Shown here: one piece after another, positions 1-64,000 of the stretch
Layout of the letters: every line of letters begins with the position of its first letter
How positions within the stretch are numbered: the first letter of the stretch is position 1
Source: Streptomyces sp. NBC_00237
GTDB lineage: Bacteria; Actinomycetota; Actinomycetes; Streptomycetales; Streptomycetaceae
Assembly: GCF_026342435.1 (NCBI RefSeq)
Contig: NZ_JAPEMT010000001.1
Coordinates: forward strand, 62,001 to 126,000
Length of the DNA: 64,000 bases
Direction of reading: 5' to 3'
Position numbers and translations under genes: made by a program
The notes under the pieces: generated by a model
Seen by the model: only the letters and a program-made list of their open reading frames with translations
Databases searched by the model: none
What the model was told of the DNA's origin: nothing

Positions 1-289
1 CGAGGCCGCCCGGTCCCCCGGGGCTGGAGTTCCCTCTCAAGGGGCCGGGTGCGAGGTGTTGTGCGTTGCTACGAGGGCCCGCCGTTGGGGGCGCGGGGCT
101 GTGGCGATGTGCGGCTCCGCCGCGTGGGCGCGCCCAGCCACGACGCACCCGCACGGTGGCGGAAAGGCCGCGCGGCGAGCGCTTGAGGGCCCGGGCCAGG
201 GGACTCATCCGGCCGAAGGCGGGCCGGAGCCCGGGGACGGAGCCCCCGGCAGTAATCCCGGCCACGGCTCCCCTACTCGTTTAGCTCAT
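1..289. repeat. Gene-free edge with a dispersed intergenic repeat
   Basis: I see no gene downstream of the dnaX stop codon. Positions 88-154 resemble a GC-rich intergenic element whose other copy in this window is at 43385-43492. Both contain GTGCGGCTCCGCCGCG and end in CGACGCACCCGCAC. From general knowledge, such elements recur in Streptomyces intergenic regions. The function is unknown and the boundaries are approximate. Confidence 0.45.
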
Positions 290-2551
290 TTACTCGTTGA
301 CGAACTCCTCGACCACCGTCGCCCCCAGCTCCCGCACGATGAGGTCGTGCCCCGACAGGGCCTCGTCCACCAGATCCGGATCATCGTCCTCCGGCATGTC
401 GTCCTCGGCCGACACCGGCACTCTCTGCGGAGCCTGCGCGGCCTGCGACGGCGGCCCCGAGGAGGCAGGACCGGAGGACTGGTACGCCGCCTGCGAAGGT
501 TGCGCGGCCGCCTGCTGGGGCGCGGCCGACGGCGTGGGCTGCTGCTGCCCCATCGCCCCGCCGCCCTGGGGCGCGGCGGGCTGCGGAGGACGAGGCGCGG
601 CCTGGGGAGCAGGCGCCCCACCCCCGAAGCCACCGCTCCCCCCGAAGCCGCCTCCGCCCCCGCCCCCGCCTGCACCGCCGAAGCCGCCTCCGCCCCCGTA
701 CCCCCCGGAAGGCCCAGAACCCGGTCCCCCACCGGCTCCGCCCCCGCTCGCGTCGACGACCGACTCGATCCGCCACTGCACCTGGAAGGACTCGGCCAGG
801 ACCTGCTTCAGTACGTCCTCACTCCCGCTGCTCGCGAAGTTGTCGCGCGCACCGGCGTTGAGGAAGCCCACCTGGAGCGTCGTGCCGTCGAAACCGGCGA
901 CCTGGGCGTTCTGACTGAGCAGGATCCAGGTGAAGCGCCGCTTGTTCTTGACGGCCTCCAGGATGTTGGGCCACATGTTCCGCACCTGGACGGCTCCCTG
1001 CGCGGCGGCAGGGCTGGGCGCGGCCTGAGCAGGCTGCGCGGGACCGGAGGGCGCCGCCGCGACGGGCACCGGGGCCTGCGGCGCCACGGGCTCGGGCCGC
1101 CCCTGCCCGGGAGCGGAAGCCGTGGGCCAGCCCCCGGGCCGACGCACCGGAGCCTGAGCGGGAGCAGCCTCAGGAGCCGGAGCCTGGGCGACCGGAGGCT
1201 GCACGACCGGAGCCTGCGCCACCGGAACGGCCACCGGAGGCACCGGAGCAGCCACCGGAACCGCAGGTGCCATGGGCGCCACGGCCGCAACGGGTGCCAC
1301 CGGAGCCCCATGCGCCTCAGGCCCAGGGACGTACCCGACGGGCGGCATGCCAGGCATGCCCCCACCCGGCACGAACCCGCCCGCGCCCGCGCCTCCACTC
1401 CGCTCCAACCGGTCCAGCCGCGCCTGCACCGACCGTTCGTCGTCAAAAGCCGCAGGCAACAGCACCCGCGCGCAGATCAGCTCCAGCTGCAACCGGGGCG
1501 AGGTCGCCCCCCGCATCTCCGTCAGTCCGGAGTTGACCAGATCAGCAGCCCGGCTCAGCTCAGCGGCGCCGAATACGGACGCCTGCGCCTGCATCCGCTC
1601 CACGACGTCGGCGGGAGCGTCGATCAGCCCCTTCTCCCCCGCTTCGGGGACCGCCGCCAGAATCACCAGATCCCGCAGCCGCTCCAGCAGGTCCGCCACG
1701 AACCGCCGCGGATCGTTACCGCCCTCGATCACCCGGTCGACGACCTCGAACGCGGCGGCCCCGTCCCCCGCCGCGAACGCGTCGATCACCGAATCCAGCA
1801 GCGACCCGTCGGTGTACCCGAGCAGGGCCGTCGCCATGGCGTACGTCACACCGTCGTCGGCCGCGCCCGCCAGCAACTGGTCCATGACGGACATCGAGTC
1901 ACGCACGGACCCGGCCCCCGCCCGTACGACCAGGGGCAGCACGCCGTCCTCGACCGTGGCGTTCTCCCTGCCGCACACCTCGCCGAGGTAGTCGCGCAGC
2001 GTCCCCGGCGGCACGAGCCGGAACGGGTAGTGGTGGGTCCGCGACCGGATCGTCCCGATGACCTTCTCGGGCTCGGTCGTGGCGAAGATGAACTTCAGAT
2101 GCTCCGGCGGCTCCTCGACCACCTTCAGCAGGGCGTTGAAGCCCGCCGGGGTGACCATGTGCGCCTCGTCGATGATGTAGATCTTGTACCGGCTGCTGGC
2201 AGGCCCGAAGAACGCCTTCTCCCGCAGGTCACGGGCGTCATCCACACCACCGTGCGAAGCCGCGTCGATCTCGATGACGTCGATCGACCCACGCCCGTTC
2301 CGCGCCAGGTCCTGGCAGGACTGGCACTCGCCGCACGGCGTGGGCGTCGGTCCCTGCTCACAGTTGAGACAGCGCGCCAGAATCCGCGCGCTGGTCGTCT
2401 TTCCACAACCCCGCGGCCCGCTGAACAGGTACGCGTGGTTGACCCGGTTGTTCCGCAGGGCCTGCATCAGCGGGGCAGTGACATGCTCCTGCCCGATGAC
2501 CTCGGCGAACGACTCGGGGCGATAGCGGCGGTACAGCGCAAGGGACGACAC
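290..2551 (-). CDS. dnaX: DNA polymerase III subunit gamma/tau
   Basis: This is the clamp-loader ATPase that loads the beta sliding clamp and couples the replicative polymerase to the helicase in the cytoplasm. From the chosen GTG the protein starts VSSLALYRRYRPESF, the standard DnaX opening. Walker A GPRGCGKT lies at residues 45-52, a zinc cluster at C64/C73/C76/C79, and a DEAH Walker B follows. The C-terminal third is a low-complexity Ala/Pro region and a glycine-rich stretch before an acidic tail (AEDDMPEDDDPD), typical of actinobacterial DnaX. An upstream ATG at 2665 in the same frame is rejected because it lies inside the SRP RNA gene and its extension is not conserved-looking. The gene is transcribed away from the SRP RNA. 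Confidence 0.96.
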   Translation of the reverse strand: MSSLALYRRYRPESFAEVIGQEHVTAPLMQALRNNRVNHAYLFSGPRGCGKTTSARILARCLNCEQGPTPTPCGECQSCQDLARNGRGSIDVIEIDAASHGGVDDARDLREKAFFGPASSRYKIYIIDEAHMVTPAGFNALLKVVEEPPEHLKFIFATTEPEKVIGTIRSRTHHYPFRLVPPGTLRDYLGEVCGRENATVEDGVLPLVVRAGAGSVRDSMSVMDQLLAGAADDGVTYAMATALLGYTDGSLLDSVIDAFAAGDGAAAFEVVDRVIEGGNDPRRFVADLLERLRDLVILAAVPEAGEKGLIDAPADVVERMQAQASVFGAAELSRAADLVNSGLTEMRGATSPRLQLELICARVLLPAAFDDERSVQARLDRLERSGGAGAGGFVPGGGMPGMPPVGYVPGPEAHGAPVAPVAAVAPMAPAVPVAAPVPPVAVPVAQAPVVQPPVAQAPAPEAAPAQAPVRRPGGWPTASAPGQGRPEPVAPQAPVPVAAAPSGPAQPAQAAPSPAAAQGAVQVRNMWPNILEAVKNKRRFTWILLSQNAQVAGFDGTTLQVGFLNAGARDNFASSGSEDVLKQVLAESFQVQWRIESVVDASGGGAGGGPGSGPSGGYGGGGGFGGAGGGGGGGGFGGSGGFGGGAPAPQAAPRPPQPAAPQGGGAMGQQQPTPSAAPQQAAAQPSQAAYQSSGPASSGPPSQAAQAPQRVPVSAEDDMPEDDDPDLVDEALSGHDLIVRELGATVVEEFVNE

Positions 2552-2640
2552 ACATACGAGGTTATCGGGACCCACTGACAACCGGTCCCGCCCCGAGCCC
2601 GAGACGCCCACGCGGCCCACTGCCCCCGGGAACGCAAAGA

Positions 2641-2735
2641 CCCCCCACGCACCCGCCAGAGCCAACCTACCCTTGCTGCCTTCCGGCCCTGGGGGAGTTC
2701 AGTCAGATAGCGCCACGTGAGGGGCTGAACCCCAC
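2641..2735 (-). ncRNA. ffs: Bacterial signal recognition particle RNA (4.5S/scRNA)
   Basis: The reverse strand carries the diagnostic SRP domain IV hairpin, GGCCGGAAGGCAGCAAGGG, within 2671-2693. It is flanked by complementary G- and C-rich arms (CTCCCCCAG upstream, CTCTGGCGGG downstream). This RNA scaffolds Ffh for co-translational targeting to the membrane. Placement just upstream of dnaX on the same strand is the usual actinobacterial arrangement. The ends are approximate to about five bases. Confidence 0.9.
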
Positions 2736-2859
2736 CCTAGCCGATCGCCCCCACCAAAAACGACCCGGGCCGACCTGCGAATCCTCCACCCCCCTCCCCC
2801 GACCCCCTCACCGGGAACGCGGTCGCAAGCACCCTCCAACGTCTTGTATTGTTTGCGGC

Positions 2860-2944
2860 GGAGGATTCGCCTAGTGGCCTAGGGCGCACGCTTGGAAAGC
2901 GTGTTGGGGGCAACCCCTCACGAGTTCGAATCTCGTATCCTCCG
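2860..2944 (+). tRNA. tRNA-Ser (anticodon GGA)
   Basis: The acceptor stem GGAGGAT pairs with ATCCTCC at 2937-2943. The anticodon loop TTGGAAA carries GGA, the variable arm is long as expected for serine (GTTGGGGGCAACCCC), and the T loop is GTTCGAATC. The 3' CCA is not encoded. Two bases of the acceptor side (GCC) follow directly into a terminator. Confidence 0.95.
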
Positions 2945-2950
2945 CCGGCC

Positions 2951-2984
2951 AGAGGCCCGGACCACTTCGGTGGTCCGGGCCTCT
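2951..2984 (+). terminator. UUCG-capped terminator hairpin after tRNA-Ser
   Basis: Perfect 15-bp arms (AGAGGCCCGGACCAC and its complement) close on a TTCG tetraloop. The hairpin sits six bases after the tRNA and between convergent transcription units, so it can serve both the tRNA and the methyltransferase gene on the other strand. Confidence 0.85.
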
Positions 2985-3044
2985 GTCGTTTCCGGGATCA
3001 TTCGGCTTCTCGGCGGCGCGGCTCAGGGACTGTTCCCGGTCGGT

Positions 3045-3980
3045 TCAGGCGGGGAGGTGGCCGGTGGCGAGCCAGCTGCGGCCGGTGGCGGGGTGCTGCG
3101 GGTCGAAGGGGGGCGGCACCGGGCGGCCGTATTGCGCCGTGAGTTCTTCCAGGGTGTGCACCTCGGGTTGCCAGCCGTGGCGTGCGAGCCAGGGGGCGAG
3201 GGCTTCCGTGGGTCCGCCGTGCCACAGGTCGACGAGTTCCTCGGAGAGTGCCCGGCGGGCGCCGCGGAGCAGTGCGGAGTCCTCCTGGTGGTCCAGCGCG
3301 AGGATGCTGCCGGGGGCCGAGTTGGCGGTGACGCGACCGAGGAGCAGGTCGGCGGCGACGGGGGTCAGGGCGTAGAGGATGCCTTCCATGAGCCAGGTGG
3401 TCGGCAGGCCGGGGTCGAAGCCGGCTGCGCACAGTGCGGTCGGCCAGTCCTCGCGCAGGTCCGTCGGCACCTCCGTCCGTCGGCAGCCGGCGGTGATGCC
3501 GTGAGCGACGAGCACGGCCGCGCGGTAGGCGAGCGTGTCGGCGAAGTCGACTTCGAAGAGGGTCGTCGCGGGAGGCCAGTCCAGGCGGAACGACCGCGCG
3601 TCCATGCCGCAGGCCAGCAGCACCATCTGGGTCGTTCCCGCTCGCGCCGCGCTGGTCAGTACGTCGTCCAGGAAGCGGGTGCGGACGGCCACTTGGTCGG
3701 CCATCAAGGTGAACAGCTCGGGCGTGGGGGCCGGTTGTGTTCCTGTCGTGGGGGCGTCGTCAGCGGAGAAGTCGAGGAAGTGCTGTGCGTAGGGGTCGGC
3801 GAAGAGGCGGTCGGGGCGGCGGTGTTCTCGTGCGCGAATCGCCGTCACCCCCAGCGCTGTGGCGGCGACGCCGGTCAGTTTGGGGGCGGGAGTGTGGCTG
3901 CTCGGCATTGCGTGCGTCGGTGCGTGGGTCGGTGCGTACGTCGGTGTGTTCGTCGGTGTGTTCGTCCTCGCGTTCGTCAT
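3045..3980 (-). CDS. SAM-dependent methyltransferase, LCMT/PPM1-like family
   Basis: This is a class I S-adenosylmethionine methyltransferase of the leucine-carboxyl-methyltransferase-like family that is expanded in actinobacteria, usually with unknown small-molecule substrates. Family signatures include GVAATALGVTAIRA, a DRLFADPYA segment, the SAM-binding LLACGMDARSFRL and the FEVDFADTL acidic loop. The chosen ATG has a clear GGAGGA ribosome site five bases upstream. The N terminus carries a Thr/Pro repeat (NTPT, APTH units) from a tandem DNA repeat at about 3910-3975, absent from usual homologues and probably disordered. It lies 35 bp downstream of the TetR gene on the same strand and is probably co-transcribed with it. 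Confidence 0.88.
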   Translation of the reverse strand: MTNARTNTPTNTPTYAPTHAPTHAMPSSHTPAPKLTGVAATALGVTAIRAREHRRPDRLFADPYAQHFLDFSADDAPTTGTQPAPTPELFTLMADQVAVRTRFLDDVLTSAARAGTTQMVLLACGMDARSFRLDWPPATTLFEVDFADTLAYRAAVLVAHGITAGCRRTEVPTDLREDWPTALCAAGFDPGLPTTWLMEGILYALTPVAADLLLGRVTANSAPGSILALDHQEDSALLRGARRALSEELVDLWHGGPTEALAPWLARHGWQPEVHTLEELTAQYGRPVPPPFDPQHPATGRSWLATGHLPA

Positions 3981-4015
3981 CGTGTTCCTCCGTTGTTCGG
4001 TCGGTGTCTGGTCGG

Positions 4016-4687
4016 TCAGCGGCTGCCGGAGAAGGGAGGGGAAGCGGACGCGCGACCGCCGGTCGCCATCCACGCGCGGATGTGCCGGACCCACCCCACT
4101 GAGATCGCGGGCTCCGGCAGTCCCCCTCGGCGCGGTCCGGCCGCCGGTGTCCGCAGCCCGTCGAGGTAGATGTCGAGTTGACGATGCGCGAGCGCCTCGT
4201 CCTGGGAGAACCCCGCGCCGGGCATCGGACGCGCCAGGCGCAGGATCATGAAGACGACGTCCCCGGTCACCACGTCGCCGCGCAGCAGTCCCGCGTCCCG
4301 GGCCCGCGCGACCAGGTGGCCGAGGGGGCCCAGGGCGTCCCGGTCCTCGTCGAACAGCAGGACGCTCTCGACCCTGCCGAAGAGCGTCGGCACGACGGTC
4401 GCGGCCTTGCTGTCCAGAGCGGCGTGCATGAAGCTGCGCAGAGCCTCGACCGGATCGCTCTCCCCCTGTGCCGCGTCCGTCGCCGCCTCGTACAACGACT
4501 CCATGACGTCGACGGCCACCGCTCGGATCAGCGCGCTGCGGCTGGGGAAACGGCGGTAGAGCGTGGCGATCCCCACGCCCGCCCGGTCGGCGATCTCGTG
4601 CAGTGGAACGTCCGGCCCCTCGTCCGCGTACGCCCGCCGGGCGGCCAGCAGGATCCGAGCACGGTTGTGCCGTGCGTCTGCACGCAT
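4016..4687 (-). CDS. TetR/AcrR family transcriptional regulator
   Basis: The N-terminal helix-turn-helix (residues about 8-55) reads IADRAGVGIATLYRRFPSR, the classic TetR recognition helix. The C-terminal part is a ligand-binding domain with an RFPS-type start to helix 4 and no recognisable ligand class. The ATG at 4687 is preceded by GGAGG, and upstream in-frame codons lack coding character. The next gene on the same strand, 35 bp away, is the methyltransferase. A coding-like transporter fragment (4797-4949) lies behind the promoter. I infer local control of the methyltransferase, or formerly of a transporter. Confidence 0.88.
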   Translation of the reverse strand: MRADARHNRARILLAARRAYADEGPDVPLHEIADRAGVGIATLYRRFPSRSALIRAVAVDVMESLYEAATDAAQGESDPVEALRSFMHAALDSKAATVVPTLFGRVESVLLFDEDRDALGPLGHLVARARDAGLLRGDVVTGDVVFMILRLARPMPGAGFSQDEALAHRQLDIYLDGLRTPAAGPRRGGLPEPAISVGWVRHIRAWMATGGRASASPPFSGSR

Positions 4688-4796
4688 GGGACGCCTCCGA
4701 GGTACGTGAAACCCGGCCGCGGGCGGAGCGCTTCCGCCGTCTTCGGGAAACCGTAGGGCCGTCGGCCGGTGAAGTCCTCGACCCGACGGGAAGTGA

Positions 4797-4949
4797 GAGG
4801 CGGTCGGCGTCCCGGCCTCCGGGAAGGTCCGCACCGCCGTGGGTGGCGGCCTGTTCGCCTACCTGGTCGTGATCGCGGTCGCCTCGGTGCTCGCCTTCAC
4901 GGCGACGGCACTGCCTGCGCGGGCCGCGCAGCGGGAAGGTCGGAGGTGA
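4797..4949 (+). pseudogene. C-terminal remnant of a membrane transporter (probable)
   Basis: After a stop at 4794-4796 one forward frame stays open to TGA at 4947-4949. It encodes one hydrophobic helix (LFAYLVVIAVASVLAF) followed by a charged tail. Almost every third codon position in it is G or C, the signature of Streptomyces coding DNA. It looks like the last membrane segment of an MFS-type exporter. No start codon with a ribosome site is visible and it overlaps the 3' end of the convergent MFS gene by about 50 bp. It could be chance, but the codon bias argues for decayed coding sequence. Confidence 0.4.
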
Positions 4950-6606
4950 CGGAGCTGGCGGAGTCGGCAGAGTCGGCAGAGTCAGCGGAGTCAGCGGAGT
5001 CAGCGGAGTCGGCGGAGTCGGCGGAGTCGGCGGAAGGGTGTCCGGCCTTCGGGAGATGGCGTACGGCGAAGAGGCCGAGCGCCGCGTGCAGTGCGGCGGT
5101 CACCGCTGCGGCCACGTGCAGGCCCGTCACGAAGGAGGACTTCGCGGCGTCGGCCAGGGCGGGGGCGAGGCCCGGGAGTTTCAGGGTCGCGTCGAGGGTG
5201 CCCGCGAGGTCCGGGCCCTGGAGGCGGAAGAGCAGGGCGGCCAGGGAGCCGAGGAGGGCGATGCCGAGGGCGTTGCCGATCTCGTTGCTCGTCTCGGCGA
5301 TGGCGGCCGCGGAGCCCGCGCGCTCCGGGGGGACGGCGGAGATGGCCGTGTCGGCGACGACGCTGAAGGAGATGCCGTAACCGACTCCGGCGACGACGGT
5401 GGAGGCGACGTACCAGGTGATGCCCTGCGTGGCGGTGGTGGCGAGGAGCAGGAGCAGGCCCGTGGTGATCAGGAAGTGGGTCGTGATGAGGGCGGCGCGG
5501 GTGCCGGTGCGGGCCACCAGGGCGGGGGTGGCGATGCAGGTGACGGTGAGGGCGGCGGCGCCGGGGAGGGCGATGAGGGCGGCGTTCAGAACGGTCAGGC
5601 CCAGGACGGACTGGAGGTAGATGCCGCCGAGGTACGCCGTCGCCGACCAGGCCGCGAGGGGGAGGAGGCCCGTGATCGCGGCGATCGTGAAGACCCGGTC
5701 GCGGAAGAGGCCGAAGTCGATCAGGGGGTGGGGGAGGTGGAGTTGGCGGCGGACGAACCAGGTGAGGGCCGCGATCCCGACCGCTCCGGCGGCCAGCGCG
5801 AGGGGGCTCGGGCCTTCGGCCGCCGTGTGCTTGACGCCGTACACGGAGAGCAGGATTCCGGCGGCGGAGAGCACCACGCTCAGGGCGTCGACGCGGCCGG
5901 TGCGGGTGGTGCGGACCTCGCGGAGGAGGGTGGGGGCGAGGACCAGGAAGAGGGCGACGACGGGGAGGTTGATGAGGAAGACCGAGCCCCACCAGAAGGA
6001 GTTGAGGAGCTGCCCGCCGACGACCGGGCCGATCGCGAAACCGGCGGCGAAGGTGGCGGCGAAGATGCCGATCGCCTTCGTACGGGCGCGGGGGTCGGGG
6101 AAGAGTTCGCTGAGGACGGCGAGGGCTGAGGGGAGGAGGGTGGCTCCGGCGACGCCCATCAACGCGCGGAAGGCAATGAGGAGTTCGGCGGAGGTGGCGA
6201 AGGCCGCGCCCGCCGAGGCCAGGCCGAAGACCGTCGCGCCGGTCAGGAGGAGTCTGAGGCGGCCGTGGCGGTCGCCGATCGTGCCGAACGCGACGAGGAG
6301 CGAGCCGACGGCGAATCCGTACACGTCCAGGATCCAGAGGGCCTGGTCGGCGGTCGGGGACAGTGCCTCGGTGACCTTTGGCATCGCGAGGAAGAGGACC
6401 GAGCTGTCCATCGCGACGAGCAGGACCGGGCCGAGGACGACGAGAAGACCGAGCCATGCCTTCGGCCCTGGCCGGGCGGGGGCCGGGGTCGGGGTCGGGG
6501 TCGGGGTCGTGTGGGATGCGGTCGGTGTCGGCTTCGGCGGGCGCGGTGCGGTCGGTGTCGGCTTCGGCTTCGGCTTCGGCGGGCGCGGTGCGGTCGGTGT
6601 GTTCAT
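4897..6606 (-). CDS. MFS transporter, DHA2 family (14 TM)
   Basis: This is a proton-driven drug-exporter-type permease of the inner membrane. The first transmembrane helix contains LLVAMDSSVLFLAMP, the DHA2 motif with a membrane Asp, followed by GTIGDRHGRLRLLL (motif A) and GVAGATLLPSALAVL (motif C-like). About 14 hydrophobic segments are visible. The first 45 residues are a Pro/Thr/Lys repeat and the last 35 include eight SAD repeats, both encoded by tandem DNA repeats and probably disordered. The start is the ATG at 6606; upstream frame is non-conserved. It is divergent from the XRE/MmyB-like gene at 6710, the likely regulator. Confidence 0.9.
   Translation of the reverse strand: MNTPTAPRPPKPKPKPTPTAPRPPKPTPTASHTTPTPTPTPAPARPGPKAWLGLLVVLGPVLLVAMDSSVLFLAMPKVTEALSPTADQALWILDVYGFAVGSLLVAFGTIGDRHGRLRLLLTGATVFGLASAGAAFATSAELLIAFRALMGVAGATLLPSALAVLSELFPDPRARTKAIGIFAATFAAGFAIGPVVGGQLLNSFWWGSVFLINLPVVALFLVLAPTLLREVRTTRTGRVDALSVVLSAAGILLSVYGVKHTAAEGPSPLALAAGAVGIAALTWFVRRQLHLPHPLIDFGLFRDRVFTIAAITGLLPLAAWSATAYLGGIYLQSVLGLTVLNAALIALPGAAALTVTCIATPALVARTGTRAALITTHFLITTGLLLLLATTATQGITWYVASTVVAGVGYGISFSVVADTAISAVPPERAGSAAAIAETSNEIGNALGIALLGSLAALLFRLQGPDLAGTLDATLKLPGLAPALADAAKSSFVTGLHVAAAVTAALHAALGLFAVRHLPKAGHPSADSADSADSADSADSADSADSADSASSVTSDLPAARPAQAVPSP
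4952..5035 (-). repeat. 9-bp tandem repeat encoding (Ser-Ala-Asp)n
   Basis: About nine imperfect copies of the unit GTCGGCGGA/GTCAGCGGA lie in the 3' end of the MFS gene. They keep the frame and give an SAD-repeat tail. Copy number in such repeats commonly varies between strains. Confidence 0.75.
6484..6508 (+). repeat. G-quadruplex-prone GGGGTC repeat at the MFS 5' end
   Basis: Four GGGG tracts separated by TC lie on the strand opposite to the MFS coding strand, within the codons for its Pro/Thr N-terminal repeat. The sequence meets the standard G4 rule; folding is inferred, not shown. Confidence 0.55.
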
Positions 6607-6696
6607 GGGGCGAGCCTGCGGCGGGGCGCGCGGGCCAGCCATCCCCGTGCCGTGGGTACACCTCGCAGGGGCAGGCCGGTCGCGAGGGAGCGTGCC

Positions 6697-6702
6697 TAGG
6701 CT
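6697..6702 (+). promoter_or_regulatory. Candidate -10 (TAGGCT) for a leaderless transcript
   Basis: TAGGCT resembles the Streptomyces TAGRYT -10 and ends seven bases before the ATG at 6710. There is no Shine-Dalgarno sequence in between. This fits a leaderless mRNA for the regulator. No convincing -35 is visible. Confidence 0.4.
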
Positions 6703-6709
6703 CTCGTCC

Positions 6710-7666
6710 ATGGAACTGGAGAGCCTCGGGGCGTACCTCAAGAGCCGTCGCGACCGTGTCACCCCCCTTGACGTCGGACTGCGTACGTACGGAACGGCGC
6801 GGCGCGTACCGGGGCTCCGGCGCGAGGAACTGGCCCAGCTCGCCGGGGTGAGTGCCGGGTACTACACGCGGCTGGAGCAGAACCAGGCCGGTACGGCGTC
6901 GCAGCAGGTGCTGGACGCGCTCGCCCAGGTGCTCGGGCTCGACCGGGACGAGCGGGCCCACCTGCACAACCTCGCCCGCCACCCGGCCGCACCGCGCCTG
7001 GTGCGGCCCCGCCCCGAGAAGCCGCATCCCCGGGTGCTTGCGCTGCTGGGGTCGATCGGGGAGAGCACGCCCGCGGTGGTGCTGGGGCGGCGCGGCGACG
7101 TACTGGACTGGAACCGCGCCGGGCACGCCCTCGTCGCCGAGCACGTCGGCTTCGAGGCGCCGCGCGATCCGGCGCGGCGGCCTTCGATACCCCGGCTGTT
7201 CTTCCTGGACCCGCTCACGCGGGACCTGTTCGGGAACTGGGACGCGCTGGCACGGGCGCACGTCGCGTACCTGCGGTTCACGGCGGGGCGTTACCCCGAC
7301 GACGCCCGTCTCGCCGAGCTGATCGGTGAACTGTCCATGCGGAGCGGTGAGTTCGCGAGGCTGTGGGCGAAGGGGGAAGTCGCGGACTGCACGGTGGGGA
7401 CGATGGACTTCCGCCACCCGACGGTCGGCGCGCTCTCCGTCGACTACCAGGTGTGGCTCCAGCCGGAGAGCCCCGACCACCGCCTGGAGGTCTACACCCC
7501 GAACGACCCGGCCTCGACGGACGCACTGCGACTGCTGGCGGGGCAGGCAGCGGGGGCGGGGGCGGGGGCGGGGGCGGGGGCAGGTGCGGGTGCGGGTGCG
7601 GGCGAGGGTGTGGATGCGGGCGAGCGCCGGGGTCAGGCGGCGGGGCGAAGGGTGACCCTTCCCTGA
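6710..7666 (+). CDS. XRE-family regulator with MmyB-like ligand-binding domain
   Basis: An N-terminal helix-turn-helix (residues about 8-75) contains the family hallmark RTYGTARRVPGLRREELAQL followed by GVSAGYYTRLEQ. The C-terminal MmyB-like (PAS-type) domain includes the signature LDWNRAGHALV and the SVDYQVWLQPESPDHRLEVY block. Members typically regulate a divergent oxidoreductase or transporter gene; here the divergent neighbour is the MFS exporter at 6606. The last 40 residues are an AG repeat encoded by a G-rich hexanucleotide repeat and are unlike the family. There is no visible ribosome site before the ATG. Confidence 0.9.
   Translation: MELESLGAYLKSRRDRVTPLDVGLRTYGTARRVPGLRREELAQLAGVSAGYYTRLEQNQAGTASQQVLDALAQVLGLDRDERAHLHNLARHPAAPRLVRPRPEKPHPRVLALLGSIGESTPAVVLGRRGDVLDWNRAGHALVAEHVGFEAPRDPARRPSIPRLFFLDPLTRDLFGNWDALARAHVAYLRFTAGRYPDDARLAELIGELSMRSGEFARLWAKGEVADCTVGTMDFRHPTVGALSVDYQVWLQPESPDHRLEVYTPNDPASTDALRLLAGQAAGAGAGAGAGAGAGAGAGEGVDAGERRGQAAGRRVTLP
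7552..7580 (+). repeat. G5C hexanucleotide repeat, strong G-quadruplex motif
   Basis: Five GGGGG tracts with single-C loops run in frame in the XRE/MmyB gene and continue as a degenerate GGTGC repeat to about 7620. They encode an Ala-Gly tail. This would be expected to form a very stable G4 on the coding strand. Confidence 0.7.
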
Positions 7667-7795
7667 GCCGGGGGTTAGCACCACCTCGGGTCGGCAGGGT
7701 CGCACCATGCCTTTCGGCGGGCGGATTCGGGATCGTGGGTCTTGTCAACGAACACGTTGCGCGCCCGTCCCCACCGCGATGATTCGAGGCCCGTC

Positions 7796-8491
7796 ATGAC
7801 CGCCTACGCAACCGCCCCGCTCCCTTCCTACCCCACCCGCGACGACCGCGAAGTCGGCTTTCTGCGCGGGCCGTTCGCCGGGTCGACGTACCGCGAGATC
7901 GGGTACACGATCACCTCGCTGCCGGTGGCGGTCATCGGGTTCGCGTTCGCCGTGACGCTGTTCGCGGCGGGAGCCGGGCTCGCCGTGACCGTCCTCGGGC
8001 TGCCGGTGCTCGCCGCCATGCTGGCCGGGGCGCGCGGGCTCGGGGCCGTCGAGCGCGAGCGGGCCAGGCTCGCGCTGGGGCTGGCCGTGGAGGGTCCCGC
8101 TCCGGTCGTCGGCGGGGGCGGGTTCTGGGCGGCCATGCGGGCGCGGCTCGGGGACGCGGCGGGGTGGAAGGCGCTGCTGTTCCACGTGGTGATGCTCCCG
8201 TACCGGATCTTCAGCTTCGTGATGTCGGTGACGTTCCTGACGGTGGGATGGGCCGTGGCGCTGCTGCCCGTTTACAACTGGGTCTTCCCGAAGTACGTCG
8301 GGGACTGGGAGGGATACCGGGTGTACGACTACACCTCGGGCGGCATCCAGCACACGTACGACATCACCTCTCCGCTCCAGCTCGCGGCGGTCTCGCTGGT
8401 CGGGCTCGCCGTCGTCTTCCTCACGCCGAAGCTGGTCCGTGCGCTGACGAACGTCGACCGGGCGGCGGTGCGGGGGCTGCTCGGGAAGTAG
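7796..8491 (+). CDS. Stand-alone sensor-domain membrane protein
   Basis: This 231-residue protein matches the actinobacterial putative sensor domain that normally forms the N-terminal half of histidine kinases. It has a charged start, a double hydrophobic hairpin (residues about 35-85), an amphipathic loop, a second hairpin (about 125-160), an exposed Tyr/Thr-rich loop (YDYTSGGIQHTYDITSP) and a final helix. No kinase or output domain follows, and no kinase gene is next to it. The start is the ATG at 7796, where the conserved TYREIGYTITSLPVA region is preceded by a short polar stretch. Role unknown; possibly an accessory sensor partnering a kinase elsewhere. Confidence 0.75.
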   Translation: MTAYATAPLPSYPTRDDREVGFLRGPFAGSTYREIGYTITSLPVAVIGFAFAVTLFAAGAGLAVTVLGLPVLAAMLAGARGLGAVERERARLALGLAVEGPAPVVGGGGFWAAMRARLGDAAGWKALLFHVVMLPYRIFSFVMSVTFLTVGWAVALLPVYNWVFPKYVGDWEGYRVYDYTSGGIQHTYDITSPLQLAAVSLVGLAVVFLTPKLVRALTNVDRAAVRGLLGK

Positions 8492-8642
8492 ACCCTCTCC
8501 TTCTGGCTTTCTGGCTGGATGCTCGAACTCCCTTGGCGCTCCCTGCCGGTACTTCGGCCGTACGCGCCTCCGCGCCCCCTTGTTCTGGTCTTGTTCTGGT
8601 CTTGTTCTGGTCCGAACGGGTGAAGGAGCGGGGACGCAGGAA

Positions 8643-8684
8643 GGGGCGGGGAGGACCGGTGCGTACCGGTTCACTCCCCGCCCC
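8643..8684. terminator. Bidirectional terminator between convergent genes
   Basis: The outer arms GGGGCGGGGAG and CTCCCCGCCCC (11 bp) enclose an inner ACCGGT pair. It lies between the sensor-domain gene and the convergent surface-protein gene. The flanks hold a triple CTTGTTCTGGT repeat (8578-8611) and imperfect CGTACGGCC(C)TC repeats (8692-8755). Confidence 0.7.
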
Positions 8685-8753
8685 TCACAGCCGTACGGCC
8701 GTCACGCTCAGGCCCGTACGGCCCTCCCGCTCAAGCTCGTACGACCCTCACGC

Positions 8754-10181
8754 TCAAGCCTGCTGGCCCGGCTTCCTGCGCCGTACGACGAAGACCGCGC
8801 CCGCACCGAGCACAACCGCCGCGCCCGATGCGAGGGCGAGCTGCGGGGTGCCGGAGGAGCCGGTGGCGGCGAGGTTGCCCGCGTCGGTGGAGACCGGGAC
8901 GACCGACGAGTTGCCCTGCGGCGTCTTGACGTTGTCGGCGTTCTTCACGTCGCTCGGCTTCGAGTCGTCGACGTCGTCGATCTTGCTGCCCTCGGGCAGC
9001 ACCGAGAACGGGTACTCCTTGAGGGGGTTACGGATGCAGTTCTCGGGGTCGGCGATGAAGTCGCCCGAGGCGAAGGCCAGGCCCTCGGAGGACGGGGCCT
9101 TCTTGTCGACCTTGAGGCGCAGCTTGAGGTCCGCGGACTTACCGGCCGCCAGGTTGGTGATGGTGCCCGCGAACTGGCCCTCGCCGACGTCCTTCCAGTC
9201 GTTCGAACCCGCGGCGGCGGACTGGAGCTGGAGGAGGTCGTCGATGCTGGTGAAGTCGTTCTTGTTGTGGCCGTAGACCACGGCGAACGGCTTGATCTCC
9301 TTGAAGTCCTTCTTCGTGCCGTTGGCGACGTGGAGCGTGAACTCCACCGTCGTACCGGCGACGATCTTCGACGGGAGGCCGTTGAGCGTGGTGGCGAGCG
9401 CCGCGTCCTTGACGCACTTGCTCGGGTCGAAGGGGGGCTTCGGCTTCGTCGGGTCCGTGGGGTCGGTCGGGTCCGTCGGGTCCGTCGGGTCCGTGGGATC
9501 CGTCGGGTCGGTCGGGTCCGTCGGGTCGGTCGGGTCGGTCGGGTCCGTCGGGTCCGGCTTCTCCGCCTCCGCCTTGGCCGCCTCGTACGCCTTGACCGCG
9601 TCGTCGTACGTCTTCTTCGCGGTGGTCGCCGCGTTGGCCGCAGTGCCTGCACGGCTCTGCGCGTCCATGTGTCCCTTGAAGATGTTCCCCTCTTCGAACG
9701 CGAGGGTCTTGTCCGCGTCCGACTTGGCCTTGCCGGCGGCGTCGTACTTCTCCTGCGCCTTCTTGACGGCGTCCTTGGCGGCCGTGACCTCCGCCTCGGG
9801 GGTGCTCGCGGGCAGCTTGGCAAGGGCCTCCTGGGCCTTCGTCAGCGCGTCCTTGGCCTCGGTCAGCGCGGTGCCTGCGGCCTCGGCCTCTTTCTTCTTC
9901 TCGGCCACGTACTTCCGCGCCGGGCTGTCGTCATCCAGGTAGTGGTCGGCGTACGTCTTCGCCGCGTCGGCCTTGACGACGGCTTCGTCGTACGCGGTCT
10001 TCGCGTCGGCGACGGCCTTCTTGAGCTTCTCCAGCTCGGCGGGCGTCGGCTTCGGCTTCTCGTCCTGCACCTGACCGGCCGGGACCGGGTCGGCGGCGAA
10101 CGCGGGAGTGACCGACAGGAGCAGCGCGGGGGTGGCGACGGCCACGGCGACGGCCGTCGAGAGCATGCGGCGTATCTTCAC
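8754..10181 (-). CDS. Sortase-anchored surface protein with coiled coil and (TDP)n spacer
   Basis: A signal peptide (VKIRRMLSTAVAVAVA... ending AFA-A) is followed by an Ala/Lys/Glu-rich coiled-coil region (residues about 45-190) and eleven TDP/DPT repeats (about 215-250). A beta-rich domain of about 190 residues then precedes LAATG, a hydrophobic helix and RRRKPGQQA. LAxTG is the recognition motif of Streptomyces class E sortases, so the protein is expected to be linked to peptidoglycan. The GTG at 10181 is chosen because the signal peptide begins there. The overall layout (rod, rigid spacer, folded head, anchor) suggests a surface-exposed adhesin or structural protein; no enzymatic motif is visible. 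Confidence 0.82.
   Translation of the reverse strand: MKIRRMLSTAVAVAVATPALLLSVTPAFAADPVPAGQVQDEKPKPTPAELEKLKKAVADAKTAYDEAVVKADAAKTYADHYLDDDSPARKYVAEKKKEAEAAGTALTEAKDALTKAQEALAKLPASTPEAEVTAAKDAVKKAQEKYDAAGKAKSDADKTLAFEEGNIFKGHMDAQSRAGTAANAATTAKKTYDDAVKAYEAAKAEAEKPDPTDPTDPTDPTDPTDPTDPTDPTDPTDPTDPTDPTKPKPPFDPSKCVKDAALATTLNGLPSKIVAGTTVEFTLHVANGTKKDFKEIKPFAVVYGHNKNDFTSIDDLLQLQSAAAGSNDWKDVGEGQFAGTITNLAAGKSADLKLRLKVDKKAPSSEGLAFASGDFIADPENCIRNPLKEYPFSVLPEGSKIDDVDDSKPSDVKNADNVKTPQGNSSVVPVSTDAGNLAATGSSGTPQLALASGAAVVLGAGAVFVVRRRKPGQQA
9447..9551 (-). repeat. 9-bp tandem repeat encoding (Thr-Asp-Pro)n
   Basis: About eleven units of the type GTCCGTCGG/GTCGGTCGG run in frame inside the surface-protein gene and encode a rigid Pro-Thr spacer. 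Units alternate between CC and CG variants, indicating duplication of multi-unit blocks. Confidence 0.75.
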
Positions 10182-10433
10182 GCGGGCCCTTTTCTGGGAA
10201 GGGGGTCTCCGGTCGCAGAGACCTCGAAGGGAAGAAGAAGGGAAAGAAGGTGGGGGCGTCGCCGCGGAGTGAGGTCTCACGCGGGCGGCGCGGCCCCGTG
10301 ATCGTACGACCGGAGAACGGGCCGGAGAAGGGAAATTTCACGCCCTACGGGGTGTCCCGCCGACAACTGCTTGAACGAACGCGGTCATTCGCGACAGTTG
10401 CCCACGGGGCGTGAGTTTTCTCTGTGAGGTGAT

Positions 10434-11228
10434 TCATAGGGCGTGGTGGGGCTGTGGGGGGCCAGTGGGGCTGGTGTGTTCGGCGGGCCGGGGCGGAGGG
10501 GTGGATGCTCCTGCCTTCCTCAGCGGCGGGTGCCCTGCCTTCCTCTGCGGTCGTACGGCCCTGAAGACCGCCGCCGCGAGCAGCGCCCCCAGCACCGGTG
10601 CCACCAGATACGCGACCAGGTGCGCGGTCTGCCCCGACCACAGCGCCGGGCCGAACTGCCGCGCCGGATTGACCGCTCCCCCGGTCACCGGGCCGAGGCC
10701 CACGATCGCCCCCGCCACACTCGCGCCCATCAGCGGCGGCAGCGCCCGCGCCACCCTCGGGGCGATCAGCGCGTACGCCGCGAGCAGCATCATCGCGGCC
10801 ATCGCCACGGCTTCCAGGACGAGTACGGTCGCGCCGCCCCAGGTCTCCCCCGGGGCCACCGCCGCCGTGTCGGCCATCGGCCCCCACACGGCCCGGCCAA
10901 GACCCATGCCCAGGGCCGAGCCCGCCAACTGCGCCGCGACGAAGGGAAGTACGGCCCGGCCGGGCAGTTCGCGCAGGGCCCACAGGCCGACCGTGACCGC
11001 CGGATTGAGGTGTCCTGCGGTGAACCGTTGTGCGGCGGGCGACATCACGAGGGCGATCGCCGCGCCGACCGCCAGCGCGACACCGGCCAGCCGGAGGGTG
11101 GGGTCGGGGGCCGCCCCCACCGCCGGGGAGTCGGGCGCGAGGAGCCACCGTACGGCGGTGACGACCAGGAAGAGGAGCGCCGCCGTCAGGACCAACTCGG
11201 CTACCGCGTAACGCAGTTGGTTTCTCAC
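10434..11228 (-). CDS. Aquaporin / MIP-family channel
   Basis: This is a six-helix channel of the plasma membrane with the two half-helix NPA motifs intact: HLNPAVTVG (residues 75-77) and GGAVNPARQFGPAL (187-189). The aromatic/arginine filter Arg follows the second NPA directly, as in the family. The GTG start overlaps the wrbA stop in a GTGA junction, so translation is coupled. The C terminus extends by about 35 Pro/Arg-rich residues. Co-transcription with a quinone reductase suggests a role in redox or osmotic stress, possibly hydrogen peroxide or glycerol passage; the substrate cannot be read from sequence. Confidence 0.9.
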   Translation of the reverse strand: MRNQLRYAVAELVLTAALLFLVVTAVRWLLAPDSPAVGAAPDPTLRLAGVALAVGAAIALVMSPAAQRFTAGHLNPAVTVGLWALRELPGRAVLPFVAAQLAGSALGMGLGRAVWGPMADTAAVAPGETWGGATVLVLEAVAMAAMMLLAAYALIAPRVARALPPLMGASVAGAIVGLGPVTGGAVNPARQFGPALWSGQTAHLVAYLVAPVLGALLAAAVFRAVRPQRKAGHPPLRKAGASTPPPRPAEHTSPTGPPQPHHAL

Positions 11229-11890
11229 CCCGCGCTCTCCTCCGTGCGCGTTCCCGCCAGCAGCCGGGAGGTGACGGTGGCCAGGCGCTCGCCCTGGTAG
11301 CGGGCGGCCTCCAGGGTCTCGGCGCCCGGCTCGCCGCCGCGCGAGACGAAGGTGGTGCCGTACGGGTTCCCGCCCGCGGCGGAGACGGCGGGGCTGGTGA
11401 AGCCGGGCGGGACGATCAGCGTGCCCCAGTGGTACATCGTGTTGTAGAGGGCGAGCAGGGTCGACTCGTTGCCGCCGTGCGGGTTGGACGTCGAGACGAA
11501 GCCGGTGACGGGCTTGTCGGTGAAGACGCCGCTCGCCCAGAGGCCGCCGGTGCTGTCGAGGAACTGCTTGAGCTGCGAGGAGACGTTCCCGTAGCGGGTC
11601 GGGGTGCCGAAGGCGTACGCGTCGGCCCAGCGCAGGTCGTCGAGGGTGGCGACCGGTATGTCGCGGGTCGCGTCGGCGTGCGCGCGCCAGGCCGGGTTGG
11701 CGTCGAGGGCCGCGTCGGGGGCGAGCTCGGCGACCCGCAGGAGGCGGACCTCGGCACCGGTCTTGGCGGCACCCTCGGCGAGGGCCTGGGCGAGGTGGTG
11801 GACGCTGCCGGTGGCCGAGTAGTAGACGACGGCGATCTTGGCGGGGGCGGCGGTGACGGGGGCGGTGGCGGTGGGGGCGGTGGCGGTCAT
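11225..11890 (-). CDS. wrbA: NAD(P)H:quinone oxidoreductase, type IV (WrbA)
   Basis: This flavodoxin-fold FMN enzyme reduces quinones by two electrons, avoiding semiquinone radicals. Diagnostic segments are VVYYSATGSVHHLA (FMN phosphate loop), GTPTRYGNVSSQLKQFLD and the NPHGGNESTLL loop. A 15-residue Ala/Thr extension precedes the core. The ATG at 11890 has GGAGG nine bases upstream. It is the first gene of a coupled pair with the aquaporin and is divergent from a TetR gene. The intergenic region contains three copies of a palindrome, two close to this start, so control by that TetR protein is very likely. Confidence 0.92.
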   Translation of the reverse strand: MTATAPTATAPVTAAPAKIAVVYYSATGSVHHLAQALAEGAAKTGAEVRLLRVAELAPDAALDANPAWRAHADATRDIPVATLDDLRWADAYAFGTPTRYGNVSSQLKQFLDSTGGLWASGVFTDKPVTGFVSTSNPHGGNESTLLALYNTMYHWGTLIVPPGFTSPAVSAAGGNPYGTTFVSRGGEPGAETLEAARYQGERLATVTSRLLAGTRTEESAG

Positions 11891-11927
11891 GACGGGTCCT
11901 CCGGGAGATGGCGACGGTCCGCACTCC

Positions 11928-12027
11928 AACCGGATTGCTATCCGGTTGAGTTGACGTCGATGACGTTAAGCGGATGACTATCCGGTTGGCAAGAGCCTGT
12001 GCAGACCAAGTGGATAGCTGTCCGTTT
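11928..12027. promoter_or_regulatory. Triple TetR operator between wrbA and tetR
   Basis: Three related 20-bp inverted repeats share CGGAT-N4-ATCCG. The first, at 11928-11947, is perfect (AACCGGAT-TGCT-ATCCGGTT). The second, at 11968-11987, has one mismatch. The third, at 12008-12027, is weaker (AAGTGGAT-AGCT-GTCCGTTT) and ends 18 bases before the TetR start codon. The centres are 40 bp apart, close to four helical turns. They are the expected binding sites of the TetR protein at 12045. Confidence 0.82.
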
Positions 12028-12044
12028 CGGGTACGCTCCCGGCC

Positions 12045-12821
12045 ATGAACGAGCCCGAGAACACTCCCGGCGGCCCCGCGACCGGAGACGGCGGCTCCCC
12101 GCCCGGCGACCCCGCGACCGGAGACAGCGGCTCCCCGCCCGGTAACCCCGCGACCGACGGTCCCGGTTCCGGCAGCGCAGGCCCCGTCGTCCCGCCGCCC
12201 GCGGGCCGTTCCGTACTGCCGCTGGCCGAGGGGCCGCCGCCCGAGCGGGCCGACGCCGCCCGCAACCGGCGCCGCATCCTCGACGCCGCCGCCGAGATCG
12301 TGGCCGCGAAGGGCCCGTCGGCCCTCACCATGAACGCGGTCGCACACGCCAGCGGGATCGGCGTCGGCACCGTCTACCGGCGCTTCGGCGACGTCCAGAA
12401 GCTGCTGTACGCCCTGCTCGACGACCGGGAGCAGCGGTTCCAGTCGGCGTTCATGGCCGGGCCGCCCCCACTGGGCCCGGACGCCCTGCCCGCCCCTCCG
12501 ACGACGCCCTCGGTACGGTTGCGGGCCTTCCTCCACGCCCTCGCGGACCACACGGTCGAGAGCGAGGAAATGCTGCTGGCCGCCGACAGCGCGGCACCGC
12601 AGGGCCGGTACCGCACGGCCCCGTACCTGACTTTGCACACGCACACCGCGATGCTGGTGGGCCAGATCCAGCCACAGGCGAACGCCGCACTGGTGGCCCA
12701 TCTGCTCCTCGCGACGCTCTCGCCGAGCATCGTCCAGCACTTGCACGAGGATCGCGGTGCGACGGCGGCGCAGATCAAGGAGGGCCTCGACCAACTCCTC
12801 GCGCTGCACCTGACGGACTGA
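12045..12821 (+). CDS. TetR family regulator of the wrbA-aquaporin unit (inferred)
   Basis: The DNA-binding domain lies at residues about 70-120 (NRRRILDAAAEIV ... ASGIGVGTVYRRFGD) with a TetR C-terminal domain after it. The first 65 residues are a Pro/Gly-rich repeat (GDPATGD/GNPATD units) not usual for TetR proteins; an internal start is possible but no better ribosome site is seen. It is divergent from wrbA. Three matching palindromes in the shared intergenic region suggest it represses both wrbA and itself. The inducer is unknown; quinone or other electrophile is plausible given the target. Confidence 0.88.
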   Translation: MNEPENTPGGPATGDGGSPPGDPATGDSGSPPGNPATDGPGSGSAGPVVPPPAGRSVLPLAEGPPPERADAARNRRRILDAAAEIVAAKGPSALTMNAVAHASGIGVGTVYRRFGDVQKLLYALLDDREQRFQSAFMAGPPPLGPDALPAPPTTPSVRLRAFLHALADHTVESEEMLLAADSAAPQGRYRTAPYLTLHTHTAMLVGQIQPQANAALVAHLLLATLSPSIVQHLHEDRGATAAQIKEGLDQLLALHLTD

Positions 12822-12885
12822 CGCGGACTCATACGGACTGACGCGGCCCCGTACGCACTGACGCGGACTCATACGGGCTGATGCG
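12816..12885 (+). repeat. 20-bp tandem repeat (3.5 copies)
   Basis: Units at 12816, 12836 and 12856 share NACTGACGCGG and a (T/G)ACG end, with a half copy at 12876. The array starts inside the last codons of the TetR gene, so the 3' end of that gene seems to have been amplified into the intergenic region. Confidence 0.7.
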
Positions 12886-13097
12886 AGGGCGCTGCCGGGA
12901 GCCCCTCAGGAGGCACGCACACCCCAACCGCTGCCATGCACACCCCGGGCGACACAAGAGCGCCATTCAGCCGTTGTCACGTGCGTCTCCGCACACCCGT
13001 CCGCACACTCGGTCACGTGAGTATTCGGAAAAGCATTCCCAGACGCCCATGGAATCGCTAACTTCCCCTCACATTTGTTCGCACCGAGAGGACTCCT

Positions 13098-14663
13098 GTG
13101 AACGCTTCATCCCGCAGTCGCAGATCCATGGCCGCCCTGGCGTCCCTGGCGATCGCCACGCCCCTCCTGCTGGCGGCCGCCACCCCTGCCGCCGCGCAGC
13201 GCGACGGCTCCGACCCCGCGAAGGACGCCGCCAAGCTGGCCAAGCAACTGGTGAAGGACTCGTCAGGGCCGGGCGCATTCCAGCACTTGAAGCAGTTCCA
13301 GGCGATATCGGACTCGGCGGGAGGCAACCGCGCCGCCGGTTCGCTGGGCCACGACGCCTCCGGCGCGTACGTCTTCAGCCTGCTGAAGAACGCGGGCTAC
13401 GACGTCCACTACGAGAAGTTCAACTTCGTCTCGATCACGACGCAGGCCCAGAAGCTGAAGGTCGTCTCGCCCGCGCCGCGCGACGTGAACATCATCGCGA
13501 TGTCGTACACGAAGTCGACTCCTGTCGGTGGCCTGAACGCGACCCTCGCGAACGTCCCGGTCGACGACACGACCGGCTGCGAGATCGGCGACTACGCGGC
13601 CGGATTCACCGGCAAGATCGCCCTCATCAAGCGCGGCGGCTGCTCCTTCGCGCAGAAGCAGGCCGTCGCCGCCGAGGCGGGCGCGGTCGGCGCGATCATC
13701 TACAACAACGTGCCCGGCACGCTCAACGGAACCCTCAACAGCGCCGCCGAGGGCAAGCTGCCCACCGGCGGCATCACCCAGGCCGACGGTGAGGCGCTGG
13801 CCGCCGACATCGCCAAGGGCCCGGTCACGATCAACCTGGAGATCCGCCAGCTCCAGGAGAACAAGACCACCCGCAACGTCATCGCCGAGACCAAGGGCGG
13901 CAACGCCGCCAACACGGTGATGCTCGGAGCCCACCTGGACTCGGTCCCCGAGGGCCCCGGCATCAACGACAACGCCTCGGGCTCCGCCGGTCTCATCGAG
14001 GTCGCCCTCAAGCTCGCCAAGGCCACCAAGAACGGCAAGCAGCCCGCCAACAAGGTGCGCTTCGCCTGGTGGTCGGCGGAGGAGCTGGGCCTGCTCGGCG
14101 CCGAGGACTACGTCACCAAGCTCACCCCCGAGCAGCGCGCGCAGATCAAGCTGTACCTGAACTTCGACATGATCGCCTCGCCGAACTTCGGCCAGTTCGT
14201 CTACGACGGCGACGACTCGGACGGCGTCGGCTCGGGCCCGGGGCCGGAGGGTTCCGCCCAGCTGGAGAAGGGGATCAACGACTTCCTCGACAGCAAGAAC
14301 TTCCCGCACGAGGGCACCGACTTCAGCGGCCGCTCGGACTACGGCCCGTTCATCGAGGTCGGCATCCCGTCGGGCGGCACCTTCACGGGCGCCGAGGGCC
14401 TCAAGACGGCGGCCCAGGCGGCGAAGTTCGGCGGCACCGCCGGGGTGGCGTACGACAAGTGCTACCACTCCAAGTGCGACAACCTCTCCAACATCAATGA
14501 CCAGGCGCTCGACATCAACGTCGACGTGATCGCGAACGCGGTCGGCACGTACGCGCACGACATCAGCTCGGTCAGCAAGCCGGTCGTGTCGAAGCCGACC
14601 ACCGGCGGTGACAGCGGCAGCGGCGGCCACGCCGGTCACGACCACGAGGGCGAAACCAGCTGA
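13098..14663 (+). CDS. Secreted M28 aminopeptidase with PA domain
   Basis: This secreted zinc aminopeptidase is related to the Streptomyces griseus aminopeptidase and releases N-terminal residues from peptides outside the cell. Order: signal peptide (to about residue 34, ending AAA-Q), a linker helix, a protease-associated domain (about 130-250), and the M28 catalytic domain. Metal and catalytic residues are visible in GAHLDSV (His), INDNASG (Asp), WWSAEELGLLG (two Glu), NFDMIAS (Asp) and KCYHSKCD (His, with a likely disulfide). The tail after about residue 490 is Gly/Ser/His-rich. The GTG at 13098 is preceded by a GAGAGGA site. A strong terminator follows. Confidence 0.94.
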   Translation: MNASSRSRRSMAALASLAIATPLLLAAATPAAAQRDGSDPAKDAAKLAKQLVKDSSGPGAFQHLKQFQAISDSAGGNRAAGSLGHDASGAYVFSLLKNAGYDVHYEKFNFVSITTQAQKLKVVSPAPRDVNIIAMSYTKSTPVGGLNATLANVPVDDTTGCEIGDYAAGFTGKIALIKRGGCSFAQKQAVAAEAGAVGAIIYNNVPGTLNGTLNSAAEGKLPTGGITQADGEALAADIAKGPVTINLEIRQLQENKTTRNVIAETKGGNAANTVMLGAHLDSVPEGPGINDNASGSAGLIEVALKLAKATKNGKQPANKVRFAWWSAEELGLLGAEDYVTKLTPEQRAQIKLYLNFDMIASPNFGQFVYDGDDSDGVGSGPGPEGSAQLEKGINDFLDSKNFPHEGTDFSGRSDYGPFIEVGIPSGGTFTGAEGLKTAAQAAKFGGTAGVAYDKCYHSKCDNLSNINDQALDINVDVIANAVGTYAHDISSVSKPVVSKPTTGGDSGSGGHAGHDHEGETS

Positions 14664-14678
14664 CAGCTGAGGCATGAG

Positions 14679-14714
14679 GGTGGGGGCACGGCGGCCAACC
14701 GCCGTGCCCCCACC
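14679..14714 (+). terminator. Rho-independent-type hairpin after the aminopeptidase gene
   Basis: Perfect 16-bp arms (GGTGGGGGCACGGCGG and complement) close on CCAA. It is immediately followed by a parS site at 14718 and lies between convergent genes. Confidence 0.8.
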
Positions 14715-14717
14715 AAC

Positions 14718-14731
14718 GTTTCACGTGAAAC
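14718..14731. promoter_or_regulatory. parS site (ParB-binding)
   Basis: A perfect GTTTCACGTGAAAC, the parS consensus bound by Streptomyces ParB during chromosome segregation and sporulation. It sits intergenically between the aminopeptidase terminator and the LysR gene. Confidence 0.88.
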
Positions 14732-14743
14732 ACCTGCCGTGGC

Positions 14744-15652
14744 TCAGAGCGCCATGGGTCCGCCGTGTGCCGCGACCGCCTCCCGTACCGCCTCGATGTA
14801 CGCCTCGGAGCGGGCGTTGGTGCCGTCGGTGCGCCAGACGAGGGCCACCTCGCTGTTCGGTACGTCGGCGAGGGGGACGTAGGCGAGGTCGGGGCGGGCG
14901 TAGTACGTCGCCACCGACGCGACGACCGGGGAGACGCCCTGGCAGGCGGCGATCATCGACAGCATCTCCTGGAACGTCGACACGTCCTGACCGCGCTCCA
15001 GCACCGCCCCGCCGGGCGTGCGGCGCGGCACCTGGGCGTCCCACCAGTAGGCGGGAGCCCCGCCCGTCACGCCGAAGAAGCGCTCCCCGGCCGCCTCCTC
15101 CAGCGACACCACCTCCCGGTGGGCGAGGGGGTGATGGCACGGCACGGCCAGCACCCGGGACTCCGAGACCACGGTGGGACCGACGGTCAGGTCGGGTTCC
15201 TCGACCGGCAGCCGGGTGAAGAGCACGTCGACCTCGCCCGTACGCAGGGGGCCGAGCGGGTCGGCGAACTGCACCTCGCGCATGCGGACCTCGCAGCCGG
15301 GGGCGCGTTCCCGGAAGGTCCGCCGGATGTCGCGGGTGAGCTGACCGGCCCCGGAGCCGAGGAAGCCGACGTTCAGGACGCCGTCGATGCCGCGCGCGGC
15401 GGCGCGGGCGCGCTGGACGAGTGCGGTCAACTGGGCGTTCAGGGGAGCCAGTTCGGTGTGCAGTTGACGGCCCAGAGGGGTCAGGCCCACGCTACGGCTG
15501 GTGCGGTCGAAGAGCGGGGCGCCGATCTTCCGCTCCAGGCGTTTGAGGACCTGGCTGACCCGGGCCTGGGAGACCAGCAGCTTCTCGGCCGTGCGGCCGA
15601 AGTGCAGTTCGTCGGCGAGGGTCAGGAAGATCTCCGTCTCGTGCCGCTCCAT
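14744..15652 (-). CDS. LysR family transcriptional regulator
   Basis: The winged helix-turn-helix at residues 1-60 (FLTLADELHFGRTAEKLLVSQARVSQVLKRLERKIGAPLFDR) is followed by a LysR substrate-binding domain in two periplasmic-binding-protein-like lobes (about 90-300). The start is the ATG that opens MERHETEIF; an adjacent GTG one codon upstream is possible. It is divergent from the SGNH hydrolase gene 175 bp away. LysR proteins usually control the divergent gene, but the ligand and target here are only inferred. Confidence 0.9.
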   Translation of the reverse strand: MERHETEIFLTLADELHFGRTAEKLLVSQARVSQVLKRLERKIGAPLFDRTSRSVGLTPLGRQLHTELAPLNAQLTALVQRARAAARGIDGVLNVGFLGSGAGQLTRDIRRTFRERAPGCEVRMREVQFADPLGPLRTGEVDVLFTRLPVEEPDLTVGPTVVSESRVLAVPCHHPLAHREVVSLEEAAGERFFGVTGGAPAYWWDAQVPRRTPGGAVLERGQDVSTFQEMLSMIAACQGVSPVVASVATYYARPDLAYVPLADVPNSEVALVWRTDGTNARSEAYIEAVREAVAAHGGPMAL

Positions 15653-15827
15653 CACTGCCACGCACCTCCACGCATCGCCGCCGGCCAAACCCACCGGATC
15701 AATTGAGCTGAGTTATCGATCGTTGCACGAATCGGCGTTGTTCGGGGCGGTGCTCCGGAGGATCTTTGAGGAGTCCGGTTCGAACGGCCGGGACGATCCC
15801 TGCCCCACCAACTCCCTTGGAGCCACC

Positions 15828-17129
15828 GTGCTTTCACGTGCCCGCAAGACCGCGCTCGCCGCCACCGCCGCCACCGCCGCCCTCGCCCTGAGCGCCGGAT
15901 CGACCGCCGTCGCGGTGGACCGCACGAAGGCCGCCCCGGTGACGCACAGCGCCGCCGCGAAGAAGGCCGCCACCTGGGCGGCAGCCTGGGCCGCCTCCCC
16001 GCAGCGCCCCTCCATCAGCTTCAAGCCCAACTGGTCGGAGGCCGGTTTCGACAACCACACCGTCCGCCAGGTCGTCCGCGTCACCGCGAGCGGAACACAG
16101 GCCCGCATCCGGCTCTCCAACGCGTACGGCACCTCCCCGCTCCGGGTGGAGCGCGCCACCGTGGCCCGTACGGACAAGGGCGCGGCCGTCAGAGCGGGCA
16201 CGGTCCGCGAGCTGACCTTCTCCGGACGCACGTCGGCCTCGGTCCCGGCGGGCGGGCAGCTCTCCAGCGACCCGGCCCGGCTCGCCCTCGCCTCGGGCGA
16301 ACAGGTCACCGTCACCCTCTACCTCCAGCGCACGACCGGCCCCGCGACCTTCCACGCCCAGTCCTTCACCGACTCCTACCGGGCGAGCGGCGACCACGCG
16401 TCCGACGGCTCGGCCGCAGCCTTCAAGGAGTCCACCGAGTCCTGGTACTACCTGTCGGGCGTGGACGTGAGCGGCAGGACCGGAGCGAACCAGCAACGGG
16501 GCATCGTCCTCTTCGGCGACTCCATCACCGACGGCTTCGCCTCGACCGTCAACGCCGACCGCCGTTACTCCGACGCGCTCGCGGCCCGCCTGAAGTCCCT
16601 GGGCAAGCCCCGCCCCGTCCTCAACTCCGGCATCGGCGGGAACCTGGTCCTCAACGACTCCGCCTGGTTCGGCGAGCGGGCCACCAGCCGCTTCCACCGC
16701 GACGCCCTCGACCTGCCCGGCGTCGGTACGGTCGTCGTCCTCGAAGGTCTGAACGACATCGGCTTCCAGGAGACGGACCACCCCCTCTACAAGCCCGCCC
16801 CGAACATCACCGGCACCCAACTCATCAATGGCCACAAGGAGTTGATCCGCCAGGCCCGCGCGAAGGGCGTCCGCGTCGTCGGCGCCACCCTCCTCCCCCT
16901 CGGCGGCTCCGACCACTACGGCAAGCGCGCCGCCGCAGCGAGCGACGAGTTCAACAGCTGGGTCCGCTCGTCGGGCGCATACGACGCCTACGTCGACTTC
17001 GACAAGGCCCTCGCCGACCCGGCCGACCCGGAGCGCCTCCACCCCGCCTTCGACAGCGGCGACCACCTGCACCCCAACGACGCGGGCTACCGCGCCATGG
17101 CCGAGGCCCTGAACCCCGCCGCCCTGTGA
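15828..17129 (+). CDS. Secreted SGNH/GDSL hydrolase
   Basis: A signal peptide (VLSRARKTALAATAATAALAL) is followed by a beta-rich N-terminal domain (about residues 45-210) and an SGNH esterase domain. The four blocks are visible: FGDSITDG (catalytic Ser), GIGGNLVL (Gly), EGLNDIG (Asn) and DHLHPND (Asp/His). Homologues are extracellular esterases acting on lipids, or acetyl groups of polysaccharides. The GTG at 15828 has GGAG upstream and begins the signal peptide. It is divergent from a LysR gene. Confidence 0.92.
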   Translation: MLSRARKTALAATAATAALALSAGSTAVAVDRTKAAPVTHSAAAKKAATWAAAWAASPQRPSISFKPNWSEAGFDNHTVRQVVRVTASGTQARIRLSNAYGTSPLRVERATVARTDKGAAVRAGTVRELTFSGRTSASVPAGGQLSSDPARLALASGEQVTVTLYLQRTTGPATFHAQSFTDSYRASGDHASDGSAAAFKESTESWYYLSGVDVSGRTGANQQRGIVLFGDSITDGFASTVNADRRYSDALAARLKSLGKPRPVLNSGIGGNLVLNDSAWFGERATSRFHRDALDLPGVGTVVVLEGLNDIGFQETDHPLYKPAPNITGTQLINGHKELIRQARAKGVRVVGATLLPLGGSDHYGKRAAAASDEFNSWVRSSGAYDAYVDFDKALADPADPERLHPAFDSGDHLHPNDAGYRAMAEALNPAAL

Positions 17130-17193
17130 TCCACAGGCGGTACGAGGCCGGGGGCCGGGAGGGCGGGCCCGAGGGCCGGGACGCGGTACTGCC

Positions 17194-17541
17194 TCAGGCC
17201 GCCAGCCCCAGCGCCAGGGCGCCCACCACCGGAGCCACGTACACCAGCGGGAACGGAATGTGCGCGTACCAACGCGCCCGCACCACGGTCACGACGGCCC
17301 CAGCGAAATACAACACCAGGCCGATCCCGGCGGCGAGCCCGACCGCCGGGACGGCCAGCCCCACCAGCAGCCCCACCGCTCCGGCCGCCTTCGCCGCCGC
17401 CAGCCGGGGGAGCCACTCCTGCGGAACGCCGTAGTCCTTCATCGGCTCCACGGCCCACTTGGCCCCGAAGGCGGCCGAACCGGCCGAGAAGCCGACCATG
17501 ACGGCGGCGACGACGGTCACGACAACGTAGGTGGTCGACAT
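17194..17541 (-). CDS. DoxX-like small membrane protein
   Basis: This 115-residue protein has four hydrophobic helices with the DoxX-like pattern: an N-terminal helix, a short AVEPMKDYGVPQEWLPRLAAAKAAGAVGLL segment, and two further helices. The family is associated with redox enzymes or with unknown membrane functions. The ATG has a GAGGAG ribosome site. It is convergent with the SGNH hydrolase gene and appears monocistronic. Confidence 0.82.
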   Translation of the reverse strand: MSTTYVVVTVVAAVMVGFSAGSAAFGAKWAVEPMKDYGVPQEWLPRLAAAKAAGAVGLLVGLAVPAVGLAAGIGLVLYFAGAVVTVVRARWYAHIPFPLVYVAPVVGALALGLAA

Positions 17542-17699
17542 GGCGGGCTCCTCAGCGAATCTTCAAAGGGTCTGCTCCGGAGCAGGACTCGGGCCCGCTC
17601 CACCGGGCCGCTCGGCCCGTACACCCCTATGACTCGCCCCGCCGCGAAAGTGTGACCGCCCGGCGAAACCAATTTCCGCCCGCACCACACCCACCCCGC

Positions 17700-18137
17700 C
17701 TACGCGACCGCTGCCGACCTCGCCGGACACAAATCAAAATGACTGATCCGGCAAGTGTCCGCCGGTATCGAAGACCCCAGGTTCACGGCCGTCCCGTCCC
17801 CCGCGATCCGCCACCGCTTCCCCGCCGGAACGGACCCCACGACCCGCTCCCCGGGCTCGATCAGGATCCACTTCCCGCGCACGGTCCGGTGCCACTCGGC
17901 CGCCGCCCCACAGCGCTTGCAGGACGTACCCCCGGACGTACGCGGATCGGGCACGGCCCTCAACTGCCGCGCGGCAGCCCCCAGTTCGATGGCGGCACTC
18001 GCCAACACCTCGGCGAGCAACACCGGCTCCCGCCCGCCATCACCCTTCTCACAGGCCGCGCACACCGCACGCCCCAGCACCGGACGCCACCTGCCCTGCG
18101 GCCCGCCGCACGCCTCACATCCGTACGAACTGATCAT
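17700..18137 (-). CDS. DUF6083 domain protein, zinc-ribbon-like
   Basis: Two cysteine knuckles (CEACG, CAACE) occur in the first 35 residues. A conserved block follows: CKRCGAAAEWHRTVRGKWIL, then PAGKRWRIAGDGTAVNLG and DTCRISHFDLCP. I recognise this as the Streptomyces-specific DUF6083 module. The function is unknown; the Cys pairs suggest metal binding. The ATG at 18137 is chosen over one at 18152 because a G-rich site precedes it. Neighbours are unrelated. Confidence 0.7.
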   Translation of the reverse strand: MISSYGCEACGGPQGRWRPVLGRAVCAACEKGDGGREPVLLAEVLASAAIELGAAARQLRAVPDPRTSGGTSCKRCGAAAEWHRTVRGKWILIEPGERVVGSVPAGKRWRIAGDGTAVNLGSSIPADTCRISHFDLCPARSAAVA

Positions 18138-18230
18138 GACCCCCACCCGCAAACACGTCGTTTACAGCTGACGTGAAGAATGCTTCCACAGGGGTCTGAC
18201 AATCAGTCCTCCCACCACCATCGCCCCAGT

Positions 18231-18902
18231 TCACACCGTGTGCGGCAACGGGCTAGGAGCCCGTGTGGTGCGCGGGCACCTCCGTGAACCACTCCCGCCC
18301 CACTGCTTGTGGGAGGCGTACCGGCGGGCGTCGATGGCGTGCGTGATCCGTGCGCGCGGGGTGTGGTCGACGCCGAGCATCGCCGTACGGAAAGCGCGGG
18401 GCGACCGCAGGAGGTACGTGAGGCGGATGGGGGCCGTGCGGGGGATGGCTGCCACCCATACCCGTGGCACGTAGGACAGTTGGGCGGCGCGAAGTCCCAC
18501 GTCGTGGGCGCGGACGTGGTCCCGGTGGCCGTAGCCGCCGCCCGTGTCGTGGGTCAGGAGGAGGTCCGCGCCCTCTTCCCGGAGGATCGCGGCCAAACGT
18601 TCCGCAGCCTCGTCGAGCGGGGCCCGCATGAAGCGAGGGCGGTCCGGCGGGTCGGGGTAAAGGTGCTTGCCGTGGCCGCTGTTCGCGTAGCCGAGGCAGG
18701 TCACGCGGGAGGCTCCGAGGGCCGCCCCGCTCGCCCGGAGTTCGGAGAGGCGCACCGGGTCCTCCCGTACGGGACCCATCTCCCCGTCCGTCGCCGACAC
18801 CAGCACCACCCGGTGACCCTCCGCCGCCGCGCGCGCCAGCGTGCCGCCCGCGTGCAGGACCTCGTCGTCGGGGTGGACGAAGAAGGCGATGAGTGTGGCC
18901 AT
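18231..18902 (-). CDS. PIG-L family deacetylase (3' end probably frameshifted)
   Basis: This LmbE/MshB-like zinc deacetylase removes acetyl groups from GlcNAc-type substrates. The metal motif HPDDE is at residues 10-14, with ATDGEMG, the THDTGGGYGHRDH segment (third metal ligand) and an HKQWG end. After HKQWG the frame runs into a Ser/Arg/Pro-rich tail. One extra base in the C run at 18298-18301 would instead give the family-like end GREWFTEVP, stopping at 18253. I therefore regard the last 20 or so residues as doubtful: a natural frameshift or a sequence error. It is divergent from the ECF41 sigma gene. Confidence 0.85.
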   Translation of the reverse strand: MATLIAFFVHPDDEVLHAGGTLARAAAEGHRVVLVSATDGEMGPVREDPVRLSELRASGAALGASRVTCLGYANSGHGKHLYPDPPDRPRFMRAPLDEAAERLAAILREEGADLLLTHDTGGGYGHRDHVRAHDVGLRAAQLSYVPRVWVAAIPRTAPIRLTYLLRSPRAFRTAMLGVDHTPRARITHAIDARRYASHKQWGGSGSRRCPRTTRAPSPLPHTV

Positions 18903-18980
18903 GACCGCATTCAAGCAAATCCCGCCGCCGCATAGGCTCGTGGGGACCCTGCCCCCACGCCCACCCCCGGAGCGGAACCC

Positions 18981-19868
18981 ATGGCGGACCAGGCCGAGTT
19001 CGAGCAGCACCGCAGGCACCTCCACGCGGTCGCCTACCGCATCACCGGGTCCGTGGTCGACGCCGACGACGCCGTGCAGGATGCCTGGCTGCGCTGGAAC
19101 GCGCTCGCCGACGGGACGGCGGACAACCCGCGTGCGTATCTCACCACCACCGTCAGCCGCCTCTGTTACGACCAGCTGACCTCGGCCCGCGCCCGCCGCG
19201 AGCGGTACGTGGGGCCGTGGCTGCCGGAGCCGCTGCTCGCCGCCCCGGCGGCCGACGGGCCCGAGGAGCGGGCGACCCTCGACGAGTCGGTCAGCACGGC
19301 CATGCTGACCGTGCTGGAGAGCCTGACCCCGGCCGAGCGGGTCGCCTTCGTGCTGCACGACGTCTTCGGGGTGCCGTTCCCGGAGATCGCGGAGGCGCTG
19401 GACAAGTCGCCCGCCTCCGTACGGCAGTCGGCCTCGCAGGCGCGCAAGCACGTACGGGACGCGAAGCCCCGGCGGTCCGTCGCGCGGGCCGAGCACCGGC
19501 GGGCCGTGGAGACCTTCCTGGCCGCCGTGACCGGGGGCGGCGGCATCGACGACCTGCTGAGCGTCCTCGACCCGCAGGTCGTGTGGCGGTCCGACGGCGG
19601 CGGCATCGTCAGCGCCGCGCGCAGGCCGATCGTCGGGGCGGCGAAGGTCGCGGCGTTCGCGCAGGGCATCGCCCGGTTCTTCGACCCGTCGACGATGCGC
19701 CTGATCCCGTACGAGGTGAACGGCGCGCCCGGGCTCGTCATGGACGCGCGCCCGATCGGTTACGGCGGGGTGCTGTCGTTCACCGTCGGCGAGGACGGCC
19801 TGATCACTGGGATCGACCTCGTCGTGAACCCGGAGAAGCTCGGCCACCTGGACTTCGACGTGTTGTGA
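18981..19868 (+). CDS. ECF41/SigJ-type RNA polymerase sigma factor
   Basis: Sigma-70 region 2 (residues about 5-70, ITGSVVDADDAVQDAWLRW) and region 4 (about 105-160, ESLTPAERVAFVLHDVFG) are followed by a SnoaL-like C-terminal domain (about 170-295). Two ECF41 hallmarks are present: WLPEPL in the linker and NPEKL near the C terminus. In this group the extra domain controls activity in place of an anti-sigma factor. ECF41 genes are typically next to the oxidoreductase they activate; here an FAD/NAD(P) oxidoreductase starts 145 bp downstream with an ECF41-like promoter. Confidence 0.92.
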   Translation: MADQAEFEQHRRHLHAVAYRITGSVVDADDAVQDAWLRWNALADGTADNPRAYLTTTVSRLCYDQLTSARARRERYVGPWLPEPLLAAPAADGPEERATLDESVSTAMLTVLESLTPAERVAFVLHDVFGVPFPEIAEALDKSPASVRQSASQARKHVRDAKPRRSVARAEHRRAVETFLAAVTGGGGIDDLLSVLDPQVVWRSDGGGIVSAARRPIVGAAKVAAFAQGIARFFDPSTMRLIPYEVNGAPGLVMDARPIGYGGVLSFTVGEDGLITGIDLVVNPEKLGHLDFDVL

Positions 19869-19964
19869 GCATCCCGCACGGCTGAGTGGGCGGTTGCGGT
19901 TCAGTCCGGGGGCGCTGCCCCCGGACCCCCGCTCCTCAAACGCCGGAGGGACTGGATTTCCCCA

Positions 19965-19980
19965 TGTGACGCGCGTCACA
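19965..19980. promoter_or_regulatory. Perfect Crp/Fnr-type palindrome
   Basis: TGTGACGCGCGTCACA is a perfect 16-bp inverted repeat matching the TGTGA-N6-TCACA consensus of the Crp family. It overlaps the -35 of the predicted ECF41 promoter of the downstream oxidoreductase. Confidence 0.6.
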
Positions 19981-20005
19981 TCACACCTCGCGCCCCCGTA
20001 CCGTC
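19974..20005 (+). promoter_or_regulatory. Candidate ECF41 promoter of the oxidoreductase gene
   Basis: The ECF41 consensus as I know it is TGTCACA-N16-CGTC. Two overlapping matches exist: CGTCACA (19974) with CGTA (19997), and CATCACA (19979) with CGTC (20002), both with exactly 16 bases between. Either would start transcription within about 10 bases of the ATG at 20014. Just upstream, 19905-19955 is a Streptomyces-type dispersed repeat (CTCAAACGCCGGAGGG core). Confidence 0.5.
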
Positions 20006-20013
20006 CCCGGTAC

Positions 20014-21096
20014 ATGAACACCCACACACAGCAGCAGCGCGTCCTCGTCGTCGGAGCCGGTTACTCCGGCCTCATGGCCGCCCTCCGCCTCTCCCCCCAC
20101 GCCCACGTCACCCTCCTCGACCCCGTCGGCCACCTCACCGAGCGCATCCGCCTCCACGAGGTCGCCGCCGGACGCCCCGAGTCCGAGGTCACCCACCCCC
20201 TCACCGCCCGCTTCCTGCGCCACACCCGCATCACTCACCACACCGGTCTCGCCGTCGCCCTCGACCCCGTCGCGCGGACCGTCACCACCGACTCCGGCCA
20301 GGTCATGCCGTACGACCGCCTCGTGTACGCACTCGGCAGCACGACCCGGCTCCCCGCCGCCCACCACGAACGCCTCTTCACCGCCGAGACCGCACCCGCC
20401 CTCCACAAGCGGCTCCTCGACGGACCGGGCCGCCTCACCGTCGTCGGCGGCGGACTGACCGGCGTCGAGATGGCCGCCGAGCTCGCCGAACGGCACGGCG
20501 GCGGCTGGGAGGTCCGCCTCCTCACCTCGGACGAGCTCGCCCCGAGCGTCTCCGACAAGGGCCGCGCCCATCTCCGCAAGAGCCTCAGGGCCCTCGGCGT
20601 ACGCGTCGAGGAGGGCACCCGCGTCGACGATCCCGCCGACGTGGACGCCGACGCCGTCCTCTGGTCCGCGTCGATGGCGGCGAACACCGGCCTCGCCGTC
20701 GCCGCCGGTCTCGCCCTCAACTCCCACGGCCGCATCGACGTCGACGCCGCCCGCCGCTCCGTCTCGTACCCGGAGATCTACGTCGCCGGTGACGCGGGCG
20801 GCACCCAGCGCATGTCGTGCCAGGCGGCGCTGCCCCTGGGCACGCGGGTCGCGGCGTCGATCGTCTCGGAGGGGCGCGGGCGGGGGCCGGTGGCCCGCCC
20901 GATCTCGTACGTCCTCCAGTGCGTCAGCCTCGGCAGGCACGACGGGCTCGTCCAGTCGGTACGGCGCGACGACTCGCCGCGCCGGCTGGTGATCACGGGG
21001 CGGGCCGCCGCCTTCGTGAAGGAGCAGATCTGCGCGTCGACGGTGACGTCACTGACCCTGGCGGCCCGTCGGGCGGGGCTGCACCGGTCCCCGTGA
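20014..21096 (+). CDS. FAD/NAD(P)-dependent oxidoreductase, NDH-2-like
   Basis: A two-dinucleotide-fold flavoprotein: VLVVGAGYSGLMAALRL (FAD-binding GxGxxG, residues about 10-30), a second fold LTVVGGGLTGVEMAAELAE (about 145-165) and the FAD-closing IYVAGDAGG (about 258). It resembles type II NADH dehydrogenases, though without an obvious membrane-anchor helix. The ATG at 20014 has no ribosome site and probably lies at the start of a near-leaderless mRNA. Its position behind an ECF41 sigma gene fits the known habit of ECF41 to drive one oxidoreductase. Confidence 0.88.
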   Translation: MNTHTQQQRVLVVGAGYSGLMAALRLSPHAHVTLLDPVGHLTERIRLHEVAAGRPESEVTHPLTARFLRHTRITHHTGLAVALDPVARTVTTDSGQVMPYDRLVYALGSTTRLPAAHHERLFTAETAPALHKRLLDGPGRLTVVGGGLTGVEMAAELAERHGGGWEVRLLTSDELAPSVSDKGRAHLRKSLRALGVRVEEGTRVDDPADVDADAVLWSASMAANTGLAVAAGLALNSHGRIDVDAARRSVSYPEIYVAGDAGGTQRMSCQAALPLGTRVAASIVSEGRGRGPVARPISYVLQCVSLGRHDGLVQSVRRDDSPRRLVITGRAAAFVKEQICASTVTSLTLAARRAGLHRSP

Positions 21097-21132
21097 GCAC
21101 CCCGGGCAGGGCTGCACCGGTCCCCGTGAGCA
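21074..21132 (+). repeat. Short tandem duplication (33-bp period) at the oxidoreductase 3' end
   Basis: A 26-bp sequence beginning GGGCTGCACCGGTCCCCGTG occurs at 21074-21099 and 21107-21132. The first copy spans the oxidoreductase stop codon; the second is intergenic. Confidence 0.75.
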
Positions 21133-21364
21133 CCACGCACCCCACCAGCCTCGGTAAATATCCCGAGTCTCTCGGGGAGCGGCCGTCGGGGGTGAGACCG
21201 AAGACATAGCTCGTGTACGCACAAAGGAGGACCCCCCTCCCTCCCGCGTCGGACACCGAAGTCACTGCGTCCCCACCCATCGGCTGACGCTCGGCGCTTC
21301 CCCCATTGGCTAGGCTCGAAACTCGAAAGGGCACGACCCATGCCCACCGACGGGGGAGACGCGA

Positions 21365-21931
21365 ATGAGCCACAACAGCCCAGCCACAGCAACGGTATTG
21401 GGGTACTCCCGTACCCGCGTCCTGCGCATCCTCGTCGGCTTCCCCGTCGTCGGCCTCGGCATCGGATTCCTGCTGCCGCCGCTCGCCCGCTGGGTCGACG
21501 GCTCGGCCACCGGGCCGCTGCGCCACCTCTTCGCGTCGCTCGGCGGCCTGGAGCAGCCCTGGCAGATCGCGCTGTGCGCGCTGGCCGCCACCGCGCTCGG
21601 GCTGCTCGCCGCGTACGTCGCCGTCGCCGACGCGACCCGGGTCACCGTCACGGACGACTCGCTGGGCATCGAACCGCGCGACGGCAAGAAGGCCAGGACG
21701 CTGCGCCGGGCGGACGTGGCGGCCGTGTACCTGGACCGCCGGGACCTCGTGGTGCTCGACGCGGCGGGGCGCGAACTGTCCCGAGGACCGCGCCAGGCCA
21801 CGCGGCACGCGCTGAGCACGGCGTTCCGGGCGCACGGGTACCCGTGGCGGGAGTCGCGTCCGGTCACCGTCGCGGTCGCCCAGGAACCGGCAGAGCCGAG
21901 CCGCACCCCGGTGTCGGCGTCCGCGGCGTAA
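21365..21931 (+). CDS. Conserved membrane protein, YqeB-like
   Basis: This 188-residue protein has two transmembrane helices in the first half (about 20-45 and 65-90). A soluble domain of about 90 residues follows (VTVTDDSLGIEPRDGKKARTLRRADVAAVYLDRRDLVVLD), resembling a small beta-rich PH-like fold. A Pro/Ser tail ends the protein. I think it belongs to the YqeB-type family of actinobacterial membrane proteins; no function is known. An alternative start lies at 21340 in another frame and is not used. Convergent with cynR. Confidence 0.65.
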   Translation: MSHNSPATATVLGYSRTRVLRILVGFPVVGLGIGFLLPPLARWVDGSATGPLRHLFASLGGLEQPWQIALCALAATALGLLAAYVAVADATRVTVTDDSLGIEPRDGKKARTLRRADVAAVYLDRRDLVVLDAAGRELSRGPRQATRHALSTAFRAHGYPWRESRPVTVAVAQEPAEPSRTPVSASAA

Positions 21932-22011
21932 CGGCTGCACGCCTCCGCGCCGTAACGGGTGCACGCTTCCGCCCCGTAACGGCTGCACGCCTCCGCGCCG
22001 TAACGGCTACG
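21928..22011 (+). repeat. 24-bp tandem repeat (3.5 copies) starting at a stop codon
   Basis: The unit GTAACGGCTGCACGCCTCCGCGCC begins at 21928, overlapping the TAA of the membrane-protein gene, and repeats at 21952, 21976 and 22000. It reaches the cynR stop codon, so it fills the whole space between convergent genes. Each unit contains a TAA. Confidence 0.8.
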
Positions 22012-22924
22012 CGCCGCCCTCCACCCCGTACCCCTTCTCCCGCACCCACCCCGCCATCCGCTCCTCGAACGCCCGCGCCGCCGCGCTCCGGTACGCCGAC
22101 TCGCGCAGCAGCAGCGCCGCCGTGCGCGACGGCGGCGCGGGCTCCACGCGGACCCGGTGCAGCCGGTCGTCGCCCGCCGCCAGGGGCTCCGGGAGCACGG
22201 TCGCCAGTGCGCCGCGCCCGACGACCTCGACCAGGACATTCAACGAGTTCGCCTCGACGGCGATCCCGGGCCGCACCCCGTGCCCCTCGAAGTACGCGTC
22301 CAGCTGCCGCCGCGTCGCGAAGTCCTCGCTGAGCAGTGCCAGTTGACCGCGCCCGACCTCCTCCAGCGGCACCGCGCCCGCCCGCCCCGCGTACGGATGC
22401 CCGTCCCCCACCACCAGCGCCAGCCCCTCCCTGAACAGCGGCTTCGCCGTCACGCCCGCCGCGTGTTCGCCGAGGAAGGCGATCCCCACGTCGACCCGGT
22501 CGTCGAGGAGCTCGGCCTCCATCCGGGCCTGCGTCATCTCCCGTACGTCGAGCGAGATCCCCGGGTGCCGGGCGTGGAAGTCCGCCACCAGCGGCCCCAC
22601 CAGGTACGTCGTGAACGTCGGCGTCATGGCCACCCGCAGCGTGCCCCGTGACAGGTCCCCCACGTCCAGCACCGCCCGCTCGCCCGCCGCGAGATCCGTC
22701 AACGCCCGCCGCGCGTACGTCACATACGCCTCACCCGCATCGGTGAGCCGCACCGACCGCCCTGAACGGTCCAGCAACTGCACCTTCAGTGCCCGCTCCA
22801 ACTGCTTGATCTGCTGCGACAGCGTCGGCTGCGAGATGTGCAGCGCCTCGGCGGCGCGGGTGAAGTTCGCGTACTCGGCGACGGCGAGCAGATAGCGGAG
22901 ATGACGGAGTTCGAGAGCAGCCAT
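22007..22924 (-). CDS. cynR: LysR family regulator of cyanate genes (CynR)
   Basis: The DNA-binding domain is at residues 1-60 (HLRYLLAVAEYANFTRAAEALHISQPTLSQQIKQLE) with the CynR-like effector domain after it (SRGTLRVAMTPTFTTYLVGPLV). It is divergent from cynT and cynS, which fixes the assignment: CynR activates the cyn genes in response to cyanate. The ATG at 22924 opens MAALELRHLRYL. The 158-bp shared region carries LysR-type ATAG/CTAT half sites. Confidence 0.88.
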   Translation of the reverse strand: MAALELRHLRYLLAVAEYANFTRAAEALHISQPTLSQQIKQLERALKVQLLDRSGRSVRLTDAGEAYVTYARRALTDLAAGERAVLDVGDLSRGTLRVAMTPTFTTYLVGPLVADFHARHPGISLDVREMTQARMEAELLDDRVDVGIAFLGEHAAGVTAKPLFREGLALVVGDGHPYAGRAGAVPLEEVGRGQLALLSEDFATRRQLDAYFEGHGVRPGIAVEANSLNVLVEVVGRGALATVLPEPLAAGDDRLHRVRVEPAPPSRTAALLLRESAYRSAAARAFEERMAGWVREKGYGVEGGA

Positions 22925-22996
22925 GCCATCGACTATAGACCGCATCTATCGCTCACAGCGACAGCAACTCTTGGACTCTATAGACCCAGCTCATGC
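22925..22996. promoter_or_regulatory. cynR-cynT control region with LysR-type half sites
   Basis: CTATAGAC occurs twice (22934-22941 and 22979-22986) and CTATCG once (22947-22952). Together they form T-N11-A type dyads expected for CynR. The whole gap extends to the cynT start at 23083, which has AAGGAG seven bases upstream. Confidence 0.5.
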
Positions 22997-23082
22997 ATGG
23001 TGGAACACGTCGGACGGACCGCCCGGCGAAACGGGTGAAAACCCCAGAACAAACCCACCAGCCAGTCGCAAGGAGTGATCCC

Positions 23083-23703
23083 ATGCAGGAGATCGCAGCA
23101 GGTGTCGAGCGCTTCCGGCGCGAGGCTTTCCCACCCAGGGCCGAGCTCTTCCAGCGGCTGGCCACGACCCACACCCCGAACGCCCTGTTCATCGGCTGTT
23201 CGGACGCCCGGGTCGTCCCCGAGCTGATCACCCAGCGCGAACCGGGCGAACTGTTCGTCATCCGTACGGCAGGAAACCTCGTCCCGCCGTACGGGCAGAA
23301 CGCGGACGGCATCGCCGCCAGCATCGAGTACGCGGTGAACGCCCTCGGCGTCGCCGACATCATCGTCTGCGGCCACTCTGCCTGCGGCGCGATGACCGCC
23401 CTCGCCACCGGCACCGACATGTCGGGGCTCCCCGCCACGGCCGACTGGCTGCGCCACGCCGACTCCTCCAGGGCCCTCCTGGACGCCACCCCCCACACCG
23501 GCGACCGCGTCGCCGCCCTGGTCCGCGAGAACGTCCTCGCCCAGCTCACCAACCTGCGCACCCACCCCTCGGTGGCCCGCGCCCTGGCCCGCGACGAGGT
23601 CGCCCTGCACGGCTGGGTCTACGACATCGGCTCCGGCCGCGTCGAGACCCTCGACGCCACGACAGGCGCGGCAGCCCTGCTGACCGGCACCACCACCGTC
23701 TGA
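23083..23703 (+). CDS. cynT: Beta-class carbonic anhydrase (CynT)
   Basis: This enzyme interconverts carbon dioxide and bicarbonate, and here supplies bicarbonate for cyanase. The zinc ligands are C39, H98 and C101 (IGCSDARVV and [10 protein letters not shown]), with the Asp41-Arg43 dyad intact. Length (206 residues) is normal for the class. The ATG at 23083 has an excellent AAGGAG site; an in-frame ATG 90 bp upstream encodes a non-conserved extension. It is 46 bp upstream of cynS and surely co-transcribed. Confidence 0.94.
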
Positions 23704-23749
23704 CACCCCCCACCCCCACACCCCCCACACACGTAAGGACCCCATCACC

Positions 23750-24232
23750 ATGAACAACCTCCACGCCCAGGCCGACCAGAACTCCCGCCAGCAGCTCACC
23801 GTCGCCGCCATCGAGGCCAAGACCCGCCGTGACCTGTCCTGGAAGGAGATCTCCGAGCCGACCGGCCTCTCCGTCGCCTTCGTGACCGCCGCCCTGCTCG
23901 GACAGCACCCGCTCCCGGCCGACGCCGCCCGCACGGTCGCCGACCTGCTCGGCCTCGACGACGACGCCGTACTGCTCCTCCAGACCGTCCCGATGCGCGG
24001 CAGCATCGTCGGCAACGGCGGCATCCCCACCGACCCGACCATCTACCGCTTCTACGAGATGCTCCAGGTCTACGGCACCACGCTGAAGGCCCTGGTCCAC
24101 GAGGAGTTCGGCGACGGCATCATCTCGGCGATCAACTTCAAGCTGGACGTGAAGAAGGTCGCGGACCCCGAAGGCGGCGAGCGTGCCGTCATCACGCTGG
24201 ACGGCAAGTACCTCCCCACGAAGCCGTTCTAG
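23750..24232 (+). CDS. cynS: Cyanate hydratase (cyanase)
   Basis: Cyanase converts cyanate plus bicarbonate to ammonia and carbon dioxide (via carbamate). The catalytic residues of the family are present: Arg100 and Glu103 in IYRFYEML, and Ser126 in [11 protein letters not shown]. The N-terminal helical domain and the C-terminal decamer-forming domain have normal length (160 residues). It follows cynT by 46 bp. A 40-bp perfect palindrome holding a parS site begins eight bases after its stop and could terminate transcription. Confidence 0.96.
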
Positions 24233-24240
24233 TCGGCCCT

Positions 24241-24280
24241 CGGGGGCGGGGATGTTTCACGTGAAACATCCCCGCCCCCG
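24241..24280. terminator. 40-bp perfect palindrome with parS at its centre
   Basis: The left arm CGGGGGCGGGGATGTTTCAC and its exact complement meet at 24260/24261 without a spacer. The central 14 bp (24254-24267) are the parS consensus. As RNA it would fold into a very stable hairpin behind cynS. So one sequence may act as transcription terminator and ParB site. Confidence 0.8.
24254..24267. promoter_or_regulatory. parS site inside the cynS palindrome
   Basis: Perfect GTTTCACGTGAAAC at the dyad axis of the longer palindrome, between cynS and the deaminase gene. Confidence 0.88.
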
Positions 24281-24314
24281 CCCCCTCGTCCAACTCCCCG
24301 GAAAGGCAACGCAC

Positions 24315-24812
24315 ATGGACTTCGCCCAGCGCACCATCGACATCGCCCGCGCGAACGTGGAGGAGGGCGGTCGCCCCTTCGCCACCGTCATCGTCCGGAA
24401 CGGCGAGATCGTCGCCGAGAGCGGCAACAAGGTCGCCCAGACCGGCGACCCGACGGCCCACGCCGAGATCCTCGCCATCCGGGACGCGTGCACGAAGCTC
24501 GGCACGGAGCACCTCACGGACTGCACGATCTACGTCCTCGCTCACCCGTGCCCGATGTGCCTCGGCTCGCTCTACTACTGCTCGCCCGCAGAGGTCGTCT
24601 TCCTCACCACCCGCGACGCCTACGAGCCCCACTACGTGGACGACCGCAAGTACTTCGAACTCGGCACGTTCTACGAGGAATTCGCCAAGTCGTGGGAGGA
24701 CCGCCGCCTCCCGATGCACCACGACGCCCGCGAGGCGGCGGTGGACGTCTACCGCGCCTGGCAGTCGCGCAACGGCGGCAACCGCCGCGTCCCGGGCACC
24801 CCCACGGCATAA
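24315..24812 (+). CDS. Nucleoside/nucleobase deaminase, cytidine-deaminase-like fold
   Basis: Zinc hydrolase that deaminates a base such as guanine or cytosine. The zinc site is H49-A-E51 and PCPMC (C79, C82). The tail (YEEFAKSWEDRRLPM) and the length of 165 residues resemble guanine-deaminase-like members more than TadA. The ATG at 24315 has GGAAAGG upstream. It lies 82 bp behind cynS across the parS palindrome. A functional link to nitrogen salvage with cyanase is plausible but unproven. A second deaminase in the window (tadA) is a different subfamily. Confidence 0.85.
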   Translation: MDFAQRTIDIARANVEEGGRPFATVIVRNGEIVAESGNKVAQTGDPTAHAEILAIRDACTKLGTEHLTDCTIYVLAHPCPMCLGSLYYCSPAEVVFLTTRDAYEPHYVDDRKYFELGTFYEEFAKSWEDRRLPMHHDAREAAVDVYRAWQSRNGGNRRVPGTPTA

Positions 24813-24873
24813 CCGGACAGGACCGGCCCACGCGGACCCTCGGCCCACGTCGCCTCTCGGCCCACGTCGCCCC

Positions 24874-25356
24874 TCAGCCCGCGTGGGCCCTCCGCACGCC
24901 TTCCAGGTCGATCTTCCCCATCGCGTACATCGCCTTCGTCGCCCGCGTCGCCGCCGCCCTGTCCTCGTCCCCGATCAGCTCGATCAGCTCCGTCGGAACG
25001 ACCTGCCACGACACCCCGAACTTGTCCTTGAGCCACCCGCACGGCCCTTCCTGCCCCCCGTCCGCCGTGAGCGCCGCCCAGTAGTGGTCCACGTCAGCCT
25101 GGTCGGCACAGTCGATCTGGAAGGAGACGGCCTCGCTGAACGTGAACTCCGGTCCCCCGTTCAGCGCCACGAACCGCTGCCCGTTGATCTCGAACTCGAC
25201 CGTCACGACCGATCCGGCCGGACCCGGCCCCGCGTCGTTGTAGCGCAGCGTCCGCCCGCGCTTGCCGTCCTTGAAGACCGACAGGTAGAAGTCGGCCGCC
25301 TCCTCGGCCCGGCCGTCGAACCACAGGGTCGTCACGAATCCTCGGGTGATGCTCAT
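24874..25356 (-). CDS. VOC-family (PhnB-like glyoxalase fold) protein
   Basis: This 160-residue protein of the vicinal-oxygen-chelate superfamily belongs to the PhnB-like/3-demethylubiquinone-methyltransferase-like group. Segments include TTLWFDGRAEEAADFYLSVF, FEINGQRFVALNGGPEFTFSEAVSFQIDC and KFGVSWQVVP. The reaction is unknown. The ATG at 25356 has GAGGAG eight bases upstream. It lies downstream of the HerA-like gene on the same strand but a terminator-like hairpin separates them. Confidence 0.85.
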   Translation of the reverse strand: MSITRGFVTTLWFDGRAEEAADFYLSVFKDGKRGRTLRYNDAGPGPAGSVVTVEFEINGQRFVALNGGPEFTFSEAVSFQIDCADQADVDHYWAALTADGGQEGPCGWLKDKFGVSWQVVPTELIELIGDEDRAAATRATKAMYAMGKIDLEGVRRAHAG

Positions 25357-25385
25357 CGCGCACTCCTCACAGCGGTGAAAACGGT

Positions 25386-25409
25386 GCAGAAGGCATGCGG
25401 GCCTTCTGC
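25386..25409 (-). terminator. Terminator-like hairpin after the HerA-like gene
   Basis: Arms GCAGAAGGC and GCCTTCTGC (9 bp) with a six-base loop are followed on the minus strand by ACCGTTTT. It lies between the HerA-like stop and the VOC gene start. Confidence 0.6.
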
Positions 25410-25437
25410 CGTACAAGACCGGCCCCACGCCCCGAAC

Positions 25438-26997
25438 TCATCGCCGCCGACGCGACGTCCCGAAAATCGACCGGCTGATCTCTCTCCCCAACTGCGTCCC
25501 GATCGACCGGGCGAGGGACCTGAACATCCCGCTCCCCACCACCTGCTCGATCAACGACGGATCGTCCTTCTCCGCAGCAGATGCCGGAGCCGCCTGCGGA
25601 ACCGGGGCCGCCGCGACCTGGAGCTTCTCGTACGCCGACTCCCGGTCGACCGCCTCCGCGTAGCGCCCGTACAGCAGCGACGACTTCACGGCCCGTTCCA
25701 GCGCCTCCTCCCCCACCGGCCCCATCAGCGACTGCGGCGCCCGCAGCCTCGTCGCCGCAACCGGGGTCGGCGCCCCCTTCTCGCTCAGTACGGTGATGAC
25801 CGCCTCGCCCGTCCCGAGCGCCGTCAGCACTTCCTCCAGGTCGTACGGCGAGTTCGGGAAGGTCTTCACCGTCGCCTTGAGCGCCTTCGCGTCGTCCGGC
25901 GTGAACGCCCGCAGGGCGTGCTGCACCCGGTTGCCCAGCTGCGCCAGCACGTCCGAGGGAACGTCCTTCGGCGTCTGCGTCACGAAGAAGACGCCGACCC
26001 CCTTCGAGCGAATCAGCCGCACCGTCTGGGTGATCGACTCCAGGAACGCCTTCGACGCCCCGTTGAACAGCAGATGCGCCTCGTCGAAGAAGAAGACGAG
26101 CTTCGGCCGGTCCAGGTCCCCGACCTCCGGCAGGTCGTGGAACAGATCCGCCAGCAGCCACATCAAGAACGTCGAGAAGAGCTGCGGATTGCGCTGTACG
26201 GCCGCCAGCTCCAGCACCGAGACCAGGCCCCGCCCGTCCGGCGCCTGCCGCATCAGCTCGCTCGTGTCGAACTCCGGCTCCCCGAAGAACTCCCCCGCCC
26301 CCTGCTGCTCGAAGGCGGTGAGCGCGCGCAGGATGACCCCGGCCGTCACCGTCGACAGGCCGCCGATCCCCTTCAGCTCCGGCTTTCCCACGTCCGACGT
26401 CAGGAAGGCGACGACCGCCCGCAGATCCTTCAGATCGACGAGTTCCAGCCCTTTCGCGTCCGCGTAGTGGAAGATCAGGCCGAGCGACTGCTCCTGCGTC
26501 TGGTTGAGCTGCAGCACCTTCGACAGCAGGACGGGGCCGAAGCTCGTCACCGTCGCCCGCAGCGGAATCCCGGGCCCGATCCCGCCGAGTGCGTAGAACT
26601 CGCAGGGGTGGCCCGTCGCCGCCCACTCCTGGCCGACGGCCGCCGCCCGCTCCCGTACCTTCTCGTTCTCCTCACCCGGAGCGCTGATCCCGGAGACGTC
26701 GCCCTTGATGTCGGCCAGGAACACCGGCACGCCCTGCGCCGAGAGCTGTTCGGCGATCAGCTGGAGCGTCTTCGTCTTTCCGGTGCCGGTCGCCCCGGCC
26801 ACGAGCCCGTGCCGGTTGAGCATGGCGAGCGGGATGCGGATCTGTGCCCCGGGCAGGCAGACCCCGTCCCACAGCAGCGCGCCGAGATCGAGTGCGGGCC
26901 CGGTGAAGGCGTACCCGCCCGCGATGGCCGCCGCCTCGACCGGCATTCCGGACGCCGTCGACTCGCTCATGTCACCGGAGGGGGTACTTCCGCTCAT
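25438..26997 (-). CDS. HerA-like ATPase/helicase, DUF853 family
   Basis: Cytoplasmic P-loop ATPase of the HerA/FtsK superfamily (DUF853, YjgR-like). Walker A GATGTGKT is at residues 68-75, an AEQLSAQGVPVFLADIKGDVSG strand follows, Walker B is LVFFFDEAHLLF, and FFVTQTPKDVP and NRVQHALRAFTPDD complete the core. The C-terminal 80 residues form a linker and a basic tail (ISRSIFGTSRRRR). DNA processing is inferred from the family; no nuclease (NurA) gene is next to it. The ATG at 26997 has GGGAG upstream. It is divergent from the 98-residue gene at 27086. Confidence 0.9.
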   Translation of the reverse strand: MSGSTPSGDMSESTASGMPVEAAAIAGGYAFTGPALDLGALLWDGVCLPGAQIRIPLAMLNRHGLVAGATGTGKTKTLQLIAEQLSAQGVPVFLADIKGDVSGISAPGEENEKVRERAAAVGQEWAATGHPCEFYALGGIGPGIPLRATVTSFGPVLLSKVLQLNQTQEQSLGLIFHYADAKGLELVDLKDLRAVVAFLTSDVGKPELKGIGGLSTVTAGVILRALTAFEQQGAGEFFGEPEFDTSELMRQAPDGRGLVSVLELAAVQRNPQLFSTFLMWLLADLFHDLPEVGDLDRPKLVFFFDEAHLLFNGASKAFLESITQTVRLIRSKGVGVFFVTQTPKDVPSDVLAQLGNRVQHALRAFTPDDAKALKATVKTFPNSPYDLEEVLTALGTGEAVITVLSEKGAPTPVAATRLRAPQSLMGPVGEEALERAVKSSLLYGRYAEAVDRESAYEKLQVAAAPVPQAAPASAAEKDDPSLIEQVVGSGMFRSLARSIGTQLGREISRSIFGTSRRRR

Positions 26998-27085
26998 CGT
27001 TTGCTCCCGTTCTGGCGCTGAATACGACCTTTGCATCCCTCCCTCATGGCTGCGCCCGGAGCACCTTCCCCGGTAGGCTTTCCGT

Positions 27086-27382
27086 GTGATCTTCAAGCGC
27101 ATCGGAAACGGCCGGCCGTACCCCGACCACGGCCGGGAAAGCACCCGGCAGTGGGCGGACGTCGCGCCGCGCCCGGTCCGCCTCGATCAGCTCGTCACCA
27201 CCAAGGGCCAGCTGGACCTGGAGACCCTCCTCGCCGAGGACTCCACCTTCTACGGCGACCTCTTCGCGCACGTCGTGAAGTGGCAGGGCGATCTGTATCT
27301 GGAGGACGGACTGCACCGCGCGGTCCGCGCCGCGCTCCAGCAGCGCCAGGTGCTGCACGCCCGCGTCCTCGACATGGGCTGA
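27086..27382 (+). CDS. Conserved actinobacterial 98-residue protein
   Basis: Small soluble protein, conserved as far as I can recall among Streptomyces but without an assigned function. It has a conserved-looking core: PRPVRLDQLVTTKGQLDLETLLAEDSTFYGDLFAHVVKWQGDLYLEDGLHRAVRAALQQ. The DQLVTT...GDLYLEDGLHRAVRAAL pattern recalls ParB/Srx-like folds, where a loop leads to a GxHR motif; this is a guess. GTG start. It is divergent from the HerA-like gene, 88 bp apart. Confidence 0.7.
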   Translation: MIFKRIGNGRPYPDHGRESTRQWADVAPRPVRLDQLVTTKGQLDLETLLAEDSTFYGDLFAHVVKWQGDLYLEDGLHRAVRAALQQRQVLHARVLDMG

Positions 27383-27484
27383 CTGCGGCCGGTCCCTAAC
27401 TGGACGGACGCACAAGGGACTTCCGGGCCCGTCAGGCATCTGCCACGGCACTCGGGTGTCCCATTGGCCCTTTTGGGTCGGTCA

Positions 27485-27511
27485 TTGACCCATTCGTTGA
27501 TCATTTAGTAC
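27485..27511 (+). promoter_or_regulatory. Candidate promoter of the LytR_C gene
   Basis: TTGACC (27485-27490) and TAGTAC (27506-27511) resemble -35 and -10 elements but are only 15 bases apart. They lie in a locally AT-rich patch 33 bases before the ATG. Confidence 0.35.
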
Positions 27512-27543
27512 GCATTCGCTCCGGACGGCACTACGCTGCGCCC

Positions 27544-28185
27544 ATGAGCATGCTGACTCCCCCCGGCATGGGCGGAAAGTACCGCATCACGGGTAACGCC
27601 TATCCCCGGATGCGCCGTCCCCACCGCCGTCGCCGGATCATCGTCCTGGCCGTCGCGGCCGTCGTCGCGCTCAGCCTGGCCGGGTGGGGAACGATGCAGC
27701 TCATCGACGTCTTCACGGGGGGCGAGAAGAAGGCCGTGGCGGGCGCGAAGAAGCCCGACTGCAAGCCCGCGGCGACCACCCCCGCCCTCCCGGCGAAGAA
27801 CGCGGGGAAGCTCCCCAAGCCCGCAGCGATCAAGATCAACGTCTACAACGCGACCGTACGCGGCGGCCTCGCCAAGCAGGTCGCCGATGAGCTCAAGAAG
27901 CGCGGCTTCAACGTCGTCAAGTTCGAGAACGCGCCCAAGGAGTACGACAAGAAGGTCAAGGCCACCGCCCTGCTCGTCGGTGCGCCCACGTCCCTGGAGG
28001 GCCAGCTGCCGGTGCTCGGCACGCAGCTGAAGGGCGCCGAGACCAAGGCCGACGCCCGGGGCACCCAGGAGGTCGACTTCATCATCGGCAACGCCTTCAA
28101 GGCCCTGGACGCCAAGAAGGACGCGGACACGGCCCTGGCCGCCCTGGCCAAGCCCGCCCCCGCGCCCTCCGGCGACAAGTGCTGA
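27544..28185 (+). CDS. Membrane-anchored LytR_C domain protein
   Basis: A basic cytoplasmic start (RMRRPHRRRRII) and a single transmembrane helix (residues about 32-55) precede an extracytoplasmic LytR C-terminal-type domain (about 95-190: KINVYNATVRGGLAKQVADELKKRGFNVVKFENAP). The catalytic LytR-CpsA-Psr domain is absent, so it probably binds cell-wall or partner proteins rather than transferring polymers. The protein ends in a Pro/Ala tail and Cys. ATG start at 27544. Monocistronic, convergent with upp. Confidence 0.87.
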   Translation: MSMLTPPGMGGKYRITGNAYPRMRRPHRRRRIIVLAVAAVVALSLAGWGTMQLIDVFTGGEKKAVAGAKKPDCKPAATTPALPAKNAGKLPKPAAIKINVYNATVRGGLAKQVADELKKRGFNVVKFENAPKEYDKKVKATALLVGAPTSLEGQLPVLGTQLKGAETKADARGTQEVDFIIGNAFKALDAKKDADTALAALAKPAPAPSGDKC

Positions 28186-28292
28186 GTACGCCGCTCCCGT
28201 ACGAGTGACACGCACGCGAGTGACATGTGCTGCTAATGACGCGCACGGCCAGTGACACGCACGCGAGCGCGTAGCTCCCGTACGGGGAAGAA

Positions 28293-28928
28293 CTACTCCG
28301 CGGTGCCGTACATGCGGTCGCCCGCGTCGCCCAGACCCGGCACGATGTAGCCGTTCTCGTTGAGGCGCTCGTCGACCGAGGCCGTCACGACCGTCACCGG
28401 CGTCCCCGCCAGCTCGCGCTCCATGACCTCCACGCCCTCCGGCGCGGCGAGCAGCACCACGGCGGTGACGTCGTCCGCACCGCGCTTGATGAGCTCCTGG
28501 ATGGCCGCCACCAGCGTGCCGCCGGTCGCCAGCATCGGGTCGAGGACGTACACCTGGCGGCCGGAGAGGTCCTCCGGCATCCGGGTCGCGTACGTCTCCG
28601 CCTGGAGGGTCTCCTCGTTGCGGATCATGCCGAGGAAGCCCACTTCGGCGGTCGGCAGCAGCCGGACCATGCCGTCGAGCATGCCGAGCCCGGCCCGCAG
28701 GATCGGGACGACCAGGGGGCGGGGGTAGGACAGCTTGACGCCCGTGGTCGCGACGACCGGCGTTTCGATGTCGACCTGCTCGGTGCGCACGTCCCGGGTG
28801 GCCTCGTACGCGAGCAGGGTGACCAGCTCGTCGGCGAGGCGCCGGAAGGTGGGGGAATCGGTGCGCTTGTCGCGCAGCGTGGTGAGTTTGTGCGCCACCA
28901 GCGGGTGGTCGACGACGTGTATCCGCAT
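28293..28928 (-). CDS. upp: Uracil phosphoribosyltransferase
   Basis: Pyrimidine salvage enzyme making UMP from uracil and PRPP. The type I PRPP loop is [15 protein letters not shown] and the uracil-binding end is [20 protein letters not shown]. Length (211 residues) is normal. The ATG at 28928 opens [21 protein letters not shown], the canonical start. It is divergent from the 70-residue gene at 29097. The downstream region (28190-28290) holds imperfect direct repeats (CACGCACGCGAG and GTGACA units). Confidence 0.97.
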
Positions 28929-29096
28929 GTTTCCACAGTAACCGGGCGTGCCGGGCCCCTGCTCCCCCACGAACCCGCCCCGACCGGGTCGAACGGCCCT
29001 TCCGGTGGTGCGCGACACTCCCGGCTCGCATCATCCCCCCACCCGGAGGGAAGGTGAAGACGTACCAAACACGCCTCATCAGGACGGTGCGGGCCC

Positions 29097-29309
29097 ATGA
29101 CGCAGCAGCCAGAACAGGACACACTCCACGCCGAGCAGCTCTCGGACGAACAGCGCGCCCAGGAGTCCGACGCGGCCAGGAGGCGTCGACGCGCCCAGTT
29201 CCTGCGCGAACTCAACGAGGCCAAGGAACTGCGCGACCGGGTCCAGCCGAGGCGTGCCAGGGCGGCGAGAATGCGCCAGCAGATGCGGATGCGCACCTTC
29301 CGCTGGTAG
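29097..29309 (+). CDS. Small basic protein, unknown function
   Basis: The 70-residue protein is mostly alpha-helical and highly charged: an acidic N-terminal half (PEQDTLHAEQLSDEQRAQ) and an Arg-rich C-terminal half (RRRRRAQFLRELNEAKELRDRV, RMRQQMRMRTFRW). It looks like a short nucleic-acid or ribosome-associated protein but nothing identifies it. The ATG follows CGGGCCC without a clear ribosome site. It is divergent from upp. Confidence 0.6.
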   Translation: MTQQPEQDTLHAEQLSDEQRAQESDAARRRRRAQFLRELNEAKELRDRVQPRRARAARMRQQMRMRTFRW

Positions 29310-29486
29310 CCACCGGCAGTCGTACGAATGGCCCGAAGACCCCTGCGAACTGCTCACCCACCGGACTGATGCACGACGCAAGAGCGGAAGACATCCCGCT
29401 CGGGCCAGGTTTCTGCCACGATTCCGAGTGGGCGGGGCCGTCTGAGCACCGCTGAATCGTCACCTCTTACCAGTGGGAGAGTCACG

Positions 29487-30041
29487 GTGTACTTCGCCGC
29501 ACTGCTCGCGCGCACCGAAGACGGATGGGAAGCGAGCGACACGGAGCTCGACGACGTGGAGTCCCTTGCGGACCTCGTCGAACTTGCCCGCGAGGGCTCG
29601 GTGGACGACGACATGGTGCTCGTCTTCATCGAGCAGGAGGACGCCTGGTTCGGCGTCGTCCGCGTCGAGGAACTGGAGGACCCACGGATCTACGTCTCCG
29701 ACGCAGCCGCGGCCGCCCGTTCCTCGTACGGAGAAATCCTCACCGACGAACTGCTCGGCTCCGACGACGATGTCGACGTCGAAGCCGACCTGGAAGCGCT
29801 GGACCTCGACGGCACCGAGGACGGCGAGAGCGAAACGGGGGACCCGGAGGACACAGAGTCCGACGTCGTGGCGCTCGTTCCGGCCCAGGGGGGTCCCGCG
29901 GTCGCGGGTCCGGCCGGGGACCGGCAGATCCTGGTCGACCTGGGCATGACCGAGAAGGAGCTCCTGGGACTCGACAGCGACGCGCTGTCGGCGATCGCCG
30001 AGGCGCTGGGGGCCGCGGAGATCCTGGAGGCCGTGCGCTAG
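29487..30041 (+). CDS. tRNA adenosine deaminase-associated protein
   Basis: This acidic 184-residue protein is found beside tadA in actinobacteria. The first 85 residues (YFAALLARTEDGWEASDTELDDVESLADLVELAR) form a conserved domain. A long Asp/Glu-rich linker (about 90-130) and a short helical C-terminal domain (ILVDLGMTEKELLGLDSDALSAIAEALGAAEILEAVR) follow. The GTG start is at 29487. The TAG stop shares its last base with the tadA GTG, so translation is coupled. A role in tRNA editing is inferred only from this partnership. Confidence 0.88.
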   Translation: MYFAALLARTEDGWEASDTELDDVESLADLVELAREGSVDDDMVLVFIEQEDAWFGVVRVEELEDPRIYVSDAAAAARSSYGEILTDELLGSDDDVDVEADLEALDLDGTEDGESETGDPEDTESDVVALVPAQGGPAVAGPAGDRQILVDLGMTEKELLGLDSDALSAIAEALGAAEILEAVR

Positions 30042-30607
30042 TGGTCGAGGAGGTCCCCCCGTCCGATCCCGACGAGCTGCCGGGCCGCGCGCCCGATCCC
30101 GTACGCGATCCATGGCGTACGGCGATGACGCGCGCCCTGGCCGAGGCGGCGGCGGCGGCCCGGTCCGGCGATGTGCCGGTCGGTGCCGTGCTGCTGTCCC
30201 CGGCCGGGGAGGTCCTGGCGACCGGGCACAACGAACGCGAGCTGCACGGCGACCCGACCGCGCACGCCGAGGTCCTGGCCATCCGGCGGGGCGCGGAGAA
30301 GCTGAACAGCATGGCGGCGCGCAGCGCCTCGAACAAGGGGGGTGACGGGCGACGGGCGGGAGAGTGGCGGCTGAACGGGTGCACGCTGGTCGTCACCCTG
30401 GAGCCGTGCACGATGTGCGCGGGCACGATCCAGCAGTCGCGCCTGGAGCGGGTCGTGTACGGGGCCCGCGACGAGAAGGCCGGGGCCGCGGGCTCGCTCT
30501 GGGACCTGCTGCGGGACCGGCGGCTCAACCACCGGCCCGAGGTGATCGCCGGAGTGCGCGAGGAGGAGTGCGCGGAGCAGCTGACCGCGTTCTTCCGGGG
30601 GCGGTGA
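30041..30607 (+). CDS. tadA: tRNA adenosine(34) deaminase
   Basis: TadA converts A34 to inosine in tRNA-Arg(ACG), the very tRNA encoded at 55380-55452. The zinc site is H75-A-E77 and PCTMC (C123, C126), with the catalytic Glu. An insertion of about 15 residues (SASNKGGDGRRAGEWR) lies before the second motif. The GTG at 30041 overlaps the upstream stop; it adds a 28-residue Pro/Asp extension before the usual start region, for which ATG 30125 is an alternative. Coupled to the deaminase-associated gene. Confidence 0.92.
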   Translation: MVEEVPPSDPDELPGRAPDPVRDPWRTAMTRALAEAAAAARSGDVPVGAVLLSPAGEVLATGHNERELHGDPTAHAEVLAIRRGAEKLNSMAARSASNKGGDGRRAGEWRLNGCTLVVTLEPCTMCAGTIQQSRLERVVYGARDEKAGAAGSLWDLLRDRRLNHRPEVIAGVREEECAEQLTAFFRGR

Positions 30608-30664
30608 TTCCGCGGGCGGTGGCGGGCCTGCGGAGATGAGTTTCGGAGCACTGCCCCGCGTGTA

Positions 30665-30670
30665 CTAGAC
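30665..30670 (+). promoter_or_regulatory. -10 element of tRNA-Ser(CGA)
   Basis: TAGACT, a near-perfect housekeeping -10, ends nine bases before the tRNA 5' end. The -35 is less clear (TTTCGG at about 30639). Confidence 0.55.
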
Positions 30671-30678
30671 TCTGTCTC

Positions 30679-30768
30679 GGTAGCGTGTCCGAGTGGCCTA
30701 AGGAGCACGCCTCGAAAGCGTGTGATGGTGCAAGCTATCCGTGGGTTCAAATCCCACCGCTACCGCCA
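30679..30768 (+). tRNA. tRNA-Ser (anticodon CGA)
   Basis: Acceptor GGTAGCG pairs with CGCTACC (30758-30764), the discriminator is G, and CCA is encoded at 30766-30768. The anticodon loop CTCGAAA gives CGA. The long variable arm and GGTTCAAATC T loop are normal for serine. Confidence 0.95.
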
Positions 30769-30772
30769 TCAG

Positions 30773-30808
30773 AAGAAAGCCCCTCCGGGATTCCGGAGGG
30801 GCTTTCTT
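30773..30808 (+). terminator. Strong terminator after tRNA-Ser(CGA)
   Basis: Perfect 16-bp arms (AAGAAAGCCCCTCCGG and complement) with a GATT loop. The A-rich left and T-rich right ends make it effective on both strands. Confidence 0.88.
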
Positions 30809-30998
30809 CATGCCTCGCACCCCCTCGCACCCCCTCGCCCCCTCCTCGCCCACCCGAGACGCCCCCCGTGACGCGCCCCCGGGACGCGCCCCCGTTCGGC
30901 CGTATCGGGACAAAAGGTATGCCTTTCCGTTTAGCGTTCTGCCTGATCGCGGGGCCGGGCGCCCGCCTGTCCCTTCGCGGGTACGGAAGAGGCAGAGC

Positions 30999-33900
30999 AT
31001 GCGACGGATTCTGGCTGCCGTGACGGCGGTGCTGACCAGCACCGCTCTCCTGGGCGCAGCCGCACCAGCCCATCTGGCGGACCAGCCGCCTCCGGAGGAG
31101 AAGCGGGCCGCCGCAGGGCCGGGAGTGGTCTATCCGCTGCTCTCCAACGACCCGCAGATCAACAAGAACGACCTCCTGGGCGACCACCGGATCGTCAACG
31201 GCGACGTCATCAAGAGCGCCTGGGACGGGCAGAAGGGCCCCGACGGGCGACCCGGCGTACGCAGGCTGGACTACGACTTCGCGGGCGGCGGCGGCTGGTA
31301 CTACGGCGAGAAGCTGTGGGGCGGCAGCGGTGACAACGTCTACCTCGACCGGGACGACTTCTTCCGCGGCGTGAGGGGCCGGGGCGACGAGAAGGTCACG
31401 CTGGACCGGATCCGGCTGAAGATCAAGCCGATGGGTCCGGCGGGCAAGAAGGTCGAGCTGTTCATCGGGCTCCAGGACAAGGCGGGCAAGAAAGCCTGGC
31501 ACGTCCAGGAGTTCGCGGCCGGGGACGCCTGGCAGACGGTCGACCTGCCGCTGGATTTCACCGACCGGACGGTGTGGAACGCCGGTTCGCCCGGCGACGT
31601 CGATCCGAAGCACTTGGTGAACTTCCTCGTCAACGAGGACCCGGCGCCCGCCGACGGCATCCAGAAGGGCACGATCCTGGTCGACGACATCGAGTTCGTC
31701 GACAGCGACGGGACGCCGGAGGACTTCGCCACCGCTTCCGACGACCGCGTGCTGGAGCTCGCCGAGAAACGGGCCTTCCAGTACTTCGTGGACTACTACC
31801 ACGAGAAGAGCGGGCTCTGGCAGTCCGAGACGACCAAGCTCTGGCAGATCAACATCTCGGCGACCGGATACGGTCTGAGCGCGATGGCGATCGGCGAGGA
31901 CCGGGGCTGGATCACCAGGGACGAGGCGCTGGGCCGCGTACGGAACACGCTGAAGAAGCTCTACGAGGGCCAGCGGGCCGGGTCCGACCCCGAGGACACC
32001 GTCCACCAGAACGGGTACCGGGGGCTGTACTGGCACTGGACCAACAGCGAGGGCAAGCGCGCCTTCGGCGAGCTGTCGACGGTCGACTCCGGATTCCTGC
32101 TGATGGGCGTCCAGCACATCCGCGAGCACTACCGGGACGTGCCGGACGTCGTGGACATGGCAACGAAGATCACCGAGCGGGTCGACTGGGACTGGATGAC
32201 GGACAAGCGGCCGGGGAAGGTGCCGTTCCCGTACTTCAGCTGGTACCCGGACTCCTTCTGCACTGCGCGGATCAAGCCGGAGGAGCGGATTCCGGCGGCG
32301 GGCGGGCACGGCTGTCACCTGGACGAGCACTGGGACCGGCCGACCGACGAGGGCTTCGTCGTGCAGTTGCAGGCGGCCGGGTCGACGACGCATCCGGCGC
32401 CGACCGACGCCTGGTTCGCGTGGTCGCGGGAGCGGCGTGCGTACAAGGGCATCGAGCTGGTGCCGACCTTCGAGGGCTCGATGTTCGCGTACATGTTCAC
32501 GCACGGCTGGATCGACTTCAAAAGGCTCGGCAAGGAAACCCTGCCGGGGCAGCAGGACCAGGCGGTCGACTGGGCGGAGAACACCGGGCTCGCGGCGAAG
32601 GCGGCGCGGCAGTTCGCCATCGACCAGCACGACGTGCTGCCGGACATCATGACGGAGTACGGGAAGGACGCCTGGGGCCGCAGTGACGCGGACGGGCCGC
32701 CGGCCGACCCGGACGACGCGGAGAAGAACGGCAGTTACCGGGTCTACGGGTCGCCCCCGCTGCGCGGCGGGCACGTCCACAGCGACAACACGCTCCAGCC
32801 GCACGCGGCCGGTTCGGTCGTTCCCTTCCTCCCGGCCGAGTCGATCGCTGCCGTACGGCACTTCATGCAGGTGCCCGGGGTCTGGCACCCGCGCCTCGGG
32901 CTCAACTACTCGTACACGCGCAAGGCGTTGAGCGCGGCGGAGCTGGGAGAGGCGTACGAGAAGAACAAGAAGCCGGGGACGAGCGCGGAGGACGCCGCCG
33001 AGGACAAGGCGTTCGAGCAGAAGAACGCCGCCGACCATCCGGGACTGCCCTGGTACGCGCGCAAGCTGTCCGGGATGAGCCAGGGCGGCATGATGCTCGC
33101 CATCGACAACCACCTGCACCAGGGCAAGGTGCAGCGCGACACGATGCGCAGCCCCGACCTGCGGAGGGCGATCTGCGCGCCCTGGCCGAACGACGTGGTC
33201 TGCAAGGACTCCGACCTGGAGGTCACGGTCGCCCCGGCCGGGTCCGTGGCCGAGAAGGGCAAGCCGCACAAGGTGAGTGTCAGCGTCACCAACAAGGGGC
33301 CCGACGCCGCCGTGGACGCGGTCGTGGCGATCACGCCGGGTCCGGGGCTGACCCTGACCGGGGCCGCCGCGGACGGGAAGATTCCGGCGCTCGCCGTGGG
33401 TGCGACCGTCACGCGCGAGATCGAGGTGACCGGCTCCGTACCCGGTGACGTGAAGGTCGACGCGGCGGTGACGTCGGTGGAGACCATCGACAAGGTGGCG
33501 GCCAACGACAAGGCGTCCGGTCCTTTCGAGGTCGTGGACGCGCCGGTCGTGCCGCCGGTGGAGCAGCGGAGCGACGTCGGGACGCGGGTGACCGCCCCGT
33601 CAGGCGACGCCGAGACCGGCAAGCCGTACAGGGTCCTGGTCACCTTCGCCAACCACGGCCCGGACGCGGCGAAGGACGCCGTCGTGAAGATCAACCCGGG
33701 TGCCGGGCTCGCGCCCGCCGGGGAGATCGAGTGGAAGGTTCCGGCGCTGGCCGTCGGACAGTCGGTGACCCGCGAGGTCGAGGTGACGGGCTCCGCGCCG
33801 GGCGAGGGCTCGGTCACCGCGTCGCTGGGCTCGCTCGGCACGGTCGACCCGACGCCGGGGAACGACACCGGGACCGTCACCTTCGGGGTGAAGAACCCGG

Positions 33901-34637
33901 TCGTCGTACAGCCGGTGGCCTTCGGGAAGGCGGACGTACGGGTCACGGTGCGCGCCGAGCGGACCGCCGTCGCGGTCGGCGAGCGCGTCGGGGTCACGGT
34001 GACCGCGTCCAACAAGGGCCCGGCGAAGGCCGAGAACGTGTCCGTACGGGTCGAAGGGGGCTCCGGGCTCACCCTGGCCACGAGCCGCGCCGCGGCCCCG
34101 CAGAGCTGGACCGTGGGCGACCTTCCGCCGGGCGGCAGCGCCAGCCGGGTGTACGTCACCACGGCGGGCCGCACGGGCGCGGCACCGCTCACCGCGACCG
34201 TCACGGGCAGCAACGTGCACCGCCCGGGGCCGGTGGACGACGACAGGGCACACCTGACGTTCCAGGTCGGGCAGGCGCCGGTGGCCGTACGGCCGAAGCC
34301 GGTCGGACAGGCGCCGGTCGGGCCGACGACCGGCGGGCACAAGCCGGGGCCCGGCCTGCCGGGGCCGCAGGCCGCCCGGGTCAGGGCCCTGCCCCAGGCC
34401 GGATCCCGGGCCGGGTCCCAGGCCGAGTCCAGGGCCGGATCCCGGGCCCAGGTCCAGTACGTCCAGCCGGTCTCCGGCAGCAGCGGCAGCGGCACCCACC
34501 GCACCCTCGCCTCGGGCGGCGTCGGCGTCGACCCGGCGGTGTGGGCGGTCGGCGCGCTGCTCTGCTTCGGACTCGGTACGACCGTCTACCGGGCGGCGTC
34601 CGGATCCCGAGGGGGCGCCCGGCACAGGCGGCGGTAG
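30999..34637 (+). CDS. Secreted glycoamylase-domain protein with three DUF11 repeats
   Basis: A 1,212-residue surface enzyme. Order: signal peptide (MRRILAAVTAVLTSTALLGAAAPA), a beta-rich carbohydrate-binding-like domain (about 45-240), and a glycoamylase domain of PF10091 type (about 250-720). In it PYFSWYPDSF, TDEGFVVQLQAAGSTTHPAP and PTFEGSMFAYMFTHGWIDF match the family; related enzymes are GH144 beta-1,2-glucanases. Three DUF11 modules follow (about 735-835, 860-960, 975-1075; each with a NKGPDA-type motif), then a Pro/Gly and Ser/Gln/Arg low-complexity stalk, LASGG, one membrane helix (about 1178-1200) and an RRR tail. The start is the ATG at 30999 with GGAAGAGG upstream. The exact glucan is unknown. 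Confidence 0.88.
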   Translation: MRRILAAVTAVLTSTALLGAAAPAHLADQPPPEEKRAAAGPGVVYPLLSNDPQINKNDLLGDHRIVNGDVIKSAWDGQKGPDGRPGVRRLDYDFAGGGGWYYGEKLWGGSGDNVYLDRDDFFRGVRGRGDEKVTLDRIRLKIKPMGPAGKKVELFIGLQDKAGKKAWHVQEFAAGDAWQTVDLPLDFTDRTVWNAGSPGDVDPKHLVNFLVNEDPAPADGIQKGTILVDDIEFVDSDGTPEDFATASDDRVLELAEKRAFQYFVDYYHEKSGLWQSETTKLWQINISATGYGLSAMAIGEDRGWITRDEALGRVRNTLKKLYEGQRAGSDPEDTVHQNGYRGLYWHWTNSEGKRAFGELSTVDSGFLLMGVQHIREHYRDVPDVVDMATKITERVDWDWMTDKRPGKVPFPYFSWYPDSFCTARIKPEERIPAAGGHGCHLDEHWDRPTDEGFVVQLQAAGSTTHPAPTDAWFAWSRERRAYKGIELVPTFEGSMFAYMFTHGWIDFKRLGKETLPGQQDQAVDWAENTGLAAKAARQFAIDQHDVLPDIMTEYGKDAWGRSDADGPPADPDDAEKNGSYRVYGSPPLRGGHVHSDNTLQPHAAGSVVPFLPAESIAAVRHFMQVPGVWHPRLGLNYSYTRKALSAAELGEAYEKNKKPGTSAEDAAEDKAFEQKNAADHPGLPWYARKLSGMSQGGMMLAIDNHLHQGKVQRDTMRSPDLRRAICAPWPNDVVCKDSDLEVTVAPAGSVAEKGKPHKVSVSVTNKGPDAAVDAVVAITPGPGLTLTGAAADGKIPALAVGATVTREIEVTGSVPGDVKVDAAVTSVETIDKVAANDKASGPFEVVDAPVVPPVEQRSDVGTRVTAPSGDAETGKPYRVLVTFANHGPDAAKDAVVKINPGAGLAPAGEIEWKVPALAVGQSVTREVEVTGSAPGEGSVTASLGSLGTVDPTPGNDTGTVTFGVKNPVVVQPVAFGKADVRVTVRAERTAVAVGERVGVTVTASNKGPAKAENVSVRVEGGSGLTLATSRAAAPQSWTVGDLPPGGSASRVYVTTAGRTGAAPLTATVTGSNVHRPGPVDDDRAHLTFQVGQAPVAVRPKPVGQAPVGPTTGGHKPGPGLPGPQAARVRALPQAGSRAGSQAESRAGSRAQVQYVQPVSGSSGSGTHRTLASGGVGVDPAVWAVGALLCFGLGTTVYRAASGSRGGARHRRR

Positions 34638-34662
34638 GCACGCGCCGGATCCCGCAGGGGTG

Positions 34663-34704
34663 AACCAGAAGCCCCGGCCTTGGGGGAGGCCGGGGCTTCT
34701 GGTT
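34663..34704 (+). terminator. Terminator after the glycoamylase gene
   Basis: Perfect 17-bp arms (AACCAGAAGCCCCGGCC and complement) with an 8-base loop, followed by GTTCGT. Confidence 0.85.
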
Positions 34705-34732
34705 GTTCGTGGGGGCGGGAGAAGATGAGGAC

Positions 34733-34773
34733 GGGGGAAGCGGCATCGGGGGGACAAGCCGCTTCCCCCGATG
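34733..34773 (+). promoter_or_regulatory. Pair of mutually exclusive hairpins
   Basis: Stem A pairs GGGGGAAGCGGC (34733-34744) with GCCGCTTCCCCC (34758-34769). Stem B pairs CATCGGGGG with CCCCCGATG (ending 34773). Both need the same C run, so only one can form. The arrangement resembles an attenuator, but no gene begins within 300 bases. Confidence 0.35.
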
Positions 34774-35040
34774 AGAACGGTCCTCCAAGTCCGGGCCGCA
34801 GTCAGGGGAGTGCGCGGCTCGGACCCCGCAGTGAGGTCCCGTTCCTCGCCCGGTGGATTCCTGCCAGATCCCTCCGGGCTCATGGACAATCCTGCTCCCC
34901 CCGCAAGCCCGACATCCCCGCCGAAGGGCCCCCATGGCCGGGCCCTTGGTCCTTAAAGGTCACGTAGGGGCGGAGAACGGGGACGCGGGCGTGGAGCGGG
35001 CGATTCCAGAAGGACTCGCAGCGTGATCGCATACGGCCAC

Positions 35041-35068
35041 TTGAGTTGTCCGGTCGTACGGTTAGACT
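35041..35068 (+). promoter_or_regulatory. Promoter of the small membrane protein gene
   Basis: TTGAGT (35041-35046), a 16-base spacer and TAGACT (35063-35068) fit the housekeeping sigma consensus. The predicted start is about 30 bases before the ATG at 35108. Confidence 0.55.
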
Positions 35069-35107
35069 CTCGCGACTGCTCAGCGGACCACAGGGGAGGG
35101 TCTGGGC

Positions 35108-35269
35108 ATGGACATCAAGAAGGCCATTCTGTACATCGTGGTCGTTTTCGTGCTGTACACGATCATCACCTCCCCGGAGAAGGCCGCCAACATGGTCGGA
35201 CTAGGCTTCCAGGGCCTGTCCGACGCGGCCAAGGGGATCGGCTCGTTCATGACCAACCTCGTGAAGTAG
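35108..35269 (+). CDS. 53-residue single-span membrane protein
   Basis: The peptide has one N-terminal hydrophobic helix (KKAILYIVVVFVLYTII, residues about 4-20) and an amphipathic helical tail (MVGLGFQGLSDAAKGIGSFMTNLVK). A GGGAGGG site precedes the ATG by seven bases, and a good promoter lies upstream. I believe homologues occur across Streptomyces, always unnamed. It is 62 bp upstream of the Dabb gene and probably co-transcribed with it. A role as a membrane-associated regulator is possible but unknown. Confidence 0.75.
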   Translation: MDIKKAILYIVVVFVLYTIITSPEKAANMVGLGFQGLSDAAKGIGSFMTNLVK

Positions 35270-35331
35270 GCCCGTACGCCCGGCGCGTACGCCCGTTGCT
35301 TCGGCCGCTCCCCTTCCCCAAGGAGTGCCCC

Positions 35332-35625
35332 GTGATCCGCCATCTGGTCCTCTTCAAGCTCAACGAGGGCGTCTCCCGCGACGAGGAGCGCGTGCAGGCC
35401 GGCGCGAAGGCGTTCGCCGAACTCGAAGGGGTCATTCCGGAGCTGGAGTTCTGGGAGTGCGCCTGGAACATCACCGACCGCCCGATCGCGTACGACTTCG
35501 CCATCAACTCGGCCGTGGCGGACGCCGATGCGCTGAAGCGCTACATCGAGCACCCGGCCCACCAGGCCGCCGCGGGACAGTGGCGGGAGTTCGCCACCTG
35601 GGTCATCGCGGACTACCCCTTCTAG
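35332..35625 (+). CDS. Dabb-family (stress-responsive A/B barrel) protein
   Basis: This 97-residue dimeric alpha/beta-barrel protein starts MIRHLVLFKLNEGVSRDEE, typical of Dabb proteins, and ends in HPAHQAAAGQWREFATWVIADYPF with the usual conserved HPxHxA motif. Some members are small-molecule cyclases or binding proteins; many are stress-induced with unknown ligands. The GTG at 35332 has AAGGAG eight bases upstream. A canonical terminator follows. Confidence 0.88.
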   Translation: MIRHLVLFKLNEGVSRDEERVQAGAKAFAELEGVIPELEFWECAWNITDRPIAYDFAINSAVADADALKRYIEHPAHQAAAGQWREFATWVIADYPF

Positions 35626-35653
35626 GTCCTCCGCCAGGCCCGCCACACCGTAG

Positions 35654-35680
35654 CCCCGCACCTTTCGGTGCGGGGTTTTT
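35654..35680 (+). terminator. Canonical intrinsic terminator
   Basis: Nine-bp arms (CCCCGCACC/GGTGCGGGG) with a TTTC loop are followed by TTTTT. This ends the membrane-peptide/Dabb unit. Confidence 0.92.
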
Positions 35681-35822
35681 GCATAGGTATGCCCCAACTT
35701 GCCCTCAACACGGCGTTATACGGTGCTTGCACACAGTGCACATGTCTTGTGATGCTATGACCGCTTTTGACGGATGAGTGGAACGAAGTGTCCACATACC
35801 GACCGAAAAAGGGGTGTGGCGT

Positions 35823-36746
35823 GTGACTGTGCCGGCCAGTACTGCTCCGCAAGCCCCGCCCCACCAGGCCCAAACGTCTCAGCAGCACCAAGAGCCCCAC
35901 CAGCCCCCGGAGCCTCTCCAGCCCTCGGAACCACCGCTCGTCGAGACCCCGGACCGCGTTCCCGGCACCCCCGCCGCCCGCACCCGTGGCGCCGACACCC
36001 GGGCCCTCACGCAGGTGCTGTTCGGCCAGCTCAAGGGCCTGGCGCCCGGCTGCGGGGAGCATTCCCGGGTACGGGCGGCACTGATCGAGGCGAACCTCCC
36101 GCTGGTCCGGTACGCCGCCGCCCGGTTCCGCTCGCGCAACGAGCCGATGGAGGACGTCGTCCAGGTCGGCACCATCGGGCTGATCAACGCGATCGACCGC
36201 TTCGACCCGGACCGGGGCGTGCAGTTCCCGACCTTCGCGATGCCCACCGTCGTCGGCGAGATCAAGCGGTACTTCCGCGACAACGTCCGCACCGTGCACG
36301 TCCCGCGCCGCCTCCACGAGCTGTGGGTGCAGGTCAACGGGGCCACCGAGGACCTCACCACCGCCCACGGCCGGTCCCCCACGACCGCCGAGATCGCCGA
36401 GCGGCTGCGGATCACCGAGGAGGAGGTCCTCGCCTGCATCGAGGCGGGCCGCAGCTACCACGCGACCTCCCTCGAAGCCGCCCAGGAGGGCGACGGGCTG
36501 CCAGGACTGCTCGACAGGCTCGGTTACGAGGACCCCGCGCTCGCCGGGGTCGAGCACCGGGATCTGGTCCGCCACCTGCTCGTACAGCTCCCCGAGCGCG
36601 AGCAGCGGATCCTGATGCTGCGTTACTACAGCAATCTGACGCAGTCTCAGATCAGCGCCGAGCTGGGCGTTTCCCAGATGCACGTCTCGCGTTTGCTCGC
36701 TCGCAGCTTCGCACGTCTGAGGTCCGCAAATAGGATCGAGGCGTAA
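35823..36746 (+). CDS. sigF: RNA polymerase sigma factor SigF (SigB/SigF family)
   Basis: Sporulation-type alternative sigma factor. Region 2 ([40 protein letters not shown]), region 3 and region 4 ([40 protein letters not shown]) are complete. The N-terminal 60 residues are Pro/Gln-rich, as in S. coelicolor SigF, whose gene is likewise next to sigN. The start is uncertain: GTG 35823 has GGGG eight bases upstream; GTG 35829 gives the MPASTAPQ start I recall for SigF. In S. coelicolor it acts late in spore maturation. Confidence 0.9.
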
Positions 36747-36873
36747 TCCTCACGGGTATATCCCGCTGGAAGCTGTGGGGGGAAGAAATGCCGCACACCC
36801 CCTCTTTCCTGCATGTATTTGTCGACTTGGCGCTACAGCGTGTTGCCGACATGTGACATTCTGCTGGAACCGC

Positions 36874-36899
36874 GTTTGCCGCAGCTCCGCCGCCGGTAT
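36874..36899 (+). promoter_or_regulatory. Candidate SigB/F-type promoter of sigN
   Basis: GTTT (36874-36877), 16 bases, then CGGTAT (36894-36899) match the SigB-family GTTT-N14-16-GGGTAT pattern with one mismatch. The transcript would have a leader of about 60 bases before the ATG at 36970. Confidence 0.45.
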
Positions 36900-36969
36900 T
36901 CAGGTGGAGGCTGCTTCCTTCGACGGGAAGCGTCTGCCGCTACCGTCCGCGACCCTAAGAGGGGGTGGC

Positions 36970-37866
36970 ATGTCCGTAGAACAGGGCAGTTCGAAGGTGC
37001 TCATCAAGGATGCGCCCGACATGCTCGACCGCGCTCCGGCGATCACCGCGATTCCGGCTCAGCCCGGACCCGCACCGGCGCCGCCGATCGTCTCCCAGCC
37101 GGAGGCACTCGACACCCGCACGCTGTCCCGCTCCCTGTTCCTGCGGCTCGCCGTCCTCGACAAGGACAGCCCGGAACGCACGTACGTCCGTGACACCCTG
37201 ATCGAGCTCAACCTCCCGCTCGTGCGGTACGCCTCCGCGCGCTTCCGCTCCCGCAACGAGCCGATGGAGGACATCGTCCAGGTCGGCACCATCGGCCTGA
37301 TCAAGGCGATCGACCGCTTCGACTGCCAACGCGGCGTGGAATTCCCCACGTTCGCGATGCCGACCGTCGTCGGCGAGATCAAGCGCTTCTTCCGCGACAC
37401 CTCGTGGTCGGTGCGCGTCCCGCGCCGCCTCCAGGAGCTGCGGCTCGCGCTCACCAAGGCCAGTGACGAGCTCGCCCAGAAGCTGGACCGCTCGCCCACC
37501 GTGCCCGAACTCGCCGCCGTACTGGGCGTGTCCGAGGAGGACGTCGTCGACGGCCTCGCGGTCGGCAACGCGTACACGGCCTCCTCGCTCGACTCGCCCT
37601 CCCCGGAGGACGACGGCGGCGAGGGCTCGCTCGCGGACCGGCTCGGCTACGAGGACACGGCGCTCGAAGGCGTCGAGTACCGCGAGTCGCTGAAGCCGCT
37701 GCTCGCCAAACTCCCGCCGCGCGAACGGCAGATCATCATGCTGCGCTTCTTCGCGAACATGACGCAGTCGCAGATCGGCGAGGAGGTCGGCATCTCGCAG
37801 ATGCACGTCTCCCGGCTGCTCACCCGTACGCTCTCGCAGCTTCGGGAAGGGCTGATCGCCGACTGA
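36970..37866 (+). CDS. sigN: RNA polymerase sigma factor SigN (SigB/SigF family)
   Basis: Second SigB/F-type sigma factor, 223 bp after sigF and about 60% identical to it by eye in regions 2-4 ([74 protein letters not shown]). The N-terminal 45 residues are Pro/Ala-rich. The ATG has GAGGGGG upstream. The pair matches sigF-sigN of S. coelicolor, where SigN acts in aerial development. Its own upstream region carries a SigB-type promoter, so autoregulation or cross-control by a paralogue is likely. Confidence 0.88.
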   Translation: MSVEQGSSKVLIKDAPDMLDRAPAITAIPAQPGPAPAPPIVSQPEALDTRTLSRSLFLRLAVLDKDSPERTYVRDTLIELNLPLVRYASARFRSRNEPMEDIVQVGTIGLIKAIDRFDCQRGVEFPTFAMPTVVGEIKRFFRDTSWSVRVPRRLQELRLALTKASDELAQKLDRSPTVPELAAVLGVSEEDVVDGLAVGNAYTASSLDSPSPEDDGGEGSLADRLGYEDTALEGVEYRESLKPLLAKLPPRERQIIMLRFFANMTQSQIGEEVGISQMHVSRLLTRTLSQLREGLIAD

Positions 37867-37959
37867 GCGCCCGTTCCTCACCGACTGATCGTCCGCTGAC
37901 CGCCGACTGAGCGCTCGCCGATCGCTCGCCGATCACCACCGGGCACCGCATGACCCAAC

Positions 37960-37989
37960 GCCCCGTCTGCGCCAAGTCGCCGACGGGGC
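37960..37989 (+). terminator. Hairpin after sigN
   Basis: GCCCCGTC and GACGGGGC (8 bp) are separated by 14 bases, followed by TGGTTATTTG. A moderate terminator. The preceding bases (37880-37935) contain CGCTCGCCGAT repeats. Confidence 0.5.
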
Positions 37990-38024
37990 TGGTTATTTGA
38001 CGGGTCGTCAGTGACACTGGCGCG

Positions 38025-38822
38025 ATGCGACGTCAGGGTGTGGCAGTGGGGGCTGGTGCGGTCGCGCTGTGCCTGGGCGGCCTGCTGGCCGTGTCCGGCG
38101 ACGGTGGCGGCGGCAAGGGCTTCGTCGCGGTGGGCGCGGCCGGAGCGGGCCCCGAGGGCGCTCCGACGCGGGCCGTGCCACCGGAAGGCTCCGTCGAGCT
38201 GTTCCCGCTGGACCAGGACGCGCCCGACTCACGGGGCGGCGGAAGCGGTTCACGCCCGTCCACCGGAGACGCGTCCGGTACGCCGCCGGGCTCCGTCGGC
38301 GCCACGAAGCCGGGCCCGTCCGGTGCGGACGGCACCGGGACCCGTACGCCCGGGAAGGCGAGCGGCACGGGCACCCCGGCGGGGTCGGCACCCTCCGGCT
38401 CGGGCTCCGCACCTTCCGGCCCCGGGAACGCGAAGCCCCCGGAGTCAGAACCCCCGCAGCCCCCGCAACCTCCGCAGCCGAAGCCGCCGACGTCCGGGCC
38501 GAAGCCGCCCGCGAGCCCCGCCGCGCTCTCCGTGGGCGCGCCCGTGCGCGCGAAGGCGGACCGGCGATGGTGCGAGAAGGTGACGGTGCGACTGCGCAAC
38601 TCGGGCGGGACCGAGGCGCGTTCGGGGAGCGTCACGTTCGCGACGCACATCATCGGGGCGCTCGGCATCGACTGGGGAACACGCACGTCCACCCAGCCGC
38701 TCCCGGGCCCGATCGGCCCGGGAGAGACCAGGAACGCGACGTACACCGTCTGCGTGGACGCCTGGCGGGTGCCGCTGGGCATGCACGTGGAGACCCGTGG
38801 GGTCACCGCCGCCTGGAAGTAG
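38025..38822 (+). CDS. Secreted/anchored proline-rich protein
   Basis: The 265-residue protein begins with a hydrophobic signal or anchor (residues about 5-25), followed by a Gly/Pro/Ser-rich linker (about 45-165, with PPQPPQPPQP). A beta-rich C-terminal domain of about 95 residues follows (KADRRWCEKVTVRLRNSGGTEARSGSVTFATHIIGALGIDWGTRTS), resembling an immunoglobulin-like module. Two Cys in that domain may form a disulfide. No ribosome site is obvious before the ATG. Function unknown; convergent with the tail-anchored gene. Confidence 0.7.
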   Translation: MRRQGVAVGAGAVALCLGGLLAVSGDGGGGKGFVAVGAAGAGPEGAPTRAVPPEGSVELFPLDQDAPDSRGGGSGSRPSTGDASGTPPGSVGATKPGPSGADGTGTRTPGKASGTGTPAGSAPSGSGSAPSGPGNAKPPESEPPQPPQPPQPKPPTSGPKPPASPAALSVGAPVRAKADRRWCEKVTVRLRNSGGTEARSGSVTFATHIIGALGIDWGTRTSTQPLPGPIGPGETRNATYTVCVDAWRVPLGMHVETRGVTAAWK

Positions 38823-38843
38823 CGGACGTACGAGAAGGAACGG

Positions 38844-39071
38844 CTAGCCGAGGGCGAGCCAGGCCACTGCCGCCAGGACCGCGACGACGGCGACGATGCC
38901 GATGATCAGGCCGGTCTTCGGGCCCGACGACTGCGCGGCGGGCTGCGAACGCCGTTGCTGCTGCTGCGCGGGCTCCTCGTCCACGAACGCGCGGAACATC
39001 TGAGTGCTGCCCGCCGGGTCGTAGTTGCCCTCGGGACCTTGGCCTTGGGGGGCGTGGGGGTTGTGTGCCAT
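38844..39071 (-). CDS. 75-residue tail-anchored membrane protein
   Basis: A hydrophilic Gln/Pro/Gly-rich stretch (MAHNPHAPQGQGPEGNYDPAGSTQMFRAFVDEEP) is followed by one C-terminal membrane helix (GLIIGIVAVVAVLAAVAWLAL). Small proteins like this are common in Streptomyces and unnamed. The ATG at 39071 is chosen because the conserved-looking MAHNPHAPQG starts there. It is divergent from the MarR gene, 266 bp away. Confidence 0.65.
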   Translation of the reverse strand: MAHNPHAPQGQGPEGNYDPAGSTQMFRAFVDEEPAQQQQRRSQPAAQSSGPKTGLIIGIVAVVAVLAAVAWLALG

Positions 39072-39253
39072 GCGCGTGACCCTAGCGAAGGTGGGTACCC
39101 GAGCGACACCCCAGGGCCCCACTGTGCGCGGAGTAACGGCCGGACACCCCCCTGGCACCCGCCGACCTGCGGCTTTACCCGGCCCCTCGGAGCGCTTGAC
39201 CGGCCGATCAGGGAGCCTTTTGGATTCCTTTGCCCGATCAGCCCGAATTTAAT

Positions 39254-39296
39254 TTGCCTGAAGCAACCAACTAATCCTATCGTTGCCCTAAGCAAC
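39254..39296. promoter_or_regulatory. Two MarR-type operators
   Basis: TTGC-CTGAA-GCAA (39254-39266) and GTTGC-CCTAA-GCAAC (39282-39296) are perfect inverted repeats with five-base centres, about 29 bp apart. They lie in an AT-rich patch just upstream of the MarR gene and are the likely autoregulatory sites. Confidence 0.72.
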
Positions 39297-39337
39297 AAGA
39301 TGAACCGAGACGTGCCGAAAACCCGCAGGGAGGTGCC

Positions 39338-39898
39338 GTGGCCGCACAGAGTCATTACGAGGAACTGGCCCGCCAGCTCAGTGCCATCGGCGCGGTGAAA
39401 CGGGGCCTCGGGCGCATCCTGCCTCCCGAGTGCCCGCCCGGCTCCGCCGCCGTACTCACGCTTCTCGACCGGCACGGCGAGATGAGGCTCAGTCGCCTCG
39501 CCGAGCTGATGGCTGTCGACATGTCGGTAACGAGCCGTCACGTCACCCACGTCGCCGAACGCGGCTGGATCGACCGCTCGCCCGACCCGGGCGACAAGCG
39601 CTCGCGCATCCTCCGCCTGACCCCGGACGGCGAAGCCGTTCTGCGCGAGCTGTCCAGGCGCACCACCGAAACCCTCGCCCACACCCTGGGCGACTGGTCC
39701 GACGACGAGGTCGGACAGCTCAACGCGATGCTCGCCCGCCTGCGCGACAGCTTCGGCGACTGCCGTTCCTGGCCGCCCGTGCCGTTCGACTGCACCGCCG
39801 CACTCACCGCCTCAGCGCTCCCCGCCCCGGCACTCACCGCCCCGGCACCCGGCACCGAGGCGCTCACGACTTCCGCGATACCCGCAACACCCGCGTAA
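39338..39898 (+). CDS. MarR family regulator
   Basis: A winged-helix repressor of 186 residues: the recognition segment LSRLAELMAVDMSVTSRHVTHVAERGWIDR is followed by the wing DPGDKRSRILRLTPDGEAVL. The last 40 residues are an Ala/Pro/Thr repeat (APALTAPAPG) unlike the family core. The GTG start has GGGAGG upstream. It is the first gene of a unit with the MFS exporter 15 bp downstream. The paired palindromes in front suggest autoregulation and control of exporter and YceI gene. Confidence 0.9.
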   Translation: MAAQSHYEELARQLSAIGAVKRGLGRILPPECPPGSAAVLTLLDRHGEMRLSRLAELMAVDMSVTSRHVTHVAERGWIDRSPDPGDKRSRILRLTPDGEAVLRELSRRTTETLAHTLGDWSDDEVGQLNAMLARLRDSFGDCRSWPPVPFDCTAALTASALPAPALTAPAPGTEALTTSAIPATPA

Positions 39899-39913
39899 AG
39901 GACAAGGATTCAA

Positions 39914-42394
39914 TTGGCTACGACCACACCCACCGGTGTGCGGGGCGGCCACGCCAAGCACGGAGCCCCCGCCGCTCCTGCCTCCGACAGCTCCGCACCG
40001 ATGTCACACCGCCAGATCATGGAAGCCCTCGCGGGCCTCCTGCTCGGCATGTTCGTCGCGATGCTGTCGTCGACGATCGTGTCGAACGCCCTTCCCGAGA
40101 TCATCCGCGACCTCGACGGCACCCAGAGCGCGTACACCTGGGTCGTCACCTCCGCCATGCTGTCGATGGCGGTCACCACCCCCATCTGGGGCAAGATGGC
40201 GGACCTCTTCAGCAAGAAGCTGCTGGTCCAGATATCGCTGGTCATCTTCGTGCTGGGCTCGGCGCTCGCCGGCCTCTCGCACAACACCGGCGTCCTGATC
40301 ACCTTCCGCGTGCTCCAGGGCATCGGCACCGGTGGTCTGGTGGCGCTGTCCCAGATCATCATCGCCGCGATGATCCCGCCGCGTGAGCGCGGCCGGTACT
40401 CCGGTTACATCGGCGCGACGATGGCCGTGGCCACCGTCGGCGGCCCGCTGCTCGGCGGCGTCATCACCGACACCGACTGGCTCGGCTGGCGCTGGTGCTT
40501 CTACGTGGGCGTGCCGTTCGCGGCCATCGCACTCGTCATCCTGCAGAAGACGCTGCACCTGCCGGTCATGAAGCGCAAGGTCAAGATCGACTGGTTCGGC
40601 GCACTCTTCCTGGCCGCCTCCGCGTCGCTCCTGATGATCTGGGTGACCCTCGCGGGCGACAACTACGCGTGGAACTCCTGGCAGACGTACGTGATGACGG
40701 GCGGCTCCGTCCTCCTCGCGGTCATCTTCGTGATCATCGAGTCCAAGGTCGCCGAACCCCTCATCCCGCTGCGCTTCTTCCGCAACCGCACCATCGCGCT
40801 GACCTCGGCGGCGAGCCTGTTCGTCGGTGTCGCGATGTTCGGCTCGACGGTCTTCATGAGCCAGTACTTCCAGCTCGCCCGGGACAAGTCGCCGACGATG
40901 TCCGGCGTCATGACGATCCCGATGATCGCGGGCCTGTTCATCTCCTCCACGGTCTCCGGCGCGGTCATCACCAAGACCGGCCGCTGGAAGGGCTTCCTGG
41001 TCGGCGGCGGCATCGGCCTCACCGCAGGGCTCGGCCTCCTCTCCACCATCGCTTACGACACCGAGTACTGGCAGGTCGCCGTCTACATGGCGGTCCTGGG
41101 CCTCGGCCTCGGCATGATGATGCAGAACCTGGTCCTCGCCACGCAGAACCAGGTCAAGCCGCAGGAGCTCGGCGCGGCCAGCTCGCTGGTCGCCTTCACC
41201 CGTACCCTCGGCGGCGCCATCGGCGTCTCGGCGCTGGGCGCGGTCCTCTCCTCCCGCATCACGCACTACGTCGAGGACGGCCTGGACGCCCTCCACATCA
41301 AGCTCCCCGGCGGCGGCACGGGCGGCGGCAGCGGCATCCCCGACATGGACGCCCTCCCGGCCCCGATCCGAGGCGTGATGGAGAGCGCGTACGGCGACGG
41401 CATCGCGGACGTGTTCCTCTACGCGGCCCCGATCGCGCTGCTCGGCCTGATCCTGGTCCTCTTCGTCAAGGAGGTCGCACTGAAGACCTCCCACGACGGC
41501 GACGTCCCGGCCGCCGCCACCGCCTCGGAGACCCCGGTGGAATCGGCCGCCGAGGGCCTGGCCGGAGTGACCCCGGTCCACGAGGAGGCACCCGTACCCA
41601 CGCAGCCGCTGCCGACCACCCCGCCCACCGGACGCACCCTGCACGGCACCGTCCGTACGGCGGAGGGCACGTCGGTCCGGGGCGCGGCCGTCACCCTCAT
41701 CTCCCTCGCGGGACGCCAGCTGGGCCGCTCGGTGGCCCAGCCGGACGGCCGCTACGCACTGGACGCCCCCGCGGCGGGCTCCTACGTCCTGATCGCCTCC
41801 GCCGACGGCTTCCAGCCGCAGGCGTCGACGGTCACGGTCGGGGACGAGCCGATCGCGTACGACATCCTCCTCTCCGGCACCAGCGGCCTCGGCGGAACCG
41901 TCCGCAGCGCGGCCGACGGTACGGGTGTGGCGGACGCGATGGTGATCGTGACGGACGTCCGAGGTGACGTCCTGGCGACGGGCAAGTCGAGCGAGAACGG
42001 TGAATTCGCCTTCGCCGAACTGGTCCCCGGCACGGTGACGGTCGCGGTGAACGCGTCCGGCTTCCGCCCGATGGCGCTCCCCGTCGACATCGGCGGCACG
42101 GGCATCACCCGCATCGAGGCCGTCCTCCAGGCGGGCGCACTGGTCCAGGGCACGGTCCGCGCGGGCACCGCCCGACGCCCGCTCCCCGACGCCCGCGTCA
42201 CGATCATGGACGCGGCCGGGAACGTGGTCTCGACCTCCACCACCGGTGAGGACGGCGCGTACGCCTTCACCGACCTGGACGCGGGCGAGTACACGGTCAT
42301 CGCGACGGGCTACCCGCCGGTCGCGGGCAACCTGACGGTGGCGGGGCGCGGCGTGGACGCGCACGACATCGAACTCGCCCACCCGGGCGAGTAG
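39914..42394 (+). CDS. DHA2 exporter fused to three carboxypeptidase-regulatory-like domains
   Basis: Residues about 30-525 are a 14-helix DHA2 permease (MFVAMLSSTIVSNALPEI; GKMADLFSKKLL; GIGTGGLVALSQIIIAA). Residues about 570-826 are three consecutive beta-sandwich modules of the CarboxypepD_reg type (starts LHGTVRTAEGTSVRGAAVTLIS, LGGTVRSAADGTGVADAMVIV, VQGTVRAGTARRPLPDARVTI; each with a GxYxLxA/GEYTVIATG strand). Fourteen helices place this tail in the cytoplasm, where such modules are unusual. TTG start with AAGGA upstream. It follows marR by 15 bp and precedes a YceI gene carrying one related module. Confidence 0.88.
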   Translation: MATTTPTGVRGGHAKHGAPAAPASDSSAPMSHRQIMEALAGLLLGMFVAMLSSTIVSNALPEIIRDLDGTQSAYTWVVTSAMLSMAVTTPIWGKMADLFSKKLLVQISLVIFVLGSALAGLSHNTGVLITFRVLQGIGTGGLVALSQIIIAAMIPPRERGRYSGYIGATMAVATVGGPLLGGVITDTDWLGWRWCFYVGVPFAAIALVILQKTLHLPVMKRKVKIDWFGALFLAASASLLMIWVTLAGDNYAWNSWQTYVMTGGSVLLAVIFVIIESKVAEPLIPLRFFRNRTIALTSAASLFVGVAMFGSTVFMSQYFQLARDKSPTMSGVMTIPMIAGLFISSTVSGAVITKTGRWKGFLVGGGIGLTAGLGLLSTIAYDTEYWQVAVYMAVLGLGLGMMMQNLVLATQNQVKPQELGAASSLVAFTRTLGGAIGVSALGAVLSSRITHYVEDGLDALHIKLPGGGTGGGSGIPDMDALPAPIRGVMESAYGDGIADVFLYAAPIALLGLILVLFVKEVALKTSHDGDVPAAATASETPVESAAEGLAGVTPVHEEAPVPTQPLPTTPPTGRTLHGTVRTAEGTSVRGAAVTLISLAGRQLGRSVAQPDGRYALDAPAAGSYVLIASADGFQPQASTVTVGDEPIAYDILLSGTSGLGGTVRSAADGTGVADAMVIVTDVRGDVLATGKSSENGEFAFAELVPGTVTVAVNASGFRPMALPVDIGGTGITRIEAVLQAGALVQGTVRAGTARRPLPDARVTIMDAAGNVVSTSTTGEDGAYAFTDLDAGEYTVIATGYPPVAGNLTVAGRGVDAHDIELAHPGE

Positions 42395-42454
42395 TCCGGA
42401 CCTCCGGCCCCCGGGACGCGTTTCGAGCGGAGACGTGTTCCGGGGCTGGTGGAG

Positions 42455-42502
42455 TCGGGGGCGGCGGGCAGGGGACGGCCTGCCGCCCCCTCTTTTTCTT
42501 TT
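42455..42502 (+). terminator. Terminator after the exporter gene
   Basis: A GGGGGCGGC...GCCGCCCCC hairpin (one arm bulged) is followed by TCTTTTTCTTTTT. The stretch 42518-42553 then has four GAGCTTCG repeats before the YceI gene. Confidence 0.7.
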
Positions 42503-42572
42503 TGCGTACGTACGGAAGAGCTTCGACGAGCTTCGGAGCTTCGGAGCTTCGAAGGGCAAGGCAGGTAGCGGC

Positions 42573-43385
42573 ATGGGACTTCGCGCACAGGTACGGACCC
42601 GGGACGGCTGGGCCGTGCAGCACGCGGTGGTGACGGTCACCGACATGACCGGCACGCAGGTGCTGCGGGCGGCGGCGGACGCGGACGGGGTCGTCACCGA
42701 CGCGGCGACGCTCGCCCCCGGCCCGTACACGGTGATCGTGACGGCGGTCGGCTACGCGCCGGTCGCCTCGACGGCGCTGGTCACGGCGGCGGGGCGGATC
42801 GAGGCGGGGAACGTGGTGCTGGCCCGTCAGGGCGGCGTGGAACTCCCGCCGCCGGGCGTCTGGACCATCGACCCCGTCCACTCCTCGGTGGGCGCGGTCG
42901 CCCAGCACCTGGGTATCTCCAGCGTGCGGGGCCGGTTCACGGACTTCTCCGGCCGGATCGAGATCGCGGAGGACGTGGAGAAGTCGCGCGTCGAGGCGGT
43001 CATCTCGTCCGCCACGATCGACACGGGCAACGCGATGCGCGACGGGCACCTGAAGTCGGCGGACTTCCTGGACGTGGCCGCCCACCCCGAGATCACGTAC
43101 CGCAGTACGGGTCTGGTCCCGGCCGGACCCGACCGGTGGACGGTCCACGGGGACCTCGCCCTGCACGGGGTGGTCCGCCCGGTGGACCTGGACCTGAGCT
43201 ACCTGGGCACGGGGCCGGACCCGTGGGGCGGGGTCCGGGCGGCGTTCCGCGCGACGGCGGATCTGCGGCGGGACGACTTCGCGATGAACTACAACCAGGT
43301 GGTGCAGGCGGGGATCTCGGCGATCGGGGCCACGCTGAGGGTGGAACTGGACATCCAGGCCGTACAAGGGTCTGCGCCCCTTTAG
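42573..43385 (+). CDS. YceI-family lipocalin with N-terminal carboxypeptidase-regulatory-like domain
   Basis: Residues 1-85 are a beta-sandwich closely like the third module of the exporter next door (both contain GPYTVIVTAVGYAPVA / GEYTVIATGYPPVA). Residues about 92-268 are a YceI domain, a beta-barrel that binds isoprenoid-like lipids (WTIDPVHSSVGAVAQHLGISSVRGRFTDFSG, HLKSADFLDVAAHPEITYRS, LALHGVVRPVDLDLSY). No signal peptide is seen, so it is cytoplasmic. Homologues of this fusion occur beside the exporter in other Streptomyces as I recall. The shared module suggests the two proteins interact. Confidence 0.87.
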   Translation: MGLRAQVRTRDGWAVQHAVVTVTDMTGTQVLRAAADADGVVTDAATLAPGPYTVIVTAVGYAPVASTALVTAAGRIEAGNVVLARQGGVELPPPGVWTIDPVHSSVGAVAQHLGISSVRGRFTDFSGRIEIAEDVEKSRVEAVISSATIDTGNAMRDGHLKSADFLDVAAHPEITYRSTGLVPAGPDRWTVHGDLALHGVVRPVDLDLSYLGTGPDPWGGVRAAFRATADLRRDDFAMNYNQVVQAGISAIGATLRVELDIQAVQGSAPL

Positions 43386-43777
43386 GGGCGCGGGTCCGCA
43401 TCCCTGTGCGGCTCCGCCGCGCGCACGCTCCCGGCTCCGCTGAGCCTGAGGGGCGCGGGGAACTGCGCGCCCAGCCCCGACGCACCCGCACATCCGAACC
43501 CCCAAGCCTCGCGAGTTTAGGTGAAGGGGTGGGGAGGGGCGGCCCGCCGCAGGCGCACCGGGGTGCGGCGCACCTGATGGCGGAGGTAACGGCGGGCGGC
43601 ACCGGGGCGGGCCCGGAGCGAGGGGGCCGCCCCCTTGCCCGCCCGTTCCGCCCCCGGGGGGCGGCCCCGCCGCCCAAGGGGGCTGGGCGGAAGCCCCGCC
43701 GCCCAAGAGGGCTAGGCGGAGGCAGAGGCCAAGGGGGCTAGGCGGAGGCAGAGCCAAGAGGGCCGGGGGGTGGAGGG
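43386..43777. repeat. 392-bp gene-free region: dispersed repeat and tandem GGCTAGGCGGAGGCAGAG units
   Basis: The first 107 bases are the second copy of the dispersed element at the window start. From 43678 to 43755 units of GCCCAAG-AGGGCTAGGCGGAGGCAGAG repeat about 2.5 times. No gene is visible. Confidence 0.6.
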
Positions 43778-44614
43778 TCAGGTGCGGCGGGCGAAAGAGC
43801 CGGGCTCGGGCGGCCGCCCCCCAGTCTGAAGCACCAGCTCGTAACACAGCTCACGAAGCTTGACGTTGCGCCCCTGAGAGGCCCGCCGCAGCACCCCCAG
43901 AGCCGCCTCAGCAGGACACCTCTGCCGCGCCATCACGATCCCGATCGCCTGGTCGATCACGAAGCGCGACTCCATCGCCGCCCGCAGATCCCGCGCCGCC
44001 TCCGTCTCCTTCTCGATCCGCTCGGCGACGGCGACCGCCCCCGCCGCCTGCTCCGCGAACCGCCGCGCCACCTCGCGCCGGTCGGCGAAGGCCCCCGGCT
44101 CCCGCGAGTACAGGTTCAGCGCGCCGGCCGTGAAGCGGCGGGACTCCGCGTCGGACACCGTCGAGGGCGGCCGCCCCTGCACCGACAGCGGCACCGCGAA
44201 GACCGACCGGATGCCCTGCCCCGCGGCCAGCCCCGGATACGGCCCCCAGCGCTCCTCGGCGAGGGTGTCGGCGACGTACTCCTCGATCCCGTTCTCCAGG
44301 CTGCACACACACGGCCCGGCCTCGACCTCGTACTGCAGGGCATCCAGCGTGAGCGCCTGCGAGTCGCTGCTGGCGGTGGTCACGAGACGCCCGTTCCTGC
44401 GCATGGTGACGCTGCACGAGTCGGCGCTCTCGACCGCGTGCACGGCCTGCTCGGTGAGCTCCTGGAGGAAGGAGTCCAGGCCCCGCCAGTCGGTGAGCGC
44501 GTCGTGCATCGACGCGAGGTCGAAGCCGTTCACCCGGCTCCGTCCCCGACCGTCTCCCGGTTCGCCTCCCGGACCGCCTCCCGTGCCGGCGATGGCGTCA
44601 GTCATGTCAGTCAT
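43778..44614 (-). CDS. GAF-ANTAR regulatory protein
   Basis: A GAF sensor domain (residues about 45-190; SVTMRRNGRLVTTASSDSQALTLDALQYEVEAGPCV) is linked to a C-terminal ANTAR RNA-binding domain (about 200-262; LRAAMESRFVIDQAIGIVMARQRCPAEAALGVLRRASQGRNVKLRELCYEL). ANTAR proteins bind tandem RNA hairpins and prevent transcription termination. The ATG at 44614 has GGAAG upstream. It lies 77 bp downstream of a second GAF-ANTAR gene on the same strand; the two may act as one unit. Confidence 0.9.
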   Translation of the reverse strand: MTDMTDAIAGTGGGPGGEPGDGRGRSRVNGFDLASMHDALTDWRGLDSFLQELTEQAVHAVESADSCSVTMRRNGRLVTTASSDSQALTLDALQYEVEAGPCVCSLENGIEEYVADTLAEERWGPYPGLAAGQGIRSVFAVPLSVQGRPPSTVSDAESRRFTAGALNLYSREPGAFADRREVARRFAEQAAGAVAVAERIEKETEAARDLRAAMESRFVIDQAIGIVMARQRCPAEAALGVLRRASQGRNVKLRELCYELVLQTGGRPPEPGSFARRT

Positions 44615-44691
44615 ACTTCCGCGCGTGCCCCAGATCCGGCCGGAAACTCCGTTCCGTCACTCACCGTCGCCACACCTTCATCACCCTGTCA

Positions 44692-45444
44692 TCACTCGGC
44701 GGCCGATGCGTCGACCATGCGCGACGCGATGTCACGGAGCTTCACGTTCCCCTTCTGCGAGGCACGCACCAGCCGGTCGAACGCCTCGGCGGCGTCGATG
44801 TTGAGCCGCCCCATGAGCAGCCCGGTGGCCTGCCCGATGACGTCCCGGGTGTGCATGGCCTCGGTCAGCTGCTCGGTCACGGCGACGGTCTCCAGGGCGA
44901 TCCCGGCGTACGCGGCGAGCAGTCGGCCCACCCGTACGACCGCCTCGTCGGCGAACGCGCCGGGCCGCTTCGCGTACAGGCTCAGCACACTGAACCGGCT
45001 CGGGTGGCCGCGCAGCCGCAGGAAGAGCGCGCAGCCGCCCGCGCCGTCGTCGACGACGGAGAGCGGGGTGTCCCACAACTCCTCGCCGGGCGGCAGGAGT
45101 TCGGACTCGGGTACGTCATCGGTGGTGGCGAGGGTACGCACCCTGCCGGAGCGCTCGACGACGAAGAGACCGGCGCGGTCCGTACCGGGAACGAGCTCCC
45201 GGGCGAGCCGTACGGCCGTGCGCGCGGTCTGCTCGCGGCCTTCGGCGGCGTGCAGTTCGAGCGCGGCGGAGGCCAGGGCATCGGCGAGACCGAACTCGGC
45301 CTGCCGGGAATCGACCTGCCAGGAATCGGCCTGCCGGGAATCAGCCTGCCCTGTGTCGACCTGCCGGGAATCGGCCAGTCTGAAATCGACCAGCCCAAAG
45401 TCGACTTGGTCATGCGGAATTTCGGGAATGTCGGACGCAGTCAC
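44692..45444 (-). CDS. GAF-ANTAR regulatory protein with pentapeptide-repeat linker
   Basis: The first 45 residues hold a (D/A)SRQ(V/A) pentapeptide repeat encoded by seven 15-bp DNA units. A GAF domain follows (ALASAALELHAAEGREQTARTAVRLARELVPGTDRAGLFVVERSG) and then an ANTAR domain (LTEAMHTRDVIGQATGLLMGRLNIDAAEAFDRLVRASQKGNVKLRDIASRMV). Two adjacent GTG codons could start; 45444 has AGAGG seven bases upstream. It is divergent from the STAS gene and in tandem with the other ANTAR gene, suggesting a stress-signalling cluster. Confidence 0.88.
   Translation of the reverse strand: MTASDIPEIPHDQVDFGLVDFRLADSRQVDTGQADSRQADSWQVDSRQAEFGLADALASAALELHAAEGREQTARTAVRLARELVPGTDRAGLFVVERSGRVRTLATTDDVPESELLPPGEELWDTPLSVVDDGAGGCALFLRLRGHPSRFSVLSLYAKRPGAFADEAVVRVGRLLAAYAGIALETVAVTEQLTEAMHTRDVIGQATGLLMGRLNIDAAEAFDRLVRASQKGNVKLRDIASRMVDASAAE
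45301..45405 (-). repeat. 15-bp tandem repeat (7 units) encoding a pentapeptide
   Basis: Units such as CTGCCGGGAATCGAC and CTGCCAGGAATCGGC repeat seven times without break and keep frame. The last two units have diverged. They encode DSRQV/ADSRQ-like pentapeptides in the linker of the ANTAR protein. Confidence 0.85.
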
Positions 45445-45725
45445 CACGAACCTCTTCGGCGTGCACGGCCCAGGGTGCGGCCGTGCCCGGGAGAGCTCCG
45501 CAGCACATTCCCGACTGCGAGCAAAGGACGAACAGACTCTATCCGCTTCTGTCCTACGGCAAAGCAAGCAGCAGTGGATCAGCCAGGCCCCGACGCCAGT
45601 GCAAAGCTTCGGCGGGCATTGTCCGGACACCCTCGACCGCCCGCCGCCCGCATGGTCCAATGAAGTTCCCGGTCAGGAAGCGGCCCCCCGACCACGCCGC
45701 GCATCATCGCGTCGGCTTCGGACAG

Positions 45726-46112
45726 GTGACCACTGTGCCCTTGCGTCTCACCCTCCGTGACCTCCCCTGCCTGCCGCACCTGCCCCGGTGCACGCTCCTT
45801 CTGATGCCGCCGGAAATAGACATCGCCAACAGCGACGACCTGTACGCGGCCGTGCGCGAGGCCGTGGACCAGCGGCGCGACCGGGCGGACGTGCTGGTGC
45901 TGGACTTCACCAGGACGACCTTCACCGACAGCCGCGGTGCCCGGCTGATCTCCGCCACGCGGGAGTACGCGGAACGGTCGGGCATCACGGTGCGGCTCGC
46001 GGTGCCGGAGAGCGGGGTGGTGCGGCGGGTGGTAACGCTGACCGGGATCAGGCGGGACGTACCGGTGTACGCGTCGGTGGCGGACGCGGTGGCGGGCGAC
46101 GAGGAGCTGTGA
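45726..46112 (+). CDS. STAS-domain anti-anti-sigma-factor-like protein
   Basis: This 128-residue STAS protein has LLMPPEIDIANSDDLYAAVREAVDQRRDRADVLVLDFTRTTFTDSRGARLI. The Ser in TDSRG lies at the position phosphorylated in SpoIIAA/RsbV-type antagonists. That suggests a partner-switching role with an anti-sigma kinase, but no such kinase is adjacent. The GTG at 45726 is chosen with a weak GGA site; GTG 45735 is an alternative. It is divergent from the ANTAR pair. Confidence 0.83.
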   Translation: MTTVPLRLTLRDLPCLPHLPRCTLLLMPPEIDIANSDDLYAAVREAVDQRRDRADVLVLDFTRTTFTDSRGARLISATREYAERSGITVRLAVPESGVVRRVVTLTGIRRDVPVYASVADAVAGDEEL

Positions 46113-46157
46113 GGGCGGGACCGACGGGGCCGAGGGCCCCCAGGACCTCTGGATCCT

Positions 46158-47057
46158 CTAGGACCCCAGGGAACCCGAGGACCCCGAGACTCCCGAAGAC
46201 CCCGAGGACCCCGAGGGCCCCGAGGGCCCCGAGGGCCCCGACGCCTCGATGCCCGCGATCAGCAGGTCCAGCGCGTACGTGAAGTCCCGCCCGAACATCT
46301 CGACGACCGTGTCCCCTCCCCGCGCCGCCATGATCTCGGTGGAGGCCCGGAACAGCTCCGCGTCCACGGCCTCCTCGGTGACCCTCCCCATCGACTGCCG
46401 GTAGAGCTCGTCCCCGGTGATCCCGGCCTCGGCCGCGCGCTGGTAGAACTGCGCCTCGCTGTTGGCGAATCCGTACACGAACTGGAAGACGGCGGCGATG
46501 GCGCCGCCCTGCCGCTCCACCGGGACGCCGCCCTTGCGCATGACCGCGATCGAGGCGCCGGAGAAGGCCATCATGTGCGGCCCGATGTTGAGGAACCGGC
46601 TCATCAGCCCCGTCGTCCAGGGGTGGCCGACGAGCATCTCCCGGTAGCTCTGGGCGAGTTGGCGGAGCTGGACCCGCCAGTCGGCGTCGTCCTCGGGGTC
46701 GGGATCGGGCGGGCTGAGTTCACCGGCCACGCGGTCGAGGGCGAGTTCCAGGAGGTCGTCCTTGTTGGCGACGTACCAGTAGACGGACATGGCGGTGACG
46801 CCCAGCTCGGCGGCGAGCCGACGCATGGAGAACTTGGCGAGGCCCTCCGCGTCGAGCAGGGCGACGGTCGCCGCGGTGATCTTCTCCAGATCGAGCGCGG
46901 CGGCGGGGTCCCCCTTGCGCCCGCCGCCTCCGCCGGTGCCCTTGGTCTCGCTCTTGCTCCCGCTCTTGCTCCCGCTTCCACTCCCGCGCGGCGTTTTCGC
47001 GTCCAGCCACACGCTGCGCAGTCCAGGCTTCTTGACGGGATCGGCCGCGGGCACCAT
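46158..47057 (-). CDS. TetR family regulator with C-terminal GPSG repeat
   Basis: The DNA-binding domain lies at about residues 60-115 (LDLEKITAATVALLDAEGLAKFSMRRLAAELGVTAMSVYWYVANKDDLLELALD), followed by a TetR_C tetracycline-repressor-type core. The N-terminal 50 residues are Gly/Ser/Lys-rich and the end is a (GPSG/SSG)n tail encoded by a tandem repeat at 46165-46240. The ATG at 47057 has GAGGAG eight bases upstream. It lies downstream of the MFS gene on the same strand; the long palindrome at 48782 is its likely operator. Confidence 0.87.
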   Translation of the reverse strand: MVPAADPVKKPGLRSVWLDAKTPRGSGSGSKSGSKSETKGTGGGGGRKGDPAAALDLEKITAATVALLDAEGLAKFSMRRLAAELGVTAMSVYWYVANKDDLLELALDRVAGELSPPDPDPEDDADWRVQLRQLAQSYREMLVGHPWTTGLMSRFLNIGPHMMAFSGASIAVMRKGGVPVERQGGAIAAVFQFVYGFANSEAQFYQRAAEAGITGDELYRQSMGRVTEEAVDAELFRASTEIMAARGGDTVVEMFGRDFTYALDLLIAGIEASGPSGPSGPSGSSGSSGVSGSSGSLGS

Positions 47058-47111
47058 GGGGCACACTCCTCGGTTCTGCTGCTCTGCTCTTCTACTGCGC
47101 CGCTGTTCTAC

Positions 47112-47191
47112 GCTCTGGAGCCTTACCGCTCTGGAGCTTCACTGCTCTAAAGCTTTCCCGCTCTGGAGCTCTCCTGCTCTGGAGCTCTCCT
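47112..47191 (-). repeat. 16-bp tandem repeat (5 units) between MFS and TetR genes
   Basis: Five consecutive 16-bp units beginning GCTCTGGAGC (one GCTCTAAAGC) fill the gap between the two genes. Each contains a GGAGCT(C/T) or AGAGC core, so every unit can form a small hairpin. The last two are identical. Confidence 0.85.
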
Positions 47192-47244
47192 GCCCAGAGA
47201 CGGACCAGGTTGTTCCGGTTAGCCCGGTCCGATGCTATTCAGTA

Positions 47245-48774
47245 TCAGCCCGCAGGGGTACGGGAAGCAGCACGGGACGCCGCCTCCGCCCGCCTGAGCA
47301 GCACGGCAGCCAGAATTCCACCGGCCAGCACCGCCCCGGCCCCGACCAGTTGGCTCGTCTCCAGACCGGAGGCGAAGGCGTCCCGGACGCGCTCCCGCTC
47401 CTCCGCGCCACGGGCCGCCGCCATGGCCGCCGGAAGCGAGAGGGCCCCGGCCGCACCCGTGAGCAGGGCGGCGAAGCGGGAGTTGAGGACCGCGCCGAGG
47501 ACGGCGACCCCGAGCCCGTTGCCGAACTCGCCGAGCGTGCCGTTGATCCCCGCGCCGACCCCCGCCTTCTCCGGCGGAATCGCGCTCATCAGGGCGTTCG
47601 CCATGGCGGGCCCGGCCAGTGCGACGCCTACGCCCATCACCACGAGCCCGACGACCATGCCGCCGTACCCGTCGCCCCCGAGGACCGCGATGGCCGCGAG
47701 CCCGGCCGCGACGCAGCCCATGCCCACCGCGATGGTCCCCGGCGTGCCCAGCTTGGGCAGCAGCCGCGCGCCGACCCCCGTCAGGTTCAGTACGACGACG
47801 GTCGCGGCCAGCGGCACGGTCCGCAGCCCGGCTTCCAGGGGGTCGTACTGGAGCACGAACTGAAGGTGCTGGGTCAGCAGGTACAGCGACCCCGTCATCC
47901 CGAACGCGACCAGGATCGAGCCCGCGACCGCCCCGACGAAGCGCTGGTCGCGGAAGAAGTGCATGTCGAGCATCGGATGCTCGATCCGCAGCTCCCACCA
48001 CACGAACGCGACCAGCGCGACGACGCCGACCGCCGCAGCGCCCAGCACCTGTCCGGCCGACCAGCCGTGCTCGGGCCCGGTGATGATCACGTATACGACG
48101 GCGGTCATGCCGATGGTGGAGAGGACCGCACCGAGCAGGTCGGGCCGGTCGCCCGCCGGATTCTTGGACTCCGGCACGAGGGCGAGGACCGCGATCAGCG
48201 CGAGGATCGCGACGGGGATGTTGATCAGGAAGATCGCGCCCCACCAGAAGTGTTCGAGCATCACGCCGCCGATCAACGGCCCGGCGGCGAAGCCGAGCAT
48301 GTTGACGGTGGCCCACAGGCCGATCGCCTTGACCCGCTCCTCGTCGTCGAAGATCTGCACGACGACGGCGAGGATGGTGGTCATCAGCAGCGCGCCGCCG
48401 ACGCCCATCCCGGCGCGCGCGGCGATCAACTGCCCGGACGTCTGGGCGAGTCCGGCCGCGAGCGAGCCGATCCCGAACAGTGCGAGCCCGATGGCCAGCA
48501 GCTTCTTGCGCCCGTAGCGGTCGGCGGAGCTGCCCGCGGTGAGCAGCAGCCCGGACTGGACGAGGGCGTACGCGTTGATCATCCACTGGATGTCGGTGCT
48601 GGACGCGTGGAGTTCGGCGGTGAGGGAGGGGATGGCGACATTCAGGACGGTGTTGTCGAGCAGCACGGTGAGCTGGGCGAGACAGATGACGCCGAGGATC
48701 AGCCAGCGCTGGGGGTGGCCGAGGGGGGCGGGGGGCGTGTTCCCGGGTGCGTTCTTGGTGGTCGTCGTTGCCAT
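47245..48774 (-). CDS. DHA2 family MFS exporter (EmrB/QacA-like)
   Basis: This 509-residue permease of the inner membrane has about 14 helices. Motifs include LTVLLDNTVLNVAIPSL (DHA2 membrane Asp), GSSADRYGRKKLLAIG (motif A), AARAGMGVGGALLMTTIL and GPLIGGVMLEHFWWGAIFLINIP (motif C). Substrates are probably hydrophobic drugs. The ATG at 48774 has GAGGAG upstream, but that site lies inside an 18-bp-arm inverted repeat. It is followed on the same strand by a TetR gene after a 16-bp repeat array, suggesting a self-regulated efflux unit. Confidence 0.92.
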   Translation of the reverse strand: MATTTTKNAPGNTPPAPLGHPQRWLILGVICLAQLTVLLDNTVLNVAIPSLTAELHASSTDIQWMINAYALVQSGLLLTAGSSADRYGRKKLLAIGLALFGIGSLAAGLAQTSGQLIAARAGMGVGGALLMTTILAVVVQIFDDEERVKAIGLWATVNMLGFAAGPLIGGVMLEHFWWGAIFLINIPVAILALIAVLALVPESKNPAGDRPDLLGAVLSTIGMTAVVYVIITGPEHGWSAGQVLGAAAVGVVALVAFVWWELRIEHPMLDMHFFRDQRFVGAVAGSILVAFGMTGSLYLLTQHLQFVLQYDPLEAGLRTVPLAATVVVLNLTGVGARLLPKLGTPGTIAVGMGCVAAGLAAIAVLGGDGYGGMVVGLVVMGVGVALAGPAMANALMSAIPPEKAGVGAGINGTLGEFGNGLGVAVLGAVLNSRFAALLTGAAGALSLPAAMAAARGAEERERVRDAFASGLETSQLVGAGAVLAGGILAAVLLRRAEAASRAASRTPAG

Positions 48775-48781
48775 GACGAAA

Positions 48782-48823
48782 CTCCTCTACGGTGTACAGG
48801 TCTTGCTGTACACCGTAGAGGAG
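48782..48823. promoter_or_regulatory. Very long operator-like inverted repeat over the MFS ribosome site
   Basis: Perfect 18-bp arms (48782-48799 and 48806-48823, outer sequence CTCCTCTACGGTGTACAG) flank a six-base centre GTCTTG. The GTGTACA/TGTACAC core is typical of TetR operators. The proximal arm contains the GAGGAG ribosome site of the MFS gene, so RNA folding would also hide it. Confidence 0.8.
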
Positions 48824-48963
48824 CCTCTTGTACGTCGTAAAGTTGATAAGCGGGCGAGGCACTCGGTCAGGTCAGGTCAGGTCACAGAGGGCGGCGGCGT
48901 ACGGGGCGAGGGCCACGGTTGAGTGCTCGTGGAAGATCCCGGCCATGAAGGTCTCGCCACCGG

Positions 48964-49752
48964 TCACCCACCCGGCTTGATCAAATAGCCCGCCCCACGC
49001 CGCGTACGGATCATCGGCGCACGCCCCGCATCGATCTTCTTCCTCAGGTACGAGATGTAGAGCTCGACCACATTCGCCTGCCCCCCGAAGTCGTAGTTCC
49101 AGACCCGATCCAGAATCTGCGCCTTGCTCAGCACCCTCCTCGGGTTCCGCATCAGGAACCTCAACAACTCGAACTCCGTTGCCGTCAGCCGTACTTCCTT
49201 CTCGCCCCGCCACACCTCGTGGCTGTCCTCGTCGAGCCGCAGATCCCCCACCACCAACTCCGAATCGGGCCGCACCACCACCCGCCCGCCCCCGCTCCGC
49301 CTGATCAGCCCGCGCAACCGCGCCACCACCTCCTCCAGGCTGAACGGCTTGGTCACGTAGTCATCGCCCCCCGCCGTGAGCCCCGCGATCCGGTCCTCCA
49401 CGGCGTCCTTCGCCGTCAAGAACAACACCGGCACGTCCGGCAGATCAGCCCTCACCCGCCGCAGCACCGCCAGCCCGTCCATGTCCGGCAACATCACGTC
49501 CAGCACCACTGCATCCGGCCGGAACGCCCGCGCGGTCCGCACCGCCTCGGCCCCGCCTCCCGCGCTCCGGGTCTCCCACCCCTCGTACCGCAGCGACATG
49601 CACAGCAACTCCGCGAGCGGAGCCTCGCCGTCCACCACCAGCACGCGCACGGCCTCACTGCCGCCTCCACCACGCCTGCCGCCACTGCCCGCCGCACCGG
49701 TCGCCGCCCACTCGCCCGCCCGGATCCCACTCACACTCGCTGTCGTCCGCAT
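48964..49752 (-). CDS. OmpR-family response regulator without adjacent kinase
   Basis: The receiver domain (residues about 32-145: VLVVDGEAPLAELLCMSLRYEGWETRSAGG ... PDAVVLDVMLPDMDGLAVLRR, phospho-Asp in VLDVM; FLTAKDAVEDRIAGLTAGGDDYVTKPF) is followed by a winged-helix domain (about 165-262: LTATEFELLRFLMRNPRRVLSKAQILDRVWNYDFGG ... IRTRRGAGYLIKPGG). The second of the usual acidic pair is Gly-Glu (DGE) instead of DD or DE. The start is ATG 49752. No histidine kinase gene follows; the next 90 bases contain only a fragmentary frame. Confidence 0.9.
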   Translation of the reverse strand: MRTTASVSGIRAGEWAATGAAGSGGRRGGGGSEAVRVLVVDGEAPLAELLCMSLRYEGWETRSAGGGAEAVRTARAFRPDAVVLDVMLPDMDGLAVLRRVRADLPDVPVLFLTAKDAVEDRIAGLTAGGDDYVTKPFSLEEVVARLRGLIRRSGGGRVVVRPDSELVVGDLRLDEDSHEVWRGEKEVRLTATEFELLRFLMRNPRRVLSKAQILDRVWNYDFGGQANVVELYISYLRKKIDAGRAPMIRTRRGAGYLIKPGG

Positions 49753-49946
49753 GGGGCCCACCCTCACGACCTCCGGTGAAAGCACCCTTGCCCGTTCCTG
49801 TGAATCCCCTGAGAAGGCCGGCCCCTCCCCCAGAACCCCAGCCCCTCCACACAGAAGCCCACCCCCTCCCACGCAGAAGCCCACCCCCTCCGCAGAGAAG
49901 TCCCCCTCCCCGGAATAGCCCCATCGACCTGCCCGTTAGCCCCCAC

Positions 49947-50846
49947 ATGACCTCCGACTCCCCCCTCTCCCCCCGCTCCACCCACACCCGTACGTACGGC
50001 CGCCTCGGCATCTGGAGCGGAGCCCTCCGCTCCACCACCCCCGAGAGCCACCTCGAACTCACCGACGCGGTAACGGAGTTGGAAGACCTCGGATACGGAA
50101 CGATCTGGTCCGGCAGCAGCCCGTCCCCCGACGACGTCGCACCGCTCCTCGAAGCGACCGACCACATCAAGGTCGCCACGGGAATCCTCAGCATCTGGCA
50201 GCACGAGGCCGAGGACGTAGCCGCGAAGGCGGCCGCCTTCGAAGACCGCTACCCCGGCCGCTTCGTCCTCGGCCTCGGCGTCAGCCACGACGCCCTCGCC
50301 CCCCAGTACGCCCGCCCCTACTCAGCCATGACCGCCTACCTCGACGCACTCGACAGCGCGGCCACTCCCCTCCCCGCCTCCCGCCGCGTCCTCGCCGCCC
50401 TCGGCCCGAAGATGCTGAAGCTCGCCTCCACCCGGGCCGCCGGCGCCCACCCGTACCTGGTCACCCCGGCCCACACGGCCCAGGCCCGCGAGGCCCTCGG
50501 CCCCGACGCGTTCCTCGCCCCGGAACTGACCGTCGTCCTGAACCCCGACCTCACCGAGGCCCGTACGACCGCCCGCACCATGCTCGGCCGCTACCTCGCC
50601 CTCCCCAACTACACCAACAACCTCCTGCGCCTCGGCTTCACGGACTCCGACTTCTCGAACAACGGCAGCGACCGACTCCTCGACGCCCTCTTCGCCCTGG
50701 GCGACGAGGACCGCATCCGCTCCAAGGCCGAGGAGTTCTACGCGGCGGGCGCCGACCACCTCGCCCTCCAGGTCCTGCCCTCCGCCGACCGCGCCACCAC
50801 CCTCCCCCGCTCGGAATGGCGCGCCCTGGCCAAGGCCCTCCTCTAG
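49947..50846 (+). CDS. LLM-class F420-dependent oxidoreductase
   Basis: This is a TIM-barrel luciferase-like oxidoreductase, in actinobacteria usually F420-dependent. Segments: RLGIWSGALRS, GYGTIWSGSSPSPDDVAPLLEATDHIKVATGILSIWQHEAEDVAAKAAAFEDRYPGRFVLGLGVSH, ALGPKMLKLASTRAAGAHPYLVTPAHTAQAREALG, and the end YAAGADHLALQVL. The N-terminal AxSGE-type position belongs to the TIGR03620-like subgroup. The ATG has no clear ribosome site. Upstream, 49835-49915 holds a CAGAAGCCCACCCCCTCC tandem repeat. Convergent with the amidohydrolase gene. Confidence 0.88.
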   Translation: MTSDSPLSPRSTHTRTYGRLGIWSGALRSTTPESHLELTDAVTELEDLGYGTIWSGSSPSPDDVAPLLEATDHIKVATGILSIWQHEAEDVAAKAAAFEDRYPGRFVLGLGVSHDALAPQYARPYSAMTAYLDALDSAATPLPASRRVLAALGPKMLKLASTRAAGAHPYLVTPAHTAQAREALGPDAFLAPELTVVLNPDLTEARTTARTMLGRYLALPNYTNNLLRLGFTDSDFSNNGSDRLLDALFALGDEDRIRSKAEEFYAAGADHLALQVLPSADRATTLPRSEWRALAKALL

Positions 50847-50850
50847 GGGC

Positions 50851-51747
50851 TTAGCCCACAGCCTCCAGCCCGAACAACCGCGCCCCATTCCCCCAGCACA
50901 CGGCCCGCAGCCACTCCTCCCCCAACTGGAGCCGCTCCAGCGCCTCCAGTTGGTGCAGGTACCCGTACGGAATATTGGGAAAGTCGCTCCCCAGCAACAC
51001 GCGATCCCCCAGATCCCTGAGCCGCCCCAGCTCGCTCTTCGGGAAGGGCGCCATCCGCTCACTGAAGTCCGTGAACGCCATGGTCGTGTCGAGCCTGACC
51101 TCCCCGTACTTCTCCGCCAGTCCCAGGAACTCCCCGTACTCGGGCATCCCCATGTGCGCCACGATCACCCGCAACCGGGGATGCCGCGCCAACACCTCCC
51201 CCACCGGCCCAGGCCCGGTGAACTTCCCCGGCACGGGCCCGGACCCGCAATGCATCACCACCGGCACCCCGGCCTCGGCCAGCAGCCCCCAAACCCCCTC
51301 CAGCTCCACGCTGTTCGGGTCATACGCACCCACCTGCAAGTGCGCCTTGAAAACCCTCACCCCACCCTCCACAGCCCGCCGCACGTATTCCTCGGCCCCC
51401 TGCTCCGGAAAGAACGTCCCCGTCCGCAAACACCCCTCCGTCCTCTCCGCGAACTCCTCCCCCCACCCGTTCAACCACTCCGCCATCCCCGCCTTGTGCG
51501 GATAGATCAGCGACGTGAACCCCACCACCCCGAACTCCCGCAACAGCTCGACCCTCCGCTCCTCCTCGAACCGATACGTGATCGGCCATTCCACCCCCGT
51601 CAACGGCCCCACGGCATCGAAGTACGCCCACACCTTCTTCAACACCCGCTCCGGCATGAAGTGCGTATGCACATCGACCAACCCCGGAATCCCGAGCCTC
51701 TGCCAGAACTCCCTCACTCGGGCTGTTTCCTCTGCACTGTTCGTCAT
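50851..51747 (-). CDS. Amidohydrolase (amidohydro_2 type, TIM barrel)
   Basis: A metal-dependent hydrolase or decarboxylase-like protein of 298 residues. The metal motif DVHTHFMPE lies at about residue 24. HCGSGPVPGKFTGPGPV, VIVAHMGMPEYGEFL and LLGSDFPNIPYGYLHQLEALERL complete the barrel metal ligands (His, His, Asp). No substrate can be named. The ATG at 51747 is chosen because upstream codons are not conserved-looking. It ends 4 bp from the oxidoreductase stop (convergent). A DnaA-box-like TTATCCACA lies upstream. Confidence 0.85.
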   Translation of the reverse strand: MTNSAEETARVREFWQRLGIPGLVDVHTHFMPERVLKKVWAYFDAVGPLTGVEWPITYRFEEERRVELLREFGVVGFTSLIYPHKAGMAEWLNGWGEEFAERTEGCLRTGTFFPEQGAEEYVRRAVEGGVRVFKAHLQVGAYDPNSVELEGVWGLLAEAGVPVVMHCGSGPVPGKFTGPGPVGEVLARHPRLRVIVAHMGMPEYGEFLGLAEKYGEVRLDTTMAFTDFSERMAPFPKSELGRLRDLGDRVLLGSDFPNIPYGYLHQLEALERLQLGEEWLRAVCWGNGARLFGLEAVG

Positions 51748-51791
51748 GCGCGGCACGCTACGTGCATCAACTTGCTTCAAGAAACAGCACG

Positions 51792-51800
51792 TTATCCACA
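51792..51800 (+). promoter_or_regulatory. Isolated TTATCCACA (DnaA-box-like)
   Basis: It matches the classical DnaA box exactly; Streptomyces prefers TTGTCCACA. No second strong box is near. It lies between the amidohydrolase start and a 10-bp-arm inverted repeat (GAAGCGTCTG/CAGACGCTTC, 51824-51848). Confidence 0.3.
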
Positions 51801-51893
51801 GGGCTTGACCTGCGATGCTGCGTGAAGCGTCTGGCCCACAGACGCTTCGTGCAACATCTTCAAGATCGTGAAACGTCGGGTACGGTACGACAA

Positions 51894-51930
51894 GGCCCGA
51901 AGCCGCAACTTCGTTTTGCGGCTTCGGGCC
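51894..51930 (-). terminator. Terminator after the BRO-N gene
   Basis: Perfect 15-bp arms (GGCCCGAAGCCGCAA and complement) with a 7-base loop lie just past the BRO-N stop, followed on that strand by TTGTCG. Confidence 0.82.
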
Positions 51931-51949
51931 GTTTGCCATCCCGCGTTAC

Positions 51950-52876
51950 CTACGGCAGTTCGTAGACCGGCGCCCCATCCCCGGCGAGGCCCCGCTGCTT
52001 CATGCACCCCCGCTTGAGCAGCAACCGCAGACAGTCATGCACCCGCACCTGCGGCAGCCCGGTCTGCGCCGCGATGACCTCGACGGGGTACCGCGCCCCA
52101 CCCCGCACCAGCGCGGGCGCCAGGTACGCCGCCACCGCGTGGACGTCGTCCGTCACCACCAGATTCCGCTGCCGCCACGTGGCCAGCAACTGCTGCGGAG
52201 TGACCTCCGGCTCCACCTGTACCGGAACCCGAGGTTCCATGCGCTCGACCAAGGTCTCCAGAGAGCCCGCGATCCTGTCCAGCAGGTCATTGGTCCGGTG
52301 AACCTGCTCAACCCGTTCGGCCTGCGCAGCAGCGAAGTGCTCATCCGCCAGTACGTTCCGCTCCTCCAGCCGCACGAGGACGTCAATCATTTCGGGCGGC
52401 ATGACGTACGCCGTCCCACCCTGCGCCACGGACTGCACTGGAGCTGGCTCCAGCGCGTAGGTGCCGTCCCGCTGGATGGTCGCGATGACCTCGGCCACCC
52501 AATTCTTGAACGCCTTCGACTCTGGCTTCTTGCATCCGTTGACAAGCTGGACAAGCCCTCGCAGGTTGACCAATCTCATGTGCCGCATAAGCCCGTGACC
52601 TGCAAGCTTGCACGACCCGTCGGCCCAATCGACGGCTCGTGCAAGCTTACCGAGCGACGTTGAGTACTGCGGATCAACACGATTGCGCAATGCATCACGG
52701 GTGTTGGCATAGCCAAGTTGCGTGGCTACGTCTGCAGCCGGGAACCAATGTTCCCCATCCGGCAACGTCACCCTCCGCACCCGCGACCCCGTCGCCGCGT
52801 ACACGAAGTCCCCGACCTCGATCGCGTCCTGCTTGCGCTCCGCCGCGTCTTCCGGCGGCCTGTTCTGCTCGTACAT
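51950..52876 (-). CDS. BRO-N domain, phage-antirepressor-like protein
   Basis: The N-terminal BRO domain (residues about 30-135) reads RRVTLPDGEHWFPAADVATQLGYANTRDALRNRVDP ... LVNLRGLVQLVNGCKKPESKAFKNWVAEVIATIQRDG, the hallmark of phage antirepressors. The C-terminal half (about 210-308) resembles a winged-helix with a coiled linker (VHAVAAYLAPALVRGGARYPVEVIAAQTGLPQVRVHDCLRLLLKRG). GGAGG lies nine bases before the ATG. No phage repressor, integrase or structural gene is adjacent. It is 1.1 kb from an att-like tRNA duplicate, so it may be a domesticated phage gene. Confidence 0.87.
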   Translation of the reverse strand: MYEQNRPPEDAAERKQDAIEVGDFVYAATGSRVRRVTLPDGEHWFPAADVATQLGYANTRDALRNRVDPQYSTSLGKLARAVDWADGSCKLAGHGLMRHMRLVNLRGLVQLVNGCKKPESKAFKNWVAEVIATIQRDGTYALEPAPVQSVAQGGTAYVMPPEMIDVLVRLEERNVLADEHFAAAQAERVEQVHRTNDLLDRIAGSLETLVERMEPRVPVQVEPEVTPQQLLATWRQRNLVVTDDVHAVAAYLAPALVRGGARYPVEVIAAQTGLPQVRVHDCLRLLLKRGCMKQRGLAGDGAPVYELP

Positions 52877-52989
52877 CGAGCATCACCTCCACCCCAGAAG
52901 CTGACACGCCGATACGCCAACTGGCCCGAAAACAGCCGAAGTTCACCCCGAAGTGCGACAAGCGCCCATTTCCGCACCACCCCTCCCCC

Positions 52990-53931
52990 TCAAAACAACC
53001 CTTCCTGCACCCCCACCTCCCCCTCCCTCTCCACGAGCTTCACCGGAACCGTCACCCCACCCCCCACCTCCCCTTTCTCCAGCCCCCACCCGGCCAACAA
53101 CCGGCTGTCCACCACCACGACCCCCACCCCCAGTACCTCCACATGCACGTCCGGCCCCGCCACCGCCACCACCTTCCCCGCCACACACCCACCCCCCACC
53201 AGCTCCCTCACCACACCCACAGCCCCCGCCAACCCCTCCAGCCCGAACACCCCCGCATGATCAACCACCTCGCACTCCGCCACCCCCAACGCCTCCGGCC
53301 ACGCCGCCAACCCCACCGCCCGCGCATGCAACTCCGTGACCTCAGCCGCCCGCTCCCCCGCCCCCGGCAACGCAGCCCGCACCGCCCTCTTCTTCGCGTA
53401 CGAGATCCGGTCCGGCACCCCGAGCCCCGCCCGCAACAGCTCCTCGCACCGACGCGCCGCCATCAACGGCCCCCGCCCCAGCCAGCTGAACGCCACCGCC
53501 CCCTGCTCCAGCAGCCGCGCCGCCCCCCGGTCCTCCCGCGTAATGCCGACCTTCACCATCCCCGGCCCGAACCACGCCAGATACACCGCGTACGGCCGCG
53601 GATCGTCGGCCATGGTGTCCGCCGCCACCGACCGCGACCGGTCCAGCCGCGCACACTCCCCGCACTGCGCCTGAGTGGCACGCCCCGGCACCGCAGCTCT
53701 CAGCGGACACGGATTCCCCCGCACCCCCACACACCGCCGCTCCCCGACCACCCGAAAGCCGATCTCCCGCCCGTACGAAACGAGACCCCCCGCCCCCACC
53801 CCGTACGACAACGGACTGACCGGCCCGCTCCCGGAACCGGCCCCCGCCACCCACCGCAGCCCCGGCGCCCCACCGGCCCAGCTCAGCCCCGCACTCCGCC
53901 ACTCCCGCCGCCCCGCCCGCTCCCTCTCCAT
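52990..53931 (-). CDS. DUF2797 protein with GIY-YIG-like segment
   Basis: This 313-residue protein has a putative zinc cluster (NPCPLR ... CGECARLDR, residues about 73-95). The segment that follows, PYAVYLAWFGPGMVKVGITREDRGAARLLEQGAVAF, has the Y-x-Y/L ... K-VGIT ... R pattern of GIY-YIG/T5orf172-type domains. A C-terminal beta domain contains VVDSRLLAGWG. It is annotated as DUF2797 in actinobacteria and its function is unknown. The ATG at 53931 precedes the conserved region; longer upstream starts would read through the tRNA duplicate. It is upstream of the BRO-N gene on the same strand (113 bp). Confidence 0.78.
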   Translation of the reverse strand: MERERAGRREWRSAGLSWAGGAPGLRWVAGAGSGSGPVSPLSYGVGAGGLVSYGREIGFRVVGERRCVGVRGNPCPLRAAVPGRATQAQCGECARLDRSRSVAADTMADDPRPYAVYLAWFGPGMVKVGITREDRGAARLLEQGAVAFSWLGRGPLMAARRCEELLRAGLGVPDRISYAKKRAVRAALPGAGERAAEVTELHARAVGLAAWPEALGVAECEVVDHAGVFGLEGLAGAVGVVRELVGGGCVAGKVVAVAGPDVHVEVLGVGVVVVDSRLLAGWGLEKGEVGGGVTVPVKLVEREGEVGVQEGLF

Positions 53932-54537
53932 GCCCCCAGTGTGTCCCCCACCACTGACAACGCCCCCGCGTCCACAGACACGAATCAGCCCCCCGGACTG
54001 TGTCCGACGGGCTTCCCTCACCGTGCACTCGGCAGGATTCGACCCTGCAACCTTCTGATCCGTACGACCGGGCAGCCCCTTACGGGATGCTCCCCCGACC
54101 TCCTGAGCCGATCGCCGTCGCCGTCGCCGGTGATCAACGACCCCCACGTGCCGTCGTTGCCATCAGCGCTGCCGTCAGCCTGCCCCAGCCACGGGACTCC
54201 GGCCCTCCCTGATGCCTGCGCGTGGCAGCGGCGGCGCGAAGCGGGGCGAGGCGGCAGACAGGGTCATCCGCCCACCGCGCCCGAGCGCGGCGGTGGCCCG
54301 AGGTGCCGGGGACCTGCCGTACTGAGCTGCGCCCACGAAGAAGTGAAGGGGGGCGGGTCCTCCCGGGCGGCTACCGGGTGGAGCACTCGGCGGGACGCCC
54401 CTTCCTGCCCTTGCAAACCCCCGCACACCCACCAGAATCTCACTCAATGCGCACAAATGTTTACAATGTGTTTGAGTTTGGTCGCCAGTCGCGCGCGAGG
54501 ATCGCCGCGCCCCGGACCTGAAGCTGAAGGAATCCCC
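53932..54537. other. 606-bp gene-free region containing an att-like tRNA fragment
   Basis: It includes the tRNA-Arg duplicate at 54023-54064 and a lower-GC patch (54430-54490, TTTACAATGTGTTTGAGTTTGG) that may carry the promoter of the DUF4360 gene. I looked for an integrase end in all frames next to the duplicate and did not recognise one. Confidence 0.5.
54023..54064 (-). mobile_element. Duplicate of the tRNA-Arg 3' half (att-like scar)
   Basis: These 42 bp match 55379-55420, the anticodon-loop-to-3'-end part of tRNA-Arg, with one mismatch. The 5' half of the tRNA is absent, so it is not a second tRNA gene. Tyrosine-recombinase elements that integrate into tRNA genes leave exactly such a direct repeat at their far end. 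The interval of 1.3 kb carries the DUF4360 gene. Confidence 0.7.
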
Positions 54538-55215
54538 ATGCTCAAGGCAGCACTCATCGGCGCGGCCGCCGCACTCACGGCCGCCGCTTCCCTCCCCTCG
54601 GCTTCCTCCGCTCCGGCGGAGCTTCCGGCCGCCCCTGCGGCGAAGCTCTCTGCCGCTCCGAAGGACCGGGTCACCATCAAGGTCGCGCAGGTCAACGGCT
54701 CGGGCTGTCGGCCCGGCACCGCCTCCGTGGCCGTGTCGCCGGACAACACCGCGTTCACCGTGACGTACAGCGAGTACCTGGCACAGGTCGGCCAGGGCGC
54801 GAAATTCATCGACTCCCGGAAGAACTGCCAGCTCGGGCTGAAGGTCAACATCCCCCAGGGGTACACGTACGCCGTCGCCAAGGCCGACCACCGCGGCTTC
54901 GCGGACCTGGCCCAGGGCGCGTACGGCACTCAGAAGTCGAGCTTCTACTTCCAGGGGATGTCCGACACCGACCGGCGCACCCACCAGGTGCGCGGGCCGT
55001 ACCAGGGCAACTGGCAGGTCACCGACCGCACCGGTATCGAAGCGCTCGTCTTCGCGCCGTGCGGTGCCCAGCGGAACTTCAACATCAACACCGAGTTGGT
55101 GGTGAACAAGGGCCAATCGGACCCGTCCCGCACCAGCTTCATGACGATGGACTCGACCGACGGCAGCTTCAACACCAAGTACCACTTCGCCTGGAAGAAG
55201 TGCCCGGTCAGCTAG
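54538..55215 (+). CDS. Secreted DUF4360 protein
   Basis: A signal peptide (LKAALIGAAAALTAAASLPSASSA) is followed by the DUF4360 domain (residues about 45-225): VNGSGCRPGTASVAVSPDNTAFTVTYSEYLAQVG, KNCQLGLKVNIPQGYTYAVAKADHRGF and FNINTELVVNKG...SFMTMDSTDG. Four Cys suggest disulfides. The family is common in fungi and Streptomyces and lacks a known activity. The ATG has AAGGAA seven bases upstream. It is the only gene between the two tRNA-Arg repeats and could be imported cargo. Confidence 0.88.
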   Translation: MLKAALIGAAAALTAAASLPSASSAPAELPAAPAAKLSAAPKDRVTIKVAQVNGSGCRPGTASVAVSPDNTAFTVTYSEYLAQVGQGAKFIDSRKNCQLGLKVNIPQGYTYAVAKADHRGFADLAQGAYGTQKSSFYFQGMSDTDRRTHQVRGPYQGNWQVTDRTGIEALVFAPCGAQRNFNINTELVVNKGQSDPSRTSFMTMDSTDGSFNTKYHFAWKKCPVS

Positions 55216-55335
55216 TACTCCAGACCCTTTGCGGCCCCGGTCATCCGTGTCTCGGCACGGACGGCCGGGGCCGTCTGCTGCCGTCTGAATGCCGTGCCGG
55301 GACAGTTGCCGTCCACCACTGCCGTCCCGGGAAAC

Positions 55336-55373
55336 GCGAGAGGCCCTCAGGATTTCTCCTGAGGGCCTCTCGC
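55336..55373. terminator. Bidirectional terminator between DUF4360 gene and tRNA-Arg
   Basis: Perfect 16-bp arms (GCGAGAGGCCCTCAGG and complement) with a six-base loop, between convergent units. Confidence 0.85.
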
Positions 55374-55379
55374 CTGCTG

Positions 55380-55452
55380 TGCACTCGGCAGGATTCGAAC
55401 CTGCAACCTTCTGATCCGTAGTCAGATGCTCTATCCGTTAAGCTACGAGTGC
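55380..55452 (-). tRNA. tRNA-Arg (anticodon ACG)
   Basis: Acceptor GCACTCG pairs with CGAGTGC and the anticodon loop CTACGGA gives ACG, the substrate of TadA, which is encoded at 30041-30607. CCA is not encoded. Its 3' half is duplicated at 54023-54064. Confidence 0.95.
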
Positions 55453-55716
55453 TTGTCGCTGTGCTTCCGGGCCGTTTTCCGCCCCGTCGGCGTTGCAAGA
55501 AGAACATTACATGACCTGCGCCGTCATGCGAAATCCATTCCGCGCACCCGGCCTGACCTGCCCAAACACCCGGACGAGTGACGGGCGTGGCGCGTCCCTC
55601 CGGCCGCTCCCGACGATCACATCCGGAAATCCCCCGCAGGACCACCCCAGCCATCAGCCGGGGCTGCCCGAGTGCGCCCGAGCACCCCCGAGCGCGCCCG
55701 GAACCCCGAGAACGGC

Positions 55717-55748
55717 CGAAGCCCCGGTCCTGGTGGACCGGGGCTTCG
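55717..55748 (-). terminator. Terminator after tRNA-Ser(GCU)
   Basis: Perfect 14-bp arms (CGAAGCCCCGGTCC and complement) with a TGGT loop, eight bases past the tRNA 3' end. Confidence 0.8.
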
Positions 55749-55755
55749 ATGGTGC

Positions 55756-55848
55756 TGGCGGAGGCGGAGGGATTTGAACCCTCGATGGGCTTTAAAACCC
55801 AAACCGCATTAGCAGTGCGGCGCCATAGACCGGACTAGGCGACGCCTC
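55756..55848 (-). tRNA. tRNA-Ser (anticodon GCT)
   Basis: Acceptor GGAGGCG pairs with CGCCTCC, CCA is encoded, and the anticodon loop CTGCTAA gives GCT. The long variable arm (GGTTTGGGTTTTAAAGCCCATC) is typical of serine tRNAs. It is the third serine isoacceptor in this window. Confidence 0.95.
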
Positions 55849-56277
55849 CAGCACAACCCACACACGCCAGCGCTTGCGCGTTCGCGAGTAGGTGCGTTGC
55901 AGATGATGGCACAGCATTGCGCGGTGTCACCAATCGCACCCCACGGTACTAGGCGTCGGGGCGACAGAGCAAAGCACTTGTGACGGCCGGTCGGGGCGAT
56001 TCGCGATGAAGATCCCTTTCGCTCCGCCCGAAGATCAGCTCCACGAGCCGGCCCGCACCCTCCGAAGATCCACTCCGCGACCCGCCCCTCGCCACACGAA
56101 GATCCACTTCACCGACGTGTGCAGCTCCACAGCAGCTCCCCGTCATCCGCCGTCACGCCCGTATCCCCAGCCTTTAGACTCCTTCCAGTGACAACGTGCG
56201 CCCCGAGGAGAAAAATTGGGGCCGACCCGGGGTCACCGACTGGGCACAACGCAGTAATTCAGGGAGGAACCGTCGTC
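55849..56277. other. 429-bp gene-free leader with GAAGATC repeats
   Basis: GAAGATC occurs four times at 56009, 56030, 56066 and 56098 with ACTCC/CCACTTC flanks. A -10-like TAGACT lies at 56175. GAGGAG at 56205 precedes TTG 56216, which would open a 13-codon leader peptide ending TAA at 56255. The main gene begins at 56278 with GGGAGG upstream. Confidence 0.45.
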
Positions 56278-59200
56278 GTGAGCAGCAGGCCATCCCGAGG
56301 CGCTGCTCGCCTCGCAGCGATACTCGACGCGCTTCCTGACGGGCTCCTGCTCGTCAATTGCAACGGGACCGTCGTCAACGCCAACACCATCGCCCTGGAG
56401 ACCTTCGAGACTCCCGGCACCGCACTGGTGGGGCGCGGACTGCTCGACCTCCTGCCGGAGTTCGACTCCAAGCTGATCCCCGGGTCCATGCGCCGCCCGG
56501 CAGGCACCGACGCGCTGGGCCGCACCAAGCCGACCCGGATGATCGCCCGCCGCACCGACGGCAGCGAGTTCCCCGTCGAGGTCACCAGCGCCAACCTGGA
56601 GGACGGCCGGGACGCCTTCTCCGCCGAGCGACCGACCGGCGCCACCTCCCTCACGGGTGACGAACTGCTCATGCTGGTCGTACGAGACCTTTCGGGCACC
56701 GTCGACACCGAGGCCGAACTGGCCCGTTCGCAGCGGCAGACCGAGATGATCCTGCGTGCCGCGTCCGAGGGCGTGGTGGGCACCGACACCGAGGGCCGCA
56801 TCGTCCTCGCCAACCCGGCCGCCGCGCAGATCCTCGGGTTCCGGGCGAGCGACCTGGGCGGCAAGGAACTGCACGCGCTCGCCGTGCACTCGCGGGCCGA
56901 CGGGACGCCTTTCCCGTACGAGGAGTCTCCGCTCGCCGACACCCTGAAGTCCGGGCGCAAGCACCGGGTGCGCGGACAGGTGCTGTGGGCGAAGAGCGGC
57001 AAGCAGGTGCCCGTCGACCTGACGACGGCACCGGTGCGCGACGGCGAGCAGCTGGTGGGCGCGGTGATGACGTTCACCGACCGCCGCTCGTACGAGGAGC
57101 AGGCGACCCGGCACGCCGGAGAACTGGAGCGGCTGACCACCGGGCACGCCGAGGAGCTGGAGCGGCTGACCGCCCAGCACGCCGAGGAACTGTCCGCGAC
57201 GCGTGAGCGGTACGACGCCGAGGTGGCCTTCGGCCAGGAGCGGCTGGAGGAACTGACCGACCGACACACCCAGTTGAGCGCCGTGCTCGGCGGGTCGCTG
57301 CGCGGGCCCCTGGAGGAACTGCGCGGCGAGCTCGGCACGCTGGCCTCCGACCCGGCGGGACAGCTGTGGCCCGAGGCCAACCAGGTGCTGCACCACCTGG
57401 CCGCCGGGTACGCCCGGATGACGACCCTCGTCGACAACGTGCTCGGCTTCCAGCGGCTGGCCTCCGGCGTCGAGCCGCTCGTCAAGGCGAACGTGCTGGT
57501 GGACGGTGTGGTCGCGGCGGCCGTCGAGGGTGCCGTCGAGCTGATCGGTCCCGGCCGTGTCCAGTTCGCGGTGCACGCGCCCGCGATCGAGGCCGAGGTG
57601 GACGGCGGTCGGCTGGCGACCGCGCTCGCGCACCTGGTCGCGGACGTCGCCGGGGTGGACTCGACGGGCAAGGTGGCCTCGGCAACGGCTGCGGGCGGCG
57701 GTTACGTCGACTCGACGATCGTGGTGGCGGTGGCCCAGCGCGGCGAAGTCGTGCGCTTCGAGGTGCGCGGCCCGTACGCGGGCGGCGACCCGGTGCACGA
57801 GCCGATCGTGCGGGGCATCGTCCAGGCGCACGGCGGCGTGCTCCAGACGCACGAGGTGCCGGGCATGACCGGCAACGCGTACGTCCTGGAGGTGCCGATC
57901 GGCGCGGGCTCGGGCGTCGACCAGGCTCCGGCCCCCGCGGCCCAGGCGGAAGCCCCTGCCCCTGCTCCCGTACCGGCGCAGCAGAATGGCGGCCGTCGGG
58001 CCAGGCGGTCCTCGACCGACGCTTTCCTCGACGGGGAGCAGAAGCCCTCGGAGTCCGCCGGGGCGGGTGCTGCCACGACCGGTGACACTCCGGCCGGTGG
58101 CACTCCGGCCGGTGGCAGTCCTGTGGGTGGCAGTCCTGTGGGTGACGCTTCTGCCGCCGCGCCGAGCGGACGGCGCAGGGCGCGTCGCGGCCCCTCCGAC
58201 GAGCAGCAGGAATTGATCCCGGCGCAGGGCACGGGCGACGGCACGAGTGCGGGCGGTGGTGGCACGGGCCGCCGACGCGGTCGCCCGAGCCCGTCCGAAG
58301 AGCCTGCGCCGACGGGTGCCTCGCACGACGGTTCCGATACGGGTGCCGCCGTGTCCGGCGCGGATGCTCCCGCGCCCGGTGCCGGTCAGGCTCTCGCGCT
58401 GCCCGGCCCCTCCAAGCCCGCCGACCTGAGCGGCCCTCCGGTGCGGGGCGGACCGGGCGCACACCCCGGGCCAGCCGGGGGCTCTGTCGTACCGGCCGGT
58501 GACAGTTCCTCCGGGCGCGCGGCGCTCGGAGGGACGGTGCCTCCTCAGGGCGTGCCTCCGCACGTCGTTCCAGCGCAGGGGCTCTCCGCGCAGGGTGCTG
58601 CGGAGGCAGGGGCCGCAGGGCGTCGTGCCCCGCACGCGGACGGGGGCTCCTCGCCCGCGAGCAGCGGCATGCCCGCCCTGCCGCCCGCCCCGCCCTCTGC
58701 GCCTGGCACTCCCGCCCCCTACGGTCAGCGGCCGCCGGGAGCGGACGCTTCCGCCATGCCCGCCGCCGCCCGTCCTGACGGGACCGCACCGTCGCCGGAC
58801 GACACCTCCGGCCACGAACAGGTCCTCGCGTCCGCCGGAGCCGCCCCGCACCAGGGGCAGGGGCTACGCGGCCAGGCCGGGGGCGGACGTCGGGCCCGGC
58901 GTGCGCTGGCCACCGCGCCCGCCGAACCCGAAGAGGCCCGCAGCCCGTTCGCACTGCCGCCCGCCGAGGCGGACCGCGTTCCGGCCCGGGCCAGTGACGC
59001 ACGGCCCGGTGACGTACGGCCCGGTGACGTACCGCAGGAGCGGGCCGCCCAGCCCGCTCCGGGCGGCTGGCCCACGCCCTCCGCCGACGTCGCGAACCCG
59101 CAGCACCCGCAGGCCCAGCCCCTCCCGCAGGTGCCGCCGCAGATCCCCACGACACCGCAGCCGCAGCCGCAGCCCCTGCCCCTGCCCGCCGGGTCCACGC

Positions 59201-60330
59201 ACTCCACCCAGGGGCGCGCCTTCAGCGTGCGGACGCTCGGGCAGGGCATGCCGTTCTCCCAGCAGATCGCCCAGCAGCAGAACCAGACGCTGGGCTCCGG
59301 ACGCCGCCGCAAACTGGCCGCGCCCTCCGAGGCGGAGCGCCCCGCGGCAGCCGCGCTCTCCGGGGCCGCCGAAGAGCCGGAGGCCCGTCCGCACCCGCAG
59401 AGCCCCCAGCACACCCCGACCGGCGGCACGCCCACCGGAGCGGCCGCCCCGCAGCACCAGCAACTCATCCCCGAGGCATCCGAAGGGCGTGCGTACGCCA
59501 TAGGAGCCCCGGACGAGGGCAGCGAGGGCCCCGAGCCGCTGGACGGGCCGGGTGGCGCCGTGGAGGTCTCCAACCGGCCCGTGCCGCAGCCCGTCGACGA
59601 CGAGCTGCCCCCGGAGCCGCTGGACAACCCGCGCAGGCTGCTGGTGTGGCCCGCGCCGGACGCCTCCACGGAACAGGCGCTCAGCGACCGTGGGTACCGG
59701 CCGGTGATCGTGCACTCCCGCGAGGAGGTCGACGCGCAGATCGCGGCATTCCCCGCCGCCCTGTTCGTGGATCCGCTGACCGGGCCGATCACCCGTACCG
59801 CGCTTCAGTCACTGCGTCAGGCGGCCGTGGCGGCGGAGGTGCCCGTCCTGGTCACCGCCGGGCTCGGGCAGGCGACCCGGGAGGCCGCGTACGGAGCCGA
59901 CCCGGCCGTACTCCTCAAGGCGCTCGCCCCGCGCGACAGTGAGCAGCACCCGCCGCGCGTCCTGCTGATCGAGGAGCACGAGGAGATCGCGCTCGCGCTG
60001 ACCGCCACCCTGGAGCGGCGGGGCATGCAGATCGCCCGCGCCGCGACGGACACCGAGGCGGTCAATCTCGCCACCCAGATGCGGCCGAACCTGGTCGTGA
60101 TGGACCTGATGCTGGTCCGCCGCCGCAGGGCGGGCATCGTCGACTGGCTGCGCGCCAACGGGCAGTTGAACCGCACTCCGCTCGTCGTCTACACGTCGGC
60201 CGGACTCGACCAGGCGCAGCTTCCGCGCCTGTCCTCGGGCGAGACGGTCCTCTTCCTCGCGGAGCGCTCCACGAGCGCCGAGGTGCAGGGCCGGATCGTG
60301 GATCTGCTGGCGAAGATCGGCACCAACTGA
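56278..60330 (+). CDS. Giant PAS/pseudo-kinase/receiver protein
   Basis: The 1,350-residue protein has two PAS domains (about 10-135 and 150-275; IILRAASEGVVGTDTEGRIVLANPAAAQILGF), an Ala/Glu coiled coil, and a histidine-kinase-like region (about 330-540). There the usual HELRTPL box reads GSLRGPLEEL, so the phospho-accepting His is missing. The ATPase N box is degenerate (GRLATALAHLVADVAG) and G boxes are weak. A 450-residue Pro/Ala/Gly low-complexity stretch with RRARR clusters follows, and then a receiver-like domain (about 1220-1350; VLLIEEHEEIALALTATLERRG ... VVMDLMLV, TPLVVYTSAGLDQ). GTG start with GGGAGGA upstream. No helix for membrane anchoring. Role unknown. Confidence 0.82.
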   Translation: MSSRPSRGAARLAAILDALPDGLLLVNCNGTVVNANTIALETFETPGTALVGRGLLDLLPEFDSKLIPGSMRRPAGTDALGRTKPTRMIARRTDGSEFPVEVTSANLEDGRDAFSAERPTGATSLTGDELLMLVVRDLSGTVDTEAELARSQRQTEMILRAASEGVVGTDTEGRIVLANPAAAQILGFRASDLGGKELHALAVHSRADGTPFPYEESPLADTLKSGRKHRVRGQVLWAKSGKQVPVDLTTAPVRDGEQLVGAVMTFTDRRSYEEQATRHAGELERLTTGHAEELERLTAQHAEELSATRERYDAEVAFGQERLEELTDRHTQLSAVLGGSLRGPLEELRGELGTLASDPAGQLWPEANQVLHHLAAGYARMTTLVDNVLGFQRLASGVEPLVKANVLVDGVVAAAVEGAVELIGPGRVQFAVHAPAIEAEVDGGRLATALAHLVADVAGVDSTGKVASATAAGGGYVDSTIVVAVAQRGEVVRFEVRGPYAGGDPVHEPIVRGIVQAHGGVLQTHEVPGMTGNAYVLEVPIGAGSGVDQAPAPAAQAEAPAPAPVPAQQNGGRRARRSSTDAFLDGEQKPSESAGAGAATTGDTPAGGTPAGGSPVGGSPVGDASAAAPSGRRRARRGPSDEQQELIPAQGTGDGTSAGGGGTGRRRGRPSPSEEPAPTGASHDGSDTGAAVSGADAPAPGAGQALALPGPSKPADLSGPPVRGGPGAHPGPAGGSVVPAGDSSSGRAALGGTVPPQGVPPHVVPAQGLSAQGAAEAGAAGRRAPHADGGSSPASSGMPALPPAPPSAPGTPAPYGQRPPGADASAMPAAARPDGTAPSPDDTSGHEQVLASAGAAPHQGQGLRGQAGGGRRARRALATAPAEPEEARSPFALPPAEADRVPARASDARPGDVRPGDVPQERAAQPAPGGWPTPSADVANPQHPQAQPLPQVPPQIPTTPQPQPQPLPLPAGSTHSTQGRAFSVRTLGQGMPFSQQIAQQQNQTLGSGRRRKLAAPSEAERPAAAALSGAAEEPEARPHPQSPQHTPTGGTPTGAAAPQHQQLIPEASEGRAYAIGAPDEGSEGPEPLDGPGGAVEVSNRPVPQPVDDELPPEPLDNPRRLLVWPAPDASTEQALSDRGYRPVIVHSREEVDAQIAAFPAALFVDPLTGPITRTALQSLRQAAVAAEVPVLVTAGLGQATREAAYGADPAVLLKALAPRDSEQHPPRVLLIEEHEEIALALTATLERRGMQIARAATDTEAVNLATQMRPNLVVMDLMLVRRRRAGIVDWLRANGQLNRTPLVVYTSAGLDQAQLPRLSSGETVLFLAERSTSAEVQGRIVDLLAKIGTN

Positions 60331-60345
60331 CCGACGGCGGCTGGT

Positions 60346-60359
60346 GTTTCACGTGAAAC
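60346..60359. promoter_or_regulatory. parS site
   Basis: Perfect GTTTCACGTGAAAC, 16 bases past the stop of the giant PAS gene and 20 bases from a second copy. Confidence 0.88.
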
Positions 60360-60364
60360 ATCGC

Positions 60365-60408
60365 GAAGGGGCGGGTCATGTTTCACGTGAAACATGACCC
60401 GCCCCTTC
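60365..60408. terminator. 44-bp perfect palindrome with parS at its centre
   Basis: Twenty-two-base arms meet at 60386/60387 without spacer; the central 14 bp (60380-60393) are parS. It lies between the convergent PAS and acyl-CoA ligase genes and can serve as bidirectional terminator. Confidence 0.82.
60380..60393. promoter_or_regulatory. parS site inside the 44-bp palindrome
   Basis: Perfect consensus, centre-to-centre 34 bp from the site at 60346, close to three helical turns. Confidence 0.88.
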
Positions 60409-60443
60409 TCCCGTTGCCGCAGGGCGGGACTCGCTGCCGCAGG

Positions 60444-62090
<1,647 letters not shown>

Positions 62091-62257
62091 GGCGTCCTCC
62101 CGGTGGGCGCGCGAAAAGGCACAAAGGGCACGGGGCAGCGAAATGTCGCCCGTGCGTGTGCGGCCGATTCTGCGCGCGTACCCAGCGGTATGTCACTACC
62201 TGGAGGTAACCAAAAAGCAGGCAGAATCCGGGAGCCCGCTGTGGAGATCGTCGCCGG

Positions 62258-62848
62258 TCAGCGCACTGGAGTCAGTTCGGGGTCCTCGCGGAGCTTGCCG
62301 AGGGCGCGCGACACGGCGCTCTTGACGGTGCCGACGGAGACGCCGAGCACCTCGGCGGTCTGCACCTCGCTGAGGTCCTCGTAGTACCTGAGGACGACCA
62401 TGGCGCGCTGGCGGTCGGGGAGCTTCATGATCGCGCGCCACATGGCGTCGTGCAGGACCTGCCGCTCGGCGGGGTCCGGGGCGGGCGCGACGGAGGACGT
62501 GCTCGGCTCGGGCAGTTCCTCGCAGGCGAACTCGTCGACCTTGCGCTTGCGCCACTGGGAGGTGCGGGTGTTGACCAGCGCGCGGCGCACGTAGCCGTCC
62601 AGGGCGCGGTGGTCCTCGATGCGCTCCCAGGCGACGTACGTCTTGGTCAGCGCGGTCTGCAGCAGGTCCTCGGCGTCGCTCGGGTTGGCCGTCAGCGAGC
62701 GCGCGGTGCGCAGCAGGACGGGGCCCCGGGCCCGGACGTAGGAGGAGAACGACGGGTACCCCGTGAAGGCGGAGCGGCCGGGGTTCGCGGTGTGCCCGGC
62801 GTGCCCGGTGGCAGCCTTGGATGCGCTGGTGCAGACAGGCGTGGTCAT
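62258..62848 (-). CDS. SigE-family RNA polymerase sigma factor (ECF)
   Basis: Region 2 (residues about 35-100, ARSLTANPSDAEDLLQTALTKTYVAWERI) and region 4 (about 140-190, MKLPDRQRAMVVLRYYEDLSEVQTAEVLGVSVGTVKSAVSRALGKLRED) fit the actinobacterial SigE family. The N-terminal 25 residues are variable. ATG 62848 is chosen over an in-frame GTG at 62857 because GTGGAA serves as ribosome site. No anti-sigma gene is adjacent. The target is unknown; the downstream acyl-CoA ligase is a candidate. Confidence 0.88.
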   Translation of the reverse strand: MTTPVCTSASKAATGHAGHTANPGRSAFTGYPSFSSYVRARGPVLLRTARSLTANPSDAEDLLQTALTKTYVAWERIEDHRALDGYVRRALVNTRTSQWRKRKVDEFACEELPEPSTSSVAPAPDPAERQVLHDAMWRAIMKLPDRQRAMVVLRYYEDLSEVQTAEVLGVSVGTVKSAVSRALGKLREDPELTPVR

Positions 62849-63097
62849 GTGTTCCACGCTAGAAGTGGCGGCGGCCCCGGGGATCGGCCCCAGGTCCCGA
62901 AGGCATGTCCGCCTCAGGTTGTAGGGGTGGGGCAGGCCCCACCTCCTGAAGGTGGAGGGGGGCCGGTCCGACCTCAGGGTCGGGACGCGTCCGGGGTGAG
63001 GGTCGGAGGGCGGGGTGAGCGAGTCGCTCCAGGGGGACTGCCGGGGAAACCCCCTGGCCGGGACGGGTGGGAGCCACTTGACCAGGACGGGGGCGGG

Positions 63098-63994
63098 TCA
63101 CTCCCAGGTGCGGGCGACCAGGGCGTCGATCCGGTTGCGGTCGATGTTCAGGCGGTGCCCGCCGTGGGTCTCCTTGACGTTGCCCGCGTACTGGTGGACG
63201 CGGCGGTGCGGCATCCAGGCCCGGGGGTGCAGCGCCGGCTCCCCGGTCACCGACGGCTTCTTGCCCCAGCGGGCGAACCACACCACGGTGGGCAGGTCCT
63301 TGACCTTCGCCCGGCGGGCCCGTTCCAGGTGCACGACGCCGGAGTCGGCACTGCTGTAGTAGCCGGGGATGTAGCGGTGGCGGCGCAGCTCGCGGTTCCA
63401 GGCGCGGACGAAGTCCAGGGTGCGGGCGGCGCAGGCGCGGTTGCCCACGTCGTACGACTCCATGTCGAGGTAGAGGGTGCTGCCGGGGATCAGGCCGTGC
63501 CAGCGGGCGCGCGTCACCGCGTCCCGGGCCTCGGCCGCACCCTGCCGCCAGGAGTCGCGGCCGATCGCGTAACGCCGCTTGTGCTTGACGGTGACGCACG
63601 GGGACTGGGAGCCGACGTACACCGGGAGCAGGAACCAGCCCATCCGGTCCACCGACTTGATCCACTGCTTGTTGAGGTTCGTCTGGCGCGGACAGCCGCG
63701 GGCCCGGCCGCCGAAGTAGATGCCGACGGCGCGGTACGGGGAGGACCGCCAGGCCCGCATCGTCGCGACGGACGGGGCCTCGCACGTGTCGAAGGCCCAG
63801 CCGTTGAAGTGCACGGGCCGCCCGGAGTACGGCTTGGCCTCAGCGGACCGAGCCTCTCCCTCTCCGGGATGTGCCGCCGCCCCCGGCGTGGGCAGCGCGA
63901 GCAGGGCGGCGAACGCGAGGGCGAGCGCCACGCCTCTGCCGGACGACCATTTTCGTACGTACGATACGTACGTTGAGCCAGCAAATCGGTACAT
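63098..63994 (-). CDS. Secreted DUF1906 glycoside-hydrolase-like protein
   Basis: An N-terminal signal peptide (residues about 15-42: KWSSGRGVALALAFAALLALPTPGAAA) precedes a DUF1906/Rv2525c-like TIM-barrel domain. Segments: GWAFDTCEAPSVATMRAWRSSPYRAVGIYFGGRARGC, IPGSTLYLDMESYD (putative catalytic acidic pair) and YIPGYYSSADSGVVHL. The domain relates to GH25-type muramidases, so peptidoglycan hydrolysis is possible. The ATG at 63994 is six bases from the window edge; the ribosome site may lie outside. A later start in the signal peptide cannot be excluded. Confidence 0.83.
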   Translation of the reverse strand: MYRFAGSTYVSYVRKWSSGRGVALALAFAALLALPTPGAAAHPGEGEARSAEAKPYSGRPVHFNGWAFDTCEAPSVATMRAWRSSPYRAVGIYFGGRARGCPRQTNLNKQWIKSVDRMGWFLLPVYVGSQSPCVTVKHKRRYAIGRDSWRQGAAEARDAVTRARWHGLIPGSTLYLDMESYDVGNRACAARTLDFVRAWNRELRRHRYIPGYYSSADSGVVHLERARRAKVKDLPTVVWFARWGKKPSVTGEPALHPRAWMPHRRVHQYAGNVKETHGGHRLNIDRNRIDALVARTWE

Positions 63995-64000
63995 ACCGTT

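Follow-up and report, generated by a model that had tools for sequence, protein, structure and literature searches.

A DHA2-type exporter with a three-module tail and an adjacent YceI protein are jointly present or absent in Streptomyces and may form a carrier-to-pump relay

RifP, the rifamycin exporter, is repressed by RifQ, a regulator of the TetR type. As far as the available parts of the reports go, RifP is an MFS protein with 14 helices (PMC4551226, PMC11732027), SCO4024 is 62% identical to it (PMC4551226), and SCO4023 and SCO4022 encode a PMT_2 protein and a ppm1 homologue, respectively (PMC5882110). LprG-Rv1410 of mycobacteria is described, in the accessible portion of its report, as an MFS exporter with a lipid-binding partner, LprG being a lipoprotein on the outer side that takes triacylglyceride from the pump (PMC10576003). 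According to similarly partial sources, BcnA and other bacterial lipocalins of the YceI family bind several classes of antibiotics (PMC5350466), and a YceI protein of Marinobacter is associated with solvent tolerance (PMC4596283). The excerpted account of the MgxR operon of Burkholderia (Bxe_B3016-B3019) presents regulator, transporter-like and YceI genes as a proposed efflux system with methylglyoxal as the effector (PMC4349456). Our literature search returned no description of an exporter with a tail such as the one reported here or of its link to a YceI protein; subscription journals and preprints lay outside its coverage, so the absence is unproven.

The locus described here lies in the window, by which we mean the whole stretch of 64,000 nucleotides of Streptomyces sp. 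NBC_00237 that was analysed. Three genes follow one another on the forward strand, in the order MarR regulator, DHA2 exporter and YceI protein:

39338..39898, + strand: MarR regulator, 186 aa (PF01047, 48.5 bits against a cut-off of 24.6, 8.1e-13)
39914..42394, + strand: DHA2/EmrB-type exporter with a three-module tail, 826 aa, TTG start (TIGR00711 and PF13620)
42573..43385, + strand: module-YceI protein, 270 aa, no signal peptide seen (PF04264, 149.1 bits, 1.6e-43)

The exporter starts 15 nt after the MarR gene, and 178 nt separate it from the YceI gene. Two sigma-factor genes, whose translations read as SigB/SigF-like, and two ANTAR-domain genes on the opposite strand flank the unit (window 35774-37866 and 43778-45660). 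A scan of the locus for sigma-70 promoters gave no match. Identity of the locus with SCO3366/SCO3367 was considered and dropped, that pair being tied to a TetR-family study in the part of the source available.

As in LprG-Rv1410, two genes here pair an MFS exporter with a soluble protein that has a predicted hydrophobic pocket. The partner here, however, has no visible signal peptide and would act inside, before the pump, and the accessible description of LprG-Rv1410 mentions no tail modules (PMC10576003). Starting as it does on a strand of its module, the YceI protein does not have the form of an exported lipoprotein of the LprG-Rv1410 type. With BcnA it shares the YceI fold (fold matches 5ixh, 5ixg and 7bwl). 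Whereas BcnA, as partly documented, is secreted and captures drugs outside, the YceI protein of the window carries an extra module and no export signal was seen (PMC5350466); it adjoins an exporter instead of lcoA, the cytochrome b561 gene that the available text links to BcnA (PMC9113575). The MgxR operon is alike in its grouping of genes but has another transporter and methylglyoxal as effector, and no modules figure in the portion of its description at hand (PMC4349456).

The exporter had been read in the initial annotation as a DHA2 permease of 14 helices with three carboxypeptidase-regulatory-like modules on an intracellular C terminus. The profiles bear out the family and the modules: the protein passes the DHA2/EmrB profile (TIGR00711, 246.2 against a cut-off of 230.2) and scores 122.3 bits against a cut-off of 32.3 with PF13620, in three stretches. 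Its parts are as follows:

40007..41461, + strand: membrane head with 14 predicted helices, residues 32-516 (AlphaFold model)
41492..41629, + strand: disordered linker between head and tail, residues 527-572, pLDDT below 50 (AlphaFold model)
41636..41845, + strand: tail module E1 (PF13620 profile match)
41888..42127, + strand: tail module E2 (PF13620 profile match)
42143..42376, + strand: tail module E3 (PF13620 profile match)

The AlphaFold model (27 sequences, mean pLDDT 82.4, pTM 0.62) has 14 membrane helices, then the linker, then a tail of beta-strands. A plain hydropathy scan found 13 helices, missing the second one, and zero membrane helices in the tail. Because the modelled helix count is even, where an odd number would put the tail outside, and because the inner loops are charged, the tail and both ends of the exporter are predicted to lie on the cytoplasmic side. 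Among the solved relatives of the head is 8pnl, named a putative triacylglyceride transporter. By its profile and 14 predicted helices we assign the exporter to the DHA2/EmrB family, with proton-driven drug efflux as its putative activity.

The second protein combines one further module with a YceI domain. The long frame opens at 42435, and several orthologues align from an ATG at 42573, which in the model stands directly on the first strand of the module. No signal peptide is therefore seen, as the initial annotation had also noted, and the protein is predicted to stay in the cytoplasm. Its module (residues 3-83) is barely above the PF13620 cut-off (32.8 against 32.3), and the YceI domain occupies residues 97-263:

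42579..42821, + strand: N-terminal CarboxypepD_reg (transthyretin-like) module of the YceI protein (PF13620; fold match 5aq0)
42861..43361, + strand: YceI domain, a lipocalin-like barrel (PF04264, 1.6e-43; fold matches 7bwl, 1y0g and 1wub)

In the model (18 sequences, mean pLDDT 81.5, pTM 0.60) the barrel matches the solved YceI proteins 7bwl, 1y0g, 1wub, 5ixh (BcnA) and 5ixg (BcnB). The module matches the TTR-like domain of carboxypeptidase D (5aq0; TMt 0.82, E 1.6e-3), more weakly than the barrel matches its relatives; the fold search on modules covered this one, and those of the exporter were called from PF13620. The PF04264 match and the barrel fold place the protein in the YceI family, with a predicted ligand pocket and putative binding of lipids, polyisoprenoids or drugs.

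We examined how regularly this kind of YceI protein (YceI-A) adjoins an exporter tail. YceI-A occurs at full length in 40 of 61 Streptomyces genomes, with 41 genes in all (71-100% identity), each of which lies 89-408 nt behind an exporter tail, measured from the tail stop to the YceI match. The exporter frame is broken as assembled in two of these loci (L067 and L079), and in a third (L082) the last 47 tail residues match and no more. Across the class, 22 of 246 genomes hold YceI-A (at least 49% over nearly full length), 17 of them Streptomyces in a set that partly overlaps the 61 genomes; the gene adjoins a tail in all 22, and 11 of 33 tail-bearing genomes in this search are without YceI-A. 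Among the best 80 of 301 named loci, which again partly overlap the other sets, a tail lies within 600 nt of YceI in 77 of the 77 testable, that is, with at least 900 nt upstream; the other three are cut by the contig. These loci span Microbispora, Planotetraspora, Sphaerisporangium, Nonomuraea, Streptacidiphilus, Actinomadura, Streptomyces and others. Gap lengths, reported for 39 of the 80, are 29-32 nt between matches in nine of ten named Microbispora loci (198 nt in M. corallina) and 26-311 nt in the remaining loci of this group from outside Streptomyces. Counted from the exporter stop, the YceI match lies at 24 nt in three Microbispora loci (L190-L192), at 3 nt in G090 (L194) and at 69 nt in G269, and in L190 and L194 the YceI start codon reads as an ATGA overlap with the exporter stop. 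An apparent fusion of exporter and YceI in L204 was rejected, the extra part of its longer frame being DUF1622, not YceI.

The tail and YceI-A are a real unit, jointly present or absent. A per-genome count over 247 Streptomyces genomes with a completeness of 95% or more gives both in 180 and neither in 61, with the tail alone in four and YceI alone in two. These six mismatches comprise two genomes with a broken YceI gene right behind the exporter as assembled (G334 and G359), one with the tail end at a contig edge (G377), one whose contig opens with YceI and cannot be judged (G383), and two true exceptions, G240 and G453, with no YceI, intact or broken, in place behind the tail. The two-part unit proposed in the initial annotation thus has firmer ground, in adjacency and joint presence, than one sequence could have given it, its cytosolic side being predicted. 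A head of the same branch (at least 65% identity) is found in 60 of the 61 Streptomyces genomes, 40 with tail and YceI and 20 with neither; in none of these 20 does YceI-A stand beside the tailless exporter.

On a tree of 68 heads (L095 and L098 were left out, and L194 has no head in its contig), the tail label needs seven changes, at least four of them forced by well-supported branches. In the Streptomyces rows, YceI changes with the tail in four of four well-supported independent pairs (p 0.125, four pairs being too few for significance). Seven well-supported pairs differ in YceI; the tail goes along in four and is unchanged in three. The tree rows G219, G240 and G139, and G453 outside the tree, have kept the tail with YceI missing, so the tail can persist without YceI. 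Distances over 38 loci (nine broken, cut or distant ones were left out, as was L098, which has no MarR) correlate at r 0.75 between tail and YceI and at 0.72 between tail and MarR, so that the tail-YceI pair is not singled out.

Two tailless genomes carry remnants of the missing part. In G030 (locus L212) the 17 C-terminal tail residues remain, followed by a spacer and the 19 C-terminal residues of YceI; in G008 the last nine tail residues remain, a weak match (E 0.33) but one at the very end of the protein. In our reading, L212 underwent two distinct deletions, which took away tail and carrier and kept the pump in an open frame. This bears on the idea that the neighbours were simply lost together in single deletions, with no functional tie between them. 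One deletion could take the tail end and YceI, the genes being adjacent; the layout of L212, with tail end, stop and spacer left between two deletions, speaks against such hitch-hiking, as does the retention of the pair across four family codes (f1, f17, f4 and f42) and with other heads. Among the inspected loci whose contig reaches far enough to tell, none had YceI-A without a tail. We consider it very improbable that the association is accidental in this way.

We tentatively favor, with somewhat less than even confidence, a direct working relationship: the exporter tail would serve YceI as a docking site, and the pump would receive a hydrophobic compound from it. Loci with other heads are informative here. 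In G014 (L098) and in three Nonomuraea loci (L248, L252 and L254), YceI and the tail accompany another MFS head, which shares 23-25% identity with that of the window; among themselves these four foreign heads share 68-96%. L202 combines a head and tail of the L098 kind and has no YceI, and tails on other heads with no YceI match in the locus were also found in L104, L106, L200 and L201. YceI follows the tail, not the pump head. It may instead be that the two proteins share a substrate and make no contact, YceI soaking up in the cytoplasm the hydrophobic compound that the pump removes, with the tail serving, for example, pump assembly. YceI proteins elsewhere bind antibiotics and give solvent tolerance, as far as the available parts of the reports tell (PMC5350466, PMC4596283), and pumps of a second branch with a similar tail occur without YceI-A. 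However, the head persists without YceI in all 20 tail-free genomes, and YceI keeps to the tail where the head is foreign or absent, which points to the tail and not to the substrate of the head. We regard a shared substrate without contact as somewhat unlikely.

The tail is also found without any pump. Locus L266, from a metagenome-assembled genome of Streptomycetaceae, has a free 256-aa three-module gene followed by YceI, with sigma-factor genes of the same kind upstream; neither a MarR nor a pump match was found in this locus. One palindrome, TTGCATGTAGCAA, is retained some 85 nt upstream of the free gene, with 0.14 expected in a locus of this size (25 of 200 shuffles). A second free 256-aa protein, P0242, on another metagenome contig is 88% identical to that of L266. 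The tail can thus stand alone, with the carrier beside it even then, one such genome being thin evidence. In L258 (Streptomyces humicola, about 5030-5050) we noted GAGGAGGAGTTGATG at the head-tail joint of the fused exporter, resembling how the free gene of L266 begins; translation starting internally at this point could yield a free tail. Further, an MMPL-type RND protein of another family code carries the same three-module C-terminal tail (L203 2024-5449, G067:C708; MMPL 283 bits, tail 36%). We also observed, in the genome of the window, an MFS protein with one C-terminal CarboxypepD_reg module (L125, G000:C2:152565-152801), whose head resembles the L098/Nonomuraea kind.

Because L266 has tail and YceI without a pump, their role need not be export. 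The two might make up a cytosolic complex that serves mainly for something other than loading: it would gate or sense for the pump, or act alone, the fusion to exporters being secondary. Besides the stand-alone gene of L266 and its free relative P0242, the occurrence of tails on an MMPL protein and on several MFS heads is in keeping with this. Yet all heads seen belong to exporter-type families, favoring a role in export, and pumps have repeatedly lost the tail while persisting themselves. We judge a complex of this kind unlikely, and retain loading of the pump by docked YceI as the preferred reading.

The counterparts of tail and YceI elsewhere behave differently. A second branch of tail-bearing exporters is present in 49 of the 61 Streptomyces genomes (tail about 47-55% identical, head 36-39%), and no YceI of the A kind was found alongside. 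Instead, 43 of 53 second-branch tails in these genomes have a gene of the SRPBCC type (PF10604, Polyketide_cyc2) 1.2-4 kb upstream. Examples, with this gene immediately ahead of the exporter, are L107 3708-4151 (in the genome of the window, G000:C2:533081-533521), L108, L109, L111 and L113. The SRPBCC-type gene is also present in 10 genomes without a second-branch tail, and we do not hold it to be a strict partner of this branch but a lead only. A second module-YceI fusion accounts for at least about 45 rows among the matches listed for the 61 genomes, and no tail was found in the eight of its loci that were fetched. Its representative in the genome of the window (L003 961-2034, G000:C1:1682762-1683544) lies beside genes reading as comEC and holA, with no exporter. 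Frequent occurrence of each fusion without the other, which the initial annotation had named as counting against its proposal, is therefore seen for these paralogues, the second branch and the second YceI fusion, but not for the pair studied here (180, 61, 4 and 2 genomes, as above).

We then compared the modules themselves, since the YceI module had been described as strikingly like the third module of the exporter. In the window, local alignment of the YceI module gives 104 with E1, 91 with E2 and 79 with E3. For comparison, it gives 99 with module three of the second exporter branch, 84 with the module of an unlinked YceI paralogue, a value between those for E2 and E3, and 76 with an unrelated MFS module encoded elsewhere in this genome. 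Averaged over 41 loci, identity to E1, E2 and E3 is 29.4, 31.2 and 32.7%, E3 being ahead by about 1.5 points, and the best partner is E2 in 17 loci, E3 in 15 and E1 in nine; exporter modules of L082, L095, L203 and L204 were left out of the comparison. With all three about equally similar, E3 as the origin or a special relative of the YceI module was rejected. The string match quoted in the initial annotation holds as a local likeness and does not extend to whole-module kinship with E3. Modules do align above background, and the YceI and exporter modules are homologous as a family: profile comparison of the YceI-A modules with the E1, E2 and E3 sets gives E values of 1e-7 to 3e-12, and with the module of the second YceI fusion 4e-13. 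Because no special kinship with E3 emerged, the proposed pairing of like modules draws on family membership and on nothing further in the sequences.

Upstream of the MarR gene are two palindromes, which the initial annotation had proposed as points of MarR control:

39254..39266, unstranded: putative MarR-type operator 1, TTGCCTGAAGCAA, exact palindrome
39283..39295, unstranded: putative MarR-type operator 2, TTGCCCTAAGCAA, exact palindrome

Both are exact instances of TTGCN5GCAA and the sole two in the window, where 0.38 are expected and two or more were found in 3 of 100 shuffles. Of 42 orthologous loci, 39 have the pair ahead of the MarR gene, with its members 28-29 nt apart, and 41 have at least one copy, against a background of 478 in 20,000 random pieces of the same loci. 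Consistent with the earlier proposal, the MarR gene next to the pump and the conserved palindromes point to a MarR-controlled efflux unit, in which operator binding is putative. Two palindromes are also present in 15 of the 20 tailless loci and one in two more (at least one in 17 of 20); of the three without, L230 had almost no upstream DNA. Since the palindromes are kept in tailless loci, MarR control seems to go with the pump, whether tail and carrier are present or not. No palindrome of the MarR kind was found in the 45 exporter-YceI gaps scanned.

The gap between exporter and YceI in the window contains one further element:

42457..42490, + strand: terminator-like hairpin with a T-rich run after it, in the exporter-YceI gap (hairpin scan)

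The stretch 42445-42510 folds at -36.7 kcal/mol (z -3.1), better than all but 1 of 200 shuffles; the single terminator-like site found in 39100-43800 compares with 1.3 in shuffles, a count not above chance. The hairpin core with GGGGACGGCC recurs in 20 of 42 orthologous gaps, the T run in two, and by a simple test 8 of 45 exporter-YceI gaps have a terminator-like hairpin. Because of this hairpin, a single transcript for MarR, exporter and YceI is not assured in the window. The YceI gene of Streptomyces may be partly transcribed from its own start, and in most Microbispora loci and in G090 it may be close enough to the exporter for co-transcription.

In the relay that we prefer, MarR would repress the unit until cargo frees it: a compound entering or arising in the cytoplasm would release MarR from the operators. 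The YceI barrel would take up the compound, the YceI module would dock on the exporter tail, and the cargo would pass from the barrel to the inner side of the pump and be expelled. The cargo could be antibiotic-like or another greasy small molecule. The two tailless loci tested with Pfam, L212 and L214, have a PMT_2 gene downstream, and L212 also has a GT2 gene behind it; these neighbours resemble SCO4023 and SCO4022, a likeness drawn from gene order and numbering, not from sequence. Because of this match, and because SCO4024 is 62% identical to RifP, we lean toward a cargo that is more antibiotic-like than isoprenoid. No result obtained here points to the isoprenoid-like cargo first suggested. 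Repression differs between the systems, with the TetR-type RifQ acting on RifP and a MarR regulator here. Nor does a tail appear in the accessible parts of the descriptions of RifP and SCO4024 (PMC4551226, PMC11732027).

The three-module tail might also be a transferable cytosolic loading dock on unrelated exporters (the DHA2 branch, the second MFS branch and MMPL), served by carriers with a hydrophobic pocket such as YceI and SRPBCC/Polyketide_cyc2 proteins. We view this extension as doubtful; if true, the dock would be a general carrier-to-pump relay at the inner side of the membrane.

Carboxypeptidase-regulatory-like modules are usually taken as extracellular, and those of this unit are predicted, against the usual reading, to be intracellular. 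Very hydrophobic compounds in the cytoplasm are mostly assumed to reach export pumps by partitioning into the membrane; if a pump had its own dock and worked with a soluble carrier, the hand-over would be cytosolic. Matched natural pumps exist with and without dock and carrier. In producers, antibiotic self-protection and yield could depend on such a pump, the head belonging, by gene order, to a family that published work links to rifamycin export.
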